NCBI RefSeq assembly: GCF_003124125.1
Contig: NZ_QCXQ01000003.1
Coordinates: forward strand, 27,210-91,209
DNA from: Levilactobacillus bambusae
GTDB lineage: Bacteria; Bacillota; Bacilli; Lactobacillales; Lactobacillaceae
Direction: 5' to 3'
DNA length: 64,000 nucleotides
Part shown: positions 1 through 64,000 of the stretch, one piece after another
Position numbering within the stretch: the stretch's first letter is position 1
How the letters are laid out: every line of letters begins with the position of its first letter
Translations under genes and position numbers: made by a program
Notes under the pieces: generated by a model
The model's input: only the letters and a program-made list of their open reading frames with translations
The model's database searches: none
Told to the model about the DNA's origin: nothing

Positions 1-277
1 GAGCAGAGCAGAGCAGAGTTAATTGCAGTCGTCTTCATCCTTGCTATTTCCCCTTCCAAAGCAATTTCTTTATACACTGTACCATAAGTGTATAACTTAA
101 AGTAAGCAATATCCGATTTTAGAAGGGATAAGCCAACTTTCTTCAATAAAAACGGGTAAGTTTTTATTGAAGCGCTTTAGCGCGGAAATTTTAGCAGAAT
201 TTTAAGACCTGAAATTATGGAAATTAGTAGTGTATGTAATGACATACGAAAAACTCAAAATACATTTGAATCCCAGA
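1..277. other. Non-coding left edge with small repeats and hairpins
   Basis: I see no convincing gene in this stretch. It opens with a short tandem repeat (GAGCA three times, then GAG), which may be only the edge of a longer unit outside the window. Positions 71-94 hold a perfect 8-bp inverted repeat (TATACACT / AGTGTATA, 8-nt spacer). Positions 141-172 hold a perfect 13-bp hairpin (CTTCAATAAAAAC, 6-nt loop, GTTTTTATTGAAG), followed at once by a small GCGC/GCGC hairpin at 172-183. The big hairpin has no U-tract on either strand, so it is not a clear terminator. The region lies beyond the leader-distal end of CRISPR array 1. Confidence 0.5.
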
Positions 278-610
278 ATCATCGCCCCATTAACATGGGG
301 AATACACCGTGATAGAAGCTGACCAAGATTTTTTAACTGGATCATCCCCATGTACATGGGGAATACAACCGCCGCATGAGCGCCCCATCAGACTCAATAG
401 GATCATCCCCATGTACATGGGGAATACTCTTTTATAAGCTGTGGCAAACTTTTGACCTTGGGATCATCCCCATGTACATGGGGAATACTGCTTTCTGGTT
501 GGTGAGAAACGGGCACGAAAAGGATCATCCCCATGTACATGGGGAATACAGAGGATGACTACAATGCAGGACCTTGCATTTGGGATCATCCCCATGTACA
601 TGGGGAATAC
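278..610 (-). CRISPR. CRISPR array 1 (type I-E-like), 6 repeats, 5 spacers
   Basis: Five identical 28-bp repeats start at 339, 400, 461, 522 and 583, each spaced 61 bp (28 + 33-bp spacers). A sixth, degenerate copy with a 2-nt insertion ends at 305 in register. Read on the minus strand the repeat begins GTATTCCCC and ends GGGGATGATCC, the form typical of lactobacillar type I-E arrays and parallel to the E. coli repeat, so crRNAs should be made leftward. The inner 16 bases form a perfect palindrome (CCCCATGTACATGGGG), giving the Cas6e-type hairpin. The degenerate repeat at the left marks the old, leader-distal end; the leader is on the right. No cas gene is visible in the window. Confidence 0.97.
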
Positions 611-700
611 ACTAAATATATCCCGTTAAATCAGCGTTTACAAAATGCAATAATTCAAAATTTCATGAGTTTGGTAGAAGTACATATTGCTTTAAGGCTA
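611..700 (-). promoter_or_regulatory. CRISPR leader of array 1
   Basis: The AT-rich stretch right of the last repeat matches the equivalent stretch beside array 2. Both start ACTAAA.A.ATCCCG directly against the repeat, and both carry TTTCATGAGTTTGGT exactly 50 bp further out (661-675 here). Identical spacing of conserved blocks next to the non-degenerate repeat end is the expected signature of a leader used for spacer acquisition and transcription. I see no intrinsic terminator between this leader and the small gene at 766-984 that is read toward it. Confidence 0.8.
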
Positions 701-765
701 TTCTAACATTTAATAGAATTACTTAACGATATTTATATAAGCGTATTTCTATATTCGAACTACAA

Positions 766-984
766 TTAAATCCGCCGCTTTTTCAATTCTGTCGCTAGCG
801 CTCTAATATACTTATCATTATGAGCTTCATGCTGAGCTTCTTCCAGTAGTGGTGCGCAATCAACTTCTAACAATACTTTCCGTTTTATGTATTCTTGTTC
901 TAACGGTGACTCAGCAATTGCCGCCATTGCCATTCGTTCAACTCCCAAAAGTTCACGGCTCGATAAAGTTTTAAAATTCGTCAC
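766..984 (-). CDS. Small SOS-type (LexA-box) protein, unknown function
   Basis: This 72-residue, charged, probably helical protein matches no family I recognise. The start is GTG at 984, chosen because AAGGAGGT lies 8 nt upstream (993-1000). Directly upstream of the ribosome binding site, at 1003-1016, is A-GAAC-GCAT-GTTC-G, which fits the Gram-positive LexA/DinR consensus CGAACRNRYGTTYG in 13 of 14 positions. A TATTAT -10-like hexamer sits just beyond it, so LexA would cover the promoter. The gene should therefore be induced by DNA damage. It points toward CRISPR array 1, its stop codon lying about 155 bp from the first repeat with no terminator in between. It lacks signal peptide, membrane segments and cysteine clusters. 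Small LexA-controlled genes can be cell-division inhibitors or mobile-element functions, but nothing in this sequence decides. Confidence 0.7.
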   Translation of the reverse strand: MTNFKTLSSRELLGVERMAMAAIAESPLEQEYIKRKVLLEVDCAPLLEEAQHEAHNDKYIRALATELKKRRI

Positions 985-1002
985 AGTTATCTACCTCCTT
1001 CA

Positions 1003-1016
1003 AGAACGCATGTTCG
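1003..1016 (-). promoter_or_regulatory. LexA (DinR/SOS) box
   Basis: AGAACGCATGTTCG matches the Bacillus-type SOS box CGAACRNRYGTTYG at every position but the first. It lies between the candidate -10 element (about 1017-1023, TATTAT on the minus strand) and the ribosome binding site of the 72-residue gene, an ideal place for repression. This is inferred from consensus only. Confidence 0.75.
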
Positions 1017-1080
1017 TATAATATGATAACATATTTTTTTGCTTTAAGGCCAAATTAATTTAATTCATTTTAATCTAGCC

Positions 1081-1130
1081 TTGCATTTATGTTGATAACG
1101 ACTTATTATAATATTTGTCGTTATCAACAT
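1081..1130 (+). promoter_or_regulatory. padC promoter with PadR-type palindromic operator
   Basis: Two perfect 14-bp arms, ATGTTGATAACGAC (1089-1102) and GTCGTTATCAACAT (1117-1130), flank a 14-bp AT-rich centre. The palindrome carries ATGT/ACAT ends as in known PadR operators. A plausible promoter (TTGCAT at 1081-1086, 17 bp, TATTAT at 1104-1109) runs through it, so PadR bound here would block padC transcription until phenolic acids release it. The ribosome binding site AAGGAG follows at 1134-1139. Confidence 0.85.
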
Positions 1131-1150
1131 AAAAAGGAGAAATAAACACC

Positions 1151-1687
1151 ATGACAACTCAATTCAAAACTTTAGATGACTTTTTAGGAACCCACTTCAT
1201 TTATACGTATGACAACGGATGGGAATACGAATGGTACGCCAAAAATGATCATACGGTTGACTACCGTATCCACGGTGGCATGGTGGCTGGACGATGGGTA
1301 ACGGATCAGGAAGCTAATATCGTGATGCTAACCGAAGGAATTTATAAAATTGACTGGACCGAACCAACGGGAACCGATGTGGCGTTAGTTTTCTTACCAA
1401 ACGAAGACAAGCTACACGGCACCATTTTCTTCCCAAAGTGGGTTGAAGAGCATCCTGAAATTACGGTTACCTATCAAAATGAACACCTTGATTTAATGCA
1501 TGATTCACGCGAAAAGTATGCCACCTATCCTAAACTAGTGGTGCCAGAATTTGCAAAAATCACCTATATTGGTATGGCTGGTCAGGATAATAATGACGTT
1601 ATCAGTGAGGCTCCCTACGAAGGCATGCCATCTGACATTCGTGAAGGCCGGTATTTTGACGCCCATTATCACCGAATTAATAAATAG
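1151..1687 (+). CDS. padC: Phenolic acid decarboxylase
   Basis: This enzyme removes CO2 from p-coumaric, ferulic and caffeic acids, giving vinyl phenols; it is a cytosolic stress and detoxification enzyme of lactobacilli that grow on plants. The protein has 178 residues, the family's normal length. The lipocalin-like fold's catalytic residues are where expected: Tyr18 and Tyr20 in the [14 protein letters not shown] motif, Arg48 and Glu71. AAGGAG lies 11 nt before the ATG. The gene is preceded by a large palindromic operator and followed 63 bp later by its PadR repressor in the same direction, the usual padC-padR pairing. The identification is very secure. Confidence 0.97.
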
Positions 1688-1750
1688 TTGGACTTTTTGC
1701 GTTTGCAATTTAAATTGGGGAGAAATAGAATGAAGTAAAACCATTCGGAG

Positions 1751-2296
1751 GTGGCTATCGTCCCCAAGAAACGCGTTCTTCCTTATATTATTTTGGGTAT
1801 TCTTAAGTTAAATTCACAAATGACAGGTTCAGAAATTGACGCCGAATTTCAACATGAAATCGGTGAGTTTTGGCAAACCACCCACAGCCAAATCTATCCA
1901 GAGTTAAAACGGATGGTGGCCGATCAATGGATTGGACAAGAAACCAGCAGTCAGGACAGGAAACAAAAATGGTACCATCTGTTACCTGCAGGCGAGCACC
2001 AATTACAAAATTGGCTGACTGAACCCTTAACCCCAAGTACGGACGATGAATTTCCGCTAAAAGTCTTTTTTATTCAGGATCAGTCGAGTCCGATCCTCTA
2101 CCAATTACTAACGCAAGAGTTACAAATTCATCAAGCGAAATTGACACATTTAACCCAGCGGATGACCACCCTTTTTGACCATCAGACCTGTCAGACTGCT
2201 AATTTCGGTCATTACCTCATTTTACAACGGGCAATTGAACGGGAGACTAACAGCCTGCAGTGGCTTGAAACCATGCTGAAGCAACTAGATGGTTGA
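1751..2296 (+). CDS. padR: PadR family transcriptional repressor of padC
   Basis: PadR proteins are dimeric winged-helix repressors that sense phenolic acids. The N-terminal wing domain is clear (LPYIILGILKLNSQMTGSEIDAEF, then WQTTHSQIYPELKRM at residues 42-56), and the C-terminal half is the helical dimerisation domain; 181 residues is normal for the long PadR class. The start is uncertain. GTG at 1751 directly abuts the only good Shine-Dalgarno (GGAGG, 1747-1751), which is too close. A two-codon reading frame ATG-AAG-TAA sits in frame at 1730 behind GGGGAG. Initiation may really be at a non-canonical codon a few bases on, or be coupled to that mini-ORF. A terminator follows the gene. Confidence 0.9.
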   Translation: MAIVPKKRVLPYIILGILKLNSQMTGSEIDAEFQHEIGEFWQTTHSQIYPELKRMVADQWIGQETSSQDRKQKWYHLLPAGEHQLQNWLTEPLTPSTDDEFPLKVFFIQDQSSPILYQLLTQELQIHQAKLTHLTQRMTTLFDHQTCQTANFGHYLILQRAIERETNSLQWLETMLKQLDG

Positions 2297-2319
2297 TTGA
2301 ATATCCCACTAATAACAAT

Positions 2320-2368
2320 AAAAATAGACTAAGCCCAAATAATCATTACTTGAGCTTAGTCTATTTTT
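2320..2368 (+). terminator. Terminator after padC-padR
   Basis: A perfect 15-bp stem (AAAAATAGACTAAGC and its complement) with a 19-nt loop ends in a run of T. The A-rich left flank means it could work on both strands, separating pad from CRISPR array 2. Confidence 0.85.
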
Positions 2369-2425
2369 ATCGACACTAATGGCCTATGACGCTTAATCAA
2401 TTTCATCAGAAATAAGTTGCCACTG

Positions 2426-3002
2426 GAATTCCCCCATATATATGGGGAGTAACACATCAAAAACTGCTTCGGTGTCTCGTCCATCAGGATCATCCCCATA
2501 TACATGGGGAGTACATTTAATTAACCGCATGCAATCTCAAATTGACAGAATCATCCCCATATACATGGGGAGTACCACCCGTGAATGATGGGAAGGATTA
2601 CTTAGAGAGGATCATCCCCATATACATGGGGAGTACATGGTGATATTTCAGTTAAGGTAGGTGACTACGGGATCATCCCCATATACATGGGGAGTACCCA
2701 TGACTGAGATGGCTCGTAATGGTGCCTCTGGGATCATCCCCATATACATGGGGAGTACCTGGATATAGCCGCTTCCGCAATGTTGTTGGTAGGATCATCC
2801 CCATATACATGGGGAGTACAAGATCACCATACAAGAAATCGAACAAGAATTAGGATCATCCCCATATACATGGGGAGTACTCATCGCCTTAGGTCAAACG
2901 ATTCTGAATACCAGGATCATCCCCATATACATGGGGAGTACGCGGCATGCCTGGCAGTGGGCCAGTGACGCTCAGGATCATCCCCATATACATGGGGAGT
3001 AC
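2426..3002 (-). CRISPR. CRISPR array 2 (type I-E-like), 10 repeats, 9 spacers
   Basis: Repeats of 28 bp start every 61 bp at 2426 (degenerate), 2487, 2548 (one mismatch), 2609, 2670, 2731, 2792, 2853, 2914 and 2975. Read on the minus strand the repeat begins GTACTCCCC and ends GGGGATGATCC. It differs from the array 1 repeat at two positions: one in the stem top, giving a G-U pair in RNA, and one near the 5' end. Degenerate copies lie on the left and the leader on the right, so this array too is read leftward. Nine 33-bp spacers are all different. No cas genes are seen nearby; gpmA lies on the leader side. Confidence 0.97.
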
Positions 3003-3090
3003 ACTAAACAAATCCCGACTTAACGCCATTTCAATATAAGCAGGTTACCATTTTTCATGAGTTTGGTCAAAGCCGCACCAACGGATGGAA
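3003..3090 (-). promoter_or_regulatory. CRISPR leader of array 2
   Basis: It begins ACTAAACAAATCCCG next to the last repeat and carries TTTCATGAGTTTGGT at 3053-3067, 50 bp away, exactly as in the leader of array 1. On the minus strand TTGACC, 17 bp, TAACCT could be the array promoter, the conserved block lying inside its spacer. Confidence 0.8.
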
Positions 3091-3194
3091 TGAATTTGTT
3101 AAACAACAGCCTAAATAGTCAACATATTTTTGCCTGATTCGGTTTAGCTGCCGGTCACACCCACTCATAATTTTGAAGATTCTAAACGCCATAC

Positions 3195-3232
3195 AAAAAG
3201 TGCCCCCTCTCCCTTACAGAGACGGGGCACTT
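3195..3232 (-). terminator. Terminator of gpmA
   Basis: AAGTGCCCC and GGGGCACTT form the base of a stem that continues with GTCTC/GAGA pairs. On the minus strand it ends in a T-run, just after the gpmA stop codon. Confidence 0.85.
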
Positions 3233-3266
3233 CATTTAAGTCATGTTATAGGTCTAAGCGAGTAAC

Positions 3267-3959
3267 TTACTTACCTAACTTAGTCTTGTCCGTTACGTTC
3301 AACTTGTCATCAAACGTGTACACAACGGGTTCACCAGTTGCCATTTCAAGGTTGATGATATCGTCATCTGAGATACCTTCAATGTACTTTGAAAGGGCCC
3401 GGAGTGAGTTACCGTGGGCAGCAATCACAACGTTCTTGTTGTCAAGAAGCTTAGGGGCGATTTGGTCTTCCCAAAGTGGCATAACCCGATCCAAAGTAAC
3501 CTTCAAGTTTTCACCTTGTGGCACGATGTGTGGATCTAAGTTAGCGTAACGACGGTCATTAGATGCTGAACCTTCGTCATCTGGGGACATCAATGGTGGC
3601 AAAACATCGTAGGAACGACGCCAGATGTGAACCTGATCGTCACCAAATTCTTCGGCAGCTTCAGCCTTGTTTTGGCCCTGTAACTTACCGTAGTGACGTT
3701 CGTTTAAACGCCAAGTCTTCGTTTCTGGAATCCAGAGTTGGTCAGATTCTTCCAAAACGTAGTGTAACGTTTTGATTGCCCGAGTGAGGACAGAAGTGTA
3801 GGCAAAGTCGAATTCTAAGCCAGCGTCTTTGATCCGCTTACCAGCGCCCTTAGCTTCTTCAACACCCTTTTCACTTAAATCAACGTCAACCCAACCAGTA
3901 AATTTGTTTTCAAGGTTCCATTCACTTTGACCGTGACGAATAAGAACTAATTTTGCCAT
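3267..3959 (-). CDS. gpmA: 2,3-bisphosphoglycerate-dependent phosphoglycerate mutase
   Basis: This glycolytic enzyme interconverts 3- and 2-phosphoglycerate through a phosphohistidine. The histidine-phosphatase signature [12 protein letters not shown] lies at residues 4-15, with catalytic His9. Glu87 in LNERHYG and His182 in [10 protein letters not shown] complete the active site. The 230-residue length is standard. The gene has its own terminator and is preceded by AGAGG 11-12 nt before the ATG. The next gene upstream is the exporter at 4030-5121, 70 bp away on the same strand, so co-transcription is possible. Confident assignment. Confidence 0.97.
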
Positions 3960-4029
3960 AGGTTTAATGACCTCTTTCCATTAATTTTAACTCCCATTAT
4001 TATACCGCATCTAATGAAAATTTTCACAC

Positions 4030-5121
4030 TTATTCCACGCTGTCGTGGTCCTCGCTCTTCTTATATCGTTTCGTCCGTTCCCGCAGTTTCTGAATGTCAA
4101 CTCTGGGGTACGAATTACCAATCGGTTTGACCCCTAAAATGTCCAAGAAGAAGGTGAAAATCGGGACCCCAACGATCAGCCCCCATACGCCAAACAGCCA
4201 ATCACCAAGGATTAGCACGACCAGTGTGTAAAACGTGGGCAGCTGGGTCCGGGATGACATGAACTTAGGATTCAAGACGTAGGCTTCCAGGAAGTGGACG
4301 AGTACGATCATTACTAGAATGTAAATTACGTACTTCCACCCCCCCACGGAATAGCCGACCAAGCTCAACGGGATTACGGAAACAATGACGCCGGCCACGG
4401 GAATCAGGCTCAGTATAAAAATCATAATGGCTAAGGTCGCCAGCTGCGGCATCCCCATAAACGCCAAAATGATCGTGGTGATTACCGTATTACAAATGGC
4501 AATGAAGAACTGCGCTTCCAGTACCACCCCGAAAGTCTCAACGAACCGAACGGCAAAGTAGTAAATGTCCTGGAAGAACCAGTCAAAATCACTCACCAAG
4601 AAGAGCTCCGAGAACTGGGCCATCTGTTTTTCTTCAATGGTAAAGAAGAAACTCAGCATCATGGAAATGAACAGGGTTACGCCAAACGAACCAATGGTGG
4701 TCAAGTACTTCAAGACCACCGTTGCCCCACCCTTAAGCTGCCCCAATAGATCTGAACTATTAAGGTAGGAGGACAACCAAGTCATCATCCCGTTCGCATC
4801 GTTATGCGGATTTTCGTAGAACCGGTAAAGCTCGTTTGCTGTACTCAATGACGAATCAATCAGTTTTGGAAGGTAAGTGGTAACGGCTATATAGGCTAAC
4901 GCAATCACCCCCGCATAAACTAAGAGGACGATCAACCACGACGGAATATTTACGTACTTATGAATCCAATGAATCAACCGTAACATTAAAAAGGTAAAGA
5001 TAAACGTCAGCAAAATCGTGTTCATTTCGCCACGTAACAGCCATAAAACAAAAATAATAACGGCCAAAACGACAAACCGTCTTAATCGGACGTTTCGGAC
5101 AAAACGTTGCCAAAGTGTCAT
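4030..5121 (-). CDS. AI-2E family transporter (permease-like membrane protein)
   Basis: The AI-2E transporter (UPF0118) family comprises multi-pass membrane proteins; members are linked to autoinducer-2 export or sodium-proton exchange, and the substrate here cannot be read from sequence. The 363 residues contain an N-terminal hydrophobic pair (about 15-75), a long soluble stretch typical of the family (about 90-150), and five or so further membrane segments to about residue 335, ending in a charged tail. The conserved region GMPQLATLAIMIFILSLIPVAGVIVSVIP (about 222-250) is the family hallmark. The start is ATG at 5121 behind GGGAGGG. It is transcribed toward gpmA. Confidence 0.88.
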   Translation of the reverse strand: MTLWQRFVRNVRLRRFVVLAVIIFVLWLLRGEMNTILLTFIFTFLMLRLIHWIHKYVNIPSWLIVLLVYAGVIALAYIAVTTYLPKLIDSSLSTANELYRFYENPHNDANGMMTWLSSYLNSSDLLGQLKGGATVVLKYLTTIGSFGVTLFISMMLSFFFTIEEKQMAQFSELFLVSDFDWFFQDIYYFAVRFVETFGVVLEAQFFIAICNTVITTIILAFMGMPQLATLAIMIFILSLIPVAGVIVSVIPLSLVGYSVGGWKYVIYILVMIVLVHFLEAYVLNPKFMSSRTQLPTFYTLVVLILGDWLFGVWGLIVGVPIFTFFLDILGVKPIGNSYPRVDIQKLRERTKRYKKSEDHDSVE

Positions 5122-5243
5122 GAATAAAGCCCTCCCGTATGTTCACTAACTACATGGCAGTATACACTTTCCGGTGAATTTGAGACAGTCAAAACGTAAA
5201 ATAATAAGCATCATCCATATTGCGCTGTACACATTTCCCTACT

Positions 5244-5330
5244 ATGACGTGTATAATAGCAGCCATAAAAGAGGCAAAAGAAGATGTTGTCATGATCGCT
5301 AACTTTGTTGATGAGGAGGACTTGGAATGA
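5244..5330 (+). other. Short in-frame leader before the HigA-like gene (possible toxin remnant)
   Basis: A 28-codon frame (MTCIIAAIKEAKEDV...) ends in TGA that overlaps the ATG of the HigA-like gene in the ATGA manner typical of toxin-antitoxin pairs. A TATAAT at 5252-5257 lies inside it, so the full frame is probably not translated. It could be the eroded 3' end of a toxin gene, or chance. No HigB-like sequence can be recognised. Confidence 0.25.
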
Positions 5331-5620
5331 CTGATATTCCCACACCAAAAATATCTGAGATTTTAAATGAAGAGTTTATGCAACCATTTAATCTATCGGC
5401 TTATACCTTGGCACGTCGAATTGGGGTGCCTACCTCCCGCATTCAAGCCATTCTACATGATCGGCGGAAGATTACAGTTGATACATCAGTTCGATTAGGT
5501 CGCTTTTTCGGAGTATCTGACCGCTACTTTTTGAATTTGCAAAATGACGTGGATATTCGTAATGCTAAAAATAAACGCGGTGAAACATATAATCAAATCG
5601 AACGACTTCAATTAAATTAA
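5327..5620 (+). CDS. HigA-like XRE-family antitoxin/regulator, without visible toxin
   Basis: The 97-residue protein has the XRE helix-turn-helix of the HigA antitoxin branch: LSAYTLARRIGVPTSRIQAILHDRRKITVDTSVRLGRFFGVSDRYFLNLQNDVDIR (about 24-80). HigA normally neutralises a HigB mRNA interferase encoded just upstream and represses the pair. Here only about 200 bp separate it from the divergently oriented exporter, with no room for an intact HigB of about 90 residues. It has a good site, GAGGAGG, 8 nt before the ATG, and a perfect terminator follows. It may be a surviving antitoxin, an anti-addiction protein or a free regulator. Confidence 0.9.
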   Translation: MTDIPTPKISEILNEEFMQPFNLSAYTLARRIGVPTSRIQAILHDRRKITVDTSVRLGRFFGVSDRYFLNLQNDVDIRNAKNKRGETYNQIERLQLN

Positions 5621-5625
5621 TAGTT

Positions 5626-5662
5626 AAAAATCCCGTTTACTTATCGAGTAAACGGGATTTTT
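5626..5662 (+). terminator. Terminator after the HigA-like gene
   Basis: A perfect 15-bp stem (AAAAATCCCGTTTAC / GTAAACGGGATTTTT) with a 7-nt loop ends in T-rich sequence; the symmetry allows function on both strands. Confidence 0.92.
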
Positions 5663-5702
5663 ATCATTAAAGGTTACTATTACCACATTACGCTTGCCTA
5701 GA

Positions 5703-5740
5703 CAAAAAATCGATCAGTCCCCTAACGGACTAATCGATTT
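5703..5740 (-). terminator. Terminator of the TPR membrane protein gene
   Basis: AAATCGAT-AGTCC type arms around a 6-nt loop, with one G-U pair on the minus strand, followed by six T in the minus direction, 8 bp beyond the stop codon. Confidence 0.88.
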
Positions 5741-5747
5741 ACCCGAT

Positions 5748-6614
5748 CTACTTCAAATATTTCGAGGCGTATTCCTGAATGGATTCCTGCTTTTGGGTCG
5801 CCTGAGTGATGGCATTCTTAATGTCTTGATCACTCATTGAATTCGCGTTGCCACCGGCTGAATCAATCATCTTACGAACCTCATCAATTTCACCCTTCGG
5901 AATGGACTGGCTGCTTTGAAGTGCACTTTTCGCCGTGTTCAAATCCGATTGAGATAGACCGCCCTGCGTTGGTTCCTGATTTGAAGACGCAGACTGTGCG
6001 TTGGGATCCAAATAAACCGGTGTTTTGGGTGCCGTTGGCGTTGTTTGTTCGTTAGCTAGCGCCTGATCGTTAGCCTTGCGTAACGCAGTGGCCTTATCAT
6101 AGATGGTTTGGTAGTAAGGCTGCTTAATTGATGAGCTGTCTAACAGTTCAGCTACCGTGTTACTAGATTGTGCATACTCCTGCGCCTCATTTTCGGCTTT
6201 GGCCTTATCGTATAGTTTCTGGTATTGGCGTTCGTTTAATTCAATGGTCTTAAGCTTTTTAAGTTCGGCGTTAGCCCGGTTCACCAATGTTTTAGAACCG
6301 TGTTTGGCATCCTTAACCGCCTTGAAGTTATCGCTGGCCGACTCGAACTTTTGGTTTGTCATAGCGGACTGCCCACCCACAAAATGTTGGGTTTGCTTCA
6401 GATAGGTATTCGCCGTCTGATCGTTTGGTTTCCGACGCAGGGCGTTTTCAAAATCGGTTTCCGCCTGCGTGTATTTCTTATCGGATACTGCTGTCCGCCC
6501 CCTTGACATTGCGGCAGCGTAATCCTGCTCTGTTACATGGTGGACTGCAATGGCGTAGCCCCCAATTAATAGCACGACAATTGCGGTCACAATTGCCCAT
6601 ACCCATTTCTTCAC
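5748..6614 (-). CDS. Membrane-anchored tetratricopeptide-repeat protein
   Basis: I place the start at GTG 6614 because GGGAGG lies 6 nt before it; an in-frame ATG 18 bp earlier has no site. The protein (288 residues) begins with a signal anchor (WVWAIVTAIVVLLIGGYAIAV, about residues 4-24), followed by TPR-like units: YAAAMSRGRTAVSDKKYTQAETDFENALRRKPND (about 32-65) and a second at about 75-105, then coiled-coil-prone helices and a Ser/Gln/Pro-rich linker (about 195-225). It thus presents a TPR scaffold outside the membrane and probably organises cell-envelope proteins. It forms a single-gene unit with its own terminator. Function unknown. Confidence 0.8.
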   Translation of the reverse strand: MKKWVWAIVTAIVVLLIGGYAIAVHHVTEQDYAAAMSRGRTAVSDKKYTQAETDFENALRRKPNDQTANTYLKQTQHFVGGQSAMTNQKFESASDNFKAVKDAKHGSKTLVNRANAELKKLKTIELNERQYQKLYDKAKAENEAQEYAQSSNTVAELLDSSSIKQPYYQTIYDKATALRKANDQALANEQTTPTAPKTPVYLDPNAQSASSNQEPTQGGLSQSDLNTAKSALQSSQSIPKGEIDEVRKMIDSAGGNANSMSDQDIKNAITQATQKQESIQEYASKYLK

Positions 6615-6724
6615 AATTAGCCCTCCCAGCAAGTTTGCATGTACCCTATATTATAACATTAATGTAAAACCGAAAGCGGCAATCAAATTGAATTTTCACC
6701 CCTTAAATTTTTATAGCGTTTGTG

Positions 6725-6754
6725 GTCACAATCTAAAATAAAGAGGCGTATAAT
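6725..6754 (+). promoter_or_regulatory. Candidate promoter of cfa
   Basis: GTCACA (6725-6730), an 18-bp spacer and a perfect TATAAT (6749-6754) lie about 70 bp before the cfa start. Confidence 0.55.
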
Positions 6755-6822
6755 AAACACTGTATATTTTTGAATTATGTTAACTTATTTGACATATGAT
6801 TCGGAGAAAGGATATTTCTTAC

Positions 6823-8004
6823 ATGCTTGAAAAAACATTTTACAAGACCTTTTTAAGCCGCTCGTTCAACATTCCCATTCGCGTCAACTACTGGGATGGT
6901 TCGAGTGACGTTTACGGTAACGGAGATCCGCAAGTCACCATTACCTTCCACAAAGAAGTACCAATCAAAGACATCCGCAAGAATGCCTCTATCGCACTCG
7001 GGGAAGCCTACATGGACGGAACCATTGATATTGACGGGAGTATCGAAGACTTACTGACCTCAGCTTACGAAACGGCCGACAGTTTCTTCCATAACTCTAA
7101 GTTTATCAAATTCCTACCCAAACAAAAGCACACCATCCAAGAAAGCAAGGATGACATTGCCAAACACTACGACGTTGGGAATGACTTCTACGAACTTTGG
7201 CTGGACCCAACCCTGACTTACTCGGCCGCCTACTTCGAACACGAAGATGACACCCTGGAACAGGCGCAGATCAACAAAGTTCACCACATTATCCAGAAGT
7301 TAGATCCCCAACCAGGTAAAACCTTGCTGGATATTGGATGTGGTTGGGGAACATTAATGCTGACGGCCGCCAAAGAATTTGGTTTGAAGGTTACGGGTAT
7401 CACCCTGAGCCACGAACAGTACGACCTGGTTAACCAACGGATTAAGGACGAAGGCTTACAGGATGTGGCCGAAGTTCGTTACGAAGATTACCGTGAATTA
7501 GGCGACGAGCAATGGGACTACATTACCTCAGTCGGAATGTTCGAACACGTCGGCGAAGAAAACCTCGGGGAATACTTCGAACGCATCAACCACTACTTAA
7601 AGGATGACGGGGTGGCCCTCATCCACGGAATTACCCGTCAGCAGGGCGGTGCCAACAACGGTTGGTTAAACAAATGGATCTTCCCTGGTGGCTACGTACC
7701 CGGATTAGTTGAAAACATTCAACACATTATCGAAAACGGTCTTCAATTGGACGACCTCGAAACCTTACGCCGTCACTACCAACGAACGACCGAAATCTGG
7801 GATGCCAACTTCAACGAACATCGAGCTGAAGTTGAAAACATGTTTGACGACCAATTCGTCCGCATGTGGGACCTTTACTTACAAGCCTGTGCTGCCTCCT
7901 TCAAGTCAGGCAACATCGATGTCATGCAGTTCCTCCTCACCAAGGGTGCATCCGGTAAAGGATTACCGATGACGAGGGAACACATTTACGAGAGTGAGAG
8001 CTAG
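6823..8004 (+). CDS. cfa: Cyclopropane-fatty-acyl-phospholipid synthase
   Basis: Cfa adds a methylene group from S-adenosylmethionine to the double bond of membrane phospholipid acyl chains (for example to make lactobacillic acid), giving acid and stress tolerance. The start is ATG 6823 ([10 protein letters not shown]), with GGAGAAAGGA upstream; an earlier ATG at 6796 precedes that site. The 393 residues include the N-terminal lipid-binding part (about 1-115), the [26 protein letters not shown] block (about 125-150) and the SAM motif [13 protein letters not shown] (about 166-178), then the MFEHVG and GG.xxN.W regions. The last codons and stop lie in the arm of an intergenic repeat, and the final 29 bp are duplicated 123 bp downstream. 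Confidence 0.96.
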
Positions 8005-8126
8005 GTCGTTTAGACTTTGAGCACTAACGTAATATCCCTTGCTATGCCTGGTTTTGGCATGGTAAGGGATATTTTGTTAGGCGCAGAAGTCTGACCTAGG
8101 GAACACATTTACGAGAGTGAGAGCTA
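7975..8126 (+). repeat. Duplicated 3' end of cfa (29-bp exact direct repeat, 123 bp apart)
   Basis: Bases 7975-8003 (the last codons of cfa) recur exactly at 8098-8126. Each copy is followed by a hairpin of the same architecture but different arm sequence. The coding tail is identical while the hairpins diverged, so either the duplication is recent and the hairpins changed quickly, or a repeat element was inserted beside each tail. Confidence 0.9.
8001..8099 (+). repeat. Structured intergenic repeat, copy A1 (also cfa terminator)
   Basis: Outer arms CTAGGTC + AGACTT (8001-8017) pair with AAGTCT + GACCTAG (8087-8099). Core motifs TGAGCACTAAC and GTTAGGCGCAG flank an inner hairpin (stem 8031-8048 with 8055-8073). 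The inner hairpin followed by TTTTG can act as terminator. The cfa stop codon lies within the outer arm. Confidence 0.75.
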
Positions 8127-8220
8127 AATCGCCTGATCCTAAGGACTAATAAATAGCCCCTACTATGCTTATTCTTTGGCATAGTAGGGGCTATTTGTTA
8201 GCCACAGAAGGTTGAACCAT
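8126..8220 (+). repeat. Structured intergenic repeat, copy A2 (terminator-like)
   Basis: A perfect 18-bp inner stem (8151-8168 with 8179-8196) lies between AAGGACTAAT and GTTAGCCACAG, the same core motifs as in copy A1. Outer arms pair poorly here, so this copy may be decaying. Confidence 0.65.
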
Positions 8221-8269
8221 CCCTCACATCCCTATTGAATTTTTAGCATCCACTAAAAGAGATTCCGGC

Positions 8270-8500
8270 CTATTTAATTTCCCTAATATGTTTCTGGACC
8301 TGCTTTAAATAACGATCCCGGTGAGACTCTGAAACCCGAAACCGATTCGCCCCTAGTCCGAATCCCGTCAAACCAAGAACAACGAGCCAAAACCAACCGT
8401 CTCGTAACGCTGGTAACGCTTCTTGCATGAACCCATAGGTGGTCGCAATGGCTGTCAGCCAAGCACAAACGCCACTAAGTGCCATCATAAGTTGTTCCAT
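8270..8500 (-). CDS. Small two-helix membrane protein
   Basis: The 76-residue protein has two hydrophobic stretches (about 5-25 and 36-52) with a positively charged C-terminus (NRFRVSESHRDRYLKQVQKHIREIK), predicting a hairpin in the membrane with the tail in the cytoplasm. GAGGAG lies 7-8 nt before the ATG. It follows the C39-type peptidase gene by 11 bp and is probably co-transcribed with it. I recognise no family and can assign no function. It might assist or anchor the peptidase, but that is only context. Confidence 0.6.
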   Translation of the reverse strand: MEQLMMALSGVCAWLTAIATTYGFMQEALPALRDGWFWLVVLGLTGFGLGANRFRVSESHRDRYLKQVQKHIREIK

Positions 8501-8511
8501 TTATTTTCTCC

Positions 8512-9366
8512 TCAATAACTCAACGCCCTAAATCCATCCCGGCGCCGGTACTCGTGCAGCTTGGTAATCAGCATCCGTTTGGACTTGCCACTCCACGGAT
8601 CGTTAAAGTAGACATTCCGGGAATCGTAGCCGGTCAAGGTAATCGCATGGTTCACCCGCGTTTTGGGTCCGCCCCACCCTGAAATCCAAACGACTACGGG
8701 ACGCCCCCGGTCCAATTGATGCCGAAGCTGAGTAAAGGAACTACCCGTCAGGTTTCTGGCCCGTCCGGTATTCTGTCTGACTACCCCCATTAAGGCCGGC
8801 GGATAAATCCACCAGCCCGTCTTTTTGGTTGGATCGCCTATAAAACCAAGATTTCCGTTCTTAGTCTTGGTTCGTGGCATTTCGGCGACTACCTGATCCG
8901 TTGTCACCGGGGCCCAGGCATATTGCAGCATCATCGTTGTAGCCACTGCCTCACACCCCGTGGGGTACTTAGGCCGCTGCCGCAAATTGGGTACCGCTAA
9001 CGCTACCCTTGTATGAACATAGGCCAGGTTAATCCAGCCGGAAATTCCCCGCCCATTTGAGAGGTAAACATAGGTTTTCGGTACGCCGGCTTCATCGACC
9101 AGGTCCATTCGCTTAGTGGAGGTCCACTGGGTGTCCGGGTAATTTCTGAGATAGTGATGGACTGGTTGGTACACGGTTTGGTTCTGCCGGGTAACAAACT
9201 GATAAAGTTCGCCATCCGTTAAGTTCCGCCGGTAATACGTGGTTTTAGGCGTTTTTTGAACGGGATTCAGCGTGACGACGGTTTGGGCCTCGCTCCTAGA
9301 TGTCTGAGTCCACCACAGCACCCCCGTTACCAGCAGAACCAATCCTAATGCTCCCCAATGTTTCAT
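8512..9366 (-). CDS. Secreted/anchored C39-family cysteine peptidase-like protein
   Basis: I choose ATG 9366 because AGGAGG (9374-9379) lies 7 nt before it; the ATG two codons upstream is too close. The 284-residue product starts with a signal peptide or anchor (WGALGLVLLVTGVLWW), then an SH3-like or GW-like region, then a papain-fold C39_2 domain from about residue 125. YPTGCEAVATTMMLQY (Cys about 137) holds the nucleophile, VNHAITLTGYD the histidine, and VYFNDPWSG the Asn/Asp. Such proteins act outside the cell as cysteine peptidases of unknown substrate. It is not the leader peptidase of a bacteriocin ABC transporter because no transporter domain is attached. It is followed by the small membrane protein. 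Confidence 0.85.
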   Translation of the reverse strand: MKHWGALGLVLLVTGVLWWTQTSRSEAQTVVTLNPVQKTPKTTYYRRNLTDGELYQFVTRQNQTVYQPVHHYLRNYPDTQWTSTKRMDLVDEAGVPKTYVYLSNGRGISGWINLAYVHTRVALAVPNLRQRPKYPTGCEAVATTMMLQYAWAPVTTDQVVAEMPRTKTKNGNLGFIGDPTKKTGWWIYPPALMGVVRQNTGRARNLTGSSFTQLRHQLDRGRPVVVWISGWGGPKTRVNHAITLTGYDSRNVYFNDPWSGKSKRMLITKLHEYRRRDGFRALSY

Positions 9367-9382
9367 CTCCATTCCTCCTAGC

Positions 9383-9410
9383 AAAAAAGCCCGCACCAGG
9401 CGAGCTTTGC
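9383..9410 (-). terminator. Terminator of azlCD
   Basis: On the minus strand AAAGCTCGC, a 5-nt loop and GCGGGCTTT followed by more T form a compact stem just past the azlD stop codon. Confidence 0.8.
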
Positions 9411-9767
9411 TTATAGGCCACCGAAGGCCAGTGATAGTAAGAACACAGCGACCAACCCTGCCACGACGGAAATTGCCATTGACCGGGTCCGGTAGGCCAC
9501 AATAATAACGATAACCGCAGCAATCATTTCTGGCAGTTTGCCAGTCATTGTAAAGGCGTAGGTCTTACTATCAATAAAGATATCTTTAACGACCAGTGCC
9601 GTAAACAGCGACACCGGAACAAATTTCATCCATTCATTAAACCATTCGGGGATCTCCCGTTTGGTAAATAACATTAAGGGAACAAACCGGGGCACAAAGG
9701 CCACGAAGAACCCAAGAATGATTAACCAAAAATGTTGGGTACTATTCCAAGTATTAACAGCGTTCAT
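9411..9767 (-). CDS. azlD: AzlD family branched-chain amino-acid export subunit
   Basis: AzlD is the small partner of AzlC; together they export branched-chain amino acids and analogues such as azaleucine. The 118 residues form about four membrane helices, with the family-typical VPRFVPLMLF and EWMKFVPVSLFTALVVKDI motifs (about 25-63). It starts 9 bp after the azlC stop codon with GAGAGG before the ATG, so the two are translated from one message. A terminator follows. Confidence 0.93.
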   Translation of the reverse strand: MNAVNTWNSTQHFWLIILGFFVAFVPRFVPLMLFTKREIPEWFNEWMKFVPVSLFTALVVKDIFIDSKTYAFTMTGKLPEMIAAVIVIIVAYRTRSMAISVVAGLVAVFLLSLAFGGL

Positions 9768-9776
9768 GTGCCTCTC

Positions 9777-10574
9777 CTACTCGTTTCCGTCAGACTCGGA
9801 CGGTTCACCCGCATGAGTCCGTAACTTCCATAACCAATGACTTTCCGGCAGCCGCTTTCTTAGCGTCGATTCCAGCAGGAAGCCAATAAAGGAAGCTACC
9901 AGGGTCGAAATTACCAGTCCGATTGTGCTCTTTGTCCAGCACATGAACACAACGGCGAAAAACGCAGCCACCAATGCAATCAGCACGGTGATTCGGTTTT
10001 TCAGCTGCATCACAATCATGTAAAGAAATAGGGCTGTCAGGGCAAAGTTAACGACCCCGAGATCAATCTTAATGGCACTCCCAATCAGACTTCCAATCAG
10101 GTTACTAACGGTCCAGAACAACAGTGAATAGTGTTCGACGTGTAACGCATCGTGAGGGGTCCACTTCTTATCCGTGGCAAACTTTAAGTAGTTCACGGCG
10201 TAGTTTTCGTCGTTCAATGAAACGGCAAAAAGAAACAGGAAGCGGGTTGATTTACCACGCAGGTAAGGTGATAGACTCGAACTCAGCAAGGCATAACGCA
10301 ATTCCAAGAAGAAAAGCATTAGCACAATCGACAGCAGCGGCGAATTAATCGTCAGCATTGTGGCAATTAAAAATTGTGCACCGCCAGAGAAAATTAGGAT
10401 TGAAACCAATCCCGTTAACAACGTATTGAACCCCGCCGCATGCAGCAGTATCCCACAGGCTAATCCAATGGGAATATAGCTAATATTAAGCGGCATGGAC
10501 ACGCGTAGGGTCGTTTTCCAAGCGGGTTCGTTTGGATCGACTACTTGCTTGGGGCTTCGCGTTCGTTTACTCAA
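9777..10574 (-). CDS. azlC: AzlC family branched-chain amino-acid permease
   Basis: AzlC is the large subunit of the AzlCD exporter in the cytoplasmic membrane. I place the start at TTG 10574, because GGAGG lies 8 nt before it while the ATG at 10589 has no site; the product then has 265 residues. Membrane segments begin at about residue 30. The signature region GGAQFLIATMLTINSPLLSIVLMLFFLELRYALLSSSLSPYL (about 60-102) is typical. A candidate catabolite-repression site (cre) lies about 130 bp upstream. It pairs with azlD immediately downstream. Confidence 0.94.
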   Translation of the reverse strand: MSKRTRSPKQVVDPNEPAWKTTLRVSMPLNISYIPIGLACGILLHAAGFNTLLTGLVSILIFSGGAQFLIATMLTINSPLLSIVLMLFFLELRYALLSSSLSPYLRGKSTRFLFLFAVSLNDENYAVNYLKFATDKKWTPHDALHVEHYSLLFWTVSNLIGSLIGSAIKIDLGVVNFALTALFLYMIVMQLKNRITVLIALVAAFFAVVFMCWTKSTIGLVISTLVASFIGFLLESTLRKRLPESHWLWKLRTHAGEPSESDGNE

Positions 10575-10703
10575 AAATGATGCCTCCATCAGACTGTATC
10601 AATTTAAAAGCTTCGTCAATTAACTCGTTTTTATCTTTTCACAAAAAAACTCAACGACAACATTTTAACATGAATTTTACCTTTTTAATACAATCAAATC
10701 ACT

Positions 10704-10717
10704 CCAAAGCGCTTACA
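10704..10717 (+). promoter_or_regulatory. Candidate cre (CcpA) site upstream of azlC
   Basis: CCAAAGCGCTTACA fits the cre consensus TGWAANCGNTNWCA in all fixed positions except the first two. It lies in the azlC upstream region. Consensus match only. Confidence 0.4.
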
Positions 10718-10734
10718 GGTTGGTTTATTCCCAA

Positions 10735-10780
10735 AAAATGTTCGATAACTTGTCACAAGCGGCTAGTTATCGAACATTTT
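10735..10780 (-). terminator. Terminator of dacA
   Basis: A perfect 16-bp stem (AAAATGTTCGATAACT and its complement, 14-nt loop) lies directly after the dacA stop codon, with U-rich ends on both strands. Confidence 0.92.
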
Positions 10781-10782
10781 AG

Positions 10783-12057
10783 TTAAAATAAATTCACAAG
10801 GTTGCGCCAGGTTCTTACAAACCAATTGGCTTTTTCCACCGGCTGGAGCGTCATTGCCTGCAAAGTGGAAGGTCGAACGGTCGTTATTGGCTGGCCGGCA
10901 ATGGTTAAGTGGGCGGTGCCAATCACGTGTCCCTGCTTAACCGGGGCCTCCAATGCTCCGGCCCGTTTAACCGAAGGCGCTAGGTCCACGGTGCCCTTGA
11001 TGTCCGCCCAACTTTGATCAGCCGTCAGCCAAACGGTAGTGGGCTGCGACAGCCCCGCCTTCACCGTCTTTTGTTTGCCATCGTGGGTTGGAACGGTATT
11101 GAGGGCCGTTCCCCGTTTCAGGGTTACCGGCCGCATCGTTTGGTAGACGTGGTTGAGCAGCAACCTGGTCTGGGTGAACCGGGCTGGATCAGAAGCGCTT
11201 TGATGCGCTGCACCCATCACCACCGTCACCAGTCGATGACCCGACTTCTTAACCGTTCCCGCAAAGTTGGCTCCAGCCGCATCGGACGTTCCCGTCTTGA
11301 GGCCGTCCACGGGTAAGTTAGCATCCGCAGCCGAACCGCCCGGCAACATCCAATTCCAGTTCGTCATTTCAGTCTGATCACTGGTTCCTTTAGCAAACCA
11401 CATCTGTTTAACACTGGCTGTTTTAAGGATTTCCGGGTACCGTTTTAGCAGGGCCATGCTCAACCGGGCGGTATCCGTCGCCGACCAGGCGTTTTCTGCG
11501 GCATTAGCAGTCTTTTGGTAGCCTAATCCCTTCACCTGACCGCTCGTCAGCCCGCAGGCGTTATAAATCTTGGCGTCCTTGAAGCCTAACTGCTTTGCTG
11601 AAGTCTTCATTTGACTGACAAACTGACGTGAGCTACCGGCCTCGGCCGCCGCCAGTGCCTCAATTGCCCCGTTCGCCGAGTAGATTAAGGCCGCCTGGTA
11701 GAGGGCACGAACCGTGTACGTCTTCCCCGCCGTCAAAGGAACGTTCGTATATTCGCTGTTCTGGCTTAACTTAGCAACTGGTTTTGATACCTTCACCCTT
11801 TGATCCCAGTGCAGCTTACCGGTGTGAACGGCCTGCAGCACGATGTAAACGGATAGCAGCTTTGACATTGACGCCACCGGGAGGGTCTGGTTTCGGTTTT
11901 TGTCGTACAGCACCTGACCGGTATCAGCATCCACCGCAACGGCTGCCTTCACCTTCAAGTCCGGGTTAGCTGCTGCCTGAACGGGCACACTGCTCGTACT
12001 GGTTGCCACCATCACCACGGTCATCAGGGATAAAATAATCCGGTGCAAAAACTTCAT
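10783..12057 (-). CDS. dacA: D-alanyl-D-alanine carboxypeptidase (PBP5 type)
   Basis: This class of penicillin-binding protein trims the terminal D-alanine from peptidoglycan stem peptides. I start it at ATG 12057 (MKFLHRIILSL) with GGAAGG upstream, giving 424 residues with a signal peptide ending near VQAAA (about 26-30). The serine-peptidase motifs are intact: S63-M-S-K66, S127-A-N129 and K254-T-G256. A C-terminal beta domain and an amphipathic membrane anchor (NWFVRTWRNLVNLF at the end) follow. It is the last gene after the response regulator and histidine kinase, suggesting one operon and control of wall crosslinking by that two-component system. Confidence 0.95.
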   Translation of the reverse strand: MKFLHRIILSLMTVVMVATSTSSVPVQAAANPDLKVKAAVAVDADTGQVLYDKNRNQTLPVASMSKLLSVYIVLQAVHTGKLHWDQRVKVSKPVAKLSQNSEYTNVPLTAGKTYTVRALYQAALIYSANGAIEALAAAEAGSSRQFVSQMKTSAKQLGFKDAKIYNACGLTSGQVKGLGYQKTANAAENAWSATDTARLSMALLKRYPEILKTASVKQMWFAKGTSDQTEMTNWNWMLPGGSAADANLPVDGLKTGTSDAAGANFAGTVKKSGHRLVTVVMGAAHQSASDPARFTQTRLLLNHVYQTMRPVTLKRGTALNTVPTHDGKQKTVKAGLSQPTTVWLTADQSWADIKGTVDLAPSVKRAGALEAPVKQGHVIGTAHLTIAGQPITTVRPSTLQAMTLQPVEKANWFVRTWRNLVNLF

Positions 12058-12094
12058 GTTCTTTTCCTTCCTGTCTTTACTCAATTGGAGCCGC

Positions 12095-13285
12095 CTAACC
12101 TTCACGCTGAGATAAGCTGAGGTTGCCGGAACGGGCCTCCTTTTCATCAACTAGCGGATGATCGTGATGAATTGGCAGGTGAATTACAAACGTCGTCCAC
12201 TGAGGGTCCGATTCCACGAAGATATAGCCCCCGTGCAAAATCACAATGCTTTGCGCAATCGCTAAACCTAGGCCGGTCCCCCCCGTTTCCTTAGAGCGTG
12301 ACCCTTCAACCCGGTAAAAGCGTTCGAAGACGGCCTTTAACGATTCTTTCGGAATCGGTTCTCCGTTATTTGAGAACCGCAATTCAACGTCATTTTCATC
12401 GATTTGCGTCGTTTTGAGTACGATTCGGTCGGCTCCCTTACCGTACTTTAAGGCGTTGCCGATCAAATTATTGAATACCCGGCTGAGTTTTTCCGCGTCC
12501 GCCTCAATTTTCAAGCTCTTCACGTTGCTCTTTGCCGTGATGGTCATCCGTTTCTTCTCCGCTTCCAATTCAAAACTAGCGGCAATTTGCTCCATCATCG
12601 CCACGATGTCAATCGGATTAATGGATAATGGGGTATCCGTCTGCCGGACCTTCGTATATTCAAATAGGTCATCAACCAGTGACTTCATCTGCTTACTCTT
12701 CATGTACGCCGTATGCGTGTACTTCAAGAGGTCCGACTCTGAATGGTATTGCTTTTCCTCAATGAGCCCGAGGTACCCGATGATGGAGGTTAGCGGTGTT
12801 CGAATGTCATGACTGACGTTCGTGATCAAATCATCCTTCGACTTTTCAATGTCCCGCTCATCCTGGAGGGACTGAATCACTGAATCCACTAAGTGATTGA
12901 CCGAATCAACCACCCGCTGGGTATCCCCCTTTAGGGTGAACGGAATTCGGTGGTCAAGGTGGCCTTCCGCAATATAATGCAGTTCATCAATAATATGGTG
13001 CAGCTCCATTTGGTGGTACCGCCGCCGCAACCGCCACCAGAGGACAATCACGTCCACAATGGCCATGATCGTGATAAACACATTCTCCCAGCTCCAGAGC
13101 TGGTAGTGCATGGGACCAATCACAATTGATCGTTTAATAATGAAAATCCCGTCCCTTAAGCCCGGATTACTTTGAACCGACTGCAGGAGCAGGACCAATA
13201 GGGCTAGGTTTAACAGGAGCAGCAGCACAATTGTAACAATCCCCTCAAATAACAGGGCGGTTTTCTCCCGTGTGGTTAACTTCAA
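12095..13285 (-). CDS. Sensor histidine kinase (VanS/BaeS-like)
   Basis: The 396-residue protein has two membrane segments (about 11-34 and 68-84) enclosing a short extracellular loop, then a HAMP-like linker and HisKA domain with phospho-acceptor His159 in NVSHDIRTPLTSIIGYL. The HATPase domain carries the N box FNNLIGNALKYG (about 264-275), G1 (the usual DxGxG is replaced by NNGEPI) and G2 GGTGLGLAIAQ. The start is TTG at 13285 behind a GGGGG site. It partners with the response regulator 22 bp upstream and with dacA downstream; the small sensor loop suggests it detects envelope stress. The exact signal cannot be inferred. Confidence 0.93.
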   Translation of the reverse strand: MKLTTREKTALLFEGIVTIVLLLLLNLALLVLLLQSVQSNPGLRDGIFIIKRSIVIGPMHYQLWSWENVFITIMAIVDVIVLWWRLRRRYHQMELHHIIDELHYIAEGHLDHRIPFTLKGDTQRVVDSVNHLVDSVIQSLQDERDIEKSKDDLITNVSHDIRTPLTSIIGYLGLIEEKQYHSESDLLKYTHTAYMKSKQMKSLVDDLFEYTKVRQTDTPLSINPIDIVAMMEQIAASFELEAEKKRMTITAKSNVKSLKIEADAEKLSRVFNNLIGNALKYGKGADRIVLKTTQIDENDVELRFSNNGEPIPKESLKAVFERFYRVEGSRSKETGGTGLGLAIAQSIVILHGGYIFVESDPQWTTFVIHLPIHHDHPLVDEKEARSGNLSLSQREG

Positions 13286-13307
13286 GTTGTGCCCCCTACT
13301 TTAATTC

Positions 13308-13997
13308 TTAATGAACTTCAATTTTGTACCCGACGCCCCAAACGGTTTGAATGACTTTTTCACCGTTCGTGGCCTCTTCAATTTTATCCCGCAAGTGGGA
13401 GACGTGCACCATCACCGTCTTCGCGGAAACAATACTTTCCTGTTTCCACACCCGCTCAAAGATTTCGTCAGCCGAGAAAACCCGGTTGGGGTGACTAGCC
13501 AGCAGGTAGAGAATTCCAAATTCCAACGCCGTTAAGTTAATGTTGCGGTCGTCAATGGTCTTCACTTCGTGGGAGTCCTTGTTAATCACCAAGGTCCCGA
13601 TATCCAAAATATCAGGTTCGGAACCCGCCGTTTGATCGCTGCTCCGACGCAGGAGCGACTTCACCCGAGCCATCACTTCAAGGGGGTTAAACGGTTTGGT
13701 GACGTAATCATCCGCACCGGTAATCAGGCTTTGGATCTTATCCATGTCGGCCGTCTTAGCCGAAAGAATTAAAATTGGCAGCTGGCTATCCTTGCGGACC
13801 TCTTTAATGACGTCGATGCCGTCCATTCCAGGCATCATCATATCTAAAATCATCAGGGCAATGCCGGGATCCGTGTGCAGCTTGGACAGGGCTTCCCGTC
13901 CATCCTTAGCAATGACCGGTTCATAGCCTTCGTTACGAATGTAAATTTCCATTAATTGTGCGATATCTTTATCATCATCTGTAACTAAAATTTTCAT
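13308..13997 (-). CDS. OmpR-family response regulator
   Basis: The 229-residue protein has a receiver domain (residues 1-118) with acidic pocket D7-D8-D9, phospho-acceptor Asp52 in LMILDMMMPGMDG, the Ser/Thr in LILSAKT and the conserved Lys in VTKPF (about 101). A winged-helix trans_reg_C domain follows (about 130-227, ending VWGVGYKIEVH). GAGGAG lies before the ATG. It is the first gene of the regulator-kinase-dacA unit, so it probably controls carboxypeptidase expression among other wall genes. Confidence 0.95.
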   Translation of the reverse strand: MKILVTDDDKDIAQLMEIYIRNEGYEPVIAKDGREALSKLHTDPGIALMILDMMMPGMDGIDVIKEVRKDSQLPILILSAKTADMDKIQSLITGADDYVTKPFNPLEVMARVKSLLRRSSDQTAGSEPDILDIGTLVINKDSHEVKTIDDRNINLTALEFGILYLLASHPNRVFSADEIFERVWKQESIVSAKTVMVHVSHLRDKIEEATNGEKVIQTVWGVGYKIEVH

Positions 13998-14150
13998 GGC
14001 GATTCTCCTCTTTGTCTATAGGATGAGTGTATCAAACCAGTATGGTCCCTGCACGCCCGTTCGAATAACTTTAGCGATGGTTAACAGGTTTTACCTTTTC
14101 TTTATTTTACCTTAGTTTGGTTCCAGACAAAAGTAACGTGAATAATGCCA

Positions 14151-14200
14151 AAATAGGCAAGCCAGCCAAGGTTTGAACGTACCGGCTAACTTACCTATTT
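14151..14200 (-). terminator. Terminator of the segregation operon (after DUF1129 gene)
   Basis: AAATAGG..AAG...GCC pairs with GGC...CTT.CCTATTT in an interrupted stem just after the DUF1129 stop codon. Confidence 0.7.
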
Positions 14201-14208
14201 AACAAAAT

Positions 14209-14988
14209 TTAGAAAATGGCGTTTTGAATTGGGTAGTGCCGCTTGAGGTAGAACATGCCGGCAATTCCAAGTAATCCAACTATGATACTAGGAATTGGCA
14301 GCAGAACTGGGTTCAGATAAGTGGGCAAAAAGTTACTAAAGTAGAACAATCCGAACCAGACCAGGAACCCAGCCACCGCCGCGGTAACCCGAACGGTTAA
14401 CCCAAAACGGTGTTTAACGCTGCGGTTAAAGAGGTAGGGAAGCAACGGAAGCATTGCCCCCGCCAATACGGCACTCACTAGAATCGATACGATTCCGACT
14501 GGCTGGCTGCTCTTCATGAGGTTAGGACTAAAGAGGTACATGACCCCAAAGATTAAGGTAAAGAAGACAATAAAGGTCAGACCGTTATACACGGCGTTAG
14601 GCCAGTAATCCGCCTTCGTTAGGACCCCCTGCTTTTTAGGTCCGCCCGTGACCACAAACTTCACGCGGTCGGCAACGTCACCATACAAGTTCTTAGCCGT
14701 CTTACCGCTCTTTTGGCCCTCCACTAATTCTGCCACCATGTCGTTAATTGCCTGGGACTTTTTATCGGCTGATAACTTAGTGTCATTTAGGGCCTTACTA
14801 AACCGGAACATGTAGTCGGCATTCCGTTTAGTCAAGCCTAAGCCATCAAACGCTGCCCGGCCGCTTTGCGTGGCCTTCTGCCGGTGCTGCTGAACGCCGG
14901 CGTTGCGTTTTTCTGCATCCTTCTCCAGACCTTCCACCTGTTGGTTGCTGGCCGCATTCTTTTCGTTACGCTGGTTTTCTTCGCTCAT
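14209..14988 (-). CDS. DUF1129 family membrane protein
   Basis: I start it at ATG 14988 (MSEENQRN), which has GGAG upstream; earlier in-frame codons overlap ychF. The 259 residues comprise a charged N-terminal cytoplasmic half (about 1-125, with the conserved LTKRNADYMFRFSKAL helix) and four hydrophobic helices at about 134-155, 168-190, 200-222 and 228-247. DUF1129 proteins follow parB/ychF in many lactobacilli, but no role is established. It starts 17 bp after the ychF stop codon. Confidence 0.85.
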   Translation of the reverse strand: MSEENQRNEKNAASNQQVEGLEKDAEKRNAGVQQHRQKATQSGRAAFDGLGLTKRNADYMFRFSKALNDTKLSADKKSQAINDMVAELVEGQKSGKTAKNLYGDVADRVKFVVTGGPKKQGVLTKADYWPNAVYNGLTFIVFFTLIFGVMYLFSPNLMKSSQPVGIVSILVSAVLAGAMLPLLPYLFNRSVKHRFGLTVRVTAAVAGFLVWFGLFYFSNFLPTYLNPVLLPIPSIIVGLLGIAGMFYLKRHYPIQNAIF

Positions 14989-15004
14989 TATATTATATTC
15001 ACTC

Positions 15005-16105
15005 CTAAACGTTGAACCGGAATTCAACTATGTCGCCATCTTGCATGACGTAATCCTTGCCTTCAACCCGCAGTTTGCCGGCATCCTTAACGGCCTGTTG
15101 GGAACCAAGTTCATCGAGGGCGTCAAACGACATCACTTCAGCCCGGATAAACCCACGTTCAAAGTCCGAGTGGATAATTCCGGCGGCTTGGGGGGCCTTG
15201 GTTCCCTTACGGAACGTCCAAGCCTTCGTTTCCTTACCGCCGGCCGTAAAGAAGGTTTCTAGATCCAGCAGCTTGTATGCAGCCCGAATCAACCGGTTTA
15301 ACCCGGGTTCCTCTACTCCTTCGGCCTCTAAAAATTCCTGCTTATCTTCATCATCCATTTCAGCAATTTCTTCTTCCGTCTCCGCCGCTACGGCAATGGC
15401 TTCAGCACCTTCACCCGCTGCATAGTCCTGGATCATTTTGAAGTAGGGACTACTGTCTGGGTCAACCATATCCTCTTCGGCAATGTTGGCAACGTACAGT
15501 ACCGGCTTAGAACTTAATAGGAAGAAGCCCTTTACGATTGGTGCTTCCTCTTCGTCAAATTCAATTGAGCGAACGGGCTTACCGTCTTCCAAAACCGGTT
15601 TGATTTTTTCTAGAACGGATAACTCTTCCTTCGCCTCTTTATCGTTTCCCTTGGCTGCCCGTTCAACCTTGCTTAGCCGCTTATTAACGGCGTCGAGATC
15701 GGCCATGATCAATTCGAGGTTAATCGTTTCAATGTCATCAATGGGATCAACCTTGCCAGAAACGTGGGTAATATTATCGTCGTCAAACGCCCGGACAACG
15801 TGCACAATCGCATCCGTTTGCCGAATATTCTCTAAGAATTGGTTACCCAGGCCTTCACCCTTGCTAGCCCCCTTCACAATTCCGGCAATGTCCGTGAATT
15901 CAAAGGTTGTTGGGACAATTTTCTTAGCGGGGATCAGTTCATCGATCCGGGCCAACCGATTATCGGGGACTTCCACCATCCCAACGTTTGGATCAATGGT
16001 TGCAAACGGGTAGTTAGCCATCTCGGCACCCGCGTTCGTTATGGCGTTAAACAGCGTTGACTTTCCTACGTTAGGCAGGCCAACAATTCCAGCAGTTAAT
16101 GACAT
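15005..16105 (-). CDS. ychF: Redox-regulated ATPase YchF (OLA1 family)
   Basis: YchF is a universally conserved P-loop NTPase of the Obg branch that prefers ATP and binds ribosomes. The 366 residues show G1 GLPNVGKST (about 8-16), the G2/G3 region with DIAGIVKGASKGEGLGNQFL (about 70-90), NIAEED in place of NKxD, and the C-terminal TGS-like domain ending IVEFRFNV. It starts 2 bp after the stop of the DUF951 gene and is followed by the DUF1129 gene, all part of the par block. Confidence 0.97.
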   Translation of the reverse strand: MSLTAGIVGLPNVGKSTLFNAITNAGAEMANYPFATIDPNVGMVEVPDNRLARIDELIPAKKIVPTTFEFTDIAGIVKGASKGEGLGNQFLENIRQTDAIVHVVRAFDDDNITHVSGKVDPIDDIETINLELIMADLDAVNKRLSKVERAAKGNDKEAKEELSVLEKIKPVLEDGKPVRSIEFDEEEAPIVKGFFLLSSKPVLYVANIAEEDMVDPDSSPYFKMIQDYAAGEGAEAIAVAAETEEEIAEMDDEDKQEFLEAEGVEEPGLNRLIRAAYKLLDLETFFTAGGKETKAWTFRKGTKAPQAAGIIHSDFERGFIRAEVMSFDALDELGSQQAVKDAGKLRVEGKDYVMQDGDIVEFRFNV

Positions 16106-16107
16106 CC

Positions 16108-16311
16108 TTAGTTCCTCTTTTCCGGCTCTACCGCCTTAGTTTCTAATACCTTTTTCAGTCGTTTTTCAAATTCGCGCCGCGGCAGCATAATTCGGTGGCC
16201 GCAACCCGTACATTTAATCTTAATATCTGCGCCCATTCGGGTAATTTCCCAACGATTCGTGCCGCAAGGGTGCGGTTTCTTCATTTCAACAATATCGCCT
16301 AAATCATACAT
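16108..16311 (-). CDS. DUF951 family zinc-ribbon-like small protein
   Basis: The 67-residue protein has MKKPHPCGTNRWEITRMGADIKIKCTGCGHRIMLPR, with Cys16, Cys34 and Cys37 that could bind a metal together with a histidine. DUF951 genes lie between parB and ychF throughout Lactobacillales; the role is unknown, though the fold suggests nucleic-acid binding. AGGAG precedes the ATG. It lies 17 bp after parB and 2 bp before ychF. Confidence 0.93.
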   Translation of the reverse strand: MYDLGDIVEMKKPHPCGTNRWEITRMGADIKIKCTGCGHRIMLPRREFEKRLKKVLETKAVEPEKRN

Positions 16312-16328
16312 TCCGAGGTGCTCCTTTC

Positions 16329-17216
16329 TTAGTCCTGATTAATTTTTAACAGTTCCAAGATCCGATTCAAATCGTCGTTTGACATAAAGTCGATTTCAAT
16401 CTTCCCCTTGTGATCCTTCCCCGCCGTTTCGTTAATACTGACCTGCGTTCCAAACCGCTCCTGAAGCTGATTTTCGGTTGAACGGACAAACGGTGACTTC
16501 TTGCGTTTTAACGGCTTCTTAACTGATTTTTTCGCCTTGCCGTTGAGTCGATTGACTTCGGCTTCTAAAGCCCGAACCGTCATTTTTTCTTCGGCGGCCT
16601 TTTTAGCTAGGGCCCCCAACTTGCTCTTATCCTTGAGGGATAGCAGCGTCCGAGCCTGTCCCATGGATAACTGATTATCCTGCAACATATCCTTAACGGC
16701 CTTAGGCAGCCCCAGCAAACGAAGGTAGTTTGCGATGTACGGCCGACTTTTACCCAGCCGCTCGGAGACTTGGGCCTGCGTTAACTGCAGGTTAGTCATC
16801 AGCATATCGTAGGCCTCGGCTTCCTCTAGTGGTGTTAAATCCTCTCGCTGCAGGTTTTCGAGCACCCCAATTTCCATCATTTGCTCTTCCGTCACTTGGC
16901 GGACAATGGCCGGAATTTGAGATTGATCGGCCCGTTTAGAAGCCCGCACCCGGCGTTCACCCGCTAAAATTTCGTAATGGCCGGCTTGATCAGGCGCCTC
17001 CCGGACAATAATTGGTTGAAATACCCCTGATTTTTCAATTGAATTGGCTAAATCAACGAGGGCGTCTTCGTTAAAGGTTTGGCGGGGTTGGTAGGGATTA
17101 GGCCGTAAAACATTCAGGTCTAAATCAACCACCGTTTCTTCATCCGTATTGACACCGTTATCAGCGAAGAGTTCGTTCAACCCGCGCCCGAGTCCCTTAC
17201 TTTTCTTGTTTGCCAT
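16329..17216 (-). CDS. parB: Chromosome-partitioning protein ParB (Spo0J)
   Basis: ParB binds parS sites, spreads as a CTP-dependent clamp and loads SMC near the origin. The 295 residues show the N-terminal ParA-interaction tail (KGLGRGLNELF), the CTP-binding ParB/Srx domain with NPYQPRQTF and GHYEILAGERRVRASKRA (about 75-95), the helix-turn-helix (about 140-165, LTQAQVSERLGKSRPYIANYLRLL), and a C-terminal dimerisation domain. The start overlaps the parA end by about 20 bp, so the two are translationally coupled. Confidence 0.97.
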   Translation of the reverse strand: MANKKSKGLGRGLNELFADNGVNTDEETVVDLDLNVLRPNPYQPRQTFNEDALVDLANSIEKSGVFQPIIVREAPDQAGHYEILAGERRVRASKRADQSQIPAIVRQVTEEQMMEIGVLENLQREDLTPLEEAEAYDMLMTNLQLTQAQVSERLGKSRPYIANYLRLLGLPKAVKDMLQDNQLSMGQARTLLSLKDKSKLGALAKKAAEEKMTVRALEAEVNRLNGKAKKSVKKPLKRKKSPFVRSTENQLQERFGTQVSINETAGKDHKGKIEIDFMSNDDLNRILELLKINQD

Positions 17217-17973
17217 GGGCTGCTAACACTTCCTTTGCGAGATCTGTGTAGACAATTGCACCCTTTGACTTAGGCGCGTAATCAATAATGGGCTGACCAA
17301 AACTTGGCGCTTCCGCCAGCTGGACGTTTCGGGGAATAATCGTTTGGTAAACCTTATTCTTAAAGTAGGTTTGAACTTCTTCATTCACCTGTTTACCCAG
17401 ATTGGTACGAGCGTCATACATGGTGAGAAGAACGCCTTCAACCCTTAGTTCCCGGTTAAAGTGCTTTTGAACCAGCTTAATGGTATTTAACAACTGGCTT
17501 AACCCTTCCAAAGCATAGTATTCCGATTGCACCGGAATTAATATGGAATCACTAGCCGTAAAGGCATTAATCGTTAAAAGTCCTAACGATGGCGGACAAT
17601 CAATCAAAATATAGTCATACTGATCCTGAATGTCGGCCAGGGCCGACTTTAACCGGGTTTCCCGGGCCATTTGGGGCGTTAACTCAATCTCAGCCCCCGA
17701 AAGTTGAATGGTCGCCGGAATAATATCCAGGTTCGGATGTTCCGTATGCAACACTGCCTCGGCCACCGGTTCTTCGTTAACTAACACATCATAAATTTCT
17801 TTATTGATCGTGGACTTTTGAATCCCGACGCCACTCGTGGCGTTACCCTGAGCATCGGTATCCACAAGCAGGACCTTTTGGCCTAGGTCCGCTAACGACG
17901 CCCCGAGGTTAACAGCGGTCGTGGTTTTGCCCACGCCGCCCTTTTGATTTGCCAGCGCAATAATGACTCCCAT
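17197..17973 (-). CDS. parA: Chromosome-partitioning ATPase ParA (Soj)
   Basis: ParA is the Walker-type ATPase working with ParB in origin segregation and in control of DnaA. I start it at ATG 17973 with AGGTGG a few bases upstream; the GTG four codons earlier lies inside that site. The 258 residues have the deviant Walker A KGGVGKTTTAVNLG (about 10-23), Walker A' DTDAQGNAT (about 40-48) and Walker B ILIDCPPSLGLLT (about 120-132). It sits between noc and parB. Confidence 0.97.
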   Translation of the reverse strand: MGVIIALANQKGGVGKTTTAVNLGASLADLGQKVLLVDTDAQGNATSGVGIQKSTINKEIYDVLVNEEPVAEAVLHTEHPNLDIIPATIQLSGAEIELTPQMARETRLKSALADIQDQYDYILIDCPPSLGLLTINAFTASDSILIPVQSEYYALEGLSQLLNTIKLVQKHFNRELRVEGVLLTMYDARTNLGKQVNEEVQTYFKNKVYQTIIPRNVQLAEAPSFGQPIIDYAPKSKGAIVYTDLAKEVLAAHGKQEK

Positions 17974-17988
17974 CTGTCTTCCCACCTT

Positions 17989-18807
17989 CTATTTCTGTTT
18001 TGGAATATCAATGATCACCCGAACGAATTCGTCATGATCTTCCTTCTTACTCGTTGCTTGAATCCCTGCATCCGTCACCATTTTCACCGACCGTTGAATG
18101 GTATTGACCGCCACCCGGGTGTCACTTGAGACAGCCCGCGGCTTGGCTTTTTTCTTCGGCGTTTTACCCAAGTTGTCAATCAGTTGTTCCGATTCCTTAA
18201 CGGTAAGCTGATCCGCAATAACTTGATCTAAAACGGCGGCTTGTTGATTATTTGGCACCCGGAGCAGGGCCCGCCCGTGCCGTTCCGTAATCTGATGCGT
18301 CATAATGGCCGCTTTGACTGGGTCAGTCAGCTTTAATAACCGGAGTTTATTCGCCACGAAACTTTGGCTCTTGCCAATGGCGCTCGCTAATTCAGTCTGG
18401 GTCAGCTTATTTAACGTCATCAGCCGATGATAGGCGTCGGCCTCTTCCACGGCACTTAGTTGTTCACGCTGTAAATTTTCAATGAGCGCCATTGACGCCG
18501 TTTCATCGTCGTTTAAATCTTCGACAATGGCGGAAACGCTGGTCCAGCCTAGCTCATTGACCGCCCGAAACCGGCGCTCGCCCGCAATAATTTCAAACCG
18601 GTCGGCTTCGTATTCCCGAACGACAATGGGCTGCAACAGGCCGTGTTCCTGAATTGTTTGGGCTAACTCAGTAATGGCCGTTGGATCAAACACCTGCCGG
18701 GGTTGAAACCGATTGGGAATTATCGCTGAAACCGATAACTGACGAACCTGACGATTCAGTTCGTTTTCTTCGGATCCCTTCCGATTACCAAATAGAGAGA
18801 ATGCCAA
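17989..18807 (-). CDS. noc: Nucleoid occlusion protein Noc
   Basis: Noc is a ParB paralogue that binds many chromosomal sites and the membrane and prevents FtsZ assembly over the nucleoid. The 272 residues begin with a short amphipathic membrane-binding sequence (MAFSLFGNRK), then the CTP-binding fold (NRFQPRQVF, RFEIIAGERRFRAVNELG), a helix-turn-helix (LTQTELASAIGKSQSFVANKLRLL, about 130-155) and a C-terminal domain. The N-terminal amphipathic motif and position before parA distinguish it from parB. The start is TTG at 18807 with GGAGG upstream. Confidence 0.93.
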   Translation of the reverse strand: MAFSLFGNRKGSEENELNRQVRQLSVSAIIPNRFQPRQVFDPTAITELAQTIQEHGLLQPIVVREYEADRFEIIAGERRFRAVNELGWTSVSAIVEDLNDDETASMALIENLQREQLSAVEEADAYHRLMTLNKLTQTELASAIGKSQSFVANKLRLLKLTDPVKAAIMTHQITERHGRALLRVPNNQQAAVLDQVIADQLTVKESEQLIDNLGKTPKKKAKPRAVSSDTRVAVNTIQRSVKMVTDAGIQATSKKEDHDEFVRVIIDIPKQK

Positions 18808-18825
18808 GTTTCCTCACCTCCGAAC

Positions 18826-19557
18826 TCATTTCGTTCCGATTGGTTCCTTGTTTGGCGTCCCAGGCCGCCGCGGATAGCGCTTTGGGGTCTGCCGCACCTT
18901 ATCAATGACTAACAAATGCCTAGGATCATCCGAATCCGGCAAGCTAAATCCATCGTCCTCGACAAGCTGACCGCCCAAAGTGTTAATGGCATCTTCGGCA
19001 GCCTGAATTTCCTGTCCGGCAGCGGAGGCCTTTAGGGCGATAAACTGACCCCCAACCTTAACTAGGGGTAAACATAATTCTGACAGAACGGATAACCGCG
19101 CTACCGCCCTCGCCGTTGCAATATCGTAGGCTTCCCGATGGGGCGATTTTTTGGCCCCAAAGGTTTCTGCTCGATCATGGTAGAAGGCTACCCCCGTCAA
19201 ATCCAGCTTTGCCGCTAATTCTTGCAGGAACGTAATCCGCTTATTGAGTGAATCAACAATGGTGACCTGTAACTGCGGAAACGCAATTTTCAACGGGATG
19301 GAAGGAAAACCAGCGCCAGCTCCAACATCTACAATGGATAGCGGCTCCGTTTGGATTTTGGTCACAAAAAATGCTGGGGTTAACGAATCGTAAAAGTGTT
19401 TCAAATAAACGTCTGGTTCATCTGTTATCGTCGTCAAATTTACGTGTTCATTAGTTGCCACCAGCAATTGGTAATAATCGGCAAACTGTTGCATTTGCTT
19501 GTCCGTCAAGGAAATGCCGCGTTCCTCTAACGCACGTCTAAACTCTTCTGGATTCAT
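18826..19557 (-). CDS. rsmG: 16S rRNA (guanine-N7) methyltransferase RsmG
   Basis: RsmG (GidB) methylates G527 of 16S rRNA. I start it at ATG 19557 ([10 protein letters not shown]), preceded by GGGAG, giving 243 residues. The SAM-binding motif [19 protein letters not shown] (about 73-91) and the [13 protein letters not shown] stretch are typical; [22 protein letters not shown] carries the conserved Arg. In many Firmicutes it follows mnmG; here the upstream neighbour is instead the nucleoside hydrolase gene, so the origin block has been rearranged. It is first in the rsmG-noc-parAB unit. Confidence 0.96.
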
Positions 19558-19579
19558 GATTTTTCTCCCGCTCATTTCT

Positions 19580-19600
19580 GTGAAACAACCGTGTTTCACG
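19580..19600. promoter_or_regulatory. parS-like inverted arms upstream of rsmG
   Basis: GTGAAACA (19580-19587), 4 nt, then TGTTTCAC (19592-19599) and G. The arms are those of parS (TGTTTCACGTGAAACA) but in swapped order with a 4-bp spacer; 19592-19600 matches nine bases of the parS half plus centre. It may be a degenerate ParB/Noc site or an unrelated operator for rsmG-noc-parAB. Confidence 0.4.
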
Positions 19601-19715
19601 ATGAGTCTACTTTAATCTATTTTGTGGATAAACGCAAATCCGTTCGCAAAATTTCCTCTACTATTGTACCAAAAAAACAGGTACGTTTCCGCACCTGCTA
19701 GTCAAACCTTCAGTC

Positions 19716-20633
19716 TTAATCCATCTTAATCGCTTTGACTTCCTCTAAGAACCACTTATTAAAGGCGTCGGCATCAATGTCTACCGCAACATCGGCGTTA
19801 GTCTTGCCGTCGTGGTAAGCTCCCCGGATGTCCCCAACCGTTTCACCAATGGCCGGCCCGTCCGTAACGATATCGATCCACATCTTCTTAGTCGTAATTG
19901 CTTCGGGGTGAAGCAGGTAGAAGATGGTGTTCACATCGTGCATCGCGGTCCCCCGGTCATTATGATCTCCGTCATTAATAATGACGTCGTGAAGCATCTG
20001 ACCGGCTTTATTAATCTCCGGCAGTTCAGCAATACTTTCCTTCGTTAACAGGGCCTTCATTGTAATATCCAGTCCAACCATTACAATGGGCACGCCCGAA
20101 GCGTACATGATTCTTGCTGCATCCGGATCCGTGAAGACGTTAAACTCGGCTGCACTCGTCATGTTACCCATTCCAAGTGCCCCACCCATCGCCACGATTC
20201 GGTCAATCTTATCCTTGACTTCAGGATACTCAGTGAAAAGTAAGGCAATGTTCGTGTACGATCCCGTAGGTACTAAAGTCACTTGCCCATCGGTAGCCAT
20301 AATTTCATCATGGAGGGCCTCAACCGCCGTCTTGTTAATCGGTTTGCCATAGTCTTCGGGGAAATCGTAGCCTGGCAACCCTGATTCACCATGAATACGG
20401 GCAGCGTCTTCGAATTCCTTAATCAGGGGTTGTTCAGCTCCAGCGGCCACGGGAATTACAGCGTTAAAGAAGTTAATCACCTTCAGCGCATTAATCGTTG
20501 TCTTATCGACCGTCACGTTGCCGGCCACCGTTGTCACCAGTTTGAGATCCAGGTTCGGATCATTGATTGCCATGGTTAAAGCAGCGGCATCATCGACGCC
20601 CGGATCAGTATCCATAATAATTTTGGTTGTCAT
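19716..20633 (-). CDS. Inosine/uridine-preferring nucleoside hydrolase
   Basis: Nucleoside hydrolases split ribonucleosides into base and ribose, feeding salvage and carbon metabolism. The 305 residues show the Ca-binding cluster D8-T-D10-P-G-V-D14-D15, the VTTVAGNV strand, the QVTLVPTGSYTNIALL motif (about 120) and the late HDVNTIFYLLHP segment with catalytic His. AGGAGG precedes the ATG. It lies downstream of the purine permease, and a cre-like sequence (20652-20664) overlaps its upstream region, fitting catabolite control. Base specificity (purine versus pyrimidine) cannot be decided from sequence. Confidence 0.94.
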   Translation of the reverse strand: MTTKIIMDTDPGVDDAAALTMAINDPNLDLKLVTTVAGNVTVDKTTINALKVINFFNAVIPVAAGAEQPLIKEFEDAARIHGESGLPGYDFPEDYGKPINKTAVEALHDEIMATDGQVTLVPTGSYTNIALLFTEYPEVKDKIDRIVAMGGALGMGNMTSAAEFNVFTDPDAARIMYASGVPIVMVGLDITMKALLTKESIAELPEINKAGQMLHDVIINDGDHNDRGTAMHDVNTIFYLLHPEAITTKKMWIDIVTDGPAIGETVGDIRGAYHDGKTNADVAVDIDADAFNKWFLEEVKAIKMD

Positions 20634-20651
20634 CTTCGTTCCTCCTAAGTG

Positions 20652-20664
20652 GTAAAACGTTTTC
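20652..20664. promoter_or_regulatory. Candidate cre site before the nucleoside hydrolase
   Basis: GTAAAACGTTTTC is a near-palindrome that keeps the CG centre and the flanking A/T pattern of cre. It lies about 20 bp upstream of the nucleoside hydrolase start. Consensus match only. Confidence 0.35.
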
Positions 20665-20709
20665 TTAACTCTATTCTACCGGTTTTGCCGGTAAAAGAAA
20701 ACGCTTTTT

Positions 20710-22026
20710 CTAAACAATTGTACTTAAAATCAGATCAAGTAAAAATAGGGTCCCCAACAAGTAGACCGTCCAATGTAGTTGCCGGCCCTCCCGCATCGCC
20801 AGTTTTAGAATTGGATAGCAGACAAATCCGAACGCTAACCCAGTAGAGATACTATTCGTAAATGGAATCAACACGATAATAAGAAACGCGGAGAACCAAT
20901 CCGCAAACGACGTCATGTCAATATCACCGATGGCCTCCATCATAATGGCACCCGTAATGATAATCACCGGTGCAATGGCCGCCCCCGGAACGTAAGTTAA
21001 TAGCGGGATGAAGAAGAGCGACAGGGCAAACATGATGCCAGCAGTCAGGGCCATGACCCCGGTCCGACCCCCACTTTCAATCCCAGCCGCACTTTCAGCC
21101 GCCGCCACCGTCGGACTCGTTCCCAGCAAGCTGGAAAATAAAGCCGTGACGGAACTGCCTTCAAACGTCTTTTTGAACTTTTGCTGGGTTGGTAATAGCC
21201 CCTGCAAAAGCCCCATGGACTCGAAAACCAAAATCATCGTCATCGAGAAGGCCGCCAAAACAAACGGGACGGTGAATACGTGGGACAAATCCAGTTTGAA
21301 CATAAGCTTCGTGTACTGCCCTAAGTTCACTAAATTAGCGTTGGGGGCTGCCGTGTCATGAATACCGAATACCGCAGCGATGATCGATGAGACGGTAATC
21401 CCAATAAAGAAACTACCGGTAACATTTTTCATGTAAAGAATGACGCTTAACACCAACCCAAATAGCGTCAACAGTGCCGCCGGTTTACCCAAGTTAGCCA
21501 ATTCCACAAACGAGGTGGTCCCCCGGGTAATCAGCTGCCCCTTTTCCAACCCCACTTCCACTAAGAAGAGGCCAATTCCAGCGGTAATTCCGCTCTTTAA
21601 GGATTGGGGAATGGCCGCTGCCAAGACATCCGCTGCCTTCGTAAAGGCAATGACCATATAAATGACGCTGGCGACCGCTGAAATTCCGAGGGCTTCCTGC
21701 CAGCTAAGCCCCATGTTAACCACAATGGTATAGGTAAAAAAAGCGTTAACGCCCATCCCTGGCGTGAGGATAATCGGGGCGTTCGCAAAGAAGGCCATCA
21801 CTAAACAGCCAATTACCGATGCAAAAATTGTGGCAAAGACGCTTAAATCTGCTGGGATCCCAGCATCCTTCAAAATCATCGGGTTAACGACAATGATGTA
21901 CGAAATTGCAAAGAACCCGGTAATACCCGCAATTATTTCATTTTTCAGGACGTCCGGATGCTTAAACACATCCTTAAACGCCAAGTGGTTAGCCAATTTA
22001 ACCTGATCGAGTTTATTCATATTCAT
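20710..22026 (-). CDS. NCS2 family purine permease (AzgA/PbuG-like)
   Basis: This is a proton-coupled importer of adenine, guanine or hypoxanthine with about 12-14 membrane helices. I use ATG 22026 (MNMNKLDQVK); earlier codons lack a site, and even here the Shine-Dalgarno is weak (TGGA). The 438 residues show ANAPIILTPGMGVNAFFTYTIV (about 73-94), the typical LGTSPTVAAAESAAGIESGGRTG block (about 300-322) and a hydrophobic C-terminus. The AzgA-like branch transports adenine/hypoxanthine/guanine rather than xanthine or uracil. It lies upstream of the nucleoside hydrolase. I see no purine riboswitch in its leader. Confidence 0.93.
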   Translation of the reverse strand: MNMNKLDQVKLANHLAFKDVFKHPDVLKNEIIAGITGFFAISYIIVVNPMILKDAGIPADLSVFATIFASVIGCLVMAFFANAPIILTPGMGVNAFFTYTIVVNMGLSWQEALGISAVASVIYMVIAFTKAADVLAAAIPQSLKSGITAGIGLFLVEVGLEKGQLITRGTTSFVELANLGKPAALLTLFGLVLSVILYMKNVTGSFFIGITVSSIIAAVFGIHDTAAPNANLVNLGQYTKLMFKLDLSHVFTVPFVLAAFSMTMILVFESMGLLQGLLPTQQKFKKTFEGSSVTALFSSLLGTSPTVAAAESAAGIESGGRTGVMALTAGIMFALSLFFIPLLTYVPGAAIAPVIIITGAIMMEAIGDIDMTSFADWFSAFLIIVLIPFTNSISTGLAFGFVCYPILKLAMREGRQLHWTVYLLGTLFLLDLILSTIV

Positions 22027-22134
22027 TCCAGACTTTCTGCAGAACTTCCTGCAAATTGGTCGGGGTTGCAACCAAACGGTCTCAAACGCTTAGCTGGGTT
22101 TCACTCCCAAATGGGGAGGTCGGCACCCGAAAAA
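22027..22134 (-). other. Leader region of the NCS2 permease
   Basis: On the minus strand this 108-nt stretch contains small hairpins (CTCCC/GGGAG; TTGGT/ACCAA; GCAG/CTGC) before the start codon. None matches the purine-riboswitch core. It is bordered by the tandem intergenic repeats to the right. Confidence 0.35.
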
Positions 22135-22258
22135 ACAAGGTGTGACTTGCTTCGTTAGATCCTGAGGATTAGCTCAAGAAAAGTTTAATGCCGCTTCTTG
22201 GCATGAAACTTTTCTGTGGCTAACCGCAGGGATCTGAAGCAAGGAGCCTAATTAGACA
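22135..22258 (+). repeat. Structured intergenic repeat, copy A3
   Basis: Starts AACAAGGTGTGA and ends GAGCCTAATTAGACAA. Outer arms CTTGCTTC/GAAGCAAG and AGATCC/GGATCT pair perfectly; core motifs TGAGGATTAGC and GGCTAACCGCAG flank an inner hairpin (AGAAAAGTTT with AAACTTTTCT, then ATGCC/GGCAT). Confidence 0.85.
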
Positions 22259-22379
22259 AAGTGTGAGCCACCTCGGGAGATTCTGAGGATAACCTAAGAA
22301 AGGAATTGGGCCGTTACTGGGCACATTTCCTTTCTGTAGTTAACCGCAGGAATCTGAGGTGGTGAGCCTAATTAAACAA
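22259..22379 (+). repeat. Structured intergenic repeat, copy A4
   Basis: Same layout as the copy before it: GTGTGAG, outer arms CCACCTC/GAGGTGG and AGATTC/GAATCT, core TGAGGATAAC and GTTAACCGCAG, inner hairpin AGAAAGGAA/TTTCCTTTCT, then GAGCCTAATTAAACAA. Arm sequences differ from the neighbours but pair internally. Confidence 0.85.
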
Positions 22380-22500
22380 GGTGTGAAGCCCTTCGGTTAA
22401 CTTTCGCGCATAGCCTAAGATGACCAAAATTGCCTGCTCCTTGGCAATTATGGTTATCTGTAGCTAGGCACAAAAAGTTGAAGGGGTGAACCTGATTAAA
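22380..22500 (+). repeat. Structured intergenic repeat, copy A5
   Basis: GTGTGAAG, outer arms CCCTTC/GAAGGGG and AACTTT/AAAGTT, core CGCATAGC and GCTAGGCACA, inner hairpin AGATGACC..AATTGCC / GGCAATT..GGTTATCT, then GAACCTGATTAAA. The most diverged member of this tandem set, with all stems kept. Confidence 0.8.
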
Positions 22501-22540
22501 GGTGTGACTTGCTTCGTTAGATCCTGAGAATCATAAATCC
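22501..22540 (+). repeat. Truncated intergenic repeat, fragment A6
   Basis: The first 28 bases (GGTGTGACTTGC...CCTGAG) are identical to copy A3, including its outer arm, and then the sequence departs. The 3' arm is absent, so it is a broken copy. Confidence 0.8.
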
Positions 22541-22571
22541 CGAAACAAATTTAAATTGTCCCTATAAATAA

Positions 22572-22600
22572 GAAAAGCGCTCCCCCAACGGTTCGCGCTC
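22572..22600 (-). terminator. Terminator of the NupC-type gene
   Basis: AGCGC and GCGCT with inner GG/CC pairs form a stem ending in TTTTCTT on the minus strand, about 30 bp after the stop codon. Confidence 0.65.
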
Positions 22601-22628
22601 TGCTTAGATGTAACATTGAACGGTTAGC

Positions 22629-23882
22629 TTACCAAACAAATAAACCAACGATTCCAGCTGACATTAAGGAAACCAAGGTTCCCGATAGCAGCATGTAACC
22701 CACGTTCTTAGAAATCAAATCGTTTTTCTTCTTGTCTACCATTCCCTTGAAGGCGCCGATAATCATCCCAGTCGTCCCAAAGTTAGCGAAGGATGTTAAG
22801 AAGACAGTTAACATTGCCCGGTAGTGAGGGCTAAAGTAGTGCGAGTCGTTAATGTGTGGCGCAATCTTCTGCATCACAACGAATTCGTTGGTGATGATCT
22901 TAGTTCCCATGTACTGGGCAAAGTCGAAGGCGTCGCTGACACTTAAACCAGTTAACCATGCAAATGGGAACATGATAACTCCCAAAATGTGTTCCAAGGT
23001 TAACCAAGGGGCTACCAGCATTAATAGTTTATCAATCAAGGCAGCTAAGGCCACGAAGGCAATCACATTCGCCGTGATAATTAAAACCAGTTTACCAGCC
23101 CCGAGGATTGAATCCCCTAAGAAACTAAAGAAGGGTTCCCGTTTAACAGCTGCATCAGCCTCACCGCTCTGGAGTTGTTCTTCCGTCAGACTTTGATCGT
23201 CCGTTACCCCGTAAATTTTATCTTCTTCGGGCGTTACCGTAACAGGATTTAGAATATTGGTAATAATAATGGCATTTAAAATATTCAGCGGTACGGCGGT
23301 CAAAACATACTGACCTGGCACCATCTGTGTGTAAGCCCCGAGGATGGACGCCGTCACACATGACATGGACATCAGCGCTAACGTCAAGTCACGTTCAGCA
23401 CTCATCTTTTTCAGTTGAAGCTTAGAAACGGCTAACGCTTCTGTGTTCCCTAAGAACATCATTTCAACGGAGAAGAATGATTCAAACTTAGGCTGACCCG
23501 TAACCCAGGATAGGCCCTTTCCAATCCACTTGATGAACCAAGGTAAAATACCAATGTAAGTTAAGATATCAAACATTGGAACAATCAATAAAATGGGGAG
23601 TAGACTACTCGTAACGAAGTCCATTTGCTTAACATGAACCCAGCTTGGCAAGGCAAACGCGATCCCCGTGTAAGCAACGTCAACCAGCCAGTTGAAGCCG
23701 TCTGCGGCACCCTGAACGATTGCCCGGCCCCAGCCAAAGCTGGTAAAAATCCAAGCAAGAACAAGGTTTAAAACTAAGACAACCAGCACTGAGCGCCAGT
23801 TAATCTTTTTCCGGTTCTTGGAAAATAAAATAGCAATTGCGAGGTATACAGCGATACCAATGATATTAATAATCAGGTACAT
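22629..23882 (-). CDS. nupC: NupC family concentrative nucleoside transporter
   Basis: NupC-type carriers import nucleosides with protons. I use ATG 23882 (MYLIINIIGIAV), giving 417 residues with about ten membrane helices. Typical features are the Nucleos_tra2 N-terminal helices, the gate region (about 95-190, LLPILLIVPMFDILTYIGILPW, FFSVEMMFLGNTEALAVSKLQLKKMS) and the C-terminal LTVFLTSFANFGTTGMIIGAFKGM. It is transcribed after the phosphopentomutase-like gene and before the tandem repeats, consistent with a nucleoside uptake and cleavage group with the hydrolase further downstream. Confidence 0.95.
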   Translation of the reverse strand: MYLIINIIGIAVYLAIAILFSKNRKKINWRSVLVVLVLNLVLAWIFTSFGWGRAIVQGAADGFNWLVDVAYTGIAFALPSWVHVKQMDFVTSSLLPILLIVPMFDILTYIGILPWFIKWIGKGLSWVTGQPKFESFFSVEMMFLGNTEALAVSKLQLKKMSAERDLTLALMSMSCVTASILGAYTQMVPGQYVLTAVPLNILNAIIITNILNPVTVTPEEDKIYGVTDDQSLTEEQLQSGEADAAVKREPFFSFLGDSILGAGKLVLIITANVIAFVALAALIDKLLMLVAPWLTLEHILGVIMFPFAWLTGLSVSDAFDFAQYMGTKIITNEFVVMQKIAPHINDSHYFSPHYRAMLTVFLTSFANFGTTGMIIGAFKGMVDKKKNDLISKNVGYMLLSGTLVSLMSAGIVGLFVW

Positions 23883-23971
23883 AAACCCGTGACCCTCTCT
23901 TTCCTGTGACGTAAAGTCCAATTTCAGTATTAACAATTAATACCCAACGTTAAAATGACACGATTTCTAGA

Positions 23972-24811
23972 CTACTGAGTAATCTCGTTTAAAAAGCTAT
24001 GCCCTGGCGTGTCATAATCCATTCCGAAGTTTTCCATCACCGTAGCGCCGATATCCGCTAGTGTGCGCCGAATCCCCAGCGAGTGGCCGTTTGGCCGGGT
24101 AGGTGAATAGACAAGGATAGGCATGTACTCCCGCGTAAGGTGGGGATGGCTGCCCACACTTTGGAACATGGGGTCGCTTGCCTGACTGGACGTTATAATC
24201 AACAGATCATTTTCATTCATGTCATGCATAAACTGTTCTAAATACCGATCCGCCGCCACTAAATGCTGACCAAACGCTAACGTTTCACCGGCTTCCCCCG
24301 TGTACTTAAAATCCGGTAACTGAACGTACACGACGCTCATAGTTAAGGCATCAAGTTCTTCATATAAAACGCTGAATCCCGTTTTATTGTCCCCCACCAA
24401 ATGCCGGTTGGTTAGTGCCTGCCCCTCTAAGTATGGGATAAATCGGCTGGCAATCGTAACTTCATACCCCGCCGTCTGCAGCGTATCAAACACACTATCG
24501 GTATGGTAGGAGTTTGTGAAATCCCAGCTTTCGCGCAGCCCTGTTGCCTCACCGTTAATGTTTGCGGCAATATGACCTAACCCAAAGAATCCAATCGGGT
24601 TATCTACCGCCGGAATTCCCGGAAGTGGATGATCAATCCGAATATTTCCCAGTCCCAATTGCTGCAACGTTGGCAAATGAAGTTCCCCGTCAAAGACCTC
24701 AGCCACGTGGCCCAGCGTATCTGCCCCGATGGACTGATACCGATTGGCATCCGGTGACTCGCCAATGCCCAGGGCGGTAAAGTCCACGATAAAAATTCGG
24801 TGAAAAGCCAT
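23972..24811 (-). CDS. Phosphopentomutase-like protein with lost active-site motifs
   Basis: The 279-residue protein (ATG 24811, behind GGGGGAG) is clearly related to DeoB: RIFIVDFTALGIGESPDANRYQSIGADTLGHVAEVFDGELHLPTLQQLGLGNI at the N-terminus and HPHLTREYMPILVYS near the C-terminus. It is about 110 residues shorter than normal. The nucleophile block (usually DTMTGHWE) reads NGEATGLRESWDF, and the metal-binding DHG of the alkaline-phosphatase fold has become SSQAS. Asp10 and the GADTLGH box survive. It therefore probably cannot act as a mutase and may be a nucleoside-binding pseudoenzyme or regulator. It lies just upstream of nupC on the same strand. Confidence 0.85.
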   Translation of the reverse strand: MAFHRIFIVDFTALGIGESPDANRYQSIGADTLGHVAEVFDGELHLPTLQQLGLGNIRIDHPLPGIPAVDNPIGFFGLGHIAANINGEATGLRESWDFTNSYHTDSVFDTLQTAGYEVTIASRFIPYLEGQALTNRHLVGDNKTGFSVLYEELDALTMSVVYVQLPDFKYTGEAGETLAFGQHLVAADRYLEQFMHDMNENDLLIITSSQASDPMFQSVGSHPHLTREYMPILVYSPTRPNGHSLGIRRTLADIGATVMENFGMDYDTPGHSFLNEITQ

Positions 24812-25084
24812 GGATCGAATCACTCCCCCATCAATATTAAAGCGGTATCATAGTTACTAATAATATACCTGTTTTATCTGTGCTTGTAAACGCCTAATTC
24901 CAGACCAGTAAACCGAATTACCGTTATAATTTTGAACGTTATTTAGACGTCAAAAAACGGGTGATAACATTTCGTCATCACCCGTTTATAAGCCTCAAAT
25001 TCCGGCCCCTGCCAAGGAACTATACTATATCGCTAAATTGGTCTAGGTGCAATTGCACACTCATAAATTGGTCCGGATGATTCT

Positions 25085-25309
25085 ATGACACAAAAAAAGA
25101 CCTCAAGTAATTTTAATAAATTACTTGAGATCCTAACTAGTGGAAGGGCAGCTGTAACAGCTGAAACCCTGTTTCGTAAACTTGATACTAAATCGCCTCA
25201 TTATTCAATTTTTAGCTCAACCGATCAGCAATACTTGATTCGGTTGATCGAGGTGCTCATGCAGGAAATCTCCTACGCTCAAACGATCCTTATTGAAATC
25301 TTCGCGTAG
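25085..25309 (+). CDS. Hypothetical 74-residue protein (doubtful)
   Basis: The frame starts ATG with only a weak site (CCGGATG) and encodes a hydrophilic N-terminus and an amphipathic C-terminal helix (QYLIRLIEVLMQEISYAQTILIEIF). No family is recognised. Doubt arises because its first 45 bases contain a perfect terminator hairpin for the opposite strand (25098-25132). It could be a small regulator, or a chance frame across a decayed region. Confidence 0.35.
   Translation: MTQKKTSSNFNKLLEILTSGRAAVTAETLFRKLDTKSPHYSIFSSTDQQYLIRLIEVLMQEISYAQTILIEIFA
25095..25132 (-). terminator. Orphan terminator (minus strand)
   Basis: CTCAAGTAATTT and its complement form a perfect 12-bp stem with a 4-nt loop; on the minus strand it is followed by seven T. 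No minus-strand gene ends here, so it marks a lost gene or an untranslated RNA. Confidence 0.75.
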
Positions 25310-25842
25310 CTGAGTGACCTGCGGCGCCTAAAATTTTATTTTAAACTCAAACTTCTGTGGAAATTGTCTTCGAACCTACCGATCTCTGATACATTCACAC
25401 CTGACCCACACTACCATCTGGAACACTATCACTGCGTTTTAAGCTAGATAGCTGATGCTTTAACAGAAACGTTAAGCACGTGTTACAGAGCTAATTTTAG
25501 GGTGAACCTTAAATCCAATGGTTGCTGTCATTCATCAGGTATACTGGGATCGGTTCAAACTCACCATATTCGATCAAAATTGTATAAACTAACTCGTTAA
25601 CCAATCTTAACTCGAACAACGATATTTGCGCATGAACTTTAACTTCGGTGTAACAAACGTCAATACTTCGCAATTACTTACAAAACAGGAAGCAAATGCT
25701 GTGGATGACTCTGACTCAAACTCTGTTACAGCTGATGTTGTATCCCTTTCCACACCCATATAGTAACACCCTCAAACCAAAAGTACAACCCTAACACTCA
25801 ACTTTTATAATCGCTGGTATATCAACGTTTTCGGGCTATAAA
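25310..25842. other. Gene-free stretch with possible decayed sequence
   Basis: About 530 bp without a supportable gene on either strand. Composition is similar to coding DNA in places, but frames are short. It may be the remains of the gene that used the orphan terminator at 25095-25132. I see no repeats, tRNA or clear promoter. Confidence 0.4.
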
Positions 25843-25876
25843 AACGGGATCGAGAAAATAATTTTCTTCGATCCCG
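25843..25876 (-). terminator. Terminator of the first MarR gene
   Basis: CGGGATCGA and its complement flank an AT-rich inner region, followed on the minus strand by five T, 20 bp after the stop codon. Confidence 0.88.
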
Positions 25877-25896
25877 CTACCTCTTAATTCATGCAC

Positions 25897-26397
25897 TTAA
25901 TCATCCTGGTGAGGTGGTAGTTGATGGCGCAAATCTTCAAGCCCATTAATCCCCATATCCTCTAATCGACGATTGAATTGTTCAATATAATCCAGCATAA
26001 TCACGGCTTCCTCCCGGCCAAAGACCGTTAACCAGTGGGTAAATTCCTCACTGTTTCGGGTGGTAATCCCTTGATCGGCTTCTCGTCCAGCTGGTGTAAT
26101 CCGCAAGTGGCGGACCCGGCGATCAGTAGGATCAACATCTTGAATGACAAATTTACGCTTTAATAGCGTCGTAATTTGTCTGGCAACGGCTGATTTTGAT
26201 GTTCGCTGAATCCTTGCAACGTCCCCCATTGTGTACTCACCACTATGCTGACTGATGAGGTGCAGTAACAGATAGGTTTCAAAACTCAGCTGATAAGTTT
26301 CAGATCCGGCCGAGACTAGCTCGCCTAAATATTTAAATGTGTGGAGGTAAGTCTCAACGAATTTTGCGTACAGTTCTTGATTTTCATTTTCTTTCAA
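25897..26397 (-). CDS. MarR family transcriptional regulator (copy 1)
   Basis: MarR proteins are winged-helix dimers that usually repress stress or efflux genes. I use TTG 26397, which lies 9 nt after GGAGG; a TTG three codons earlier touches that site. The 166 residues have the core YTMGDVARIQRTSKSAVARQITTLLKRKFVIQDVDPTDRRVRHLRITPAGREA (about 55-106) with the DxRxR wing. It closely resembles the next gene upstream along its whole length (YLHTFKYLGE, SFETYLLLH, FTHWLTVFG), so the two arose by tandem duplication. Target unknown. Confidence 0.9.
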   Translation of the reverse strand: MKENENQELYAKFVETYLHTFKYLGELVSAGSETYQLSFETYLLLHLISQHSGEYTMGDVARIQRTSKSAVARQITTLLKRKFVIQDVDPTDRRVRHLRITPAGREADQGITTRNSEEFTHWLTVFGREEAVIMLDYIEQFNRRLEDMGINGLEDLRHQLPPHQDD

Positions 26398-26504
26398 AGC
26401 AGCCAACCTCCTTTAAACCACCGAGTCCCTTAAATTATGCTTTATTATCTCAAACCCACCCCATAGAAACAACGGATTTACATAGCCCGTTGGTTTTTCT
26501 AAAC

Positions 26505-26539
26505 AAAAAACGCAGGTACCCAATGAGTGGGACCTGCGT
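26505..26539 (-). terminator. Terminator of the second MarR gene
   Basis: ACGCAGGT.CC and GG.ACCTGCGT form an 11-bp stem with one mismatch, followed by six T on the minus strand. Confidence 0.85.
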
Positions 26540-26588
26540 CAATCAAAATTTTAATTAGTCGCCATGCTATTTGACTTCAGATGGACCC

Positions 26589-27098
26589 TTAGGCAAACGT
26601 TTTACCAGATCGTTGTGAGTGGCGTTTGTCATGCAAGGCATCAAATCCTGCCAAACCCATCTCGCTCAGCCGATCGTTAAAGTTCTCAACGTAACCTAAC
26701 GCTGCCTTAGCCTCATTAACTCCAAATACATTGAGCCAACGCGTAAATTCTGCATCGTTACGTTCCGTGATGTTTTCGTCAACGGCCATTCCTTCAGAGG
26801 TAATCTTTAAGTAACGGACCCGGCGATCATCAAAGTTAACGAGTTGCTGAATGAACTTCTTCTTTAAAAGCGTGTTAATTTGACGGGCAATTGCTGACCG
26901 AGAAACCCCACGGATATCCGCAATTTGGGCCATCGTTAATTGTGCATCGTGTTCCCCGATCATGTGTAGCAACAGGTAAGCTTCAAAACTAATTTGATGT
27001 TCTTCTGCACCAACCGACATTGCGTCACCTAAGTACTTAAATGTATGTAGATAGGTATCCACAAATTTGGCCTGGAGTTCCTTTTCGATTGCTTCCAT
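26589..27098 (-). CDS. MarR family transcriptional regulator (copy 2)
   Basis: The 169-residue winged-helix protein (LTMAQIADIRGVSRSAIARQINTLLKKKFIQQLVNFDDRRVRYLKITSEGMA, about 58-109) is a paralogue of the downstream MarR gene, each with its own terminator. GGAG precedes the ATG by 9 nt. Its upstream region has a promoter whose -10 lies in an inverted repeat (27189-27209), a possible autoregulatory operator. The pair is not next to an obvious target such as an efflux pump. Confidence 0.92.
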   Translation of the reverse strand: MEAIEKELQAKFVDTYLHTFKYLGDAMSVGAEEHQISFEAYLLLHMIGEHDAQLTMAQIADIRGVSRSAIARQINTLLKKKFIQQLVNFDDRRVRYLKITSEGMAVDENITERNDAEFTRWLNVFGVNEAKAALGYVENFNDRLSEMGLAGFDALHDKRHSQRSGKTFA

Positions 27099-27469
27099 AT
27101 TATTAAATCTCCGTTTCTATAGTAACCATTTAATTACAAAATAATGTATAGCCATATCCTTCAGCCCATAAAACACTGTTCCCCTAATGGCAATTGGTTA
27201 TAGTATGCCAAAATAATTCACCCATTACAAGGTTGCTTAGGACAAATTTAATTTTATGGTCAATACTTAAAAAACAAATTAGGTTTTGCGCAACCGGTTT
27301 CTGAAACCCGTACCATCAAAGTGATTACAACGCTTATAGTAACAATATAAATGTGAGAAGTAATGGTTTATATAATTTTGAATTTGCCAAGCATTTAGCT
27401 CAACAATCGTTCATACTGTTGTGACAGTTTATAGGCGATTGAATTAAGCCATGAAATGTATACAATAAA
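27099..27469. promoter_or_regulatory. Upstream region of MarR copy 2 with promoter and inverted repeat
   Basis: On the minus strand TTGTAA (27225-27230), 17 bp and CATACT (27202-27207) form a candidate promoter; the -10 lies in GGCA..TTGGTTATA..TGCC (27189-27209), a partly symmetric candidate operator. The rest of this 370-bp gap is AT-rich with nothing I can identify. Confidence 0.45.
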
Positions 27470-27472
27470 AAA

Positions 27473-27517
27473 TAGCCTGATACGCACGTTTTTCCTACCG
27501 TTGTACGTATTAGACTA
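27473..27517 (-). terminator. Terminator of the TetR gene
   Basis: TAG.CT.ATACG.AC pairs with GT.CGTAT.AG.CTA around a 15-nt loop and is followed by T-rich sequence on the minus strand, 11 bp after the stop codon. Confidence 0.8.
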
Positions 27518-27528
27518 CCTTTATTTTT

Positions 27529-28089
27529 TCATTCGAATCGAATGGTATTCGTTAACCTTGGGATAATATCCATAAAATCCGCAATCATTTGTTTAAAGCT
27601 AGATAACAAAATTGAAATTTCCGTTTGACATCCGTGCCCAATCCACGTATTCATAACCTCCATAATCCCCCCGCTAATAAAAAGGTTGGAAAATCGGGCG
27701 TCTCCCTTAGTATCGGGTTCAAACTGATTTAACGTCTTATTAATCACATACCCAATCCGATCCACCGTCATTCGGTGCCAGAGTCCACCATCCCAATGAA
27801 TACTATTTTCGTAGAAACGGTAATGTTCTTTAATGGCCTTTAATACTTCCCCCGTTTGCCGTTCCCAATTAACCAGTGTTAATTGGTCCCGATCCCAATA
27901 TTTCAGTGCATTCACTACGTATGCATCTCGGAGTAGTTCATACTTATCTGAGTAGTAATAATAAAATGTTTTACGGTGAATATCCGCTCTTTCCGTAATC
28001 TCCTTTACCGTTATTCGATCAAACGTCTTCGTTTCACCGACCTCCAACAGTGCCGAAATGAGTTTACTAACCGTATCCGAAACCTGCAT
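27529..28089 (-). CDS. TetR/AcrR family transcriptional regulator
   Basis: The 186-residue protein has the TetR helix-turn-helix at the N-terminus (FDRITVKEITERADIHRKTFYYYYSDKYELLRDAY, about 23-57) and a helical C-terminal ligand domain that matches no class I can name. Such proteins are usually autoregulators that sense small molecules. AGGAGAGG lies before the ATG. It stands alone between two gene-poor stretches, so the target is not evident. Confidence 0.92.
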   Translation of the reverse strand: MQVSDTVSKLISALLEVGETKTFDRITVKEITERADIHRKTFYYYYSDKYELLRDAYVVNALKYWDRDQLTLVNWERQTGEVLKAIKEHYRFYENSIHWDGGLWHRMTVDRIGYVINKTLNQFEPDTKGDARFSNLFISGGIMEVMNTWIGHGCQTEISILLSSFKQMIADFMDIIPRLTNTIRFE

Positions 28090-28268
28090 GACGTCCTCTC
28101 CTTGCTAATCTACCTGTCACCATTATGGGTCTATCTTTTGTATTATATATGGGGCTGATTTTTAAAATCAAACAAATTGGCCCCTAGTTGCTATCCAAAA
28201 TAGCCAAAACGTGATACTTTTTAATTTCCTATTAAATCAATTTATAGTATAACTTCTCTCTAGCTGAC

Positions 28269-28316
28269 AAAAGCGCTAAGCTGACAGTCTAATTTTCACC
28301 GTCACTTAGCGCTTTT
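28269..28316. terminator. Bidirectional terminator-like hairpin upstream of the TetR gene
   Basis: AAAAGCGCTAAG.TGAC pairs with GTCA.TTAGCGCTTTT around a 15-nt loop. It has U-rich ends on both strands but no adjacent gene end, so it may belong to an RNA or to lost genes. Confidence 0.6.
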
Positions 28317-28465
28317 ACTACTCCAATAATCCCTCTTCATCCAGCCACCATGGCTCACAGTTATATAATGCCACCCGGCTAGCATTACCGTCTAACCCCG
28401 TTATCTTTAACGAATATTGTCTAACCCCGGGTTCATTAATTGTTTTATAATCTCAGGTTAACACT

Positions 28466-28770
28466 AAAAAAAGGGATTGCAACAAACGTCATCTGTTGCA
28501 ATCCCAAGGTCGCCTCTATTAAAGGTTAATAATTATCAAAATTTATTACATAGAATCCAATACATCTAAGGAAATATGTACGGCAGGAGCAACACTCACC
28601 CCCGCGTTATCGCCAAAAATACAGCTTCCGATTGCACGCCAAGTTACTTAGGCCATTTACCCGACATGGGCCAAATAATCAAAAGCTTTATTTATGGACA
28701 TAGTGATGTCAGCCTCTCTGGACAGAACCGTCCAGTCTCACCAAATGAACCCTCTATGTGTAAATCATTA
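28466..28770 (-). ncRNA. Candidate small RNA or decayed gene with its own terminator
   Basis: A strong intrinsic terminator for the minus strand (stem GGGATTGCAACA 28473-28484 with 28494-28505, then seven T) has no gene before it. About 265 bp upstream on the minus strand is TATAAT (28767-28772). The interval includes a CTGGAC/GTCCAG hairpin and only frames of under 20 codons, several abutting as if shifted. It could be an RNA of about 300 nt or a frameshifted small gene. Confidence 0.4.
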
Positions 28771-29015
28771 TACCATAGGAAAAAACACGGGGACATTACA
28801 TTTCATGAAAACCGCCTTGTGAATATGAGTTCAATTAAAACATTTGTCTAACTTTATTATAAAATTTATCAAATACTCATTAGTTAGATTAATAGTTGAA
28901 CATTATCTAACGTTTATGCATTATGATTGAGTTTTTGCTATTTTCGTGATATTCTTTCGTAATGTGATTGAGGAACAACCCACTACAAGACAATTATTTT
29001 ATAAAAGGACTGAAC
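28771..29015. other. AT-rich gap before the 186-residue gene
   Basis: No gene seen. The stretch holds the presumed promoter region of the gene starting at 29016 and, leftward, the promoter of the candidate RNA. Confidence 0.4.
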
Positions 29016-29576
29016 ATGATGGCTAATACCAAGAATAGCCAAGCGGCTAAAATTCGTAACCTCATTATTGAATGGCTTCAAGACGACGCCAAGACCGTTA
29101 TCATTTCGCAAGCCAAATTCCCTGGGATCCGGGGAATTCGTGCAGTAGACCTGCGCCAAATGCTGCAAGACGCTGGTTTTTCACAATCTGTCGTCATGGG
29201 TGCCGTTTCAGCAGCGCCGAAAGTGGATGCTCGGATTCAAAAAGCATCTGTGAAGACCCGCCAAGTTTATTACTACTATAGTGAAGATGGCCAACCCTTG
29301 GCCGTACCAACCCCATCCGCAATTACCGGACAACCTATCGATGGTACAATTACGGAGCTGCCCGAGTATAACGCACTTGGGGGCGCCCTCAACGACTTAA
29401 ACACTCAGCTTGAAAGTCTTTACAAGGGAATTAAGGAAGAAGCCGCAAAACGCCCGTTAGCGGACTATGAAGTGGACTTCTTAGAAGATTTCACCCACAC
29501 GGTTTCCGATCAACTCGACTTGCTTCGTGAATTACGTGCGCAAGCTCGGTTATATACACTGAGAAATGATAAATAA
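29016..29576 (+). CDS. Hypothetical protein with possible winged-helix N-terminus
   Basis: I start at ATG 29016, with AAAAGGA 6 nt upstream, giving 186 residues. The first 85 or so (IRNLIIEWLQDD... IRAVDLRQMLQDAGFSQSVVMGAVSAAPKVDARIQKASVKTRQVYYYYSED) look like a winged-helix domain, with a helix-turn-helix at AVDLRQMLQDAGFSQSVVMGAV and a beta wing ending in aromatic residues. The C-terminal half is predicted helical and acidic, perhaps for dimerisation. There is no membrane segment. I do not recognise a family. It may be a DNA-binding regulator. Confidence 0.7.
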   Translation: MMANTKNSQAAKIRNLIIEWLQDDAKTVIISQAKFPGIRGIRAVDLRQMLQDAGFSQSVVMGAVSAAPKVDARIQKASVKTRQVYYYYSEDGQPLAVPTPSAITGQPIDGTITELPEYNALGGALNDLNTQLESLYKGIKEEAAKRPLADYEVDFLEDFTHTVSDQLDLLRELRAQARLYTLRNDK

Positions 29577-29635
29577 CTAAAAGTATTCTTTTTCACAACC
29601 CTCACCTAAAATCTGAATATTTGAATGATTTATTC

Positions 29636-29664
29636 TTGACATTAACCCTATGAACCCTTATCCT
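29636..29664 (+). promoter_or_regulatory. Promoter of the 86-residue gene
   Basis: Perfect TTGACA (29636-29641), 17-bp spacer and TATCCT (29659-29664), about 35 bp before the start codon. Confidence 0.7.
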
Positions 29665-29700
29665 ATGTGGTAATCTAAAACCTTAAGGGGCTCGATAACC

Positions 29701-29961
29701 ATGACATTTCAGATTAATGACCGTGTCTACTGTGAAAAGACAGAACTATTCTCGACTGCATTCTACGGTCTAGTTACCAAGCTATATGAACATTCAGCAT
29801 TGATTAAGGTCGAACCAGAGCAATTGATTAAAAAAGAAACCGATAAAATTGAATCCTTTGACGATTTGGTTGTCATTCGCCAAACTGAATTACAGCTCGT
29901 TGATGAATCTGGTTCAACCATTGATCGACCTGACATTGAAATTGAAGCACAAGCTGAATAA
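29701..29961 (+). CDS. Small DUF2187/KOW-like protein
   Basis: The 86-residue acidic protein begins with a beta-rich segment (FQINDRVYCEKTELFSTAFYGLVTKLYEHSALIKVE, about 3-38) that resembles the small barrel of DUF2187 proteins such as YkvS, followed by an acidic tail. It has its own consensus promoter and AAGGGG 10 nt before the ATG. Function unknown. The stop codon directly adjoins the repeat island that begins AACAAGGC. The family link is tentative. Confidence 0.75.
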   Translation: MTFQINDRVYCEKTELFSTAFYGLVTKLYEHSALIKVEPEQLIKKETDKIESFDDLVVIRQTELQLVDESGSTIDRPDIEIEAQAE

Positions 29962-30070
29962 ACAAGGCAGAGACCTAAGACGTTTAGGCCATGCCAAATA
30001 GGGTAAAGGACCAGGTCCGATTGTATTTTGATCGAATTTGGTCCTTTACCCTATTTGGTTGTGGTCTGTC
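29961..30070 (+). repeat. Structured repeat, copy B1 (terminator-like)
   Basis: Starts AACAAGGCAGAGAC, carries CGTTTAGGCC, then a 19-bp perfect inner stem (29994-30012 with 30040-30058). Outer GACCTAAGAC/GTCTTTAGTC and AGGCC/GGTCT also pair. The same start and core appear in copy B2 at 45.7 kb with different arms. Confidence 0.75.
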
Positions 30071-30189
30071 TTTAGTCGGGTTCCGCTTCTCAACTTTCTG
30101 CGGTTAACCAAGCTCACAAATAATACTAAAACCCAGTATTTTTTGTGAGCTCCGTTAATCCTCAAAAGTAAGCGAGAATCTCCACACTC
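30071..30189 (-). repeat. Structured intergenic repeat, copy A7 (inverted orientation)
   Basis: Read on the minus strand it starts GTGTGG and has TGAGGATTAAC and GGTTAACCGCAG cores, an inner hairpin GCTCACAAA/TTTGTGAGC with AATAC/GTATT, and outer arms CGCTT/AAGCG and ACTTT/AAAGT. Confidence 0.8.
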
Positions 30190-30309
30190 TTTTAGTCGGG
30201 TTCCTCCGCTCAGATCTCTGCGGTTAACCAGGTCATCGAATAATACCTAAGATCAGTATTTTTCGATGACCCCGTTAAGCCTTAAGATCTACCGAGCGGT
30301 TCCACACCC
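30190..30309 (-). repeat. Structured intergenic repeat, copy A8 (inverted orientation)
   Basis: Tandem to copy A7. Outer arms CCGCTC/GAGCGG and AGATCT/AGATCT; inner hairpin GGTCATCGAA/TTCGATGACC with AATAC/GTATT; the core CTGCGGTTAACC is kept. Arms again differ from those of the neighbour yet pair. Confidence 0.8.
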
Positions 30310-30427
30310 TAACCTGCAACTAACTGGTCCGAAAGCATCCAGTTAAGGACGACAGGCTTTCGGATCATGTTGCAAGAGTCGTTTTTTAAGCGAAGCGGAC
30401 CTAATACCCCAGACCTTTTTTATTTGT
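30310..30427 (+). repeat. Structured repeat, copy C1
   Basis: TGCAAC...TGGTCCGAAAGC pairs with GCTTTCGGATCA.GTTGCA around CATCC...GGAC. It is followed by AAGCGAAGCGGACCTAATA (30388-30406) and CAGACCTTTTTTATT. Copy C2 near 45.9 kb shares the CGAA.GCATCC block and the GCGAAGCGGACCTA..T tail. Confidence 0.7.
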
Positions 30428-30469
30428 TATGCCGAAATTTATTCATTTTCTACCTATCATATAGGTCAT

Positions 30470-31306
30470 TTAGTCCGATTCTTGCCACTTCAGCTGATCC
30501 CACATTTGATCAATTTGGTTCACCGGCAGCGGATAACCCGGCCACGTTGCCACTCGTTGGCCGTATAGTTGTTTGGTCAGCACGTCCACGACTTCTAAAA
30601 TATCCGCTTCGGGTACAATTACTGCGGATAAGGCCCGTAAAAGATTATTCCGGGTTAACCAAGTTTTCTGTTTGACCGCCTCAGAATCCGACCGGCAAAA
30701 TTGGGTAATCTTTTCTCCGGTGGGTGAAAATTCGTTTTGAAGCTCTTGAAGCACCCGGTAGTGAGCGGCCGTTATTTGCTGGGCCGTCTTAATTCGGTGC
30801 CGTACCTTCTGAAACGCCAATTCCGTTTTTAACCGGAGGCCCGTTTCAAAGATAATGGTGCTTCCCCCATCCTGTTCGGGACCGTACGTCCATGCCGTCA
30901 TATTACTCAGCCAGGTGTAATTCGAATGCTGTTGAACCGTGATTGGAATCAACTGCATCTTACCCCTCACATATGGCTGTACACCATGCCGCTGCTGGTA
31001 CCGCCCCCTCAGACTAATTTCCTGCCGGGTGTAACAGCTATGGTCGACTAACTGGTTCAGCAGCCGGTTAGTCGACTGCTTGGTGGCATAAATTCCCCGT
31101 TTTGCCTCCCAAACCAGCGACTGATAAGGGCTATGCTGGCCCTTAAGATTGACCAGTAACAATAAATTCATCCAATCGGGTTCCAGCCGTGCAACGCGCC
31201 GGCTGACGTGACGTAAAGTCAAATCATTAAGTGAAACGGTCATACCTTGGTACAACTGCTGAGCAAAAGTAGGTTCAAAGCCTTCATAGGTGCCTATTTT
31301 CATCAT
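30470..31306 (-). CDS. ComK-family protein (competence regulator-like), enlarged
   Basis: The central part matches ComK. LLNQLVDHSCYTRQEISLRGRYQQRHG corresponds to the IVDRSC...GR.AGT region, and KMQLIPITVQQHSNYTWLSNMTAW to the LFPT.S...CGWISHVHV block, followed by the conserved hydrophilic turn and helix (about residues 80-185). ComK activates late competence genes by binding AT-boxes. This protein has 278 residues against about 190 for B. subtilis ComK, with extra length at both ends, so it may have a different partner or control. AGGAGG lies before the ATG. The gene is divergent from a LysR regulator and 1.7 kb from a SigH/ComX-like sigma factor. Confidence 0.68.
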   Translation of the reverse strand: MMKIGTYEGFEPTFAQQLYQGMTVSLNDLTLRHVSRRVARLEPDWMNLLLLVNLKGQHSPYQSLVWEAKRGIYATKQSTNRLLNQLVDHSCYTRQEISLRGRYQQRHGVQPYVRGKMQLIPITVQQHSNYTWLSNMTAWTYGPEQDGGSTIIFETGLRLKTELAFQKVRHRIKTAQQITAAHYRVLQELQNEFSPTGEKITQFCRSDSEAVKQKTWLTRNNLLRALSAVIVPEADILEVVDVLTKQLYGQRVATWPGYPLPVNQIDQMWDQLKWQESD

Positions 31307-31470
31307 GCACTCCTCCTAAATATCAACCATCAATTGGACTAGATCAGTTACACTTTGAAATATACCGCCGTTTCGTTAGTTGTGCAACCGAAATTATGGT
31401 CTATTGCGCCCTACTCCCCTAGCAGTTAAAATTTAGGTAAGTCATTATTTACCGAATTGGAGGATTTCTC

Positions 31471-32370
31471 ATGCAATTAACCCAGTTAAAGACGTTTGAA
31501 GTAGTCACTAAGGCGCGCTCATTCGGTCGGGCCGCCGATTTGCTGCACGTCACCCCAAGTGCCGTTAGCCATGCCATTGACACTCTGGAACGGGAACTCG
31601 GGTTTCGGGTCTTCGTCCGCAGTAAACGCCAAATTCAGCTCACTAGCGACGGTCAACAAATCCAACCCTTAATTCACGCGATGTTAGTCGATGCAACGAC
31701 CCTTGATCAAGCGGTCGCTGCCATTAACGGCCTTAATTCGGGTTCCGTCCGCCTGGGCGCTTTCTCGTCCGTCTGCATCAATTGGATCCCCGCCATTATT
31801 CAAAATTTCAAGCGGCGGTACCCCCGGATTCAGGTGTCCATTAGTCAGAGCGATTTTAATACCACCATTGATCAGATTATGACGGGCGACCTGGACTTAG
31901 GCTTTTCAGCGCTGCCCATTAAACAGTCACTTGAAGTGATCCCCTTAATTAAGGATGAAATTTACTGTGTCACCCCCAAATCGTTTATTCCCGCTAACCA
32001 AGCCACCATCACCCAGGCAGATATTGTCAAACAGGATTTTATCTTACAACAGGGGGACTACGACAAGGATACAAAGGAAGCCCTCGATCACTTTAATATT
32101 ACAGCCAAGTCGTTACGGTTCTCCATTGATGATCAATCGATTATCGCAATGGTGGAAGCCGGAATGGGTTTCGGGGTCCTTCCTGCGCTTGCTTTACAAC
32201 AGGTCCACGGCAACGTCAACGTTTATCCCTTTGAACCGCGGTTTTTCCGCACGATCTGCTTAGTTGCCACCAAGGCCCAAGCTCACACGCCCGCAACGCG
32301 AAAAATGATCCAGTTGATTCAGGACTACGTAAAGCTGCTCTACCCGGATCATATTATGGTCCACAACTAA
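31471..32370 (+). CDS. LysR family transcriptional regulator
   Basis: The 299-residue protein has the LysR N-terminal helix-turn-helix (MQLTQLKTFEVVTKARSFGRAADLLHVTPSAVSHAIDTLERELGFRVFVRSKRQIQLTSDG, 1-60), a linker helix and the two-lobe periplasmic-binding-like effector domain (about 90-290). Such proteins respond to small metabolites and usually control a divergent gene; here that is the ComK-like gene, with 164 bp between the two starts. GGAGG lies before the ATG. Effector unknown. Confidence 0.95.
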   Translation: MQLTQLKTFEVVTKARSFGRAADLLHVTPSAVSHAIDTLERELGFRVFVRSKRQIQLTSDGQQIQPLIHAMLVDATTLDQAVAAINGLNSGSVRLGAFSSVCINWIPAIIQNFKRRYPRIQVSISQSDFNTTIDQIMTGDLDLGFSALPIKQSLEVIPLIKDEIYCVTPKSFIPANQATITQADIVKQDFILQQGDYDKDTKEALDHFNITAKSLRFSIDDQSIIAMVEAGMGFGVLPALALQQVHGNVNVYPFEPRFFRTICLVATKAQAHTPATRKMIQLIQDYVKLLYPDHIMVHN

Positions 32371-32429
32371 ATAGGGACGGTAACCAAATTCGATCAATAA
32401 CTAATCGAACCTAGTTGCCGCCCCTATTT
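32369..32429 (+). terminator. Terminator after the LysR gene
   Basis: A long interrupted hairpin (AAATAGGG / CCCTATTT base, GG/CC, AC/GT and TTCGAT/ATCGAA segments) begins at the stop codon. Confidence 0.75.
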
Positions 32430-32479
32430 AGTATGGCCTAAGCACTTTATGTCCTAGGCTTGTTTGACAGGGAGCTGCG

Positions 32480-32713
32480 TTAAGCAAGCATTTTAGCCGG
32501 CCCAACGAGTTCCGTCTTTTCAGTTTCAATTAAGTCTACCGCGACAGGAGAATCATAGATGGATTCATCCCCCTTAGCGAACATCTTTAGACCCGCAATG
32601 GTTTCGATTGCGGAGCGGGCGTCTTCGGGTGTGATCCCTTCGTGAACGTACTTCAGGGTTAACCGAGTACCATTACTTTTATTACTCGTAAACATAAAAT
32701 TTAACGTCTTCAT
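32480..32713 (-). CDS. DUF2922 family small protein
   Basis: The 77-residue protein (MKTLNFMFTSNKSNGTRLTLKYVHEGITPEDARSAIETIAGLKMF...) has the DUF2922 pattern: a beta-hairpin, then the GITPEDARSAIETI helix. DUF2922 and DUF1659 genes normally occur as a pair in Firmicutes, as here (11 bp apart, AGGAGG before the ATG). No role is established. A sigma factor gene is encoded just upstream on the same strand. Confidence 0.92.
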   Translation of the reverse strand: MKTLNFMFTSNKSNGTRLTLKYVHEGITPEDARSAIETIAGLKMFAKGDESIYDSPVAVDLIETEKTELVGPAKMLA

Positions 32714-32724
32714 TCCGTTTCCTC

Positions 32725-32925
32725 CTAGTAGGTATATACGTGTGAGTCATTGACCGTCGCATTAACAAGGTGGTAGCCTGATACCGAAGCCAATACGCCA
32801 CCGAATGTTTGGACCTGTTCAGCAGTCACGCCTTCAATAACGTTTTGAACCGTTACCTTCACTGACTGTTCATCGTCGGCTGCCAATCCGTAGGTGATAC
32901 TGGTCTTTTTCCAAACTTTTTTCAT
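32725..32925 (-). CDS. DUF1659 family small protein
   Basis: I start at ATG 32925 (MKKVWKKTSITYGL) with GGAGG 7 nt upstream, giving 66 residues. The pattern of two beta strands, VIEGVTAEQVQTFGGVLASV helix and a final strand fits DUF1659. It is first of the DUF1659-DUF2922 pair and lies 88 bp downstream of the sigma-factor gene. Function unknown. Confidence 0.92.
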   Translation of the reverse strand: MKKVWKKTSITYGLAADDEQSVKVTVQNVIEGVTAEQVQTFGGVLASVSGYHLVNATVNDSHVYTY

Positions 32926-33013
32926 GTTAACTCCTCCATTAATCAAGTATGTGATGTGTAAGTCGTTAGCGCTAACCCTTACACCCTTACTAACGAATCA
33001 GCAGCCTAATTTG

Positions 33014-33553
33014 TTACCCCACGTGAAAATCTTTTTGCAAAACGTCATGCATTTTTCTTGCTACCCGGTGACGCCACTGATACACGGTTCCCCGAGAAAC
33101 GCGGTACTGATGGGCAATTTCAGCCACGGACCTTCCCCGTAAAATGCCCAATAAATACCGTTGTTCCGCATCAGAACAACGTTTTAAAACGGTTTTGATG
33201 ACGTCACTCTCGTTAATGCGCCAATCCAAGTCTAAGTCCGGTTGACTGAGTTCCGATAAGGTTTCGGAGTCATCCGGGGTGGTTAAAGCCATTCCCCGCT
33301 GGTCCCGGCGCAATTGATCAACTAATCCCCAATGAATTTTCGTATTGGCATACGCCAAAAATTGATGGGGATAACTGGTCGGATCCTGCGGAAAAGTCTG
33401 GTAGGCCTTGATAAACAACAACCGGGCCTCCTGAAGAAAATCATCGTACCGATTATCCCGCGGAACAATATGCAGCCGTTTTAAATTACCATAGATGACC
33501 ATTTCATGATCACCCGCCAACAAAAAATCAAATGCCGCTTCATAACTTGCCAT
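33014..33553 (-). CDS. Alternative sigma factor of the SigH/ComX type
   Basis: The 179-residue protein shows sigma region 2 (YDDFLQEARLLFIKAYQTFP...FLAYANTKIHWGLVDQLRRDQR, about 35-88) and region 4 (DAEQRYLLGILRGRSVAEIAHQYRVSRGTVYQWRHRVARKM, about 126-167) with a helix-turn-helix. Short sigma factors of this kind in lactobacilli are SigH/ComX homologues linked to DNA-uptake genes. ATG 33553 has GGGGGAA upstream, and a perfect palindrome (33580-33593) precedes it. The DUF1659/DUF2922 pair follows. The nearby ComK-like gene makes a competence role plausible but unproven. Confidence 0.88.
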   Translation of the reverse strand: MASYEAAFDFLLAGDHEMVIYGNLKRLHIVPRDNRYDDFLQEARLLFIKAYQTFPQDPTSYPHQFLAYANTKIHWGLVDQLRRDQRGMALTTPDDSETLSELSQPDLDLDWRINESDVIKTVLKRCSDAEQRYLLGILRGRSVAEIAHQYRVSRGTVYQWRHRVARKMHDVLQKDFHVG

Positions 33554-33579
33554 TCATGGATTCCCCCAACTATACGGAT

Positions 33580-33593
33580 CCATAGCGCTATGG
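33580..33593. promoter_or_regulatory. Perfect palindrome upstream of the sigma factor gene
   Basis: CCATAGCGCTATGG is a perfect 14-bp palindrome about 27 bp before the sigma-factor start codon, a possible operator. No known consensus is matched. Confidence 0.4.
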
Positions 33594-33793
33594 TCAATAT
33601 CTAATTTACTAATTTTTCACGTCTAAATCGAACCCGCTTTCAAGGCCGATAAACCACAGTTTTGGGTATTTATGACGGTCCATTTCAACCGTTTTCAATC
33701 GTCATCATTTGTATATTACACGATTCGTTTTCTTTGCGTAAACCCTACGAAGCCTGTATTCTAAGGCCTATTAAGATATATGGGGGAATTTGA

Positions 33794-34063
33794 ATGGTGA
33801 ACCACCTTGTAACCTATCCGGTTATTTTAGAACCCGAGGCTTCTGGATACAGCGTATTCGTCCCTGATATTTGCGGTCAGAATGTCTCGGCGGCTAGTGA
33901 AACGGATGCCATCACCCACGCCCGCCAATTAATGGCTCAGCAATTATTAACCCGGGATACTCTGCCTGAAGCAACCGCTCTGAAAGAGCTCCAGGTATTG
34001 CCCGACCAACGGGTGTTAATGGTGACGGTTGATTTAGATAAGTATCGTGTGATGTACGGGTAA
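33794..34063 (+). CDS. HicB-like antitoxin domain protein without HicA
   Basis: The 89-residue protein has the HicB partial-RNase-H fold: LVTYPVILEPEASGYSVFVPDICGQNVSAASETDAITHARQLMAQQLL (about 5-52), with the usual Y/F-V-P-D-x pattern. HicB neutralises the HicA mRNA interferase, but no HicA (about 60 residues with a conserved His) is found on either side. There is no C-terminal helix-turn-helix, so it probably does not bind DNA. GGGGG lies about 7 nt before the ATG. A strong terminator follows. It may be a stand-alone HicB-like protein, which is common in lactobacilli. Confidence 0.88.
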   Translation: MVNHLVTYPVILEPEASGYSVFVPDICGQNVSAASETDAITHARQLMAQQLLTRDTLPEATALKELQVLPDQRVLMVTVDLDKYRVMYG

Positions 34064-34064
34064 G

Positions 34065-34107
34065 AAAAAAGGCCATACAGTCCTAACTGGATTGTATGGC
34101 CTTTTTT
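34065..34107 (+). terminator. Terminator after the HicB-like gene
   Basis: Perfect 15-bp stem AAAAAAGGCCATACA with its complement and a 13-nt loop; T-run on both strands. Confidence 0.93.
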
Positions 34108-34206
34108 GTATTAACTATTAATTTACGATAATTTATAGAAGCAATATATGTTATAGTATCTATAGAAACCGCTTTCTTTTAACCATTAACGGATTGGAGG
34201 ATTATC

Positions 34207-35325
34207 ATGGATATACATGATGAGCTGGATACATATAAAAATAAACTTGATAACAGCAAGTTTAATATTTCAGTTTTTACAGATGGACACTACGATATAA
34301 GGGATACATACTTTGCTGAGATGAATAGCAATTATACTACAGGACGCTTATCAGATTCCTACATGCAGCAGTTTATTGACGTACTAGATGGATTTACTGA
34401 TGTTCTTCACTTAAATGGAGATAATATTAATGGCGTGATTGATAATCAACGTAGCGGAATGGCACAAAATCAATATATTTTGCGCAAGTGGTTTACTGGT
34501 AAAAATAAAAGTTATCGTAGCGCAATAATTGGCAATCATGATGACTTATCACCGATAGGCATCTTAAAAGGAAATGCGACAAGCACTAGTATTTCCGATG
34601 TCATAGATGAAAGCTGGTTTCGTGCTAATATTCCCCAGGAACCTTCTACTCATTATGATAACGATAGTTTATCCTTCTACAAAGATTTTGATGCCTATAA
34701 AATACGTTTAATAGCCTTGGATACAGAGGAGCCACCTACTACCTTAGATAGAAATGGTCATGTTTTATATCCCAGGTGGGTATGGCATGGTCTTACAAAT
34801 AAAACATTGTTTTGGCTTTCATACAAAGCATTAATGGGGGTACCATCAGATTACACTACGCTTATTGTCACCCATTGTCCATTGTGGTTTAGTGACGGGC
34901 TAGATTATCAATGGAATGATACTGGTTCACGAATGATTAATTTTGATGTCCTAAGGGAATTACTTAATGGTTTTATCACCGGCCAAAGCGTTTCTATAAA
35001 TAAGTCTGACAAAAGCATTCATGATTGGTTAGATCCGCTTCCCGTTACAAGACGCAACGAGCTTTATGGCGTTGGCTGGGGAGTTAAGCTTAATATAGAC
35101 TTTAGCAAACAGGGAAATCGGTCTTTTATCGGTGTGTTTAGTGGTCACACGCATAAAGAAGCCATTGCTGACTTAGGAACCTTCAAAAACATTCAATTAC
35201 AACATGGTTTTCCAAATAGCCAATCTGGGTTACCTGGTTTAACTACAATATCGATTGATACTTCATCCCGTTTAGTTAACCTAGTTGGTTTTGGCATAGC
35301 GACAGACAGAAGTTTTAAATATTAG
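34207..35325 (+). CDS. Calcineurin-like metallophosphoesterase, phage-tail associated type
   Basis: The 372-residue protein contains all metallophosphoesterase motifs: FTDGHYD (DxH, about 24-30), LNGDNING (about 77), IIGNHDD (GNHD, about 120), VTHCP (about 225) and FSGHTHKE (GHTH, about 316). It should be a two-metal phosphohydrolase or nuclease. It has no signal peptide. AT-rich codons and the neighbour with a tail-fibre motif suggest a phage or prophage origin, where such enzymes occur in tail or baseplate gene sets. GGAGG lies 6 nt before the ATG. The pair has no other phage genes around it. Confidence 0.85.
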   Translation: MDIHDELDTYKNKLDNSKFNISVFTDGHYDIRDTYFAEMNSNYTTGRLSDSYMQQFIDVLDGFTDVLHLNGDNINGVIDNQRSGMAQNQYILRKWFTGKNKSYRSAIIGNHDDLSPIGILKGNATSTSISDVIDESWFRANIPQEPSTHYDNDSLSFYKDFDAYKIRLIALDTEEPPTTLDRNGHVLYPRWVWHGLTNKTLFWLSYKALMGVPSDYTTLIVTHCPLWFSDGLDYQWNDTGSRMINFDVLRELLNGFITGQSVSINKSDKSIHDWLDPLPVTRRNELYGVGWGVKLNIDFSKQGNRSFIGVFSGHTHKEAIADLGTFKNIQLQHGFPNSQSGLPGLTTISIDTSSRLVNLVGFGIATDRSFKY

Positions 35326-35336
35326 GGGGTATTCTT

Positions 35337-36137
35337 ATGGCTGACTTAACACTTGATGAACTCAACGAAAAAGTAGATGAACATATTGGTAATTTTGGTT
35401 CTGCAGTTCATGCAACAGCAGATTCGGCAACTTCAGGTTTTATTTCCGGATTAGAGACCATGACTAGAACGGATACGGGGTCTTCACCAAAGGACATTCT
35501 CACGCTACAGCCAGGTCATTATTTTGGATACGGCTGGTATAATATTTGGACAGACAACACACAAACGAACCCATATACATCTGCATTAGCAGTCGACGTT
35601 TACTATGATACGCACGGCAATAAAATTATATTAGCGTGCGAGGAATATGTCGATAGGCTGCATATGTATAATAATTATGGGCAAGATCGAAAAGTTCCAA
35701 CAGTTACCTATTGGCGTACAATAGCACAAAAATCACCGTTATGGTCGGGCAATATTTCCGCAGTTGGTTCATATATCCCCGTAAGTTCATTGATTGATTC
35801 ACCTATTGGAACTACAACCGGTACAATGATGTTTAATAAGTTGGAAGTTTCCTATACCTACTTAGGAAATGGTGGCATTAAATACGTTGATTTAACAAAG
35901 AGCACAGAAATTTCCATTGACGTAGTCAATTTAAGCAATAACAACAGTGCAGTAAACGTTGCCGAAATGAATCTAACATTAGACCGAGCAAATCAAAGAT
36001 ATCATGTGGAAAGAAATAATTCACAAATAATTGGTGGTCTAAACTATAAACCGTTAGAAACTACTCAACAAGAAGCCTATGCTGCTCTGGATACTAGCTT
36101 AATAAGCATTCTAGGCATTACAGGTGTTAATGACTAA
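35337..36137 (+). CDS. Phage tail/baseplate-like protein
   Basis: The 266-residue protein starts 12 bp after the metallophosphoesterase gene. Its N-terminus, GSAVHATADSATSGFISGLETM (about 21-42), matches the His-Ala-x-Ala-x-x-x-x-x-Gly-Phe motif seen at the junction of phage tail fibres and host-recognition proteins. The remainder is beta-rich, with no membrane segment or signal peptide. It probably formed or attached to a tail structure, or has been reused as a cell-surface-binding protein. AT-rich like its partner. Assignment by motif and context only. Confidence 0.65.
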   Translation: MADLTLDELNEKVDEHIGNFGSAVHATADSATSGFISGLETMTRTDTGSSPKDILTLQPGHYFGYGWYNIWTDNTQTNPYTSALAVDVYYDTHGNKIILACEEYVDRLHMYNNYGQDRKVPTVTYWRTIAQKSPLWSGNISAVGSYIPVSSLIDSPIGTTTGTMMFNKLEVSYTYLGNGGIKYVDLTKSTEISIDVVNLSNNNSAVNVAEMNLTLDRANQRYHVERNNSQIIGGLNYKPLETTQQEAYAALDTSLISILGITGVND

Positions 36138-36166
36138 AAATGATATCACCCTTTTAGGTTTAGCTT

Positions 36167-36205
36167 AAATAAGCACCTCTACCCTAAGGATAGAGGTGCT
36201 TATTT
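36167..36205. terminator. Bidirectional terminator between phage-like cassette and LCP gene
   Basis: Perfect 15-bp stem (AAATAAGCACCTCTA and complement, 9-nt loop) between convergent genes. Confidence 0.93.
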
Positions 36206-36212
36206 AACCACT

Positions 36213-37199
36213 TTAGTTTCCCGATGCTGATACCGCAATTGTTCCCGTATCAGCCTGTGATAAGCCTAAGTTTTCCCGGTTTAAGTTTGTTACACGCTGT
36301 AGTTCAGACTGTGACATAACTTCCATAGACTGGTAGTTAATCTCGTGGCCCGTCCCCTGCAAGTGAGTTTGTTCTACATTTTTCTTTGCGGACCGGTAGT
36401 TCTGTGCCAATCCGGTTAAGTCACTAAACGTTAAATCGGTTTGCATTTGTTTAGAAACTGAATCGAGGAAGTCTTCGTTCAACAAGTTATTAATGGATCC
36501 CGATTGTCCAATCACAGTCGTAATGACTTGTCGCTGACGCGTTTGGCGGCCGTAATCCCCCTGAGGGTCATCATAACGCATCCGGGAGTAAGCTAAGGCC
36601 TTTTTACCGTCCATATGAGTTTCTTCACCCTTGGTAAAGGTGTATCCCTCATACTTAAAGCTGATGGTTGGGGTTAAGTCAATCCCGCCCACGGCATTGA
36701 TCACCTTTTCCATTCCGCCCATGTTCATAATGGCGTAAAAATCAATCGGAACGTTCAACAGCTGCTGGGTTGTCTTAATGGCCGTCCCGGCACTCCCAAA
36801 GGCATATGCCGCATTGATTTTAGCAGGTGATTCACTGGCGTACCCTGGAATATTAACGGCAGTATCCCGGGGAATACTGGTGATGGTCGTTTTATTCTTA
36901 GATGGATTCATCGTAACCAGCATCATGGTATCCGTCCGGCCCTTATAATCCCGGCCTAACGCCCCGGTATCGGTCCCCATGATTAAGATGGAAACCGGCT
37001 TTTTGGCTTTAATTTGACCGTCCGCATCCCGCGACTTAGAAATTCCGGCACTGCGGTAACTCGTATCAATGGCTTTTTTAACATTATGTACTTTGTAGGC
37101 GGCAAATGCTCCCCCCCCTACAATTAAAACAAGTAAAATTGTTAAGATCGTATTTCTTAACTTATGTGATGGCTTTTGACTCATATCAGATCGTTTCAT
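36213..37199 (-). CDS. LytR-CpsA-Psr (LCP) family glycopolymer ligase
   Basis: LCP proteins transfer undecaprenyl-linked wall polymers (teichoic acids, capsule) onto peptidoglycan. The 328-residue protein has a cytoplasmic start, one membrane helix (NTILTILLVLIVGGGAFAAYKV, about 16-37) and an extracellular LCP domain: ILIMGTDTGALGRDYKGRTDTMMLVTMNPSKNKTTITSIPRDT (about 71-113) with the catalytic Asp/Arg residues, and KALAYSRMRYDDPQGDYGRQTRQRQVI (about 200-225). GGAGG lies 6 nt before the ATG. It is downstream of glf and the priming transferase, so it likely anchors the polysaccharide of this locus. Confidence 0.95.
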   Translation of the reverse strand: MKRSDMSQKPSHKLRNTILTILLVLIVGGGAFAAYKVHNVKKAIDTSYRSAGISKSRDADGQIKAKKPVSILIMGTDTGALGRDYKGRTDTMMLVTMNPSKNKTTITSIPRDTAVNIPGYASESPAKINAAYAFGSAGTAIKTTQQLLNVPIDFYAIMNMGGMEKVINAVGGIDLTPTISFKYEGYTFTKGEETHMDGKKALAYSRMRYDDPQGDYGRQTRQRQVITTVIGQSGSINNLLNEDFLDSVSKQMQTDLTFSDLTGLAQNYRSAKKNVEQTHLQGTGHEINYQSMEVMSQSELQRVTNLNRENLGLSQADTGTIAVSASGN

Positions 37200-37273
37200 A
37201 GCTAACCTCCATTTTCCCTTGACTGTTATTTTACCATTTTACAAGTGAAAAGGTTGATAGCTTACACAAATCT

Positions 37274-38392
37274 TTAATTCTTAAACTCAGTGGTCACCGT
37301 CTCTAAAGCCGCTGCAATGACTTGATCCATGTTGTAGTACTTATACTGACCTAACCGGCCGCCAAAAATCACGTTCTCCGCCTGCTTTTCAGCAAGTTCC
37401 TTATATTGAGCGTATAACCCGTTATTTTCTTGGTTATTCACGGGGTAGTAAGGTTCATCCCCCCGGTGCCAATCCTTAGGGTATTCACGTGTCACAATAG
37501 TTTTATTCTTGTCGCCCTTGCCAAACTCAAAGTGCTTATGTTCAATCACCCGGGTGTATGGGGTCTCGGCGTCTGTATAGTTCACCACGGCGTTCCCTTG
37601 GTAATTGTCAACGTCCATTTCTTCCGTTTCAAAATGGAGGCTCCGGTACTCTAATTCACCAAGTTGGTAGTCAAAGAACTGATCAATCATTCCGGTAAAG
37701 ACAACCTTGTCGTAATCCTTTAAGTAGGTTTCTTTATGATCAAAGAAGTCCGTGTTTAATTGAACGTCGATTAAATCGCTGTCTAACATCTTCTCCACGA
37801 TTTGAGTGTAACCGCCCATTGGGATTCCTTGGTAGGGATCGTTAAAATAGTTATTATTATACGTAAACCGAACGGGGAGCCGCCGAATAATAAAGGCTGG
37901 TAGTTCCGTTGCCTTACGTCCCCACTGTTTTTCTGTGTAGCCCTTCACCAATTTATTGTAAACGTCTGGTCCAACTAGGGATAACGCTTGTTCCTCCACG
38001 TTTTGGGGTTCTTTGTCCCCCAAGTTAACGGACGCCTTTTGTTCTTCAATCTTAGCCTTGGCTTCTTCAGGAGTCACAACGCCCCAAAGCTTATTGAAGG
38101 TATTCATATTGAACGGCATATTGTAAATTTCGCCGTTATAATTAGCAATTGGCGTATTAGTGTACCGGTTAAAGTCAGCGAACTGATGCACGTAATCCCA
38201 CACGGGTTTATTACTCGTATGGAAAATATGGGCCCCGTATTCGTGAACCTGAATGCCATCAACTTCCTTGGTATAGATGTTCCCCGCAACGTGGTCGCGT
38301 TTTTCAATAACCGTGACATGGTGGCCCCGCTTAGCTGCTTCATAAGCAAAGGTCGCCCCGAATAATCCGGACCCAACAACTAAATAGTTCAT
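37274..38392 (-). CDS. glf: UDP-galactopyranose mutase
   Basis: Glf uses reduced FAD to convert UDP-galactopyranose to UDP-galactofuranose, the donor for galactofuranose in surface polysaccharides. The 372-residue protein has the FAD motif YLVVGSGLFGATFAYEAAKRGHHVTVIEKR (3-32), the HEYGAHIFHTSN region (about 51-62), the catalytic-site segment with YTEKQWGR (about 154) and a late GRLGQYKYYNMDQVI motif (about 346-360). GGAG precedes the ATG. The gene fits the galactofuranosyltransferase-like gene in the 58-59 kb cluster. Confidence 0.97.
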   Translation of the reverse strand: MNYLVVGSGLFGATFAYEAAKRGHHVTVIEKRDHVAGNIYTKEVDGIQVHEYGAHIFHTSNKPVWDYVHQFADFNRYTNTPIANYNGEIYNMPFNMNTFNKLWGVVTPEEAKAKIEEQKASVNLGDKEPQNVEEQALSLVGPDVYNKLVKGYTEKQWGRKATELPAFIIRRLPVRFTYNNNYFNDPYQGIPMGGYTQIVEKMLDSDLIDVQLNTDFFDHKETYLKDYDKVVFTGMIDQFFDYQLGELEYRSLHFETEEMDVDNYQGNAVVNYTDAETPYTRVIEHKHFEFGKGDKNKTIVTREYPKDWHRGDEPYYPVNNQENNGLYAQYKELAEKQAENVIFGGRLGQYKYYNMDQVIAAALETVTTEFKN

Positions 38393-38565
38393 TTCTATTT
38401 CTCCTTACCTTCTGGTTAACTTATCATCCATATCTGTTTCTATTTATCAACCGATCACTTATTATTAAATAGAATAATGGTTAATAACTTTTATTAATTA
38501 TAAAAAAAGTCATTCCTTTACTAATATCAGGAATGACACTACCCACTGTTCGCTTAATGATAACT

Positions 38566-39345
38566 CTAAAAATGCGTTTGAATTTCCTTTTTTTGGCTAA
38601 ACTTCCGTTGTAAGAAGGCCACCATCTTTTTAACCGTTTGCCGCTTACCTAATTGAATCCAATTTGTTTCAACATAGGTGTATCCACGGGTCTGCAGCCA
38701 TACATCCATCATCAGTTCGGAAATATACCCGTAAACTCTAGCATCTTGCTGGCTATATAGGCTGGTATCTAACCGATCTTCAAGTAAGTTCAAGACCCCA
38801 AATAACCACTCACAATACTCCCGAAAGTAGGCCTGCTGCATGATGAACATATTAAACATATGCGCCGTTGTTCGCTTCATGACCTGATCATAGGCAGGGA
38901 CATATTCTGGATACTGATCTTGTAGGATCAGCCTAATTTCATCTAACGGTTCCTGCCGGTGAGCGTGGATATAATGTGAATAATTAGTTTCAATGTAATA
39001 GTGCCGTTTCTTAGGCAAGATAATGGGAGCCTGACTAAGCAGCTTCTGTAGTTCGTCTTCATTTAACACGTTATTTAAGGAACGCATTCTTGAGGTACTA
39101 AAGTAACGTCGATAGTGCACTAACCCAATTACATCTGCATCCACATTTTTCCAAGCCCAATATATAGCAGTTAATTCATTAAAGTTGGGGTTCTTCACGG
39201 AAATATTATCGCCCTCATCATCACGTTGAAAATCCGTTGTCAAATTAGGATGAAGGGCAGCCCCAACAAAAACGGGGGTATAAATTGGATTATTTACGGG
39301 CATTTTAACGTTCTTATGGGCTGCTACGAGGATTTTCGCATTCAT
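38566..39345 (-). CDS. DUF4422 glycosyltransferase of exopolysaccharide synthesis
   Basis: The 259-residue cytosolic protein matches DUF4422, found in capsule and exopolysaccharide loci: ILVAAHKNVKMPVNNPIYTPVFVGAAL (4-30), NFNELTAIYWAWKNVDADVIGLVHYRRYFS (about 54-83), and an ending YTYVETNWIQLGKR. It probably transfers a sugar onto the lipid-linked primer. It starts 1 bp after the priming transferase stop codon, behind GGGGAG, so the two are coupled. Sugar specificity unknown; family members are often annotated as galactofuranosyl- or capsular transferases. Confidence 0.88.
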   Translation of the reverse strand: MNAKILVAAHKNVKMPVNNPIYTPVFVGAALHPNLTTDFQRDDEGDNISVKNPNFNELTAIYWAWKNVDADVIGLVHYRRYFSTSRMRSLNNVLNEDELQKLLSQAPIILPKKRHYYIETNYSHYIHAHRQEPLDEIRLILQDQYPEYVPAYDQVMKRTTAHMFNMFIMQQAYFREYCEWLFGVLNLLEDRLDTSLYSQQDARVYGYISELMMDVWLQTRGYTYVETNWIQLGKRQTVKKMVAFLQRKFSQKKEIQTHF

Positions 39346-39993
39346 TTAATAAGCTCCCCGCTGAATGAAAATATTAATTAAATTCATGATAATAACCTTA
39401 AAATCGAAGAATAGGCCCCGATTGTCAACATATTCCATTTCAATGTTGGCCCGTTCTGGATAACCAATTTCACTCCGGCCGCGTGCTTGCCAAAGTCCCA
39501 TTGCTCCCGGTTTTACAGATAACAGCTTTTCAACATCATCATATTGCTTTAATTCATCAGCCACAACGGGACGAGGCCCCACAAGCGACATCTCACCCCT
39601 GAGGATATTAATAAATTGTGGAATTTCATCTAATGAAGTTTTTCGCAGCCACTTTCCCAACTTAGTAATCCGGGGATCTTCATCAGCCGGCAACTTAAAG
39701 TTATTGCGAATATACTTTTGATACAAAACCGGATTTGCCTCTAATTTTTTATCCGCATCGACAACCATTGACCGAAACTTCAGGATTTTAAAGGTTTGCC
39801 CGTGAAGTCCCATCCTCGTTTGCTGATAGAAAATAGATCCGTGATCTTCCTTACTAATACTGTACGCAATACTAACAGCCAAGAAAACCGGACTTAAACA
39901 AATTAACGCAAAAGTTGAAAAAAATATATCTACGCATCTTTTTGCACCATTATAGAAGCTTTTATCCTTATTCATTTTAAATTCATCTACCAA
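39346..39993 (-). CDS. Undecaprenyl-phosphate sugar phosphotransferase (priming transferase)
   Basis: This enzyme starts polysaccharide repeat-unit assembly by moving a sugar phosphate to undecaprenyl phosphate. The 215 residues have one re-entrant membrane helix (RCVDIFFSTFALICLSPVFLAVSIAYSI, about 19-46), the GSIFYQQTRMGLHGQTFKILKFRSM motif (about 52-76), the DEDPRITKLGKWLRKTSLDEIPQFINILRGEMSLVGPRP core (about 103-141) and GLWQARGRSE. The start is TTG 39993, fixed by a GGGGGGA site 6-7 nt upstream. The likely first sugar is galactose or glucose. Confidence 0.96.
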   Translation of the reverse strand: MVDEFKMNKDKSFYNGAKRCVDIFFSTFALICLSPVFLAVSIAYSISKEDHGSIFYQQTRMGLHGQTFKILKFRSMVVDADKKLEANPVLYQKYIRNNFKLPADEDPRITKLGKWLRKTSLDEIPQFINILRGEMSLVGPRPVVADELKQYDDVEKLLSVKPGAMGLWQARGRSEIGYPERANIEMEYVDNRGLFFDFKVIIMNLINIFIQRGAY

Positions 39994-40268
39994 AAAAGTC
40001 CCCCCCTATTAATAATTTTTTATCTTCCTCAACATCCCTAAATCAACATAACCGCTATCTCTTTAAAAATACCTAAAATTCATATTGCATTATATTTGGT
40101 TAACCATTAATTTCAAAATGTACTACCCAAGTATTTTACCATAATTATCTATTTCATCGGGTAATAGTTACGACCATAAATTAACAAGATGATTAACAAC
40201 CGTTGGTACATTAAGACTTTCATAAAATAATGTTACACATTTGTAATGAAAAAAACAAGCACGCAAAA
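39994..40268. other. AT-rich gap upstream of the priming transferase
   Basis: The stretch holds the ribosome binding site of the priming transferase and presumably its promoter. No gene or repeat is evident. The thiE terminator lies at its right end. Confidence 0.4.
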
Positions 40269-40307
40269 AAGAATTCGATTTCAAAATTAACTTGAAATCG
40301 AATTCTT
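40269..40307 (-). terminator. Terminator of the thiMDE operon
   Basis: Perfect 16-bp stem AAGAATTCGATTTCAA with complement, 7-nt loop, then TTTTTTGCG on the minus strand. Confidence 0.93.
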
Positions 40308-40331
40308 AGCGTTGCCTAGTTATTGACACAT

Positions 40332-41006
40332 TTATTCACTTAACTTATAACTTTCATCTTCTGGAAACGCAGCTAACATTCGCTGAACCGTTTGATCCAT
40401 ATCGGAACTCTGGGTGAGCATTGAAATCACTGAAACCCCGGCAGCTCCAGTCTGGGCAACCTGCTTCAGGTTTGCTTCAGTAATCCCACCAATGGCCACA
40501 ATGGGCACCTTAGAGTCGTCCACTAAGTCGGTTAACCCATCCAGCCCAATTACTGGGTCTGCGTCAGCCTTCGACTGCGTTGGAAATACCGGACCGCTGC
40601 CTAAGTAAGCAATCCCATCAAGTAGGTTAGCCTGATCAACTTCGGCGAGTGTGGAGCAGGATAGGCCCACAAACATGCGGTCGCCAACCTCGGCAATGAC
40701 CTGCTCAACCCGCTGATCGGATTGGCCCACGTGAATCCCATCGGCATCGAGCGCCTTTGCGAGTTCAATATCGTCATCAACAATAAACGGAATACCAACG
40801 GCCCGACATTTCTCCCGGAGCGTTTGGCCTAAATCCAACCGTTGCTCGCTGGATAACCGGCTGTTGCCCTTATCCCGATATTGAAACGCCGTGATTCCAG
40901 CCTTAATGGCTTCTGACACGATCGCATCTAATTGATAATCAGGAACGTCTTGCGTCCCACAAATAAAGTAGGCGCGTAGCATATTGGGGTGGAAAATTAA
41001 ACTCAT
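40332..41006 (-). CDS. thiE: Thiamine-phosphate synthase
   Basis: ThiE joins HMP pyrophosphate and hydroxyethylthiazole phosphate to thiamine phosphate. The 224-residue TIM barrel shows ITAFQYRDKGNSRLSS (about 37-52), VPFIVDDDIELAKALDADGIHVGQSD (about 73-98), LSCSTLAEV, YLGSGPVFPTQSKADADP (about 135-152) and IVAIGGI, ending with VSVISM. Its ATG overlaps the thiD stop by 4 nt (ATGA). It is the last gene of the salvage operon thiM-thiD-thiE. Confidence 0.97.
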   Translation of the reverse strand: MSLIFHPNMLRAYFICGTQDVPDYQLDAIVSEAIKAGITAFQYRDKGNSRLSSEQRLDLGQTLREKCRAVGIPFIVDDDIELAKALDADGIHVGQSDQRVEQVIAEVGDRMFVGLSCSTLAEVDQANLLDGIAYLGSGPVFPTQSKADADPVIGLDGLTDLVDDSKVPIVAIGGITEANLKQVAQTGAAGVSVISMLTQSSDMDQTVQRMLAAFPEDESYKLSE

Positions 41007-41824
41007 TGTGCGTCCGCCCCCTCCTGTAGATAAGCCCAGTGGTTAAGCGGGCCGTGACCGTGACCCACTTGAATCGTATTTTTAATGGCCGCTTCAACAA
41101 AAGCCTTCCCCGTCCGAATCGCTGTCTCAACGTCGGCCCCCTTGGCCAATTCCGCCGTAATGCAGGATGATAACGTATCTCCCGTACCGTGTGTCCGTTT
41201 GGTATCCACTCGGGGCGAGGTCAGCCAAAAGTTTTTGCCGCCCTCTAGTAAGACAAAATCGCTGGCTTTGTCTGGGTCAGCCTCGTGGCCCCCCTTCACG
41301 ATCACGTTCTTTGCACCTAATTGCTGCAGCTTCTTGGCAGCAGTAATCATATCATCATCCGTTTGAATGGTCATATCGGCTAATTTCTCGGCTTCTGGCA
41401 GATTCGGTGTGAGCACCGTTGCCAACGGCAGTAATTCATCTCGAACCGTTTGAATGGCATCCTCAGCTAATAGGGGTGCCCCGCCCTTTGCAATCATGAC
41501 GGGATCAACGGTCAGATAGCCAAAATGATACTTTTTCAGATTGTTGACGGCCATCATAACGTGGGCGCTGTCGGCTAGCATCCCCGTTTTACATGCCTTA
41601 ATCTCAAAATCATCCGCTACCGAACTAAACTGCTCGTTGACCAGCTTCTCCGGTAGGGCCATAAAGTCTTGAACCCCAAGGGTGTTTTGCGCGGTGACCG
41701 CAATAATGACGGCCGTACTAAAGACGTGCCGCTCCTGCATGGTCTTGATATCGGCCATGACTCCAGCACCGCCGCCGCTATCCGTACCTGCAATCGTTAG
41801 GGTTTGCGGAAAATCATTTATCAT
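41003..41824 (-). CDS. thiD: Hydroxymethylpyrimidine/phosphomethylpyrimidine kinase
   Basis: ThiD phosphorylates HMP and HMP-phosphate in thiamine synthesis. The 273-residue ribokinase-fold protein shows LTIAGTDSGGGAGVMADIKTMQE (9-31), the HVFSTAVIIAVTAQNT strand, VDPVMIAKGGAPLL (about 104-117), TVLTPNLPEAEKLAD (about 135-149) and RTHGTGDTLSSCITAELAKG (about 212-231) with the anion hole. It lies 18 bp after thiM and overlaps thiE. Confidence 0.97.
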   Translation of the reverse strand: MINDFPQTLTIAGTDSGGGAGVMADIKTMQERHVFSTAVIIAVTAQNTLGVQDFMALPEKLVNEQFSSVADDFEIKACKTGMLADSAHVMMAVNNLKKYHFGYLTVDPVMIAKGGAPLLAEDAIQTVRDELLPLATVLTPNLPEAEKLADMTIQTDDDMITAAKKLQQLGAKNVIVKGGHEADPDKASDFVLLEGGKNFWLTSPRVDTKRTHGTGDTLSSCITAELAKGADVETAIRTGKAFVEAAIKNTIQVGHGHGPLNHWAYLQEGADAQ

Positions 41825-41842
41825 TTAGAATCGCCCCGCCTT

Positions 41843-42649
41843 CTAGTCAAATTCAGCAACGGCTTCAACGTCCGCCACGGTAACGTTATGCAGCATGTCC
41901 ATTAACTCCACCGCAAAGGTTCCGGGCCGCAAGTGATCTGCATCTTCGTCTAACAAATGGTTAGCCACTAATTCACCGGTAGCCGCAAAGACGAGGCCCC
42001 CGGTTTGGGCTGCTTCAAACAAGTTGTCAGCTGAGACAGCCGCAAACGCTGCCACAATACTGGACACCATATCGCCTGAACCTACGTGGAGTTGAAAGAG
42101 TGGCGTCCCATTTTCAATGCGGACAACCGTTTGGCCGTCCGTCACGTAGTCGATGGTCCCCGAAAGCATCACAATGCAGTGCCATTTTCTGGCACAGGCC
42201 ACCGCAATTTCGGTTAGGTCGCCGGTACCATCTCCAGCATCGATTCCCTTAGCATTCCATTCAAGTTCGGCTAGGGCCGCGATTTCACCGGCGTTACCCC
42301 GAATAATATCCGGATGAAAATCCGATAACAGGCCAAAAATCGTTTCCTGCCGAAACTTGACGGCGCCAACAGCAACCGGATCCAAGATCAAGGGCTTATG
42401 AAACTCATTGGCCAGCTTCCCGACCGTCCGAATTTGATTAATTTGGGGCTGCGTAAAAGCACCAAAGTTAAGGCAAACAGCACCCGCCATCTTGACCATT
42501 TCCTCGGCTTCTAAAACCTCTTCGGACATAATCGGGCTTGCCCCAATGGCATTAATCCCGTTTGCAACGTCCTGAACCGTTACAAAGTTGGAAATGTTAA
42601 AAATCACTGGGTTTTGTTCCCGTAGTTCTTCTAATAATTCGATTTTCAT
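41843..42649 (-). CDS. thiM: Hydroxyethylthiazole kinase
   Basis: ThiM phosphorylates salvaged hydroxyethylthiazole. The 268 residues show VTVQDVANGINAIGASPIMSEEVLEAEEM (about 23-51), LDPVAVGAVKFRQE (about 99-112), IRGNAGEIAALA (about 124-135), YVTDGQTVVRI and LHVGSGDMVSSIVAAFAAV (about 193-211), with the usual catalytic Cys of GTGC replaced by Ser-Gly-Asp-Met. It is first in thiM-thiD-thiE. The long leader upstream is not a TPP riboswitch by eye. Confidence 0.96.
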   Translation of the reverse strand: MKIELLEELREQNPVIFNISNFVTVQDVANGINAIGASPIMSEEVLEAEEMVKMAGAVCLNFGAFTQPQINQIRTVGKLANEFHKPLILDPVAVGAVKFRQETIFGLLSDFHPDIIRGNAGEIAALAELEWNAKGIDAGDGTGDLTEIAVACARKWHCIVMLSGTIDYVTDGQTVVRIENGTPLFQLHVGSGDMVSSIVAAFAAVSADNLFEAAQTGGLVFAATGELVANHLLDEDADHLRPGTFAVELMDMLHNVTVADVEAVAEFD

Positions 42650-42828
42650 TTTGAATTGATCCCCCTAAACAGAGACACGCCGTTAGTCACGCTCTACGTG
42701 TGACTAACGGCGTGCGTTGACCTTACCTAGATATAAACCAATTAAACGATGCGTTAGTAGCGGACAAGCATTCCGCCTTGCCGCACTATTAATAGGTCAA
42801 GGATACCCGATTTTTATGGGGTGGTCAA
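42650..42828 (-). promoter_or_regulatory. thiM promoter and long structured leader without TPP-riboswitch motif
   Basis: On the minus strand TTGACC (42823-42828), 17 bp and TATCCT (42800-42805) form a good promoter. The leader of roughly 150 nt carries a first structured part (GCGG...CCGC pairings) and a perfect 15-bp hairpin (CACGCCGTTAGTCAC, 42676-42690, with 42700-42714) ending 26 bp before the start codon. The TPP-aptamer signatures CUGAGA and ACCUGAUCUGG are absent. The hairpin is not followed by a T-run. Confidence 0.6.
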
Positions 42829-42854
42829 ATTCAGCTTTTTAATTAAATTCCTTA

Positions 42855-43736
42855 TTAATCATGGTCTGCCGCAACGTTCACTTCCCCCACGGTCGCCCCA
42901 TCTTCCGCAGCCTTTTGGGCCAGGTCGACCGCCTCTTTCGTAAGCTTATCCAATACCTTATCCGGAATAAACTTACGGAGGGTCACTAAGTTACTCCCAT
43001 AACCCGCATGATAACGCGTCTTAGGCCTTCTAGCGACTGCCGCCATATCTACCAGACGGGCAATCACGCGAGGTTGAGAAGCAAAATCTTCCGCAGCCCC
43101 AAAAAAGGCGGCGGCCCGCTGAGCCATGTCTGCATACGGACCATTACCAGATGTTGCCCTTAAGGAGTCGGTCGCAATTTGGCTCCAGCTGCTTTTAATA
43201 AATCCGGGCTCAATTAGAATGACCGGAATTCCGAATGGCTCCAGCTCCTGTCGCAACGTGTCACTCATGCCTTCTAGGGCATACTTGGAACTAACGTACC
43301 AGGCAGACATGGGCGCCGGAACCCGGCCGGCCACCGATGACATATTAATGATTCGGCCCGAGTTTTGTGACCGCATGATGGGCAGCACTAGCTTAATCAT
43401 CCGAGCCACGGCAAACAGATTCGTATCAAACTGTTTTTGCCCGTCAGCCAGTGAAACGTCCTCAACGGCACCCATCTGACCATAACCCGCGTTATTGACA
43501 AGAACATCTAACCGGCCTTCCCGATCCGTAATGGTTTTAACGGCCGCTTCTGCACTTTCCTGGTTGGTGACATCCAAATATAGGGTATTGATTCCGATAT
43601 CATCCAATCGATTCATCCGGTCAACGTGCCGGGCCGCAGCGTATACCGTAAACCCATTTCGGTGGAGGCCCTTTGCAATTGCATATCCAATTCCGCTTGA
43701 AGCCCCCGTTACCAATGCTACTTTACGTTGTGCCAT
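42855..43736 (-). CDS. Short-chain dehydrogenase/reductase
   Basis: The 293-residue classical SDR has the NAD(P) motif VTGASSGIGYAIAKGL (9-24), NNAGYGQMG (about 81-89), the catalytic Ser in INMSSVAGRVPAP and YxxxK in WYVSSKYALEGM. EPGFI follows. An Arg in AARHVDRM after beta-2 suggests NADP preference. The C-terminus is longer than in the core family and helical. Substrate unknown. GGAGGG lies before the ATG. It is a single gene between fetAB and thiMDE. Confidence 0.92.
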   Translation of the reverse strand: MAQRKVALVTGASSGIGYAIAKGLHRNGFTVYAAARHVDRMNRLDDIGINTLYLDVTNQESAEAAVKTITDREGRLDVLVNNAGYGQMGAVEDVSLADGQKQFDTNLFAVARMIKLVLPIMRSQNSGRIINMSSVAGRVPAPMSAWYVSSKYALEGMSDTLRQELEPFGIPVILIEPGFIKSSWSQIATDSLRATSGNGPYADMAQRAAAFFGAAEDFASQPRVIARLVDMAAVARRPKTRYHAGYGSNLVTLRKFIPDKVLDKLTKEAVDLAQKAAEDGATVGEVNVAADHD

Positions 43737-43816
43737 AAAAATCCCTCCAAATCGTTCATGTAAGGTCTTACAAAACCAACTTAATCATATCACGATTCAC
43801 CCGTAGCCACGATTAA

Positions 43817-44623
43817 TTAATGGTGCTTTTTCTTAGGTGCTGAGGTGGGCAGGACTAACTGGTCTTCCCGGTTATAGAACCCTTTATATGACCAGTACAC
43901 CGCCATCACGGAGCCGAGACTCGTAGCGGCAAGCAGCATAAAGGTAATCATAATCTGGTATTCAATGGCATAGACGGGATCAATCCCCGCAAAAATCAAC
44001 CCGCTCATCATTCCGGGAAGGGTTACAATTCCCATGGTCTTAGTTGAATCAACGGTTGGCTGCATCCCCGTTTTTATGCTTTCCCGCAGAATATGCATGG
44101 AAGACTGTTTAATGTTACCGCCCAACGAAAGCTTTTCGAGCACCTGCTGCCGTTCATCGTGGAAGTTAGTATTCAAATTGCGGTAGCAAAGTCCAATCGC
44201 TACCATGGATTGGGAAGCCATCATCCCAGTAATGGGAATCATCTGGGCTGGAATGAACTTTAGTGCGTGGGTTAGAACCATTGCACCTACCGTCACACCC
44301 GTACTAATGAATATGGCGCCAATGGATATCCACAGGGTATTGGGAATTCCCTGGCTCCGTTTCATCGCATTGTAACCCGCATTAAAAATAATGATTAACA
44401 TCAGCACAACGGTTAAGAAAATATTGTCCACCTTAATGACGTACTTTAATAGGTACCCCACAATGTACAGTTGGACAATGGCACGAAGAACGCCGATGAT
44501 CATATCGCGGTCGATGCCTAATTTCTCTCGGTAGCCAATGTATAACGCAATGAGGACTAGCCCCGCTGCCAAAATTAATGACGTATTTGAAATCTGTAGG
44601 CTGCTACTATTCACGACGTTCAT
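43817..44623 (-). CDS. fetB: FetB-like ABC transporter permease (UPF0014)
   Basis: FetB is the membrane part of a putative iron exporter that protects against oxidative stress. The 268-residue protein has about seven hydrophobic helices, with the conserved RAIVQLYIVGYLLKYV (about 48-63), GMMASQSMVAIGLCYRNL (about 134-151) and TVDSTKTMGIVTLPGMMSGLIFAGIDPVYAIEYQIMITFMLL (about 191-232) blocks typical of the family. It overlaps fetA by 17 bp. The substrate could be iron or another metal. Confidence 0.93.
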   Translation of the reverse strand: MNVVNSSSLQISNTSLILAAGLVLIALYIGYREKLGIDRDMIIGVLRAIVQLYIVGYLLKYVIKVDNIFLTVVLMLIIIFNAGYNAMKRSQGIPNTLWISIGAIFISTGVTVGAMVLTHALKFIPAQMIPITGMMASQSMVAIGLCYRNLNTNFHDERQQVLEKLSLGGNIKQSSMHILRESIKTGMQPTVDSTKTMGIVTLPGMMSGLIFAGIDPVYAIEYQIMITFMLLAATSLGSVMAVYWSYKGFYNREDQLVLPTSAPKKKHH

Positions 44624-45266
44624 CCCCCTTTAACTGACCGTTCTCAATGGTAATCAACCGTTTGGCATGGTCCATTTCATCTTGATCATGTGTAATGATA
44701 ATTAACGTAATATGGTCGTTCTGGTTAAACCGAGTCATCATTTTATGAATAATTTGTTTATTATCTTCATCCAAGCCGGCGGTAACTTCATCCATAATCA
44801 GGACCTGCGGGTAAAACATGACGTTACGTAACATCGCTACCCGTTGCCGTTCTCCGCCAGATAATTCAGTAATCGCTTTGTCTAAGTAGTTCGAGTTCAA
44901 ATCGACCGCGGTCAATGCCTCCTGCGCCCGTTTGACATCGAAGGCCTGATTCCGGATGTCGTAGGGGAACTGCAGGTTATCCTTTACCGTATCCCCAAAT
45001 AACGAGGGTTGCTGAAAACAATACGAAACTTCCCGCCGGTATTGAATGGGATCGTAGTCATCAATCGACTTTCCCTTATAGGTGATGGTCCCAGATGTTC
45101 GGGACTGTAACGTTGATAAAATCCGGACCAGGGTTGACTTCCCACTTCCCGATGCTCCAGTAATCGTGACAATTTCTTGCTCTTCTACGCTAAAGCTGAT
45201 ATCCTTCAGTATCGTTTGGCCGTCAGCTTGAAAGCCGACGTTTTCTAAATCAATTAGGCTCATCAT
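44607..45266 (-). CDS. fetA: FetA-like ABC transporter ATPase
   Basis: The ATPase partner of FetB. I start it at ATG 45266, 5 nt after GGAGG. The 219 residues include Walker A ITGASGSGKSTL (about 36-47), Q-loop CFQQPS (about 84), signature ELSGGERQRVAML (about 133-145), Walker B VLIMDEVTAGLD (about 154-165) and the H-loop ITHDQDEM. It overlaps fetB by 17 bp. Confidence 0.94.
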   Translation of the reverse strand: MMSLIDLENVGFQADGQTILKDISFSVEEQEIVTITGASGSGKSTLVRILSTLQSRTSGTITYKGKSIDDYDPIQYRREVSYCFQQPSLFGDTVKDNLQFPYDIRNQAFDVKRAQEALTAVDLNSNYLDKAITELSGGERQRVAMLRNVMFYPQVLIMDEVTAGLDEDNKQIIHKMMTRFNQNDHITLIIITHDQDEMDHAKRLITIENGQLKGDERRE

Positions 45267-45466
45267 CTTTCCCTCCAAAACTCAATTAGAATCATTACAA
45301 AGGACTATCCATATTGTACGTGTTATTGGTGGGTAAACAAAGTATTCCGCTCATTTTTTCTGCCACCAGGCCCGGACAAATAATCATACTTTCGTAACAT
45401 TTTCTTCGGGAATCCATAATATCTATTCGCTATGATAGATTTGAATATAAAAACGAGGTGACTCCA

Positions 45467-45736
45467 TTGTTAATCGATGATACAAAGCACGCAGACGACA
45501 TTATTTCGGTTCGCTTAGTAACCGTTAATAAGACTGAACTTACGGCGATAACTGAAGATCAACAGCTTGTCACCGTCACAATCCCCAAGAAATCCAAGCA
45601 AGATCATTTGTTTTGGCAAACATTAAAGGATATCGCTAAAAACGAAATTTGGGTGCCCATTACCAAAATTGGTCATGCCCTGGTTAACTCCGGGTGGATG
45701 ATCGACAACGATGATGCTAACCTGGCACTAAATTAA
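45467..45736 (+). CDS. Hypothetical small acidic protein
   Basis: I start it at TTG 45467 because GAGGTG lies 6 nt before it, while the GTG at 45458 forms part of that site; the product has 89 residues. It looks like a small alpha/beta cytosolic protein (IISVRLVTVNKTELTAITEDQQLVTVTIPKKSKQDHLFWQTLKDIAKN...) with a short hydrophobic patch at ALVNSGWMI. I recognise no family. It is divergent from fetA and ends directly at a structured repeat that may serve as terminator. Confidence 0.7.
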   Translation: MLIDDTKHADDIISVRLVTVNKTELTAITEDQQLVTVTIPKKSKQDHLFWQTLKDIAKNEIWVPITKIGHALVNSGWMIDNDDANLALN

Positions 45737-45742
45737 ATCAAA

Positions 45743-45860
45743 ACAAGGCTGCGACATTATTCGTTTAAGCCTGGCAAAATAGGGACCATCCCGTAATACG
45801 AACGCCTTTTGCGCGTGTTTTGGGATGGTCCCTATTTTAATTTGGCTTGACAAATGTCAC
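45743..45860 (+). repeat. Structured repeat, copy B2 (terminator-like)
   Basis: AACAAGGCTGCGAC start and CGTTTAAGCC core as in copy B1. A 17-bp perfect inner stem (45776-45792 with 45822-45838) reads AAAATAGGGACCATCCC and complement. Outer GACATT/AATGTC and AAGCC/GGCTT also pair. Arms differ from B1. Confidence 0.75.
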
Positions 45861-45975
45861 GTAACTACCGGCACGAAGGCATCCGTACTTTGGATGAGGG
45901 GCTTCGGGCGAAGCTGCGGATTTATGTTTTCTGAGCGAAGCGGACCTAGTATTTCAAACCCTTTTTTATTGGGAT
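45861..45975 (+). repeat. Structured repeat, copy C2, in the leader of the YdcF gene
   Basis: CGAAGGCATCC...GGATGAGGGGCTTCGG and GAGCGAAGCGGACCTAGTA (45933-45951), followed by CAAACCCTTTTTTATT, match copy C1 at 30.3 kb. It follows copy B2 directly, in the same order as B1 then C1, and precedes the ydcF-like start by about 45 bp. Confidence 0.7.
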
Positions 45976-46019
45976 TATGCTACTCTTAAAGTAAAACTAT
46001 TCTAAAGGGGGAGCTTCAC

Positions 46020-47084
46020 ATGAATTCTGCTTACTACTTTTCGCCAGAACTTTATTACGCCTGGATTATTCCAATTGCGGCCTTTGCAATTTTTTTCTTT
46101 CGTTACCGGCACACTAAGGTTAAGTTGAGTGACGGTCTGTGGTTTAACCTGTTCTTTTACTCCCTGCTATTTTGTCTAGCCCTGACCATCATCGGCACCC
46201 AAGTGACATGGTTTATTAATTTATCCCTCCTCATCTTTTTTGGTTTATTCTTCATTATTTTACTGCTCTTTTCGATTCAGGCCTTTTTACTCATCTGGAA
46301 CGGGATCTTAATGTGGCGGCGTGAAAGCCACACTCTGGCTAATACCCTCACCCTCATAATCGGGTTCGCCATCTTAATCACCCCTTTAATCATGCACGCC
46401 TTAACCCACATTTTACCGACTACTTTAGGTATTTTTCTCGCTGATTTTTCCGATTTGGTCTTAGTCTACGTCCTATTTTGGTTCTACAACTATTTAACCG
46501 TTGCTATTCTGTACCAATTTAACCGTCCCAAGCTGAATCAGGACTTTATCATTGTGCTCGGGGCTGGCCTAATGAACGGTAACCAAGTGACACCGCTCCT
46601 TGCCCAACGAATTCAGCGCGGGTTGGCCTTTTACCGTAAACAGGTTGATAAAACGGGAAAGCACCCCACCATGATCTTTTCCGGCGGCCAGGGGGGCGAT
46701 GAAACCATCCCCGAAGGTCAAGCCATGCTCAACTACGCCGAACAACACGGGTTACCGGCGGCCGACGGAATCGCTGAAACAGCTTCGAAAAATACCGCTG
46801 CTAACATGCAAAATTCAAAGGCATTAATCGATCAGAGCGGGATTGACGCCCCGAACGTCATTTTTGTTTCCAATAATTATCATACCTACCGAGCTGGTCG
46901 CTTGGCCCGCCAAGTCGGCCTCCGCGCCGATGGCATTGGTGCAAGAACGTCATGGTTTTTCATTCCCGATGCGGTTATTCGCGAATACATCGCTATCTTT
47001 ATGGAAAATAGACGGTGGCATTTTTTAGCCATTCTCTTTTTCGCCTTGCTCGCTGCTGGATTAGCATGGGCGCAGGCTAATTAG
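46020..47084 (+). CDS. YdcF/ElyC family membrane protein (DUF218)
   Basis: The 354-residue protein has an N-terminal half of about five membrane helices (about 12-170), then a DUF218 domain: FIIVLGAGLMNGNQVTPLLAQRIQRGLAFY (about 178-207), IFSGGQGGDETIPEGQAMLNYA (about 219-240), ETASKNTAANMQNSKALI (about 254-271) and VSNNYHTYRAGRLARQVGL, with a final helix. Members influence envelope carbon-lipid or peptidoglycan metabolism; the reaction is unknown. GGGGGAG lies 6-7 nt before the ATG. It is followed by rlmD 41 bp later. Confidence 0.92.
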   Translation: MNSAYYFSPELYYAWIIPIAAFAIFFFRYRHTKVKLSDGLWFNLFFYSLLFCLALTIIGTQVTWFINLSLLIFFGLFFIILLLFSIQAFLLIWNGILMWRRESHTLANTLTLIIGFAILITPLIMHALTHILPTTLGIFLADFSDLVLVYVLFWFYNYLTVAILYQFNRPKLNQDFIIVLGAGLMNGNQVTPLLAQRIQRGLAFYRKQVDKTGKHPTMIFSGGQGGDETIPEGQAMLNYAEQHGLPAADGIAETASKNTAANMQNSKALIDQSGIDAPNVIFVSNNYHTYRAGRLARQVGLRADGIGARTSWFFIPDAVIREYIAIFMENRRWHFLAILFFALLAAGLAWAQAN

Positions 47085-47125
47085 TCTGGTATAATAGCCA
47101 AGAACTTAAAGAATTGAGGCAAAGT

Positions 47126-48568
47126 ATGGCAAACCATTATCAACAAAAAAATCAATCTCACGGCCGATATTCCCGCCGTGAGCGTCCCCAAAAACAGCAA
47201 GAAGACGTCCAGGTCGAAGTTGGCCAACGGTTTCCCCTAACCATCAAACGACTCGGAATTAACGGCGAGGGAATTGGCTATTACAAGCACAAAACCATGT
47301 TTGTTCCCGGACTGCTTCCAAATGAAGTAGCCGTAGTCGAAGTAACGGACATTGCGAAGAATTTTCTGCGCGGAAAAATTCATAAGCTTCGGAAAACCAG
47401 TCCCGATCGGGTGGAGCCCCGGGACGCCTACGCTGATGAAGTGGGCGGATTTGAGCTGGAACACATGAGCTACCCCGCTCAGCTACGGTTCAAACGCGAT
47501 GTGGTCAAGCAATCGCTAGAAAAATATCGTCCCCGCGGCTACGAACACTATGAGCTTCGGCCAACCTTAGGAATGGAAAATCCGTATGAATACCGAAATA
47601 AGGCCCAGTTTCAGGTCCGTAAACTTGATGGTCAAGTAAGGGCCGGGATGTACGAACGCAACAGTCACCGCCTAGTCGATATGGCGACCTGCTCCGTTCA
47701 GATGCCCATTACCATGACCGTTATGCGCCAGATCGTTGCAATGCTGCAGGACCTAGAAGTTCCGATCTACAACGAAGAAGAAAAATCTGGAATTATTAAA
47801 ACCCTGGTGGTGCGGGCGGCCGCTAACACTGATGACTGCCAGCTAGTCTTCATTACCAACTCTAAAAAACTGCCTAAAAAGCGGGAGCTATTAGCCCGAA
47901 TTGCAACGGAGCTGCCCGAAGTAACCTCCGTGATGCAAAACGTTAACCCTGGTGAAACGAGCTTAGTCTGGGGCGATGAAACCGTTCCCCTGGCGGGGGC
48001 CGAAACAATTGTCGAAGAACTAGACGGCTTAGCCTTTAACCTCTCGGCCCGGGCTTTTCTCCAGCTTAACCCCTCTCAAACCGAAGTGTTATACCACGAA
48101 GCCGCCAAAGCACTGGAGCTTTCCACGACTGACAACGTCGTGGATGCTTACTCCGGAGTTGGCACCATTGGACTATCGTTCGCCCGTCAGGTGAACGAAG
48201 TCCGGGGAATGGATGTGACACCAGAGGCAGTCTCAGATGCCAATGCCAATGCCAAACTCAATGGCATTCAAAACGCCCACTATGAAGTTGGGACCGCCGA
48301 GGAACTATTGCCAAAGTGGATTTTTGACGGTTTTCGGCCGGACGCCATTGTGGTCGATCCACCCCGAACCGGATTAGATGACAACCTAATCGAAACTATT
48401 CTAGCCGCCGCTCCAGATAAATTCACTTATATTTCCTGCAACCCTTCAACGTTAGCCCGCGACTTAGTTAAGCTCACTGACGTCTACCGGGTTGACTACA
48501 TTCAATCCGTCGACATGATGCCCCAAACCGCACGGTGCGAAGCAGTGGTCAAGTTTACCAAACGTTAA
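47126..48568 (+). CDS. rlmD: 23S rRNA (uracil-5-)-methyltransferase RlmD/RlmCD type
   Basis: This SAM enzyme makes 5-methyluridine in 23S rRNA. I start it at ATG 47126 (MANHYQQ) with GAGG 6 nt before; a TTG four codons earlier overlaps that site. The 480 residues have a basic N-terminal extension, a TRAM domain (about 32-90), and a Rossmann methyltransferase with VDAYSGVGTIGLSFA (about 339-353), the motif DPPRTGLD (about 415) and catalytic Cys in YISCNPSTLARDL. The iron-sulphur-binding cysteines of E. coli RlmD are missing (GGFELEHM instead of CGGCxxQH), as in several Gram-positive enzymes. Confidence 0.95.
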   Translation: MANHYQQKNQSHGRYSRRERPQKQQEDVQVEVGQRFPLTIKRLGINGEGIGYYKHKTMFVPGLLPNEVAVVEVTDIAKNFLRGKIHKLRKTSPDRVEPRDAYADEVGGFELEHMSYPAQLRFKRDVVKQSLEKYRPRGYEHYELRPTLGMENPYEYRNKAQFQVRKLDGQVRAGMYERNSHRLVDMATCSVQMPITMTVMRQIVAMLQDLEVPIYNEEEKSGIIKTLVVRAAANTDDCQLVFITNSKKLPKKRELLARIATELPEVTSVMQNVNPGETSLVWGDETVPLAGAETIVEELDGLAFNLSARAFLQLNPSQTEVLYHEAAKALELSTTDNVVDAYSGVGTIGLSFARQVNEVRGMDVTPEAVSDANANAKLNGIQNAHYEVGTAEELLPKWIFDGFRPDAIVVDPPRTGLDDNLIETILAAAPDKFTYISCNPSTLARDLVKLTDVYRVDYIQSVDMMPQTARCEAVVKFTKR

Positions 48569-48576
48569 AAATAGCG

Positions 48577-48612
48577 AAAGAATCCCTGATCATAATCGAT
48601 GAGGGATTCTTT
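48577..48612 (+). terminator. Terminator after rlmD
   Basis: AAAGAATCCCT and complement form an 11-bp stem with a 14-nt loop, just after the stop codon. Confidence 0.85.
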
Positions 48613-48710
48613 GCCATAAACTAACCGGGAATGATGAGTCACTCGCTCTAAAATTTCAAACGTGGTAGACTAATTAAGATAAAGTATTTTATTAGAAAGT
48701 TGGCGTTCAC

Positions 48711-49157
48711 ATGCAAGATCCATTTGGGAATTGGAACAACCAAGACCCCAATAATCAAAATAACGGTTCTGGTCCCAATGGTTTACCAATCCCACCCAAT
48801 TACGCAACCATCGTTAATAAATCCGACGGTAACATGCGAATTGCCAAGGTTGGCTTTAGTTGGACCAGCTTAATCTCCGCCCTATTTCTCGTCCCATTTG
48901 CACCCGCTATTTTCCGGGCCGATTGGTATAACATGTTTTGTATGATTGGGGTCCAAGTGGGCGCAACGATGATTGCCCTCATGACCCTTAACCAACAGCA
49001 GCTAATCGCCTGGGAAACTGGGATTGCATCCATTGTATTTGGTCTGCTATGGGGTTTCCTATATAATATGATGTACTTTAAACATTCGTTCAATAAAGGC
49101 TACGTGCCGGCGGATGATCGATCAAAGAAATTACTAGAAGAAGCCCATTACTTGTAA
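48711..49157 (+). CDS. Small membrane protein, DUF2628-like
   Basis: The 148-residue protein has an Asn/Gly/Pro-rich cytoplasmic N-terminus, then GFSWTSLISALFLVPFAPAIFRADWYNMFCMIG (about 48-80) and two or three membrane helices. The F-S-W-x-x-x-I...P-x-x-R-x-D-W pattern resembles DUF2628 and related small integral proteins of unknown role. The site before the ATG is weak. It stands alone with a hairpin terminator downstream. Confidence 0.75.
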   Translation: MQDPFGNWNNQDPNNQNNGSGPNGLPIPPNYATIVNKSDGNMRIAKVGFSWTSLISALFLVPFAPAIFRADWYNMFCMIGVQVGATMIALMTLNQQQLIAWETGIASIVFGLLWGFLYNMMYFKHSFNKGYVPADDRSKKLLEEAHYL

Positions 49158-49230
49158 ACACAAAATAGGTGCACGCAAAAACATCCCTTTAAAATTCATG
49201 TACTTTATTAATAGTTGTGGGTAAAACATC

Positions 49231-49265
49231 GGAGACCTTCAATCACTAAGTGATTGAAGGTCTCC
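49231..49265 (+). terminator. Terminator after the DUF2628-like gene
   Basis: A near-perfect 15- to 17-bp palindrome (GGAGACCTTCAATCA with complement) followed by TTTTGC. Confidence 0.85.
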
Positions 49266-49672
49266 TTTTGCATTAATTATATAATTGAACATGACTAACA
49301 ACTTATAGACGATAGTTACTGAAGCCATACGTAGCCTAGTTTAGTTTTTTCTTGTTCATATGGATTCCCGTTGGAGTGCTTGAATTTCAAAGTATGATCC
49401 ACGTATTCAATATGGTCAAGTTACCTAGTTATTTCTTTTAAAACAAAATATGCAATATTATATTTATTCTTGGTCATTAAGCTGCACCGTGACCGTTAAC
49501 CGGTATAATAACTGATAAGCGGTATTTAGTTTTAGGCTGGTCTTTAAGTGTTTCATCAATAATATCAATATCAGTAGCCGGATAGTTGAAGTGAGAAAAG
49601 CAGTGAAACCAGATCCTCACACCAACAACAATAATCATCAAGCTTAAATTTCAATGTACCTATTTCATGTGT
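49266..49672. other. Gene-free AT-rich junction before the polysaccharide cluster
   Basis: About 400 bp with no supportable gene, repeat or RNA. Base composition shifts here from host-like to AT-rich, so it may be the boundary of a transferred polysaccharide island. Confidence 0.4.
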
Positions 49673-52003
49673 TTACTTAGAGCTAGTAAATATAATCTGA
49701 ATACCGTCTTGATTAGTGGAAATATGCATTTTTCCTTCACTTTTGATTTTAGTCTGTACCTTCGTTGGTAAACGTTTGATCGCTTGATCAACCAGGTCAT
49801 TTAAATCAGTTACAAAGTACGTGTCTGCACCATACTGCTTGGCAACCACTCCATTTGGTTTTTGAATTTGAATTAGCGCTGTTACTTTTATAAAGTTTTT
49901 TCTTGTTATCATTTTATTTTTTCTGTCATTATTTATGAACTTCCACTGATCTTTATCTATTCTAGATAAAATATTATAGGCATCCATACTCTTATTTAAA
50001 TCTAGTTCATTATCAATGATTTTCCCGTTAGTCAGTAATGGTGCCCCTAACTTTGTATGATTCATTAATTCATTGTCGTTAACATCAATTAACGAGGATT
50101 TTGATGCTGTATTAATAAATTTATTATTTGATATGACAATATTTTTAAAGTCAGACGTCAAGCTTGTAGATGGTTTAAAAACCGAAATCCAATGCTGACT
50201 AGTTACGCTTTCATCACTATTAGATTGTCGAAAAATATTATTTTTAATTTTTAAATTATTTATACCTTCAAAATGAATAATAGAGTTATTAGAATAATTC
50301 CAAACCCCAATGTTATTTTGTGGAATGGGGTCTACAATAACATTGTTCATGAACTTAACATCATGAATTAATTGTTGATCATTTATTGTATGTTCCCCAA
50401 TAGGCAAGCCACTAAACCCATATATTTCATGGTGGCTATTATATATGGGTTTGAATTGAGAATTACTAACTGAAATATTGTTGGACGCTAAATTATCATA
50501 AACATTTTGATCTATTTCATTTGGTGACCACTGATAACTTAGTGCCCACTTCATAGCATAATCTACTTGAATTAACTCTTTATTTAAATCACCTAATCGT
50601 CCAACTGGATTATTTCCTAAAAATAAGATATGATTTAACGCCACATTCTGTGACCCATCAATATCTATAAAATGACCGTTAATTGGTTGCACCATTGAAC
50701 AGGTTAAATCATACAACTTAACGTTTTGGGCATGTAAGACGCTTAGGGAAATAGATGCCGAAGCTGGCCCATTTGCTCCGTTATACCAAGGATAAAAATT
50801 ACTATTTGATTGTATTTTTCCACCACTTGGCATAACTTCAGATCCGGCTGCATCTTTAATAGATACCTCTCCAATATAGCCTTCAATGTTTCTATTCAAC
50901 AACCCATTTAGTCCAACGTAAATATTAGTATCATTAGTTCCCCGAATTTTCCACTTAGCTGTATGCCAATTTCCATCATTTTGGATAGAAAATTTTTTAT
51001 TAATCCATGGATCGTTTCGTCCATTTCCATGTTGAATAATTAGCGATTGAGTAGCAGCACTGTTTCGTGGAATTAAGTACTTAACACGTATAGTGTAAGT
51101 TGTGGTACTACTGAGATTAATTTTATTAAATGCCATGCCAATAATACGATTTTGAACATCAGCATGATTAGCTTGTAAGTGCACAGCTGACTCATTATTA
51201 CCCAACGATTTTGGTAATTGCGAAGCTTGAACCACTCTAAAATCTGACTGGTTTCTATTCATGCCAATAGCCCCAACCAACCTTAATTTTGAGAATGTAA
51301 TATTTTTTATCCCACCGTTTTTTCCGTTAACAGCAGATGGAAAAATAAAATTTAGCGGTTGACTCCCGACCTTAACACCGAGGATCGTTTCATTTCGTGA
51401 AAGACCTTTCAATGATAAATTAGAGTGCAAGAAAATTTTATTGCTTAGAATATATGTACCCTTATTAAATAAAATCGTAGTTGGTCGATTAGGATCAATA
51501 CTATTAATTAACTTTTTTAAAGTTGCTGAAGAATCCTCCTCAAAACCATGGCGAAAGTTTACTTTTATTACTTGTGGTGAAATATTAATTTTCTGATTAT
51601 CTGAAATAATTTGAGGTTGTGGCCTAACCCACAGGTTTATCAGTTTATTTTCTTTGTTTGTCATATGTATTTCAGTCGGCTCGTTTGTGTCAACCCAATA
51701 TATATATTTATTTGCATGCCCTTTTTGTGCATACTTCATTAACCATACATGATTATTTTTTACATTAATTCTCTTAGCTAAATGATAATTTTTCAAAGTT
51801 TTATTGTATTTATTTTCCCGCCCTTTAATTTTTTGTCGGTCGCTACTAGAAAGTTTCATTTCCTGTTTACTAGTAATTTCTAATGTAGTATCTAGATAAT
51901 TTTGTTTTATTCCTTTCCCTGAAAACTTAAAAGAAACTATTAACACAATGAGAATAAATAAAACTACTCCTAGATAAAAATACTTCTTTTTAGAAAAAAA
52001 CAT
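49673..52003 (-). CDS. Membrane-anchored right-handed beta-helix protein with embedded carbohydrate-binding-like domain
   Basis: The 776-residue protein starts with a signal anchor (YFYLGVVLFILIVLIVSF, about 8-25). A parallel beta-helix begins near residue 150 (TILFNKGTYILSNKIFLHSNLSLKGLSRNETILG) and resumes at about 425-665 (many N-rich turns: NISVSNSQF, NNLKIKNNIF, NIVISNNKF). Between them lies a jelly-roll-like insert (about 255-390, TYTIRVKYLIPRN...GNWHTAKWKIRGTNDTNIYVGLNG) resembling a carbohydrate-binding module. Such proteins often cleave or modify polysaccharides as lyases or epimerases. No catalytic residues can be named. It is the last gene of the polymerase operon, partly insulated by a hairpin. 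Confidence 0.8.
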   Translation of the reverse strand: MFFSKKKYFYLGVVLFILIVLIVSFKFSGKGIKQNYLDTTLEITSKQEMKLSSSDRQKIKGRENKYNKTLKNYHLAKRINVKNNHVWLMKYAQKGHANKYIYWVDTNEPTEIHMTNKENKLINLWVRPQPQIISDNQKINISPQVIKVNFRHGFEEDSSATLKKLINSIDPNRPTTILFNKGTYILSNKIFLHSNLSLKGLSRNETILGVKVGSQPLNFIFPSAVNGKNGGIKNITFSKLRLVGAIGMNRNQSDFRVVQASQLPKSLGNNESAVHLQANHADVQNRIIGMAFNKINLSSTTTYTIRVKYLIPRNSAATQSLIIQHGNGRNDPWINKKFSIQNDGNWHTAKWKIRGTNDTNIYVGLNGLLNRNIEGYIGEVSIKDAAGSEVMPSGGKIQSNSNFYPWYNGANGPASASISLSVLHAQNVKLYDLTCSMVQPINGHFIDIDGSQNVALNHILFLGNNPVGRLGDLNKELIQVDYAMKWALSYQWSPNEIDQNVYDNLASNNISVSNSQFKPIYNSHHEIYGFSGLPIGEHTINDQQLIHDVKFMNNVIVDPIPQNNIGVWNYSNNSIIHFEGINNLKIKNNIFRQSNSDESVTSQHWISVFKPSTSLTSDFKNIVISNNKFINTASKSSLIDVNDNELMNHTKLGAPLLTNGKIIDNELDLNKSMDAYNILSRIDKDQWKFINNDRKNKMITRKNFIKVTALIQIQKPNGVVAKQYGADTYFVTDLNDLVDQAIKRLPTKVQTKIKSEGKMHISTNQDGIQIIFTSSK

Positions 52004-52052
52004 TTTTACTTTTCACCACCTTAAATATAATTTTTTACGATTTAGTACAAAG

Positions 52053-52082
52053 AAAAGACCAATTTTAAAATATTGGTCTTTT
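52053..52082 (-). terminator. Hairpin between the TM protein and the beta-helix gene
   Basis: AAAAGACCAAT and complement with an 8-nt loop, then TTTTCTTTG on the minus strand. It may terminate or attenuate before the beta-helix gene. Confidence 0.75.
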
Positions 52083-52121
52083 CCAAAATATTGAATCAAT
52101 TGCATTACTATATTTATTCTA

Positions 52122-52940
52122 TTATGCTATTCCACTTAATCTATCCTGCAGATTTTCCAATTTTATTTTGTCATCATGTTCTAGTTGCGACTTATTACTG
52201 TAGATTAGTAATTCTTTCCACGCATTAATTTGGTCTGCTGTTATAAAGCTCAAATTTTGTTCATTGATCTCGGTATGTAGCAAATCATGCATTTCATTTG
52301 CGTGTTTGATAATTTTTTTATCTTTTATAATTTTATCTTCATACTTCAGTATAAAATCATGTTTGCCTGATACTTTCTGAGAGCTTAATTGCTTTAAAAT
52401 ATCATTTAGTTTTCTCTGAGTGACGGTTTGACCTAATCTTCCCTTTTTATTTAATAATTCTTGATATTGTGTAGTGATGTTGACCATACTATTAAGAGTC
52501 GTATACTCTTTTTTCACTTTCAGAGTTGCCCGATTATTTGGCATATTATTTATTCTAGTTCTCAATTTATTTAAGTTTTTTTCATTGGCATAAGCGGTTA
52601 TATCACTGTTATCTTTGGTGTACATTCGCTGAATTAAATGCTGAGTATCCGTAATATTCATATTTATAGAGTAACGATAAAAACCAATCACTGAACCAAC
52701 TATAATACATAAGAAAAATACAATCATAAAAACCCAGCGTTTATACTGTTTATTTCTTTTTCTCTTTTTCGAATGAAATTTATCACTTCGACTAACAAAA
52801 ATAAATTCATTTATCCCATTTTTAGTTTCTAACAAAACATCGTCATTGTTGGATTGGGAGGTTTGATGATTTAACCTTGGTTTATCAATAAGAGGTTTAG
52901 TTAGAAACTGCCAAATTGCATTACTAATTACCTTTAGCAT
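52122..52940 (-). CDS. Single-pass membrane protein of the polysaccharide cluster
   Basis: The 272-residue protein has a cytoplasmic N-terminal domain (about 1-65), a basic stop-transfer (KKRKRNKQYKRW) and one membrane helix (about 71-88), then an extracellular Lys/Asn-rich helical region that may form coiled coils. I do not recognise a family. AAGGTG lies before the ATG. It is 42 bp after the Wzy gene and read with it. It could be a structural or regulatory partner of the polymerase or of the beta-helix protein. Confidence 0.65.
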   Translation of the reverse strand: MLKVISNAIWQFLTKPLIDKPRLNHQTSQSNNDDVLLETKNGINEFIFVSRSDKFHSKKRKRNKQYKRWVFMIVFFLCIIVGSVIGFYRYSINMNITDTQHLIQRMYTKDNSDITAYANEKNLNKLRTRINNMPNNRATLKVKKEYTTLNSMVNITTQYQELLNKKGRLGQTVTQRKLNDILKQLSSQKVSGKHDFILKYEDKIIKDKKIIKHANEMHDLLHTEINEQNLSFITADQINAWKELLIYSNKSQLEHDDKIKLENLQDRLSGIA

Positions 52941-52982
52941 ATAAAGACATCACCTTATCTTGTCTAAGCCGACATATAACAA

Positions 52983-54197
52983 TCATAATTCTTCAACTTT
53001 TGTTATTGGCGTAACCTTATTAGAAAAATATGCAAAGAAACTAAAAAGAAAGACATTATAGGAAACATCTAAAAAATGTAGATCACTCATGGCACTAAAT
53101 GTAATAACCATAACTATTAATGCAAATAACAGATCATGATTATTAATTCGTTCATACATCTTACCTGAAAAACCAAATGTTAAAACAACAAACATTATAA
53201 AACCATAGACTAAAATTGCATATATATATGCAGAATCAATATAAAAATAGGTAAGGGTTTCTAAAACGCCATGAATTGCGTCATTTCGCGCGCCTCCCCA
53301 CCCGTTCATGGAAATTGGCTGTCCCCATAATGACACTCCATTGGCCAGCCACGCATTATGTCCTAGTCCTAAACGGCCACTCAAAATATCATTTAGATGA
53401 ACCATAAATCGTCTAGATGGATTATAAAAAAAAGTTAACACTATAATTACTCCAGCAAATGCAAATGTACTTATATACGAAAAAGATAATAGCCGTGTCA
53501 ACCAATTAAAATGGCGTCTGATTTTATTTTGATTCAGATATATCACAACCACCACAAATAATAACATCATAGCTAGAGTATCCGTTGTTGTCAGTGTAAA
53601 CACTTGAATGAAAAATGTGACACCAACCAGTAAGAAGCAGTCAAGCAAATTAATCTTTAATGATCGTAAATATATGTAAGCCGTACTCAAATAAAATAAG
53701 TGAGCAGCAAAGTCTGTCGTATAATCAAAACCAAATGCATATCGAGTTCCTTTTGTAGTATGAATAATATAATTCGGAATCAGATGGAACAGAGCCCCCA
53801 TACCAGCTATTGAAATAACCATAATCGTCAACCAAAAATATATTTTAACAATACTACGAAATTCGATACCAAAGCTCCCAACAATTAGCAAAACCACATA
53901 GATAATACTATGTACTTGAGACGTCCTAGATGCAATTAGCGTAATAAATAGTAACAATACAACAACAAGTAGTTGGCGATAAGTAAACTCATCAAAAATC
54001 ACGACTTTGCTTATAATACAAATTACAACTAGCAATGATATAGTTGGGCTAACAATATGTGGAATTAATCCACTAAACATAGTTGTTTGAAGAGATCTTA
54101 AAAATACGTAACTGCAGAATGCAATCCAAAATAATATTCTTCCATTTTGCGGCGAAAAAACATTACCAGTATCACTTAAATTTAACATTTTACGCAC
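52983..54197 (-). CDS. O-antigen/polysaccharide polymerase (Wzy-like)
   Basis: Wzy proteins link flipped repeat units into the chain at the outer face of the membrane. I choose GTG 54197, 7 nt after the GGGGG site; an ATG 36 bp earlier overlaps the preceding gene. The product of 404 residues has about ten hydrophobic segments and one large loop (about 265-320, SRRFMVHLNDILSGRLGLGHNAWLANGVSLWGQPISMNGWGG), typical of Wzy. Sequence similarity in this family is low, so the call rests on topology and context. Between the Wzz-like gene and the TM protein gene. Confidence 0.82.
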   Translation of the reverse strand: MRKMLNLSDTGNVFSPQNGRILFWIAFCSYVFLRSLQTTMFSGLIPHIVSPTISLLVVICIISKVVIFDEFTYRQLLVVVLLLFITLIASRTSQVHSIIYVVLLIVGSFGIEFRSIVKIYFWLTIMVISIAGMGALFHLIPNYIIHTTKGTRYAFGFDYTTDFAAHLFYLSTAYIYLRSLKINLLDCFLLVGVTFFIQVFTLTTTDTLAMMLLFVVVVIYLNQNKIRRHFNWLTRLLSFSYISTFAFAGVIIVLTFFYNPSRRFMVHLNDILSGRLGLGHNAWLANGVSLWGQPISMNGWGGARNDAIHGVLETLTYFYIDSAYIYAILVYGFIMFVVLTFGFSGKMYERINNHDLLFALIVMVITFSAMSDLHFLDVSYNVFLFSFFAYFSNKVTPITKVEEL

Positions 54198-54198
54198 T

Positions 54199-54831
54199 TT
54201 AATGCCCCCTCTTAAACCGTATAGAAAAAACATCTAATTCCATTAAAATAACATAACAAATGCCCATTGTTAGCCCCGTAAAAGTGCTATATGCAATTGT
54301 ACTCAGCTTTCCATGTTTAATTGTTGGTGAACTATAATGACGACCATATCTAACAGAAATTTGTAAGCTACTGTCTGCCATCTTTAATGTGTACATCAGC
54401 TGTTTAGCAAGTGCCTTAACAGATGTTTGGGCCACTGGGATTGAAGTAGATACTGCAGATACGTTGATCTTTGTTGTATTGGGTTTGATACTATAAGTTA
54501 AAGATTGAGACAAGTTAATTAAATTAACTTTTTGTCCGTTATATAAGCTTTCTTTTTTAACCTTTTTCAATAAGCCTGGTGAATGTATCATGATACCGTA
54601 ATCACGTATATTCTTAATATCTTGTTGTTTCTGTTTTTGAAAAGCATTAGAACTTTTAAATTCATCTCGCGGGTGGTAAATATTCATTTGCATGGTAGAC
54701 ATATAAGTTGTTTTTACCATCCAAAAGTTTAGTCCCGCACCAATTAGGGCTCCCAGTACACCACACATCATAACAAATAACCACCATTGACGAATAAGCT
54801 TTATTTTTTTCGATAAATCTATTTTAATCAA
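54199..54831 (-). CDS. Wzz/CpsC-like chain-length determinant
   Basis: The 210-residue protein has two membrane helices (about 16-38 and 180-198) and an extracellular domain between them with polysaccharide-co-polymerase features (YMSTMQMNIYHPRDEF after the first helix). It should control the polymer chain length with Wzy. The Pro-rich motif before TM2 is weak and there is no kinase domain or Tyr-rich tail. The start is TTG 54831, overlapping the preceding stop by 8 nt; the Wzy start is 2 nt beyond its stop. No CpsD-type kinase is found nearby. Confidence 0.82.
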   Translation of the reverse strand: MIKIDLSKKIKLIRQWWLFVMMCGVLGALIGAGLNFWMVKTTYMSTMQMNIYHPRDEFKSSNAFQKQKQQDIKNIRDYGIMIHSPGLLKKVKKESLYNGQKVNLINLSQSLTYSIKPNTTKINVSAVSTSIPVAQTSVKALAKQLMYTLKMADSSLQISVRYGRHYSSPTIKHGKLSTIAYSTFTGLTMGICYVILMELDVFSIRFKRGH

Positions 54832-56005
54832 TATGGCTCATTCCTTTTGCTTCATTATTTGTCCTTAGATTAAAGTTTTGCGTTAAAAAATTATTGGAAA
54901 CTTTTTTCTGTTGTCCAATCTGATGATTATTGATAACCCTATATCGCATACCCAAAGATGCACCATCACGTTGGCGAATCAAGGTATAGTACAACCTTTT
55001 TTGACCATTTACACTTAATAACTGCGGTGACCTATAAGTCCATTTCTTCGAGGTTAATTTTATTTCATCATCTTTTTGAAATGAACCCATTAAATCATTG
55101 CTTTTAAATAATTCGACATGGCCTTTGGTTGTTAATAAAACAAGATAATATGTTTGGCCAACTAAGCTCACATAACTAGATTGTACATTTGTGGGGCCAT
55201 TTTCAATGGTTAACCGAGTTGGAACAGCACTTATTTTTCCAGTACTTTTATTAATGGGCGCAATATAAGTCTTTCTTGTTCTTTGTTTTTTTGCATTTCC
55301 CGTCACAACTAAATAATTTTTACCACTAGCGGAGTCAATTACATTCGGTGCCCAAACTGACTTAAAGGAGTCCCAAAGTTTTTCATTTCTATACACATTT
55401 CCTTTCCAATCTTTATAGTTAGATGTTGAAAACATGCCATATGTAGTATAAATAAATAACTTTTTTCCTGTCCATAATAATGTATCATCACGCACAGGAA
55501 CATTAGGATAATTAATATTCAGTTTATTCCATGTTTTTCCATCATTACTAGTGATAATCCTCATACGATTATATTTTGTGTCAGTGTCATCAAATTGCAC
55601 ACCATTTACTGGTTGAGAAGACAAAACATCATAATAGCTACCTAAGAACTTACTATCGGATAATCTCTTTTGGATATCTTGGTACGTCATTTTTGGACGG
55701 TATACCTTTGTCATTTTCTTATTCATTCTGGGGTAGCGCATCGTTAATTCTTGATGTGTAACTGGTGAGTACCCTGAAATCGTTGTATCAAAACTGAATT
55801 TTTGTAAAAAACGTCCTACGAGTGTTGTTGGAGTTTTTATTAACGTTCCATCTTCATCAATTTGCCTAATAGTCACCGTAGAATCTTGTGCATCCCCAAT
55901 TAAAAATCCATATAATGTAAAAGATCCAAGTATTAAAAGTATGCTAAAGATAACAATCTTTAGCCTTTTGGGTTTGGTTCGTAACACATTTTCTTTTTTT
56001 TTCAT
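54824..56005 (-). CDS. Membrane-anchored GH43-like beta-propeller protein
   Basis: The 393-residue protein begins with a basic N-terminus and one membrane helix (IVIFSILLILGSFTLYGFLIG, about 18-38). The rest is beta-rich with glycoside hydrolase 43/62-like features: VPVRDDTLLWTGKKLFIYTTYGMFSTSNYKDW (about 170-200), SVWAPNVIDSASGKNYLVVTGNA (about 218-240) and WTYRSPQLLSVNGQKRLYYTLIRQ. The Arg-Asp and Ala-Pro motifs match the first and third blades of GH43 propellers. It may trim or bind furanose-containing polymer outside the cell. First gene of the group leading to Wzz-Wzy, overlapping the Wzz-like gene. Confidence 0.75.
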   Translation of the reverse strand: MKKKENVLRTKPKRLKIVIFSILLILGSFTLYGFLIGDAQDSTVTIRQIDEDGTLIKTPTTLVGRFLQKFSFDTTISGYSPVTHQELTMRYPRMNKKMTKVYRPKMTYQDIQKRLSDSKFLGSYYDVLSSQPVNGVQFDDTDTKYNRMRIITSNDGKTWNKLNINYPNVPVRDDTLLWTGKKLFIYTTYGMFSTSNYKDWKGNVYRNEKLWDSFKSVWAPNVIDSASGKNYLVVTGNAKKQRTRKTYIAPINKSTGKISAVPTRLTIENGPTNVQSSYVSLVGQTYYLVLLTTKGHVELFKSNDLMGSFQKDDEIKLTSKKWTYRSPQLLSVNGQKRLYYTLIRQRDGASLGMRYRVINNHQIGQQKKVSNNFLTQNFNLRTNNEAKGMSHID

Positions 56006-56237
56006 TCTCAGTTTTCCCCTAAATATTCAAACTATAAATTTCAGTGTTCTATTTTTAATATCATTAACTATAAATGTAATTTTATGTATAACATAATTAG
56101 CAATAAAAATTAAGTCTGAAAAATAATCCTAACTAACATTATCGTAAGTAGATTATCATTTCAAGGTAATCTCATCTAAATTAGCCAACCTTAATATTCT
56201 ATTCATAACTCCAACATAATCTCATTTAAAACTAAAT
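56006..56237 (-). promoter_or_regulatory. AT-rich upstream region of the GH43-like/Wzz/Wzy operon
   Basis: This interval separates the flippase terminator from the GH43-like gene and should hold the promoter of the second polysaccharide transcript. I cannot single out one convincing promoter in the AT-rich sequence. Confidence 0.35.
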
Positions 56238-56270
56238 AACTCGTTATCCCTACACCTTGGATAACGAGTT
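56238..56270 (-). terminator. Terminator after the flippase gene
   Basis: Perfect 12-bp stem AACTCGTTATCC with complement and a 9-nt loop, then a T-rich run on the minus strand. Confidence 0.75.
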
Positions 56271-56288
56271 ACCTTAGAACACAACTTG

Positions 56289-57707
56289 CTATAGTTTCTT
56301 TAATATTTTTTTTGCAGAATTAAATATATCTACACGCAGAATGATTAAAAAAATAAAATAAATTAAAATTCCAACTAGAATTTCTATTCCGAGATATAAC
56401 CATGAACTAGGAAGGCGTTGTATTAACACCAAAATTCCTCCAACCATAGCTATTCCTGCAACTAAGTATTTTTGCACGTCATGGAATAGTTTTCCAAAAT
56501 CAAGCTGATTTCTAACAACTAAAAACTGATAAATTGTAACTGTAAGTTCTGAAAGAACTGTGGCAATTGCTGATCCTAAAGCACCCCACATTATAATCAA
56601 CGGAATATTAGCAAGTATGTTTACTACCGCCCCACACACAACCGAGCGAGTATAATCTTTTGTCTGATTCGTAGGTAGTAGATATTGGGTACCAATTGCA
56701 TTGCTCCATGCAATAAGAACAATAACAATGGCCTCAACTTTCAACAGGTTACTTACTTCCAGAAATTTATTAGTGAAAAATAATGGTACAAACTCATCTG
56801 CAATGACAATTAATCCCAACATTAACGGTATGGCTAACATTGAAACGAAAGAAAAACTTTTATATAAATATTGTTTTGTTTTTTCTTTTTCACCTTTCAT
56901 AAAGGCATTTGCAACATGAGGTAGCATTACCGTCCCAGTTGCAGTTACAATTGCTAAGACCATCTTTATGATTTTATCTGATTGATCAAAATATCCAGAT
57001 GCAACTACGGATGTCATTGCACCCAGCATCGTTTTATTCACAACTAAATATATTTGTGTAGCTACCTGGGGAATAAATAAAGATAGGGCTGGAAGTGCAT
57101 GCTTAAAGGGATGAAGATCTTGGATATTAAATTTACCAATGTATCGATGCAAATTTGGAAATAATGATAAATTACCGACTAGCAAAGATAAGGATAAAAT
57201 TAATATATAAACAGCTAGATCACTATATGACTTTACAAAAGTAAAGATGCTAATAAGTGTCACAATTTTAACTAAGAAATTCCGAAAAACCGTTACACCA
57301 AAATTTTCTACACCCATAAAAAACCAGGAAATATCAAACGCTGCAGCAATGAGTGAGACTGATTGAGCAAGATAGTATATACGGTAACTCCCAATTAACC
57401 ATAAAAAAAGTAAGAAAGCTAAATATGCAATTAAGACAGTTATTAACTTCATAAAAAAGATTTCATAAAAGGTAGCCGTTAGTTCTTCTTCATTATCCCT
57501 TACAAAAGCAATTTGTCGGTTACCATATAAATTAACTCCCATGCTGCCAAATAATATAAAATATTGAATAATCGAATTTGTATATGAATTAATTCCAACA
57601 CCCGTTGGTCCAATCACTCGGGCTAAATAAGTAGTAGTTACAAGAGGCACTATTAGAATAAAAATCTGATAAAATGCATTATACAGATAATTTTTTACTA
57701 CTTGCAT
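56289..57707 (-). CDS. Oligosaccharide flippase (Wzx)
   Basis: Wzx moves the lipid-linked repeat unit to the outer face of the membrane. I start at ATG 57707 (MQVVKNYLYNAFYQ), 9 nt after AGGGA. The 472-residue protein has about 12-14 helices of the MATE-like polysaccharide-synthesis family, with the N-terminal pattern NYLYNAFYQIFILIVPLVTTTYLARVIGPTGVGINSYTNSII typical of Gram-positive RfbX-type flippases. Follows the GT32-like gene by 18 bp. Confidence 0.94.
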   Translation of the reverse strand: MQVVKNYLYNAFYQIFILIVPLVTTTYLARVIGPTGVGINSYTNSIIQYFILFGSMGVNLYGNRQIAFVRDNEEELTATFYEIFFMKLITVLIAYLAFLLFLWLIGSYRIYYLAQSVSLIAAAFDISWFFMGVENFGVTVFRNFLVKIVTLISIFTFVKSYSDLAVYILILSLSLLVGNLSLFPNLHRYIGKFNIQDLHPFKHALPALSLFIPQVATQIYLVVNKTMLGAMTSVVASGYFDQSDKIIKMVLAIVTATGTVMLPHVANAFMKGEKEKTKQYLYKSFSFVSMLAIPLMLGLIVIADEFVPLFFTNKFLEVSNLLKVEAIVIVLIAWSNAIGTQYLLPTNQTKDYTRSVVCGAVVNILANIPLIIMWGALGSAIATVLSELTVTIYQFLVVRNQLDFGKLFHDVQKYLVAGIAMVGGILVLIQRLPSSWLYLGIEILVGILIYFIFLIILRVDIFNSAKKILKKL

Positions 57708-57725
57708 GTGTCTCATTCCCTACTT

Positions 57726-58649
57726 TTAAAGATTATTTTTTAATAAATGGGCTAAAACTGTTTCTTCGTTTTCATTATTTATATTTTTATAGGTCAATTT
57801 ATGAACATCACTCTGCCTAAAAATATTAGATATACGCTGCTCATTGTATGTTGTACCCAGTTCAAACTGTAAAAGATGAGGATCTGCATTATCATACTTA
57901 ACCACTGAATTATATTCATCAGAATTAAATTCACAAGCGATAATAAAACAATAGTGAAATAAAAAGTAATCAATTAGAAAATCGTTACTTTTCCAATATT
58001 TATATAACATACTCCGCGTCTTATTTATAATACTCGAGTTTTTGTTTGCAATTATAAACCAGCTTGACATCCATAATACTTTAGCACTTCTTGCTGGGGG
58101 TAATACCTGATAGAAAAAAAGTTGATCCTGCTTATGTTGTTGAATAAATTGAGTGTCACTTAAATAAACTGTTGCATCAACCCAGATTCCACCATAAACA
58201 GAAAGTACTTCTATTCTAAGAATATCCGAAAAATGTGCAGCTGAAATAATTCCACGTTCATACTTTTCAATTATATAATTTGGAAGGTTAACGTATTCTT
58301 TATAGTTATCATTTGTAAGTGTAATAACATCAAATTGATCATCTAGTAATTGATGCAATCTACTATGACACATCTTAACAAGATTGGGTGCCTTTTCCAT
58401 TCCTTGCAACCAACAACTCCAAATCACTTGGTGCTCACATAATTGTTTAGTATCATTAAGACGTTCTTTTCTTTCATAATTTTCAACGGAACCATATTTT
58501 TTTTGTAGTTTACTTTTTAAAATATAGGCATTTTGCTCATTCATAAGATCTAACTCTTTACGACTATGACCAAACCGAAATATAGTTAACAATGAATTAA
58601 ACAATGTATGTTGATACCAATATTTTTTTAAAATCGCTTTTTTATTCAA
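57726..58649 (-). CDS. Capsular polysaccharide glycosyltransferase (GT32/Caps_synth type)
   Basis: I choose TTG 58649, 7 nt after GGAG and just past the stop of the preceding gene; an in-frame TTG 48 bp earlier would overlap that gene. The 307-residue protein has the capsular-synthesis pattern HQVIWSCWLQGMEKAPNLVKMCHSRL (about 73-98), then AAHFSDILRIEVLSVYGGIWVDATVYLSD (about 137-165), where D-x-D-like metal-binding residues lie. It transfers one sugar to the growing repeat unit in the cytoplasm. Sugar unknown. Confidence 0.88.
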   Translation of the reverse strand: MNKKAILKKYWYQHTLFNSLLTIFRFGHSRKELDLMNEQNAYILKSKLQKKYGSVENYERKERLNDTKQLCEHQVIWSCWLQGMEKAPNLVKMCHSRLHQLLDDQFDVITLTNDNYKEYVNLPNYIIEKYERGIISAAHFSDILRIEVLSVYGGIWVDATVYLSDTQFIQQHKQDQLFFYQVLPPARSAKVLWMSSWFIIANKNSSIINKTRSMLYKYWKSNDFLIDYFLFHYCFIIACEFNSDEYNSVVKYDNADPHLLQFELGTTYNEQRISNIFRQSDVHKLTYKNINNENEETVLAHLLKNNL

Positions 58650-58653
58650 CGTC

Positions 58654-59538
58654 TTACTCCACTTTTTCAATCTTTGGATTAAAAAACATTCCTGCAAATA
58701 ATCCTTTATATAAAATACTAAATTTACGCCATTTATATTTTTTTGTGTTTTTGATAAGGCTAAATGACAAAATAACTTTTTTTATAAAGTAAATCCCCCC
58801 CTTCCCCTCTCTTCTAGCAATATAGAAAGAGTTTCTCATACTATAAAAGTAGCGTTTAAGTCTTAACTTGTTATTTTCACTAATAATATCATTTCTTTCA
58901 TTTACCATTATTTCATGAATAACAATACTATTAGATACAAAATAACCAGGTTGAATTTGCGCAAGTCGTAATGTGTATTCCGTATCATCTCCCCAGATAA
59001 AAAAATCTGAGATAGGTAATCCAATTTGTTTTACTAACTGTGTTTTGACCAGTATCGAAACGAATGTTCCTGACTGTACCTCAATTACACCTTTATCCAC
59101 GTGGGTTGCCCATGTATCAGAGGTTTGTAATTGATTCATAACAGCAGGTGTATTATCCTGCCATCTTACATTGCTAGCTAAAAAGGACCAATTTCCTTGT
59201 AATCGCTCATCCGATACTAATAATTCTTCCAAAGCTGTTTGGGTAGGAATAGTATCGTCATCCATAATCCATTCATAATCCGTTCCAAGTTCAACGGCCT
59301 TTCGAAGTCCATAATTAAATCCACCTGCCCCACCAGTATTTTGGATTTTTCTAATATATGTAACTTGATCATCTTTTTCGGTTTCAAAATACTTATCTGT
59401 CCCATCAGTACTGGCATTGTCAATAACTAAAATTCTATCTGGTTTTCTAGTTTGATTTTTTACACTCATCAAACACTGTTTTAACCAATCCAATCTGTTG
59501 TAGGTGACAATAACTGCCGTAACATGCTTATGATTCAA
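58654..59538 (-). CDS. GT2 family glycosyltransferase, galactofuranosyltransferase-like
   Basis: The 294-residue protein has the GT2 fold: VTAVIVTYNRLDWLKQCLMSVKNQTRKPDRILVIDNASTDGT (6-47), NTGGAGGFNYGL (about 67-78), the WIMDDDTIPT metal motif (about 90-99) and FIWGDDTEYTLRL (about 182-194). The DDD and WGDDxE motifs and the GGAGGF sequence are close to GlfT-type galactofuranosyl- and rhamnosyltransferases, which fits the glf gene 20 kb away. The start is TTG with GGAGGG 8 nt upstream, overlapping the previous stop. Confidence 0.9.
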   Translation of the reverse strand: MNHKHVTAVIVTYNRLDWLKQCLMSVKNQTRKPDRILVIDNASTDGTDKYFETEKDDQVTYIRKIQNTGGAGGFNYGLRKAVELGTDYEWIMDDDTIPTQTALEELLVSDERLQGNWSFLASNVRWQDNTPAVMNQLQTSDTWATHVDKGVIEVQSGTFVSILVKTQLVKQIGLPISDFFIWGDDTEYTLRLAQIQPGYFVSNSIVIHEIMVNERNDIISENNKLRLKRYFYSMRNSFYIARREGKGGIYFIKKVILSFSLIKNTKKYKWRKFSILYKGLFAGMFFNPKIEKVE

Positions 59539-60638
59539 TCAAATACCCTCCTGATCACTCGTTCACTTGCATTGCGTTGTTCAGCATTTGCATTAAACTG
59601 CTTTGCAAACTGCTTTACCCTAGCTATATTAAAATCTCCACTTTGTACACTCTTAAAAAAGCTCATCATTTTATCCTGATCATAGAAAATGGGGCCAGGA
59701 ACTGTCTGTGTATAATCAAAGTAGAAGCCACGATCTTCTTTTGAGTAATAATCAAAATCATATGGGTAAAATACCATTGGTCGTTCTAATAAGGCATAAT
59801 CAAACATTACTGAAGAATAATCGGTAACGAGTATGTCTGCGACCTTCATGCAATCTTCAATAGTAAGTTTATCATTAAACTCAACGTTACTGATATTTTC
59901 AATTGTATGTACTTCATAAAGACGGTGAAAGTTAATCAGTAAGTAATATTCATCACCCAATTGTTCAGCAAATTTCTTGAAATTAAAATTAACTGTTGTC
60001 CCATTATCTCGAAACGTCGGCGCATACAATATAACCTTTCTATCTATTATATTTCGCTTACTCCGAAATGCATTATATAACTGTGTATCAGATGTTAAAT
60101 TATCATTTCTTGGTAATCCATAATCCAAAATAATATTAGGATTAATATGAAATGCTGACTCATAGTCTTGATTAGAAATAGGTGCATTGCTCAAAAAATA
60201 AGTCCAGTGACTTGCATCTAATAACCATTCCTGCTTCTCTTTTTTTCGTTCATCATCAATAATATCGTCACCAATACGTTTTAGCGGCGTTCCATGCCAT
60301 GTTTCAAGATAAACCTGGTTTTTTCGTACACGAAGACCAGAATACATATTTACATTTGAAACTAAGTATTTTGAAGTTGCTAAGTAATATAAGTATCGAA
60401 TCGACATATATGGTATACATGTATTTTTTTCAAATTGGTTATTATTTAATGTAATGATATATTGATAATCTCTTGAGTTATTTTTCAGTTCAGTATATAG
60501 GGCTAAGGGATTATCCGAAAACCGTTTTCCATTATCACAATTGAACAATATATAACCACTCTTTAAAGGTAATAACCTGAAAAGTGGATATAATGTTGCA
60601 AAAGCGATTTCTTTTATACGAGTCCTAATTGTTTTCAA
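59535..60638 (-). CDS. CDP-glycerol glycerophosphotransferase family protein (TagB/TagF-like)
   Basis: TagB/TagF-type enzymes add glycerol phosphate or ribitol phosphate to a sugar or a growing polyol-phosphate chain. The 367-residue protein has the family motifs YLETWHGTPLKRIG (about 108-121), ILYAPTFRDNG (about 202-212), HRLYEVHTIENI and ILVTDYSSVMFDYALLERPMVFYPYD (about 268-293). Its presence suggests that the repeat unit carries a glycerol-phosphate-like decoration. The start is TTG, overlapping the previous gene by 14 nt. Confidence 0.92.
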   Translation of the reverse strand: MKTIRTRIKEIAFATLYPLFRLLPLKSGYILFNCDNGKRFSDNPLALYTELKNNSRDYQYIITLNNNQFEKNTCIPYMSIRYLYYLATSKYLVSNVNMYSGLRVRKNQVYLETWHGTPLKRIGDDIIDDERKKEKQEWLLDASHWTYFLSNAPISNQDYESAFHINPNIILDYGLPRNDNLTSDTQLYNAFRSKRNIIDRKVILYAPTFRDNGTTVNFNFKKFAEQLGDEYYLLINFHRLYEVHTIENISNVEFNDKLTIEDCMKVADILVTDYSSVMFDYALLERPMVFYPYDFDYYSKEDRGFYFDYTQTVPGPIFYDQDKMMSFFKSVQSGDFNIARVKQFAKQFNANAEQRNASERVIRRVFD

Positions 60639-61710
60639 ATTCTTCAGTCACAACCTTTATAAATCTCTTTACATATTGTTTAGCGTAAAATTTATTAATA
60701 GATTTTTTTATCAAATGACTATTAAACTCATCTTTTTTCAAAAAAAAGGTGTTCATTTGCTTTATTAAATCCTTTTTTTTATCAACTTGAAATAACAATC
60801 CATTTTCTGAATTAACTATATCAGAAGGTCCAGTATCACAATTTGAGGATATCACTGGTATTCCGTTAGCAATTGCCTCAATAAGTACCATAGGTAAACC
60901 TTCATAATTAGAGGTCAATATTAAAGCATCAACATCCGTCAAATTCTCCCATAAATCTTGTTGAAACCCGTTAAAGGTGACATTGTTAAATAGTCCTAAG
61001 TGACGCACATAATCTTCTACCTCTTTATTTTTTCCTTCTCCATACACATTTAAATGCCACTCAAACTGGACACTGCTTAAAGCATCGAATAATATTCTCA
61101 TATTCTTTTGCCCATCTAACATTTGTCGACCAACATAAATTAGCTCTAATTTATTCTCATTCTTTGATCGATAAACGATGTTTTCAGTTGGAAAGATAGG
61201 ATTAAAAATCACGTTAATTTTTGTATCTTTAATTCCTAGATCAATTAATTGTTTTTCAATGCCACTACTAATAGCAAGAAACTGGTCAAAACTATGAAGT
61301 TCGATTTTTTTCAAGGGCTTTGAGGCTAAAGAATAGTGATACCAAGCACATACACGATAATCTTCATTCATAATTTTTTTTATAAAAAACAAGATGGTCC
61401 ACATCACTGGATTAGTTGAAATTACAACATCTGGCTTTTCCGTTTTCACAAAATACCATAATAAAAATGGAAGACTAAAAAGATACTCTATTGTTCTAAC
61501 TAACTTTGGTCGGGCCATAAACACTATTTTTTTATCTTGTATACTTTCAGTCCATGTTGTATCAATAGTTCCACCTATGTTAACTAGTTTCATAGAACTT
61601 TTTAAGTTATCCAACTTATTATATGAAATAAATAGGTTTTTTATAACAGTTTCAGTTCCACCATAACCTGACATAAATGGAGTGAATAATATTATTCTTT
61701 GTTTTTTCAC
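60625..61710 (-). CDS. GT4 family glycosyltransferase
   Basis: The 361-residue GT-B protein begins with FTPFMSGYGGTETVIKNLF (9-27) and ends with the donor-site pattern VDALILTSNYEGLPMVLIEAIANGIPVISSNCDTGPSDIV (about 256-295) containing the EGLPMVLIEA block. LIYVGRQMLDGQKNMRILFDAL begins the second domain. It adds a hexose to the lipid-linked unit. Start is GTG at 61710, with GGA about 6 nt before. It is the first gene of the AT-rich polysaccharide cluster on this strand. Confidence 0.93.
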   Translation of the reverse strand: MKKQRIILFTPFMSGYGGTETVIKNLFISYNKLDNLKSSMKLVNIGGTIDTTWTESIQDKKIVFMARPKLVRTIEYLFSLPFLLWYFVKTEKPDVVISTNPVMWTILFFIKKIMNEDYRVCAWYHYSLASKPLKKIELHSFDQFLAISSGIEKQLIDLGIKDTKINVIFNPIFPTENIVYRSKNENKLELIYVGRQMLDGQKNMRILFDALSSVQFEWHLNVYGEGKNKEVEDYVRHLGLFNNVTFNGFQQDLWENLTDVDALILTSNYEGLPMVLIEAIANGIPVISSNCDTGPSDIVNSENGLLFQVDKKKDLIKQMNTFFLKKDEFNSHLIKKSINKFYAKQYVKRFIKVVTEEFENN

Positions 61711-61946
61711 TACATTCCACTCTTCTCAGCGCCAATTTAAAACATAGAGTTAGTTTATCATCGAATTCTCTACTAAACAATGAATTTATAATAAACTCTA
61801 CCTAGCTGAACAAATCCATTTAACACCCCGCATCTTTAATTTAGACGAATTGTAAGTTTCTTATATTACCTGGATAACTTAGGCCTTAAAAATAAGTACT
61901 TTCCTCATTATTAATGAACCTGTAAAAATGAAATTTTTCCGCAAAG
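61711..61946 (-). promoter_or_regulatory. Upstream region of the polysaccharide cluster
   Basis: This AT-rich stretch between the pnuC terminator and the first glycosyltransferase must contain the cluster's promoter. I cannot identify one clear -35/-10 pair, and there are no repeats or genes. Confidence 0.35.
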
Positions 61947-61980
61947 AAAAGAGCCCTCTAACGTAAAGGGCTCTTTTCTT
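61947..61980 (-). terminator. Terminator of pnuC
   Basis: AAAAGAGCCCT and complement with a 9-nt loop; on the minus strand followed by TTTTCTTTG. Separates pnuC from the polysaccharide cluster. Confidence 0.88.
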
Positions 61981-62034
61981 CTCATTTATTTACTTATTCT
62001 ACCTTTAACTCTAAATTTATGAATTAAAGTTTAA

Positions 62035-62841
62035 TTATTCCAACATATCGTTTTCCATCGTTTCCTTATGGAACCAAGCCACACCCTTATCAAACAGAGC
62101 GATGAAATCATTACTCAAGTAGAGCAGATAAGTAATGAACAGAACCCAGTTAGCACCACCTTGAAGCGCTGTAATGCCCCATAAAACCACGGACATGATT
62201 CCTTGCGCTAGCCAGAAATAATACGTATCTGAGTAACGGAGCGTCGTTAATAACGCTCCAGTTACACCGATGGCAGCCGAGAGAGCATCAATAAAGGGCC
62301 GGGGAGAATCGGTGAAGCTAGCTTCAAAACCGTATAAAGCTCCCAACACAACGATAAAGAATAGCGCAAACAGAGCCCAAGTTCGGCCGGCGTGCGGCGT
62401 ATCCTTAATTTGACGAACCCGTGAACCCACGTTCTTGGCCCACCCTGGCATCATTAAGACGGGGATATCCAATAATACGATGTACACTGCCTGAAGCAGC
62501 ATATCCGAGTAATTCTTGGCGGTAAAGGCAACCACAATGTAGATTAAGGCGCTCACCAACCCGAAAACCCCGTTTAATGGTTTCGTATTAGTAATCGAAA
62601 TCGTACAGGTAAAACCTAGGACCGCCGCAAACATGGTGACTAAAGAGATGGGGGTAATGGGACTTAAAAATGTCGTTCCAATAATAATGACTAACCCAAT
62701 CACCAACAAAATGTAACTACCCTTAGTCCACCCCTTCATTTGTTCAATGTACCAGCTGGGCTTTAAGACGCTGGTTAACGCAATGTCTTCAACGTCTTGT
62801 GAATCTGAAAATGTGTGACCATGTTGCTCTGAGTTCTGCAT
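62035..62841 (-). CDS. pnuC: PnuC-type nicotinamide riboside/mononucleotide transporter
   Basis: PnuC transporters bring in nicotinamide riboside for NAD synthesis by facilitated diffusion. The 268-residue protein has about seven helices; the N-terminal soluble tail (about 1-35) is followed by the family's conserved SLVTMFAAVLGFTCTISITNTKPLNGVFGLVSALIYIVVAF (about 65-105), and SAAIGVTGALLTTLRYSDTYYFWLAQGIMSVVLW (about 187-220), where the W-x-x-W/N motif of the substrate site lies. AAGGAG precedes the ATG. Confidence 0.94.
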   Translation of the reverse strand: MQNSEQHGHTFSDSQDVEDIALTSVLKPSWYIEQMKGWTKGSYILLVIGLVIIIGTTFLSPITPISLVTMFAAVLGFTCTISITNTKPLNGVFGLVSALIYIVVAFTAKNYSDMLLQAVYIVLLDIPVLMMPGWAKNVGSRVRQIKDTPHAGRTWALFALFFIVVLGALYGFEASFTDSPRPFIDALSAAIGVTGALLTTLRYSDTYYFWLAQGIMSVVLWGITALQGGANWVLFITYLLYLSNDFIALFDKGVAWFHKETMENDMLE

Positions 62842-63023
62842 ATTTTATTCTCTCCTTTAGGATTTATTTCTACCGGCCAGTAAATGAGATAAATTTAGCC
62901 AAGAACTAGTATGCAATAAAAAAAAATTCCAAACCAGTCTTGACAAGTTATCGGGACGGTCAAAAACGCGAACAAACGTTGCCCTGACGGGAGATAAAAA
63001 ATTTCAAACTTTTTTTGAAATAA

Positions 63024-63059
63024 AAATCCGTCGACCATTGGGTTCTGATCGACGGATTT
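63024..63059 (-). terminator. Terminator of the YbjQ-type gene
   Basis: AAATCCGTCGA and complement, 14-nt loop, then TTTTTATTTC on the minus strand, directly after the stop codon. Confidence 0.88.
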
Positions 63060-63066
63060 GATTCGT

Positions 63067-63390
63067 TTAACTAATAAATTTAACGGCGGTTCCGTACGCC
63101 GTTACAGTTTCCATTCCTTCGCTAATCGAGTCGGTATCGTAACGCATCATAACGACTGCATCAGCGCCAAGCTCGGCCGCATTAGCCTTTAACCGGGCGA
63201 CTGACGTATCGCGGGTTTCGGTCATCAGTTCGGTAAAGGACTTAATTTCACCCCCAACCACACTTTTCAAACCGGCCCCAATATTTTTAATAACGTTCTT
63301 TGATTGCGTCGTTAGTCCAAAAACTTCCCCGATTATTTCGTATTGCTTGCCTGGAATCTGTTCTGTTGTCGTCACTAAAACATCTGTCAT
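63067..63390 (-). CDS. YbjQ/UPF0145 family heavy-metal-binding-domain protein
   Basis: I start it at ATG 63390, 8 nt after AAGGAG; a GTG three codons before touches that site. The 107-residue protein matches UPF0145: [83 protein letters not shown]. The family forms pentamers and its role is unknown; the metal-binding label is historical. Located 12 bp after glpK on the same strand. Confidence 0.94.
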
Positions 63391-63402
63391 CTGTGTCACT
63401 CC

Positions 63403-64000
63403 TTATTCATTATTATCCGGCTTAAATAACCGGGTTGCCTTGACCGCCGTTTGCCATCCCCGATAGAGATGCTGGCGTTTTTCCGGCGTCATCTCCGGAT
63501 TAAACCGCCGACCCTCTTCGTATAAGTCGCTCAATTCCGAAAAATCATTCCAGAATCCCGTTGCCAGTCCGGCTAACAGGGCCACCCCTAACGCAGTTGA
63601 TTCTTCATCCGCCGACCGTTGGACCGGTAAATTAAGGATGTCCGCTTGGAACTGCATCAAATATCGATTCCGTGAGGAGCCGCCATCCGCCAATAGTTCC
63701 TTAATTTGTTGGTGGCTATCCCGGTTCATGGTTTCTAAGATATCCCGGGTTTGGTAGGCAATGGATTGCAGCGTCGCTTTCACAAAATCATCCCGGGTTG
63801 TCCCCCGGGTTAATCCGTAGGCCGCTCCCCTAGCATCTTGATCCCAGTACGGGGCCCCTAACCCATAAAAGGCGGGAACCACGTAGACTTCATCATGATC
63901 CGTCGATTCCATAGCCGCTTGCCGGGATCGGGGAACGTTATCAATTAATTGGATGGTATCTGCCAGCCAGGAAAGTGCGGACCCCGCTACTAGGACGGAA
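63403..64000 (-). CDS. glpK: Glycerol kinase, C-terminal part (cut by the window edge)
   Basis: GlpK phosphorylates glycerol with ATP. The reading frame is open to the window's right end, and the visible 198 residues cover the C-terminal actin-like domain: SVLVAGSALSWLADTIQLI, then DEVYVVPAFYGLGAPYWDQDARGAAYGLTRGTTRDDFVKATLQSIAYQTRDI, LLADGGSSRNRYLMQFQADILNLPVQRSADEESTALGVALLAGLATGFW. These are the FGGY-kinase signature segments. The ATG at 63912 is internal, not the start. The gene is intact as far as seen. Confidence 0.96.
   Translation of the reverse strand, partial: SVLVAGSALSWLADTIQLIDNVPRSRQAAMESTDHDEVYVVPAFYGLGAPYWDQDARGAAYGLTRGTTRDDFVKATLQSIAYQTRDILETMNRDSHQQIKELLADGGSSRNRYLMQFQADILNLPVQRSADEESTALGVALLAGLATGFWNDFSELSDLYEEGRRFNPEMTPEKRQHLYRGWQTAVKATRLFKPDNNE

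Follow-up and report, generated by a model that had tools for sequence, protein, structure and literature searches.

The array at positions 22137-22531 of the window (the whole 64,000-nucleotide stretch of DNA analysed here) belongs to a family of imperfect hairpins of about 119 nt, which occurs in many dispersed copies in the genome that contains the window (the source genome) and in genomes across the Lactobacillales. These hairpins have a fixed architecture, keep their pairing better on the sense strand, in many arrays follow closely on a stop codon, are present at some orthologous sites and absent from others, and mix their modules. With a probability of roughly 0.55, we read them as a MITE-like, palindromic, multi-copy element of Lactobacillales that is selected as a transcribed 3'-UTR hairpin, perhaps one setting mRNA 3' ends or stability.

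Hairpin units in the window and the source genome

An earlier note on this DNA had described three tandem copies and a partial fourth, and all four are present: covariance models return the three full units, and sequence identity to unit 1 shows the truncated one (Table 1). Each full unit folds as one long imperfect hairpin, with minimum free energies of -53.4, -52.8 and -45.2 kcal/mol for units 1, 2 and 3, and for none of them was any of 200 shuffled sequences equally stable. The arm pairs that had been picked out by letter, CTTGCTTC/GAAGCAAG, CCACCTC/GAGGTGG and CCCTTC/GAAGGGG, all form in the predicted folds. By eye, the ends of the units pair in part, AGAGTGCG with CGCAC and GGGT with ACCC.

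Table 1. Units of the hairpin family located in the window, with scores from covariance models R1 and R2 and fold z-scores relative to shuffled sequence.
Feature	Position	Strand	R1 (bits)	R2 (bits)	Fold z	Remarks
Array 22137-22498, unit 1	22137..22254	+	113.2	96.5	-6.95	imperfect hairpin of about 118 nt
Array 22137-22498, unit 2	22258..22374	+	101.4	85.9	-6.78	
Array 22137-22498, unit 3	22378..22498	+	82.1	79.1	-5.66	core divergent yet paired
Truncated unit 4	22499..22531	+				33 nt, 5' arm only; 97% identical to start of unit 1
Second array (7991-8232), unit 1	7991..8111	+				first bases encode last residues and stop codon of cyclopropane fatty acid synthase-like gene 6796-8004 (annotation from matches below NCBIfam cut-offs)
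Second array (7991-8232), unit 2	8114..8232	+	71.0	52.0		
Third array (30073-30310), unit 1	30193..30310	-	119.8	108.6		
Third array (30073-30310), unit 2	30073..30190	-	125.2	116.3		
Single weak, degenerate unit	45746..45867	+		39.7		about 9 nt after TAA stop codon; missed by R1 at E 0.01

The 22137-22531 array lies between two minus-strand genes, one for a purine-type permease (PF00860) and the other for a nucleoside transporter (PF01773, PF07662); it is antisense to both and 66 nt from the permease ORF, a setting atypical of the family. Palindromic stretches (GGTTGCAACC and others) are also found at 22030-22135, between the array and the start of the permease gene, with no Rfam match at or above the gathering score.

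Copies in the source genome were found first by blastn and then by motif search, and 22 aligned units gave covariance model R1; model R2 was built from 138 units out of 81 searched loci, 49 of relatives and 32 of the source genome. Copy counts are lower bounds, the best 150 of several hundred candidates, or the best 62 or 9 per genome, having been scored. The window holds eight full units, one of them weak, and the source genome has at least about 69 units, distributed over 40 arrays or solitary copies (modelled strand, E <= 1e-9, in the stretches searched). All 69 are distinct, and two at distant loci differ at only 2 of 118 bases. R1 makes at least 89 matches in this genome at E <= 0.1 among the best 150 of 512 candidates, weak opposite-strand matches included, and there were no units in eight control stretches of its contig C1 (160 kb of 512 kb). 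Short, non-coding, dispersed in many copies and stably folded (in the three units examined for folding), the family shows these features of a MITE.

Units are perhaps sparse far from the replication origin, with none in the 160 kb of C1 of the source genome, and none of the 34 copies of genome G029 in the 40% of its chromosome nearest the terminus. The origin bias in genomes G029, G013, G015 and G003 pooled has a KS p of 2.4e-5 for 107 copies (contig C1 only of each genome, one overlapping G029 fragment and one tandem weak G003 match left out), and G029 alone is significant individually. At four loci (L054, L068, L047 and L051) the 3' half of the unit appears by eye to be tandemly repeated downstream of the first unit, without a clear 5' half.

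Architecture and covariation

The unit is built of an outer stem, a GGTTA-type bulge and a second stem, followed by an asymmetric internal loop that is conserved, with GAGSATTAAC facing GTTAASCG; beyond the loop come a central stem of some 11 bp and a small hairpin at the apex. For the 22 aligned units of the source genome RNAalifold gives 40 pairs, 33 of which have at least one double change. In the 138-unit alignment, which was fitted to the model and hence leans towards the structure, 95.2% of 5485 pair cells form, compared with 61.4% after shuffling and at most 48.9% when slid; double changes occur in 38 of the 40 pairs (shuffled mean 32.9). The alignment has a covariation score of 0.863, compared with 0.211 for shuffled and at most 0.150 for slid controls.

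Folding is better preserved on the sense strand. Over 37 pairs of the 138-unit alignment, omitting three whose commonest form is G.U or U.G, there are 222 G.U and 61 A.C combinations on that strand; a process blind to strand should yield the two in similar numbers, and on this ground we take the sense strand to be the one that folds. Among the 22 units of the source genome the excess is small, 37 to 22 with three pairs omitted, which counts against an RNA reading, and the tolerance of G.T pairs in single-stranded DNA weighs in the same direction.

The earlier note had held compensatory change in the array to be strong evidence that structure is selected, as an RNA family or as a mobile palindromic DNA element. 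Selection on structure is supported by the covariation, which increases as more copies are aligned, together with the sense-strand G.U excess. Paired changes are indeed present, but part of the signal comes from swaps of whole modules and not from paired point changes alone. As to the two kinds of element, both halves of the suggestion gain support, since there are dispersed and partly near-identical copies and orthologous sites both filled and empty.

Taxonomic range and searches for known families

Searching relatives with a covariance model, as had been proposed, brought matches across the genus and the order and copies well beyond the array. In the genus, which is probably Levilactobacillus, 33 of 36 genomes (the source genome included) have a match at E <= 0.01; among the best candidates there was none at that threshold in G016, G022 and G025, and scoring more candidates gave one weak match in G025. 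Matches of at least 48 bits were found in named relatives of Levilactobacillus, Paucilactobacillus, Lentilactobacillus, Companilactobacillus, Furfurilactobacillus and Secundilactobacillus, in a search that made 48 matches at E <= 0.1 in 80 loci, weak ones counted. Across the order, R2 matched at E <= 1e-6 in at least 110 of 395 sampled genomes and in 35 of 80 genera, the source genus included. Thirteen positive genomes from other families have between at least 1 and at least 73 matches each, with match lengths near 119 nt. Family f3 of the order is probably Enterococcaceae, because a flanking nrdD is 78.6% identical to nrdD of Enterococcus gallinarum.

No known family had been recognised from the array itself, and Rfam 15 likewise has no match at or above the gathering score in the 64-kb window or in 141,340 bases of 11 relatives' loci; around the 22137-22531 array there were 9 matches at E <= 10, all below the gathering score. 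A known RNA family was therefore rejected. In the open-licence PMC literature we found no description of this hairpin family of about 119 nt. Exact core patterns had no match in viral contigs (the patterns are strict and this evidence is weak), blastn with four queries found none in plasmids, and an exact pattern that suits the source genome only had none in genome contigs. Integron attC sites were set aside on the grounds that the stem encloses the GTTAAC boxes and that there are no cassettes between units.

By description alone, the EFAR elements of Enterococci are the closest named kin, and the hairpin family is also found in probable Enterococcaceae. A fixed unit of about 119 nt, the internal-loop motif and an order-wide spread are not known to have been described for EFAR. 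De Gregorio et al. (2009, FEMS 292:7-12) reportedly found in EFAR a variable assembly of sequence types, stem-loop folding and integration at stem-loop targets. EFAR may be a branch of the hairpin family.

EFAR elements are named among bacterial MITEs, often adjacent to genes and transcribed (PMC3733652). The BOX, RUP and SPRITE repeats of Streptococcus pneumoniae are small structured interspersed elements, BOX being modular, that are enriched between convergent genes, and expression has been shown for some BOX elements (PMC3049150). Set side by side by description, they resemble the hairpin family in structure, in modularity (BOX) and in convergent-gene enrichment, but differ in being, according to the same paper, almost absent from other streptococci apart from S. 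mitis; S. suis has elements related to BOX (PMC3049150). REP/BIME elements, which go with RAYT (Y1) transposases, are palindromic, lie mostly downstream of genes and often supply a TAG stop (PMC3733652), all of which recalls the hairpin family. They differ in being 20-40 bp long with GTAG or CGTC tags, whereas 0 of 69 units of the source genome have such a tag within 8 nt of the end and this genome has no Y1 transposase. NEMIS/Correia and ERIC elements are likewise MITE-like by description, with transcripts that fold into long stem-loops; action of RNase III has been proposed for NEMIS hairpins and effects on mRNA stability for ERIC (PMC2229807). They differ in their hosts, and their terminal inverted repeats, ending in TA, have no clear counterpart in the hairpin family. 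MITE-like elements of other bacteria (NEMIS, ERIC, BOX/RUP/SPRITE and REP) are thus reported to act in ways such as we propose here.

Position relative to genes

In the source genome 24 of 40 arrays begin between -28 and +9 nt from a same-strand stop codon, while in the mirror control 0 of 40 array 3' ends lie that close to an antisense stop codon (ORFs of at least 80 aa; Fisher 8e-10, counts entered by hand). Seven other arrays come after a different repeat of about 100 nt, another is 258 nt distant, and eight, the 22137-22531 array among them, have no sense ORF upstream, which counts against the 3'-UTR reading. Among 31 loci of the genus and 27 from other families, 14 in each set lie within -30 to +12 nt of a sense stop codon, with one mirror case in each set and with 4.9% and 4.3%, respectively, of random positions (L068, L280 and the weak L195-L197 omitted). 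Several arrays themselves supply the TAG stop or the last codons, as with the cyclopropane synthase-like gene in the window. Sense orientation together with pairing kept on that strand, as befits a 3'-UTR RNA, is found for roughly half the arrays or more, and not for that at 22137-22531.

Where an array has a sense ORF upstream, it faces a convergent gene in 24 of 31 cases; the corresponding share in the control stretches is 19% of all gene ends, or 36% when the count is confined to ends that are convergent or have a gap of more than 80 nt. In none of the 40 arrays do the 14 nt past the last unit contain a T run (6 of 8), and the hairpin plus T run of an intrinsic terminator is accordingly lacking. 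Separate terminator-like hairpins can be seen by eye after many arrays.

At ten chosen loci of the source genome (L098, L076, L077, L078, L087, L105, L093, L091, L086 and L099) a second, conserved hairpin repeat lies downstream of the array. It is a symmetrical AAATA...TATTT hairpin with a variable yet seemingly paired stem, and resembles a bidirectional terminator module. Eight of the ten (L098, L076, L077, L078, L087, L105, L093 and L091) have a third repeat (about 100 nt) upstream, a GGTCCGAAAGC/GCTTTCGGACC hairpin, and the composites of second and third repeats with the array share outer ends of approximately GGGACAT and ATGTCCC, roughly inverted.

Filled and empty sites and the replacement of arms

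One Levilactobacillus-type locus has a unit right after the stop codon in 3 of the 26 genomes listed (L135, L136 and L149), and most of the other 23 have, by eye, a terminator-like hairpin soon after the stop codon. At ychF (TIGR00092) units start inside the stop codon in Lentilactobacillus rapi, L. fungorum and Paucilactobacillus suebicus and 4 nt past it in L. kisonensis, and at some of these sites the empty relatives have a co-directional gene close behind. No filled and empty sites compared were alike enough on both flanks to show a target site duplication. At an aldo-keto reductase locus (PF00248), 27 orthologues of at least 82% identity comprise 10 with an intact unit (L217 counted as filled), 2 with a degraded one, 14 with none and 1 uncounted (L224), with L237-L239 (58-59% identical) left out; the decayed copy L213 and the internal deletion in L218 at this locus count against selection in place. 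At the cfa locus the source genome has two units, and there is none in the 29 relatives read, of 35 (L316 and L328 taken as empty by eye). The cfa 3' UTR of relatives (L300-L328) has a small conserved hairpin around GACCGCGGATC between stop codon and terminator; by eye its arms differ yet seem paired, and it was not seen in the source genome, where the units sit.

Comparison of the 10 units of the reductase locus over 42 pairs (45 comparisons, which are not independent) gave 1231 cells that are the same, 520 changed on both sides, 94 changed on one side and 45 broken. L221 is involved in 37 of the 45 broken cells, and each of its nine comparisons includes some. Double changes lead in distant pairs of units (L210/L228, 18 both, 0 one-sided and 0 broken) and in the close pair L225/L228 (9, 1 and 1), and do not lead in the close pairs L217/L223 (0, 2 and 0) and L221/L223 (0, 4 and 4). 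Between L136 and L135, where the flanks are 98.8% identical over 594 bases, the units are 79% identical, their arms having been replaced and still being paired. For L149/L136 and L059/L070 unit identity is about that of the flanks, and single paired changes seen there by eye indicate that pairs change one by one too.

Among 1026 pairs of source-genome units with equal module lengths, 16 have common outer arms (at least 90%) with a different centre (below 70%), 9 have the reverse and 34 have both in common. In genome G007 a copy at C11:64161-64283 has both outer arms at 89-91% of those of the reductase-site unit and not its centre, and this favours module exchange at that site; whole-unit gene conversion was rejected, as G007 has no near-identical donor (next best 80%). 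Much of the double change would follow from swaps of the contiguous central hairpin that the two conserved cores enclose, and the comparisons suggest that new arms arise through module exchange between copies together with paired base changes.

Proposed function and alternatives

In the mechanism we propose, units settle between stop codon and terminator, mostly in sense and, in the source genome, often in tandem. Because of this position and orientation they should join the 3' UTR of the upstream mRNA, and it is from position that we infer their transcription; selection on the transcript as RNA would then be the most likely reason for folding on the sense strand. Most likely the double-stranded 3'-UTR module would be used by a host RNase, probably RNase III, or by a putative RNA-binding protein that reads the conserved internal loop, and either would thereby determine where the upstream mRNA ends and how stable it is. 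As to mobility, the Y1 transposase (PF01797) is absent from the source genome, with its approximately 69 units, and across 40 genomes 23 have it and 17 do not; reverse transcriptase (PF00078) is absent from the source genome and from G013 (at least 24 family matches) and present in 6 of 12 genomes searched. The two usual mobilisers of small repeats are thus now absent from the source genome, for which mobilisation by REP/RAYT and by reverse transcription were both rejected.

The hairpin might instead be purely selfish DNA, read in trans by a transposase or recombinase as a single-stranded or cruciform structure, with the position at stop codons reflecting tolerance of insertion. Near-identical dispersed copies, modular mixing and filled and empty orthologous sites are what such an element would leave, and the excess between convergent genes suits a tolerated parasite, as the pneumococcal BOX, RUP and SPRITE repeats have been read to be (PMC3049150). 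Tolerance alone, however, does not predict the strong sense orientation, and pairing better kept on one strand and structure largely kept between species at orthologous sites also argue against it, as does the source genome, which carries its many units with neither of the two mobiliser gene types screened. We consider purely selfish DNA possible, if on the unlikely side.

If the hairpin were a transcription terminator, or insulated convergent genes in both directions, this would account for the number of arrays that face a convergent neighbour, and in the pneumococcus SPRITE repeats have been proposed as terminators (PMC3049150). Such a role is improbable given that the arrays lack a T run, that many are followed by terminator-like hairpins of their own, and that units occur at ychF where a co-directional gene closely follows in empty relatives. 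The pairing could even be mutational in origin, kept without selection as template switching during replication perfects the palindrome; the ratio of double to single changes at the reductase locus is what palindrome correction would give, but the bulge and the asymmetric internal loop have been conserved, not perfected, G.U exceeds A.C on one strand, and decayed copies such as L213 exist, all of which make this explanation very hard to credit.

Extending the reading of a selected 3'-UTR hairpin, we offer tentatively, and hold as doubtful, the broader proposal of an order-wide RNA family of fixed length, about 119 nt, whose arms are quickly replaced while the pairing and the internal-loop motif are retained. 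Such a family would serve as a 3'-UTR module that is portable, that a conserved Lactobacillales protein reads, and that spreads by a stop-codon-directed route needing neither Y1 transposase nor reverse transcriptase.

In many genomes of lactic acid bacteria and related groups there are tens of these hairpins, frequently directly behind stop codons, none of them matching Rfam. Their sense-strand placement at stop codons raises the question of how so small an element finds that place. A single site followed through many species, with arms largely replaced and pairing mostly kept, is a natural experiment in molecular evolution, and if the hairpin sets mRNA ends or stability, a large layer of 3'-UTR regulation has been missing from the picture of these bacteria.
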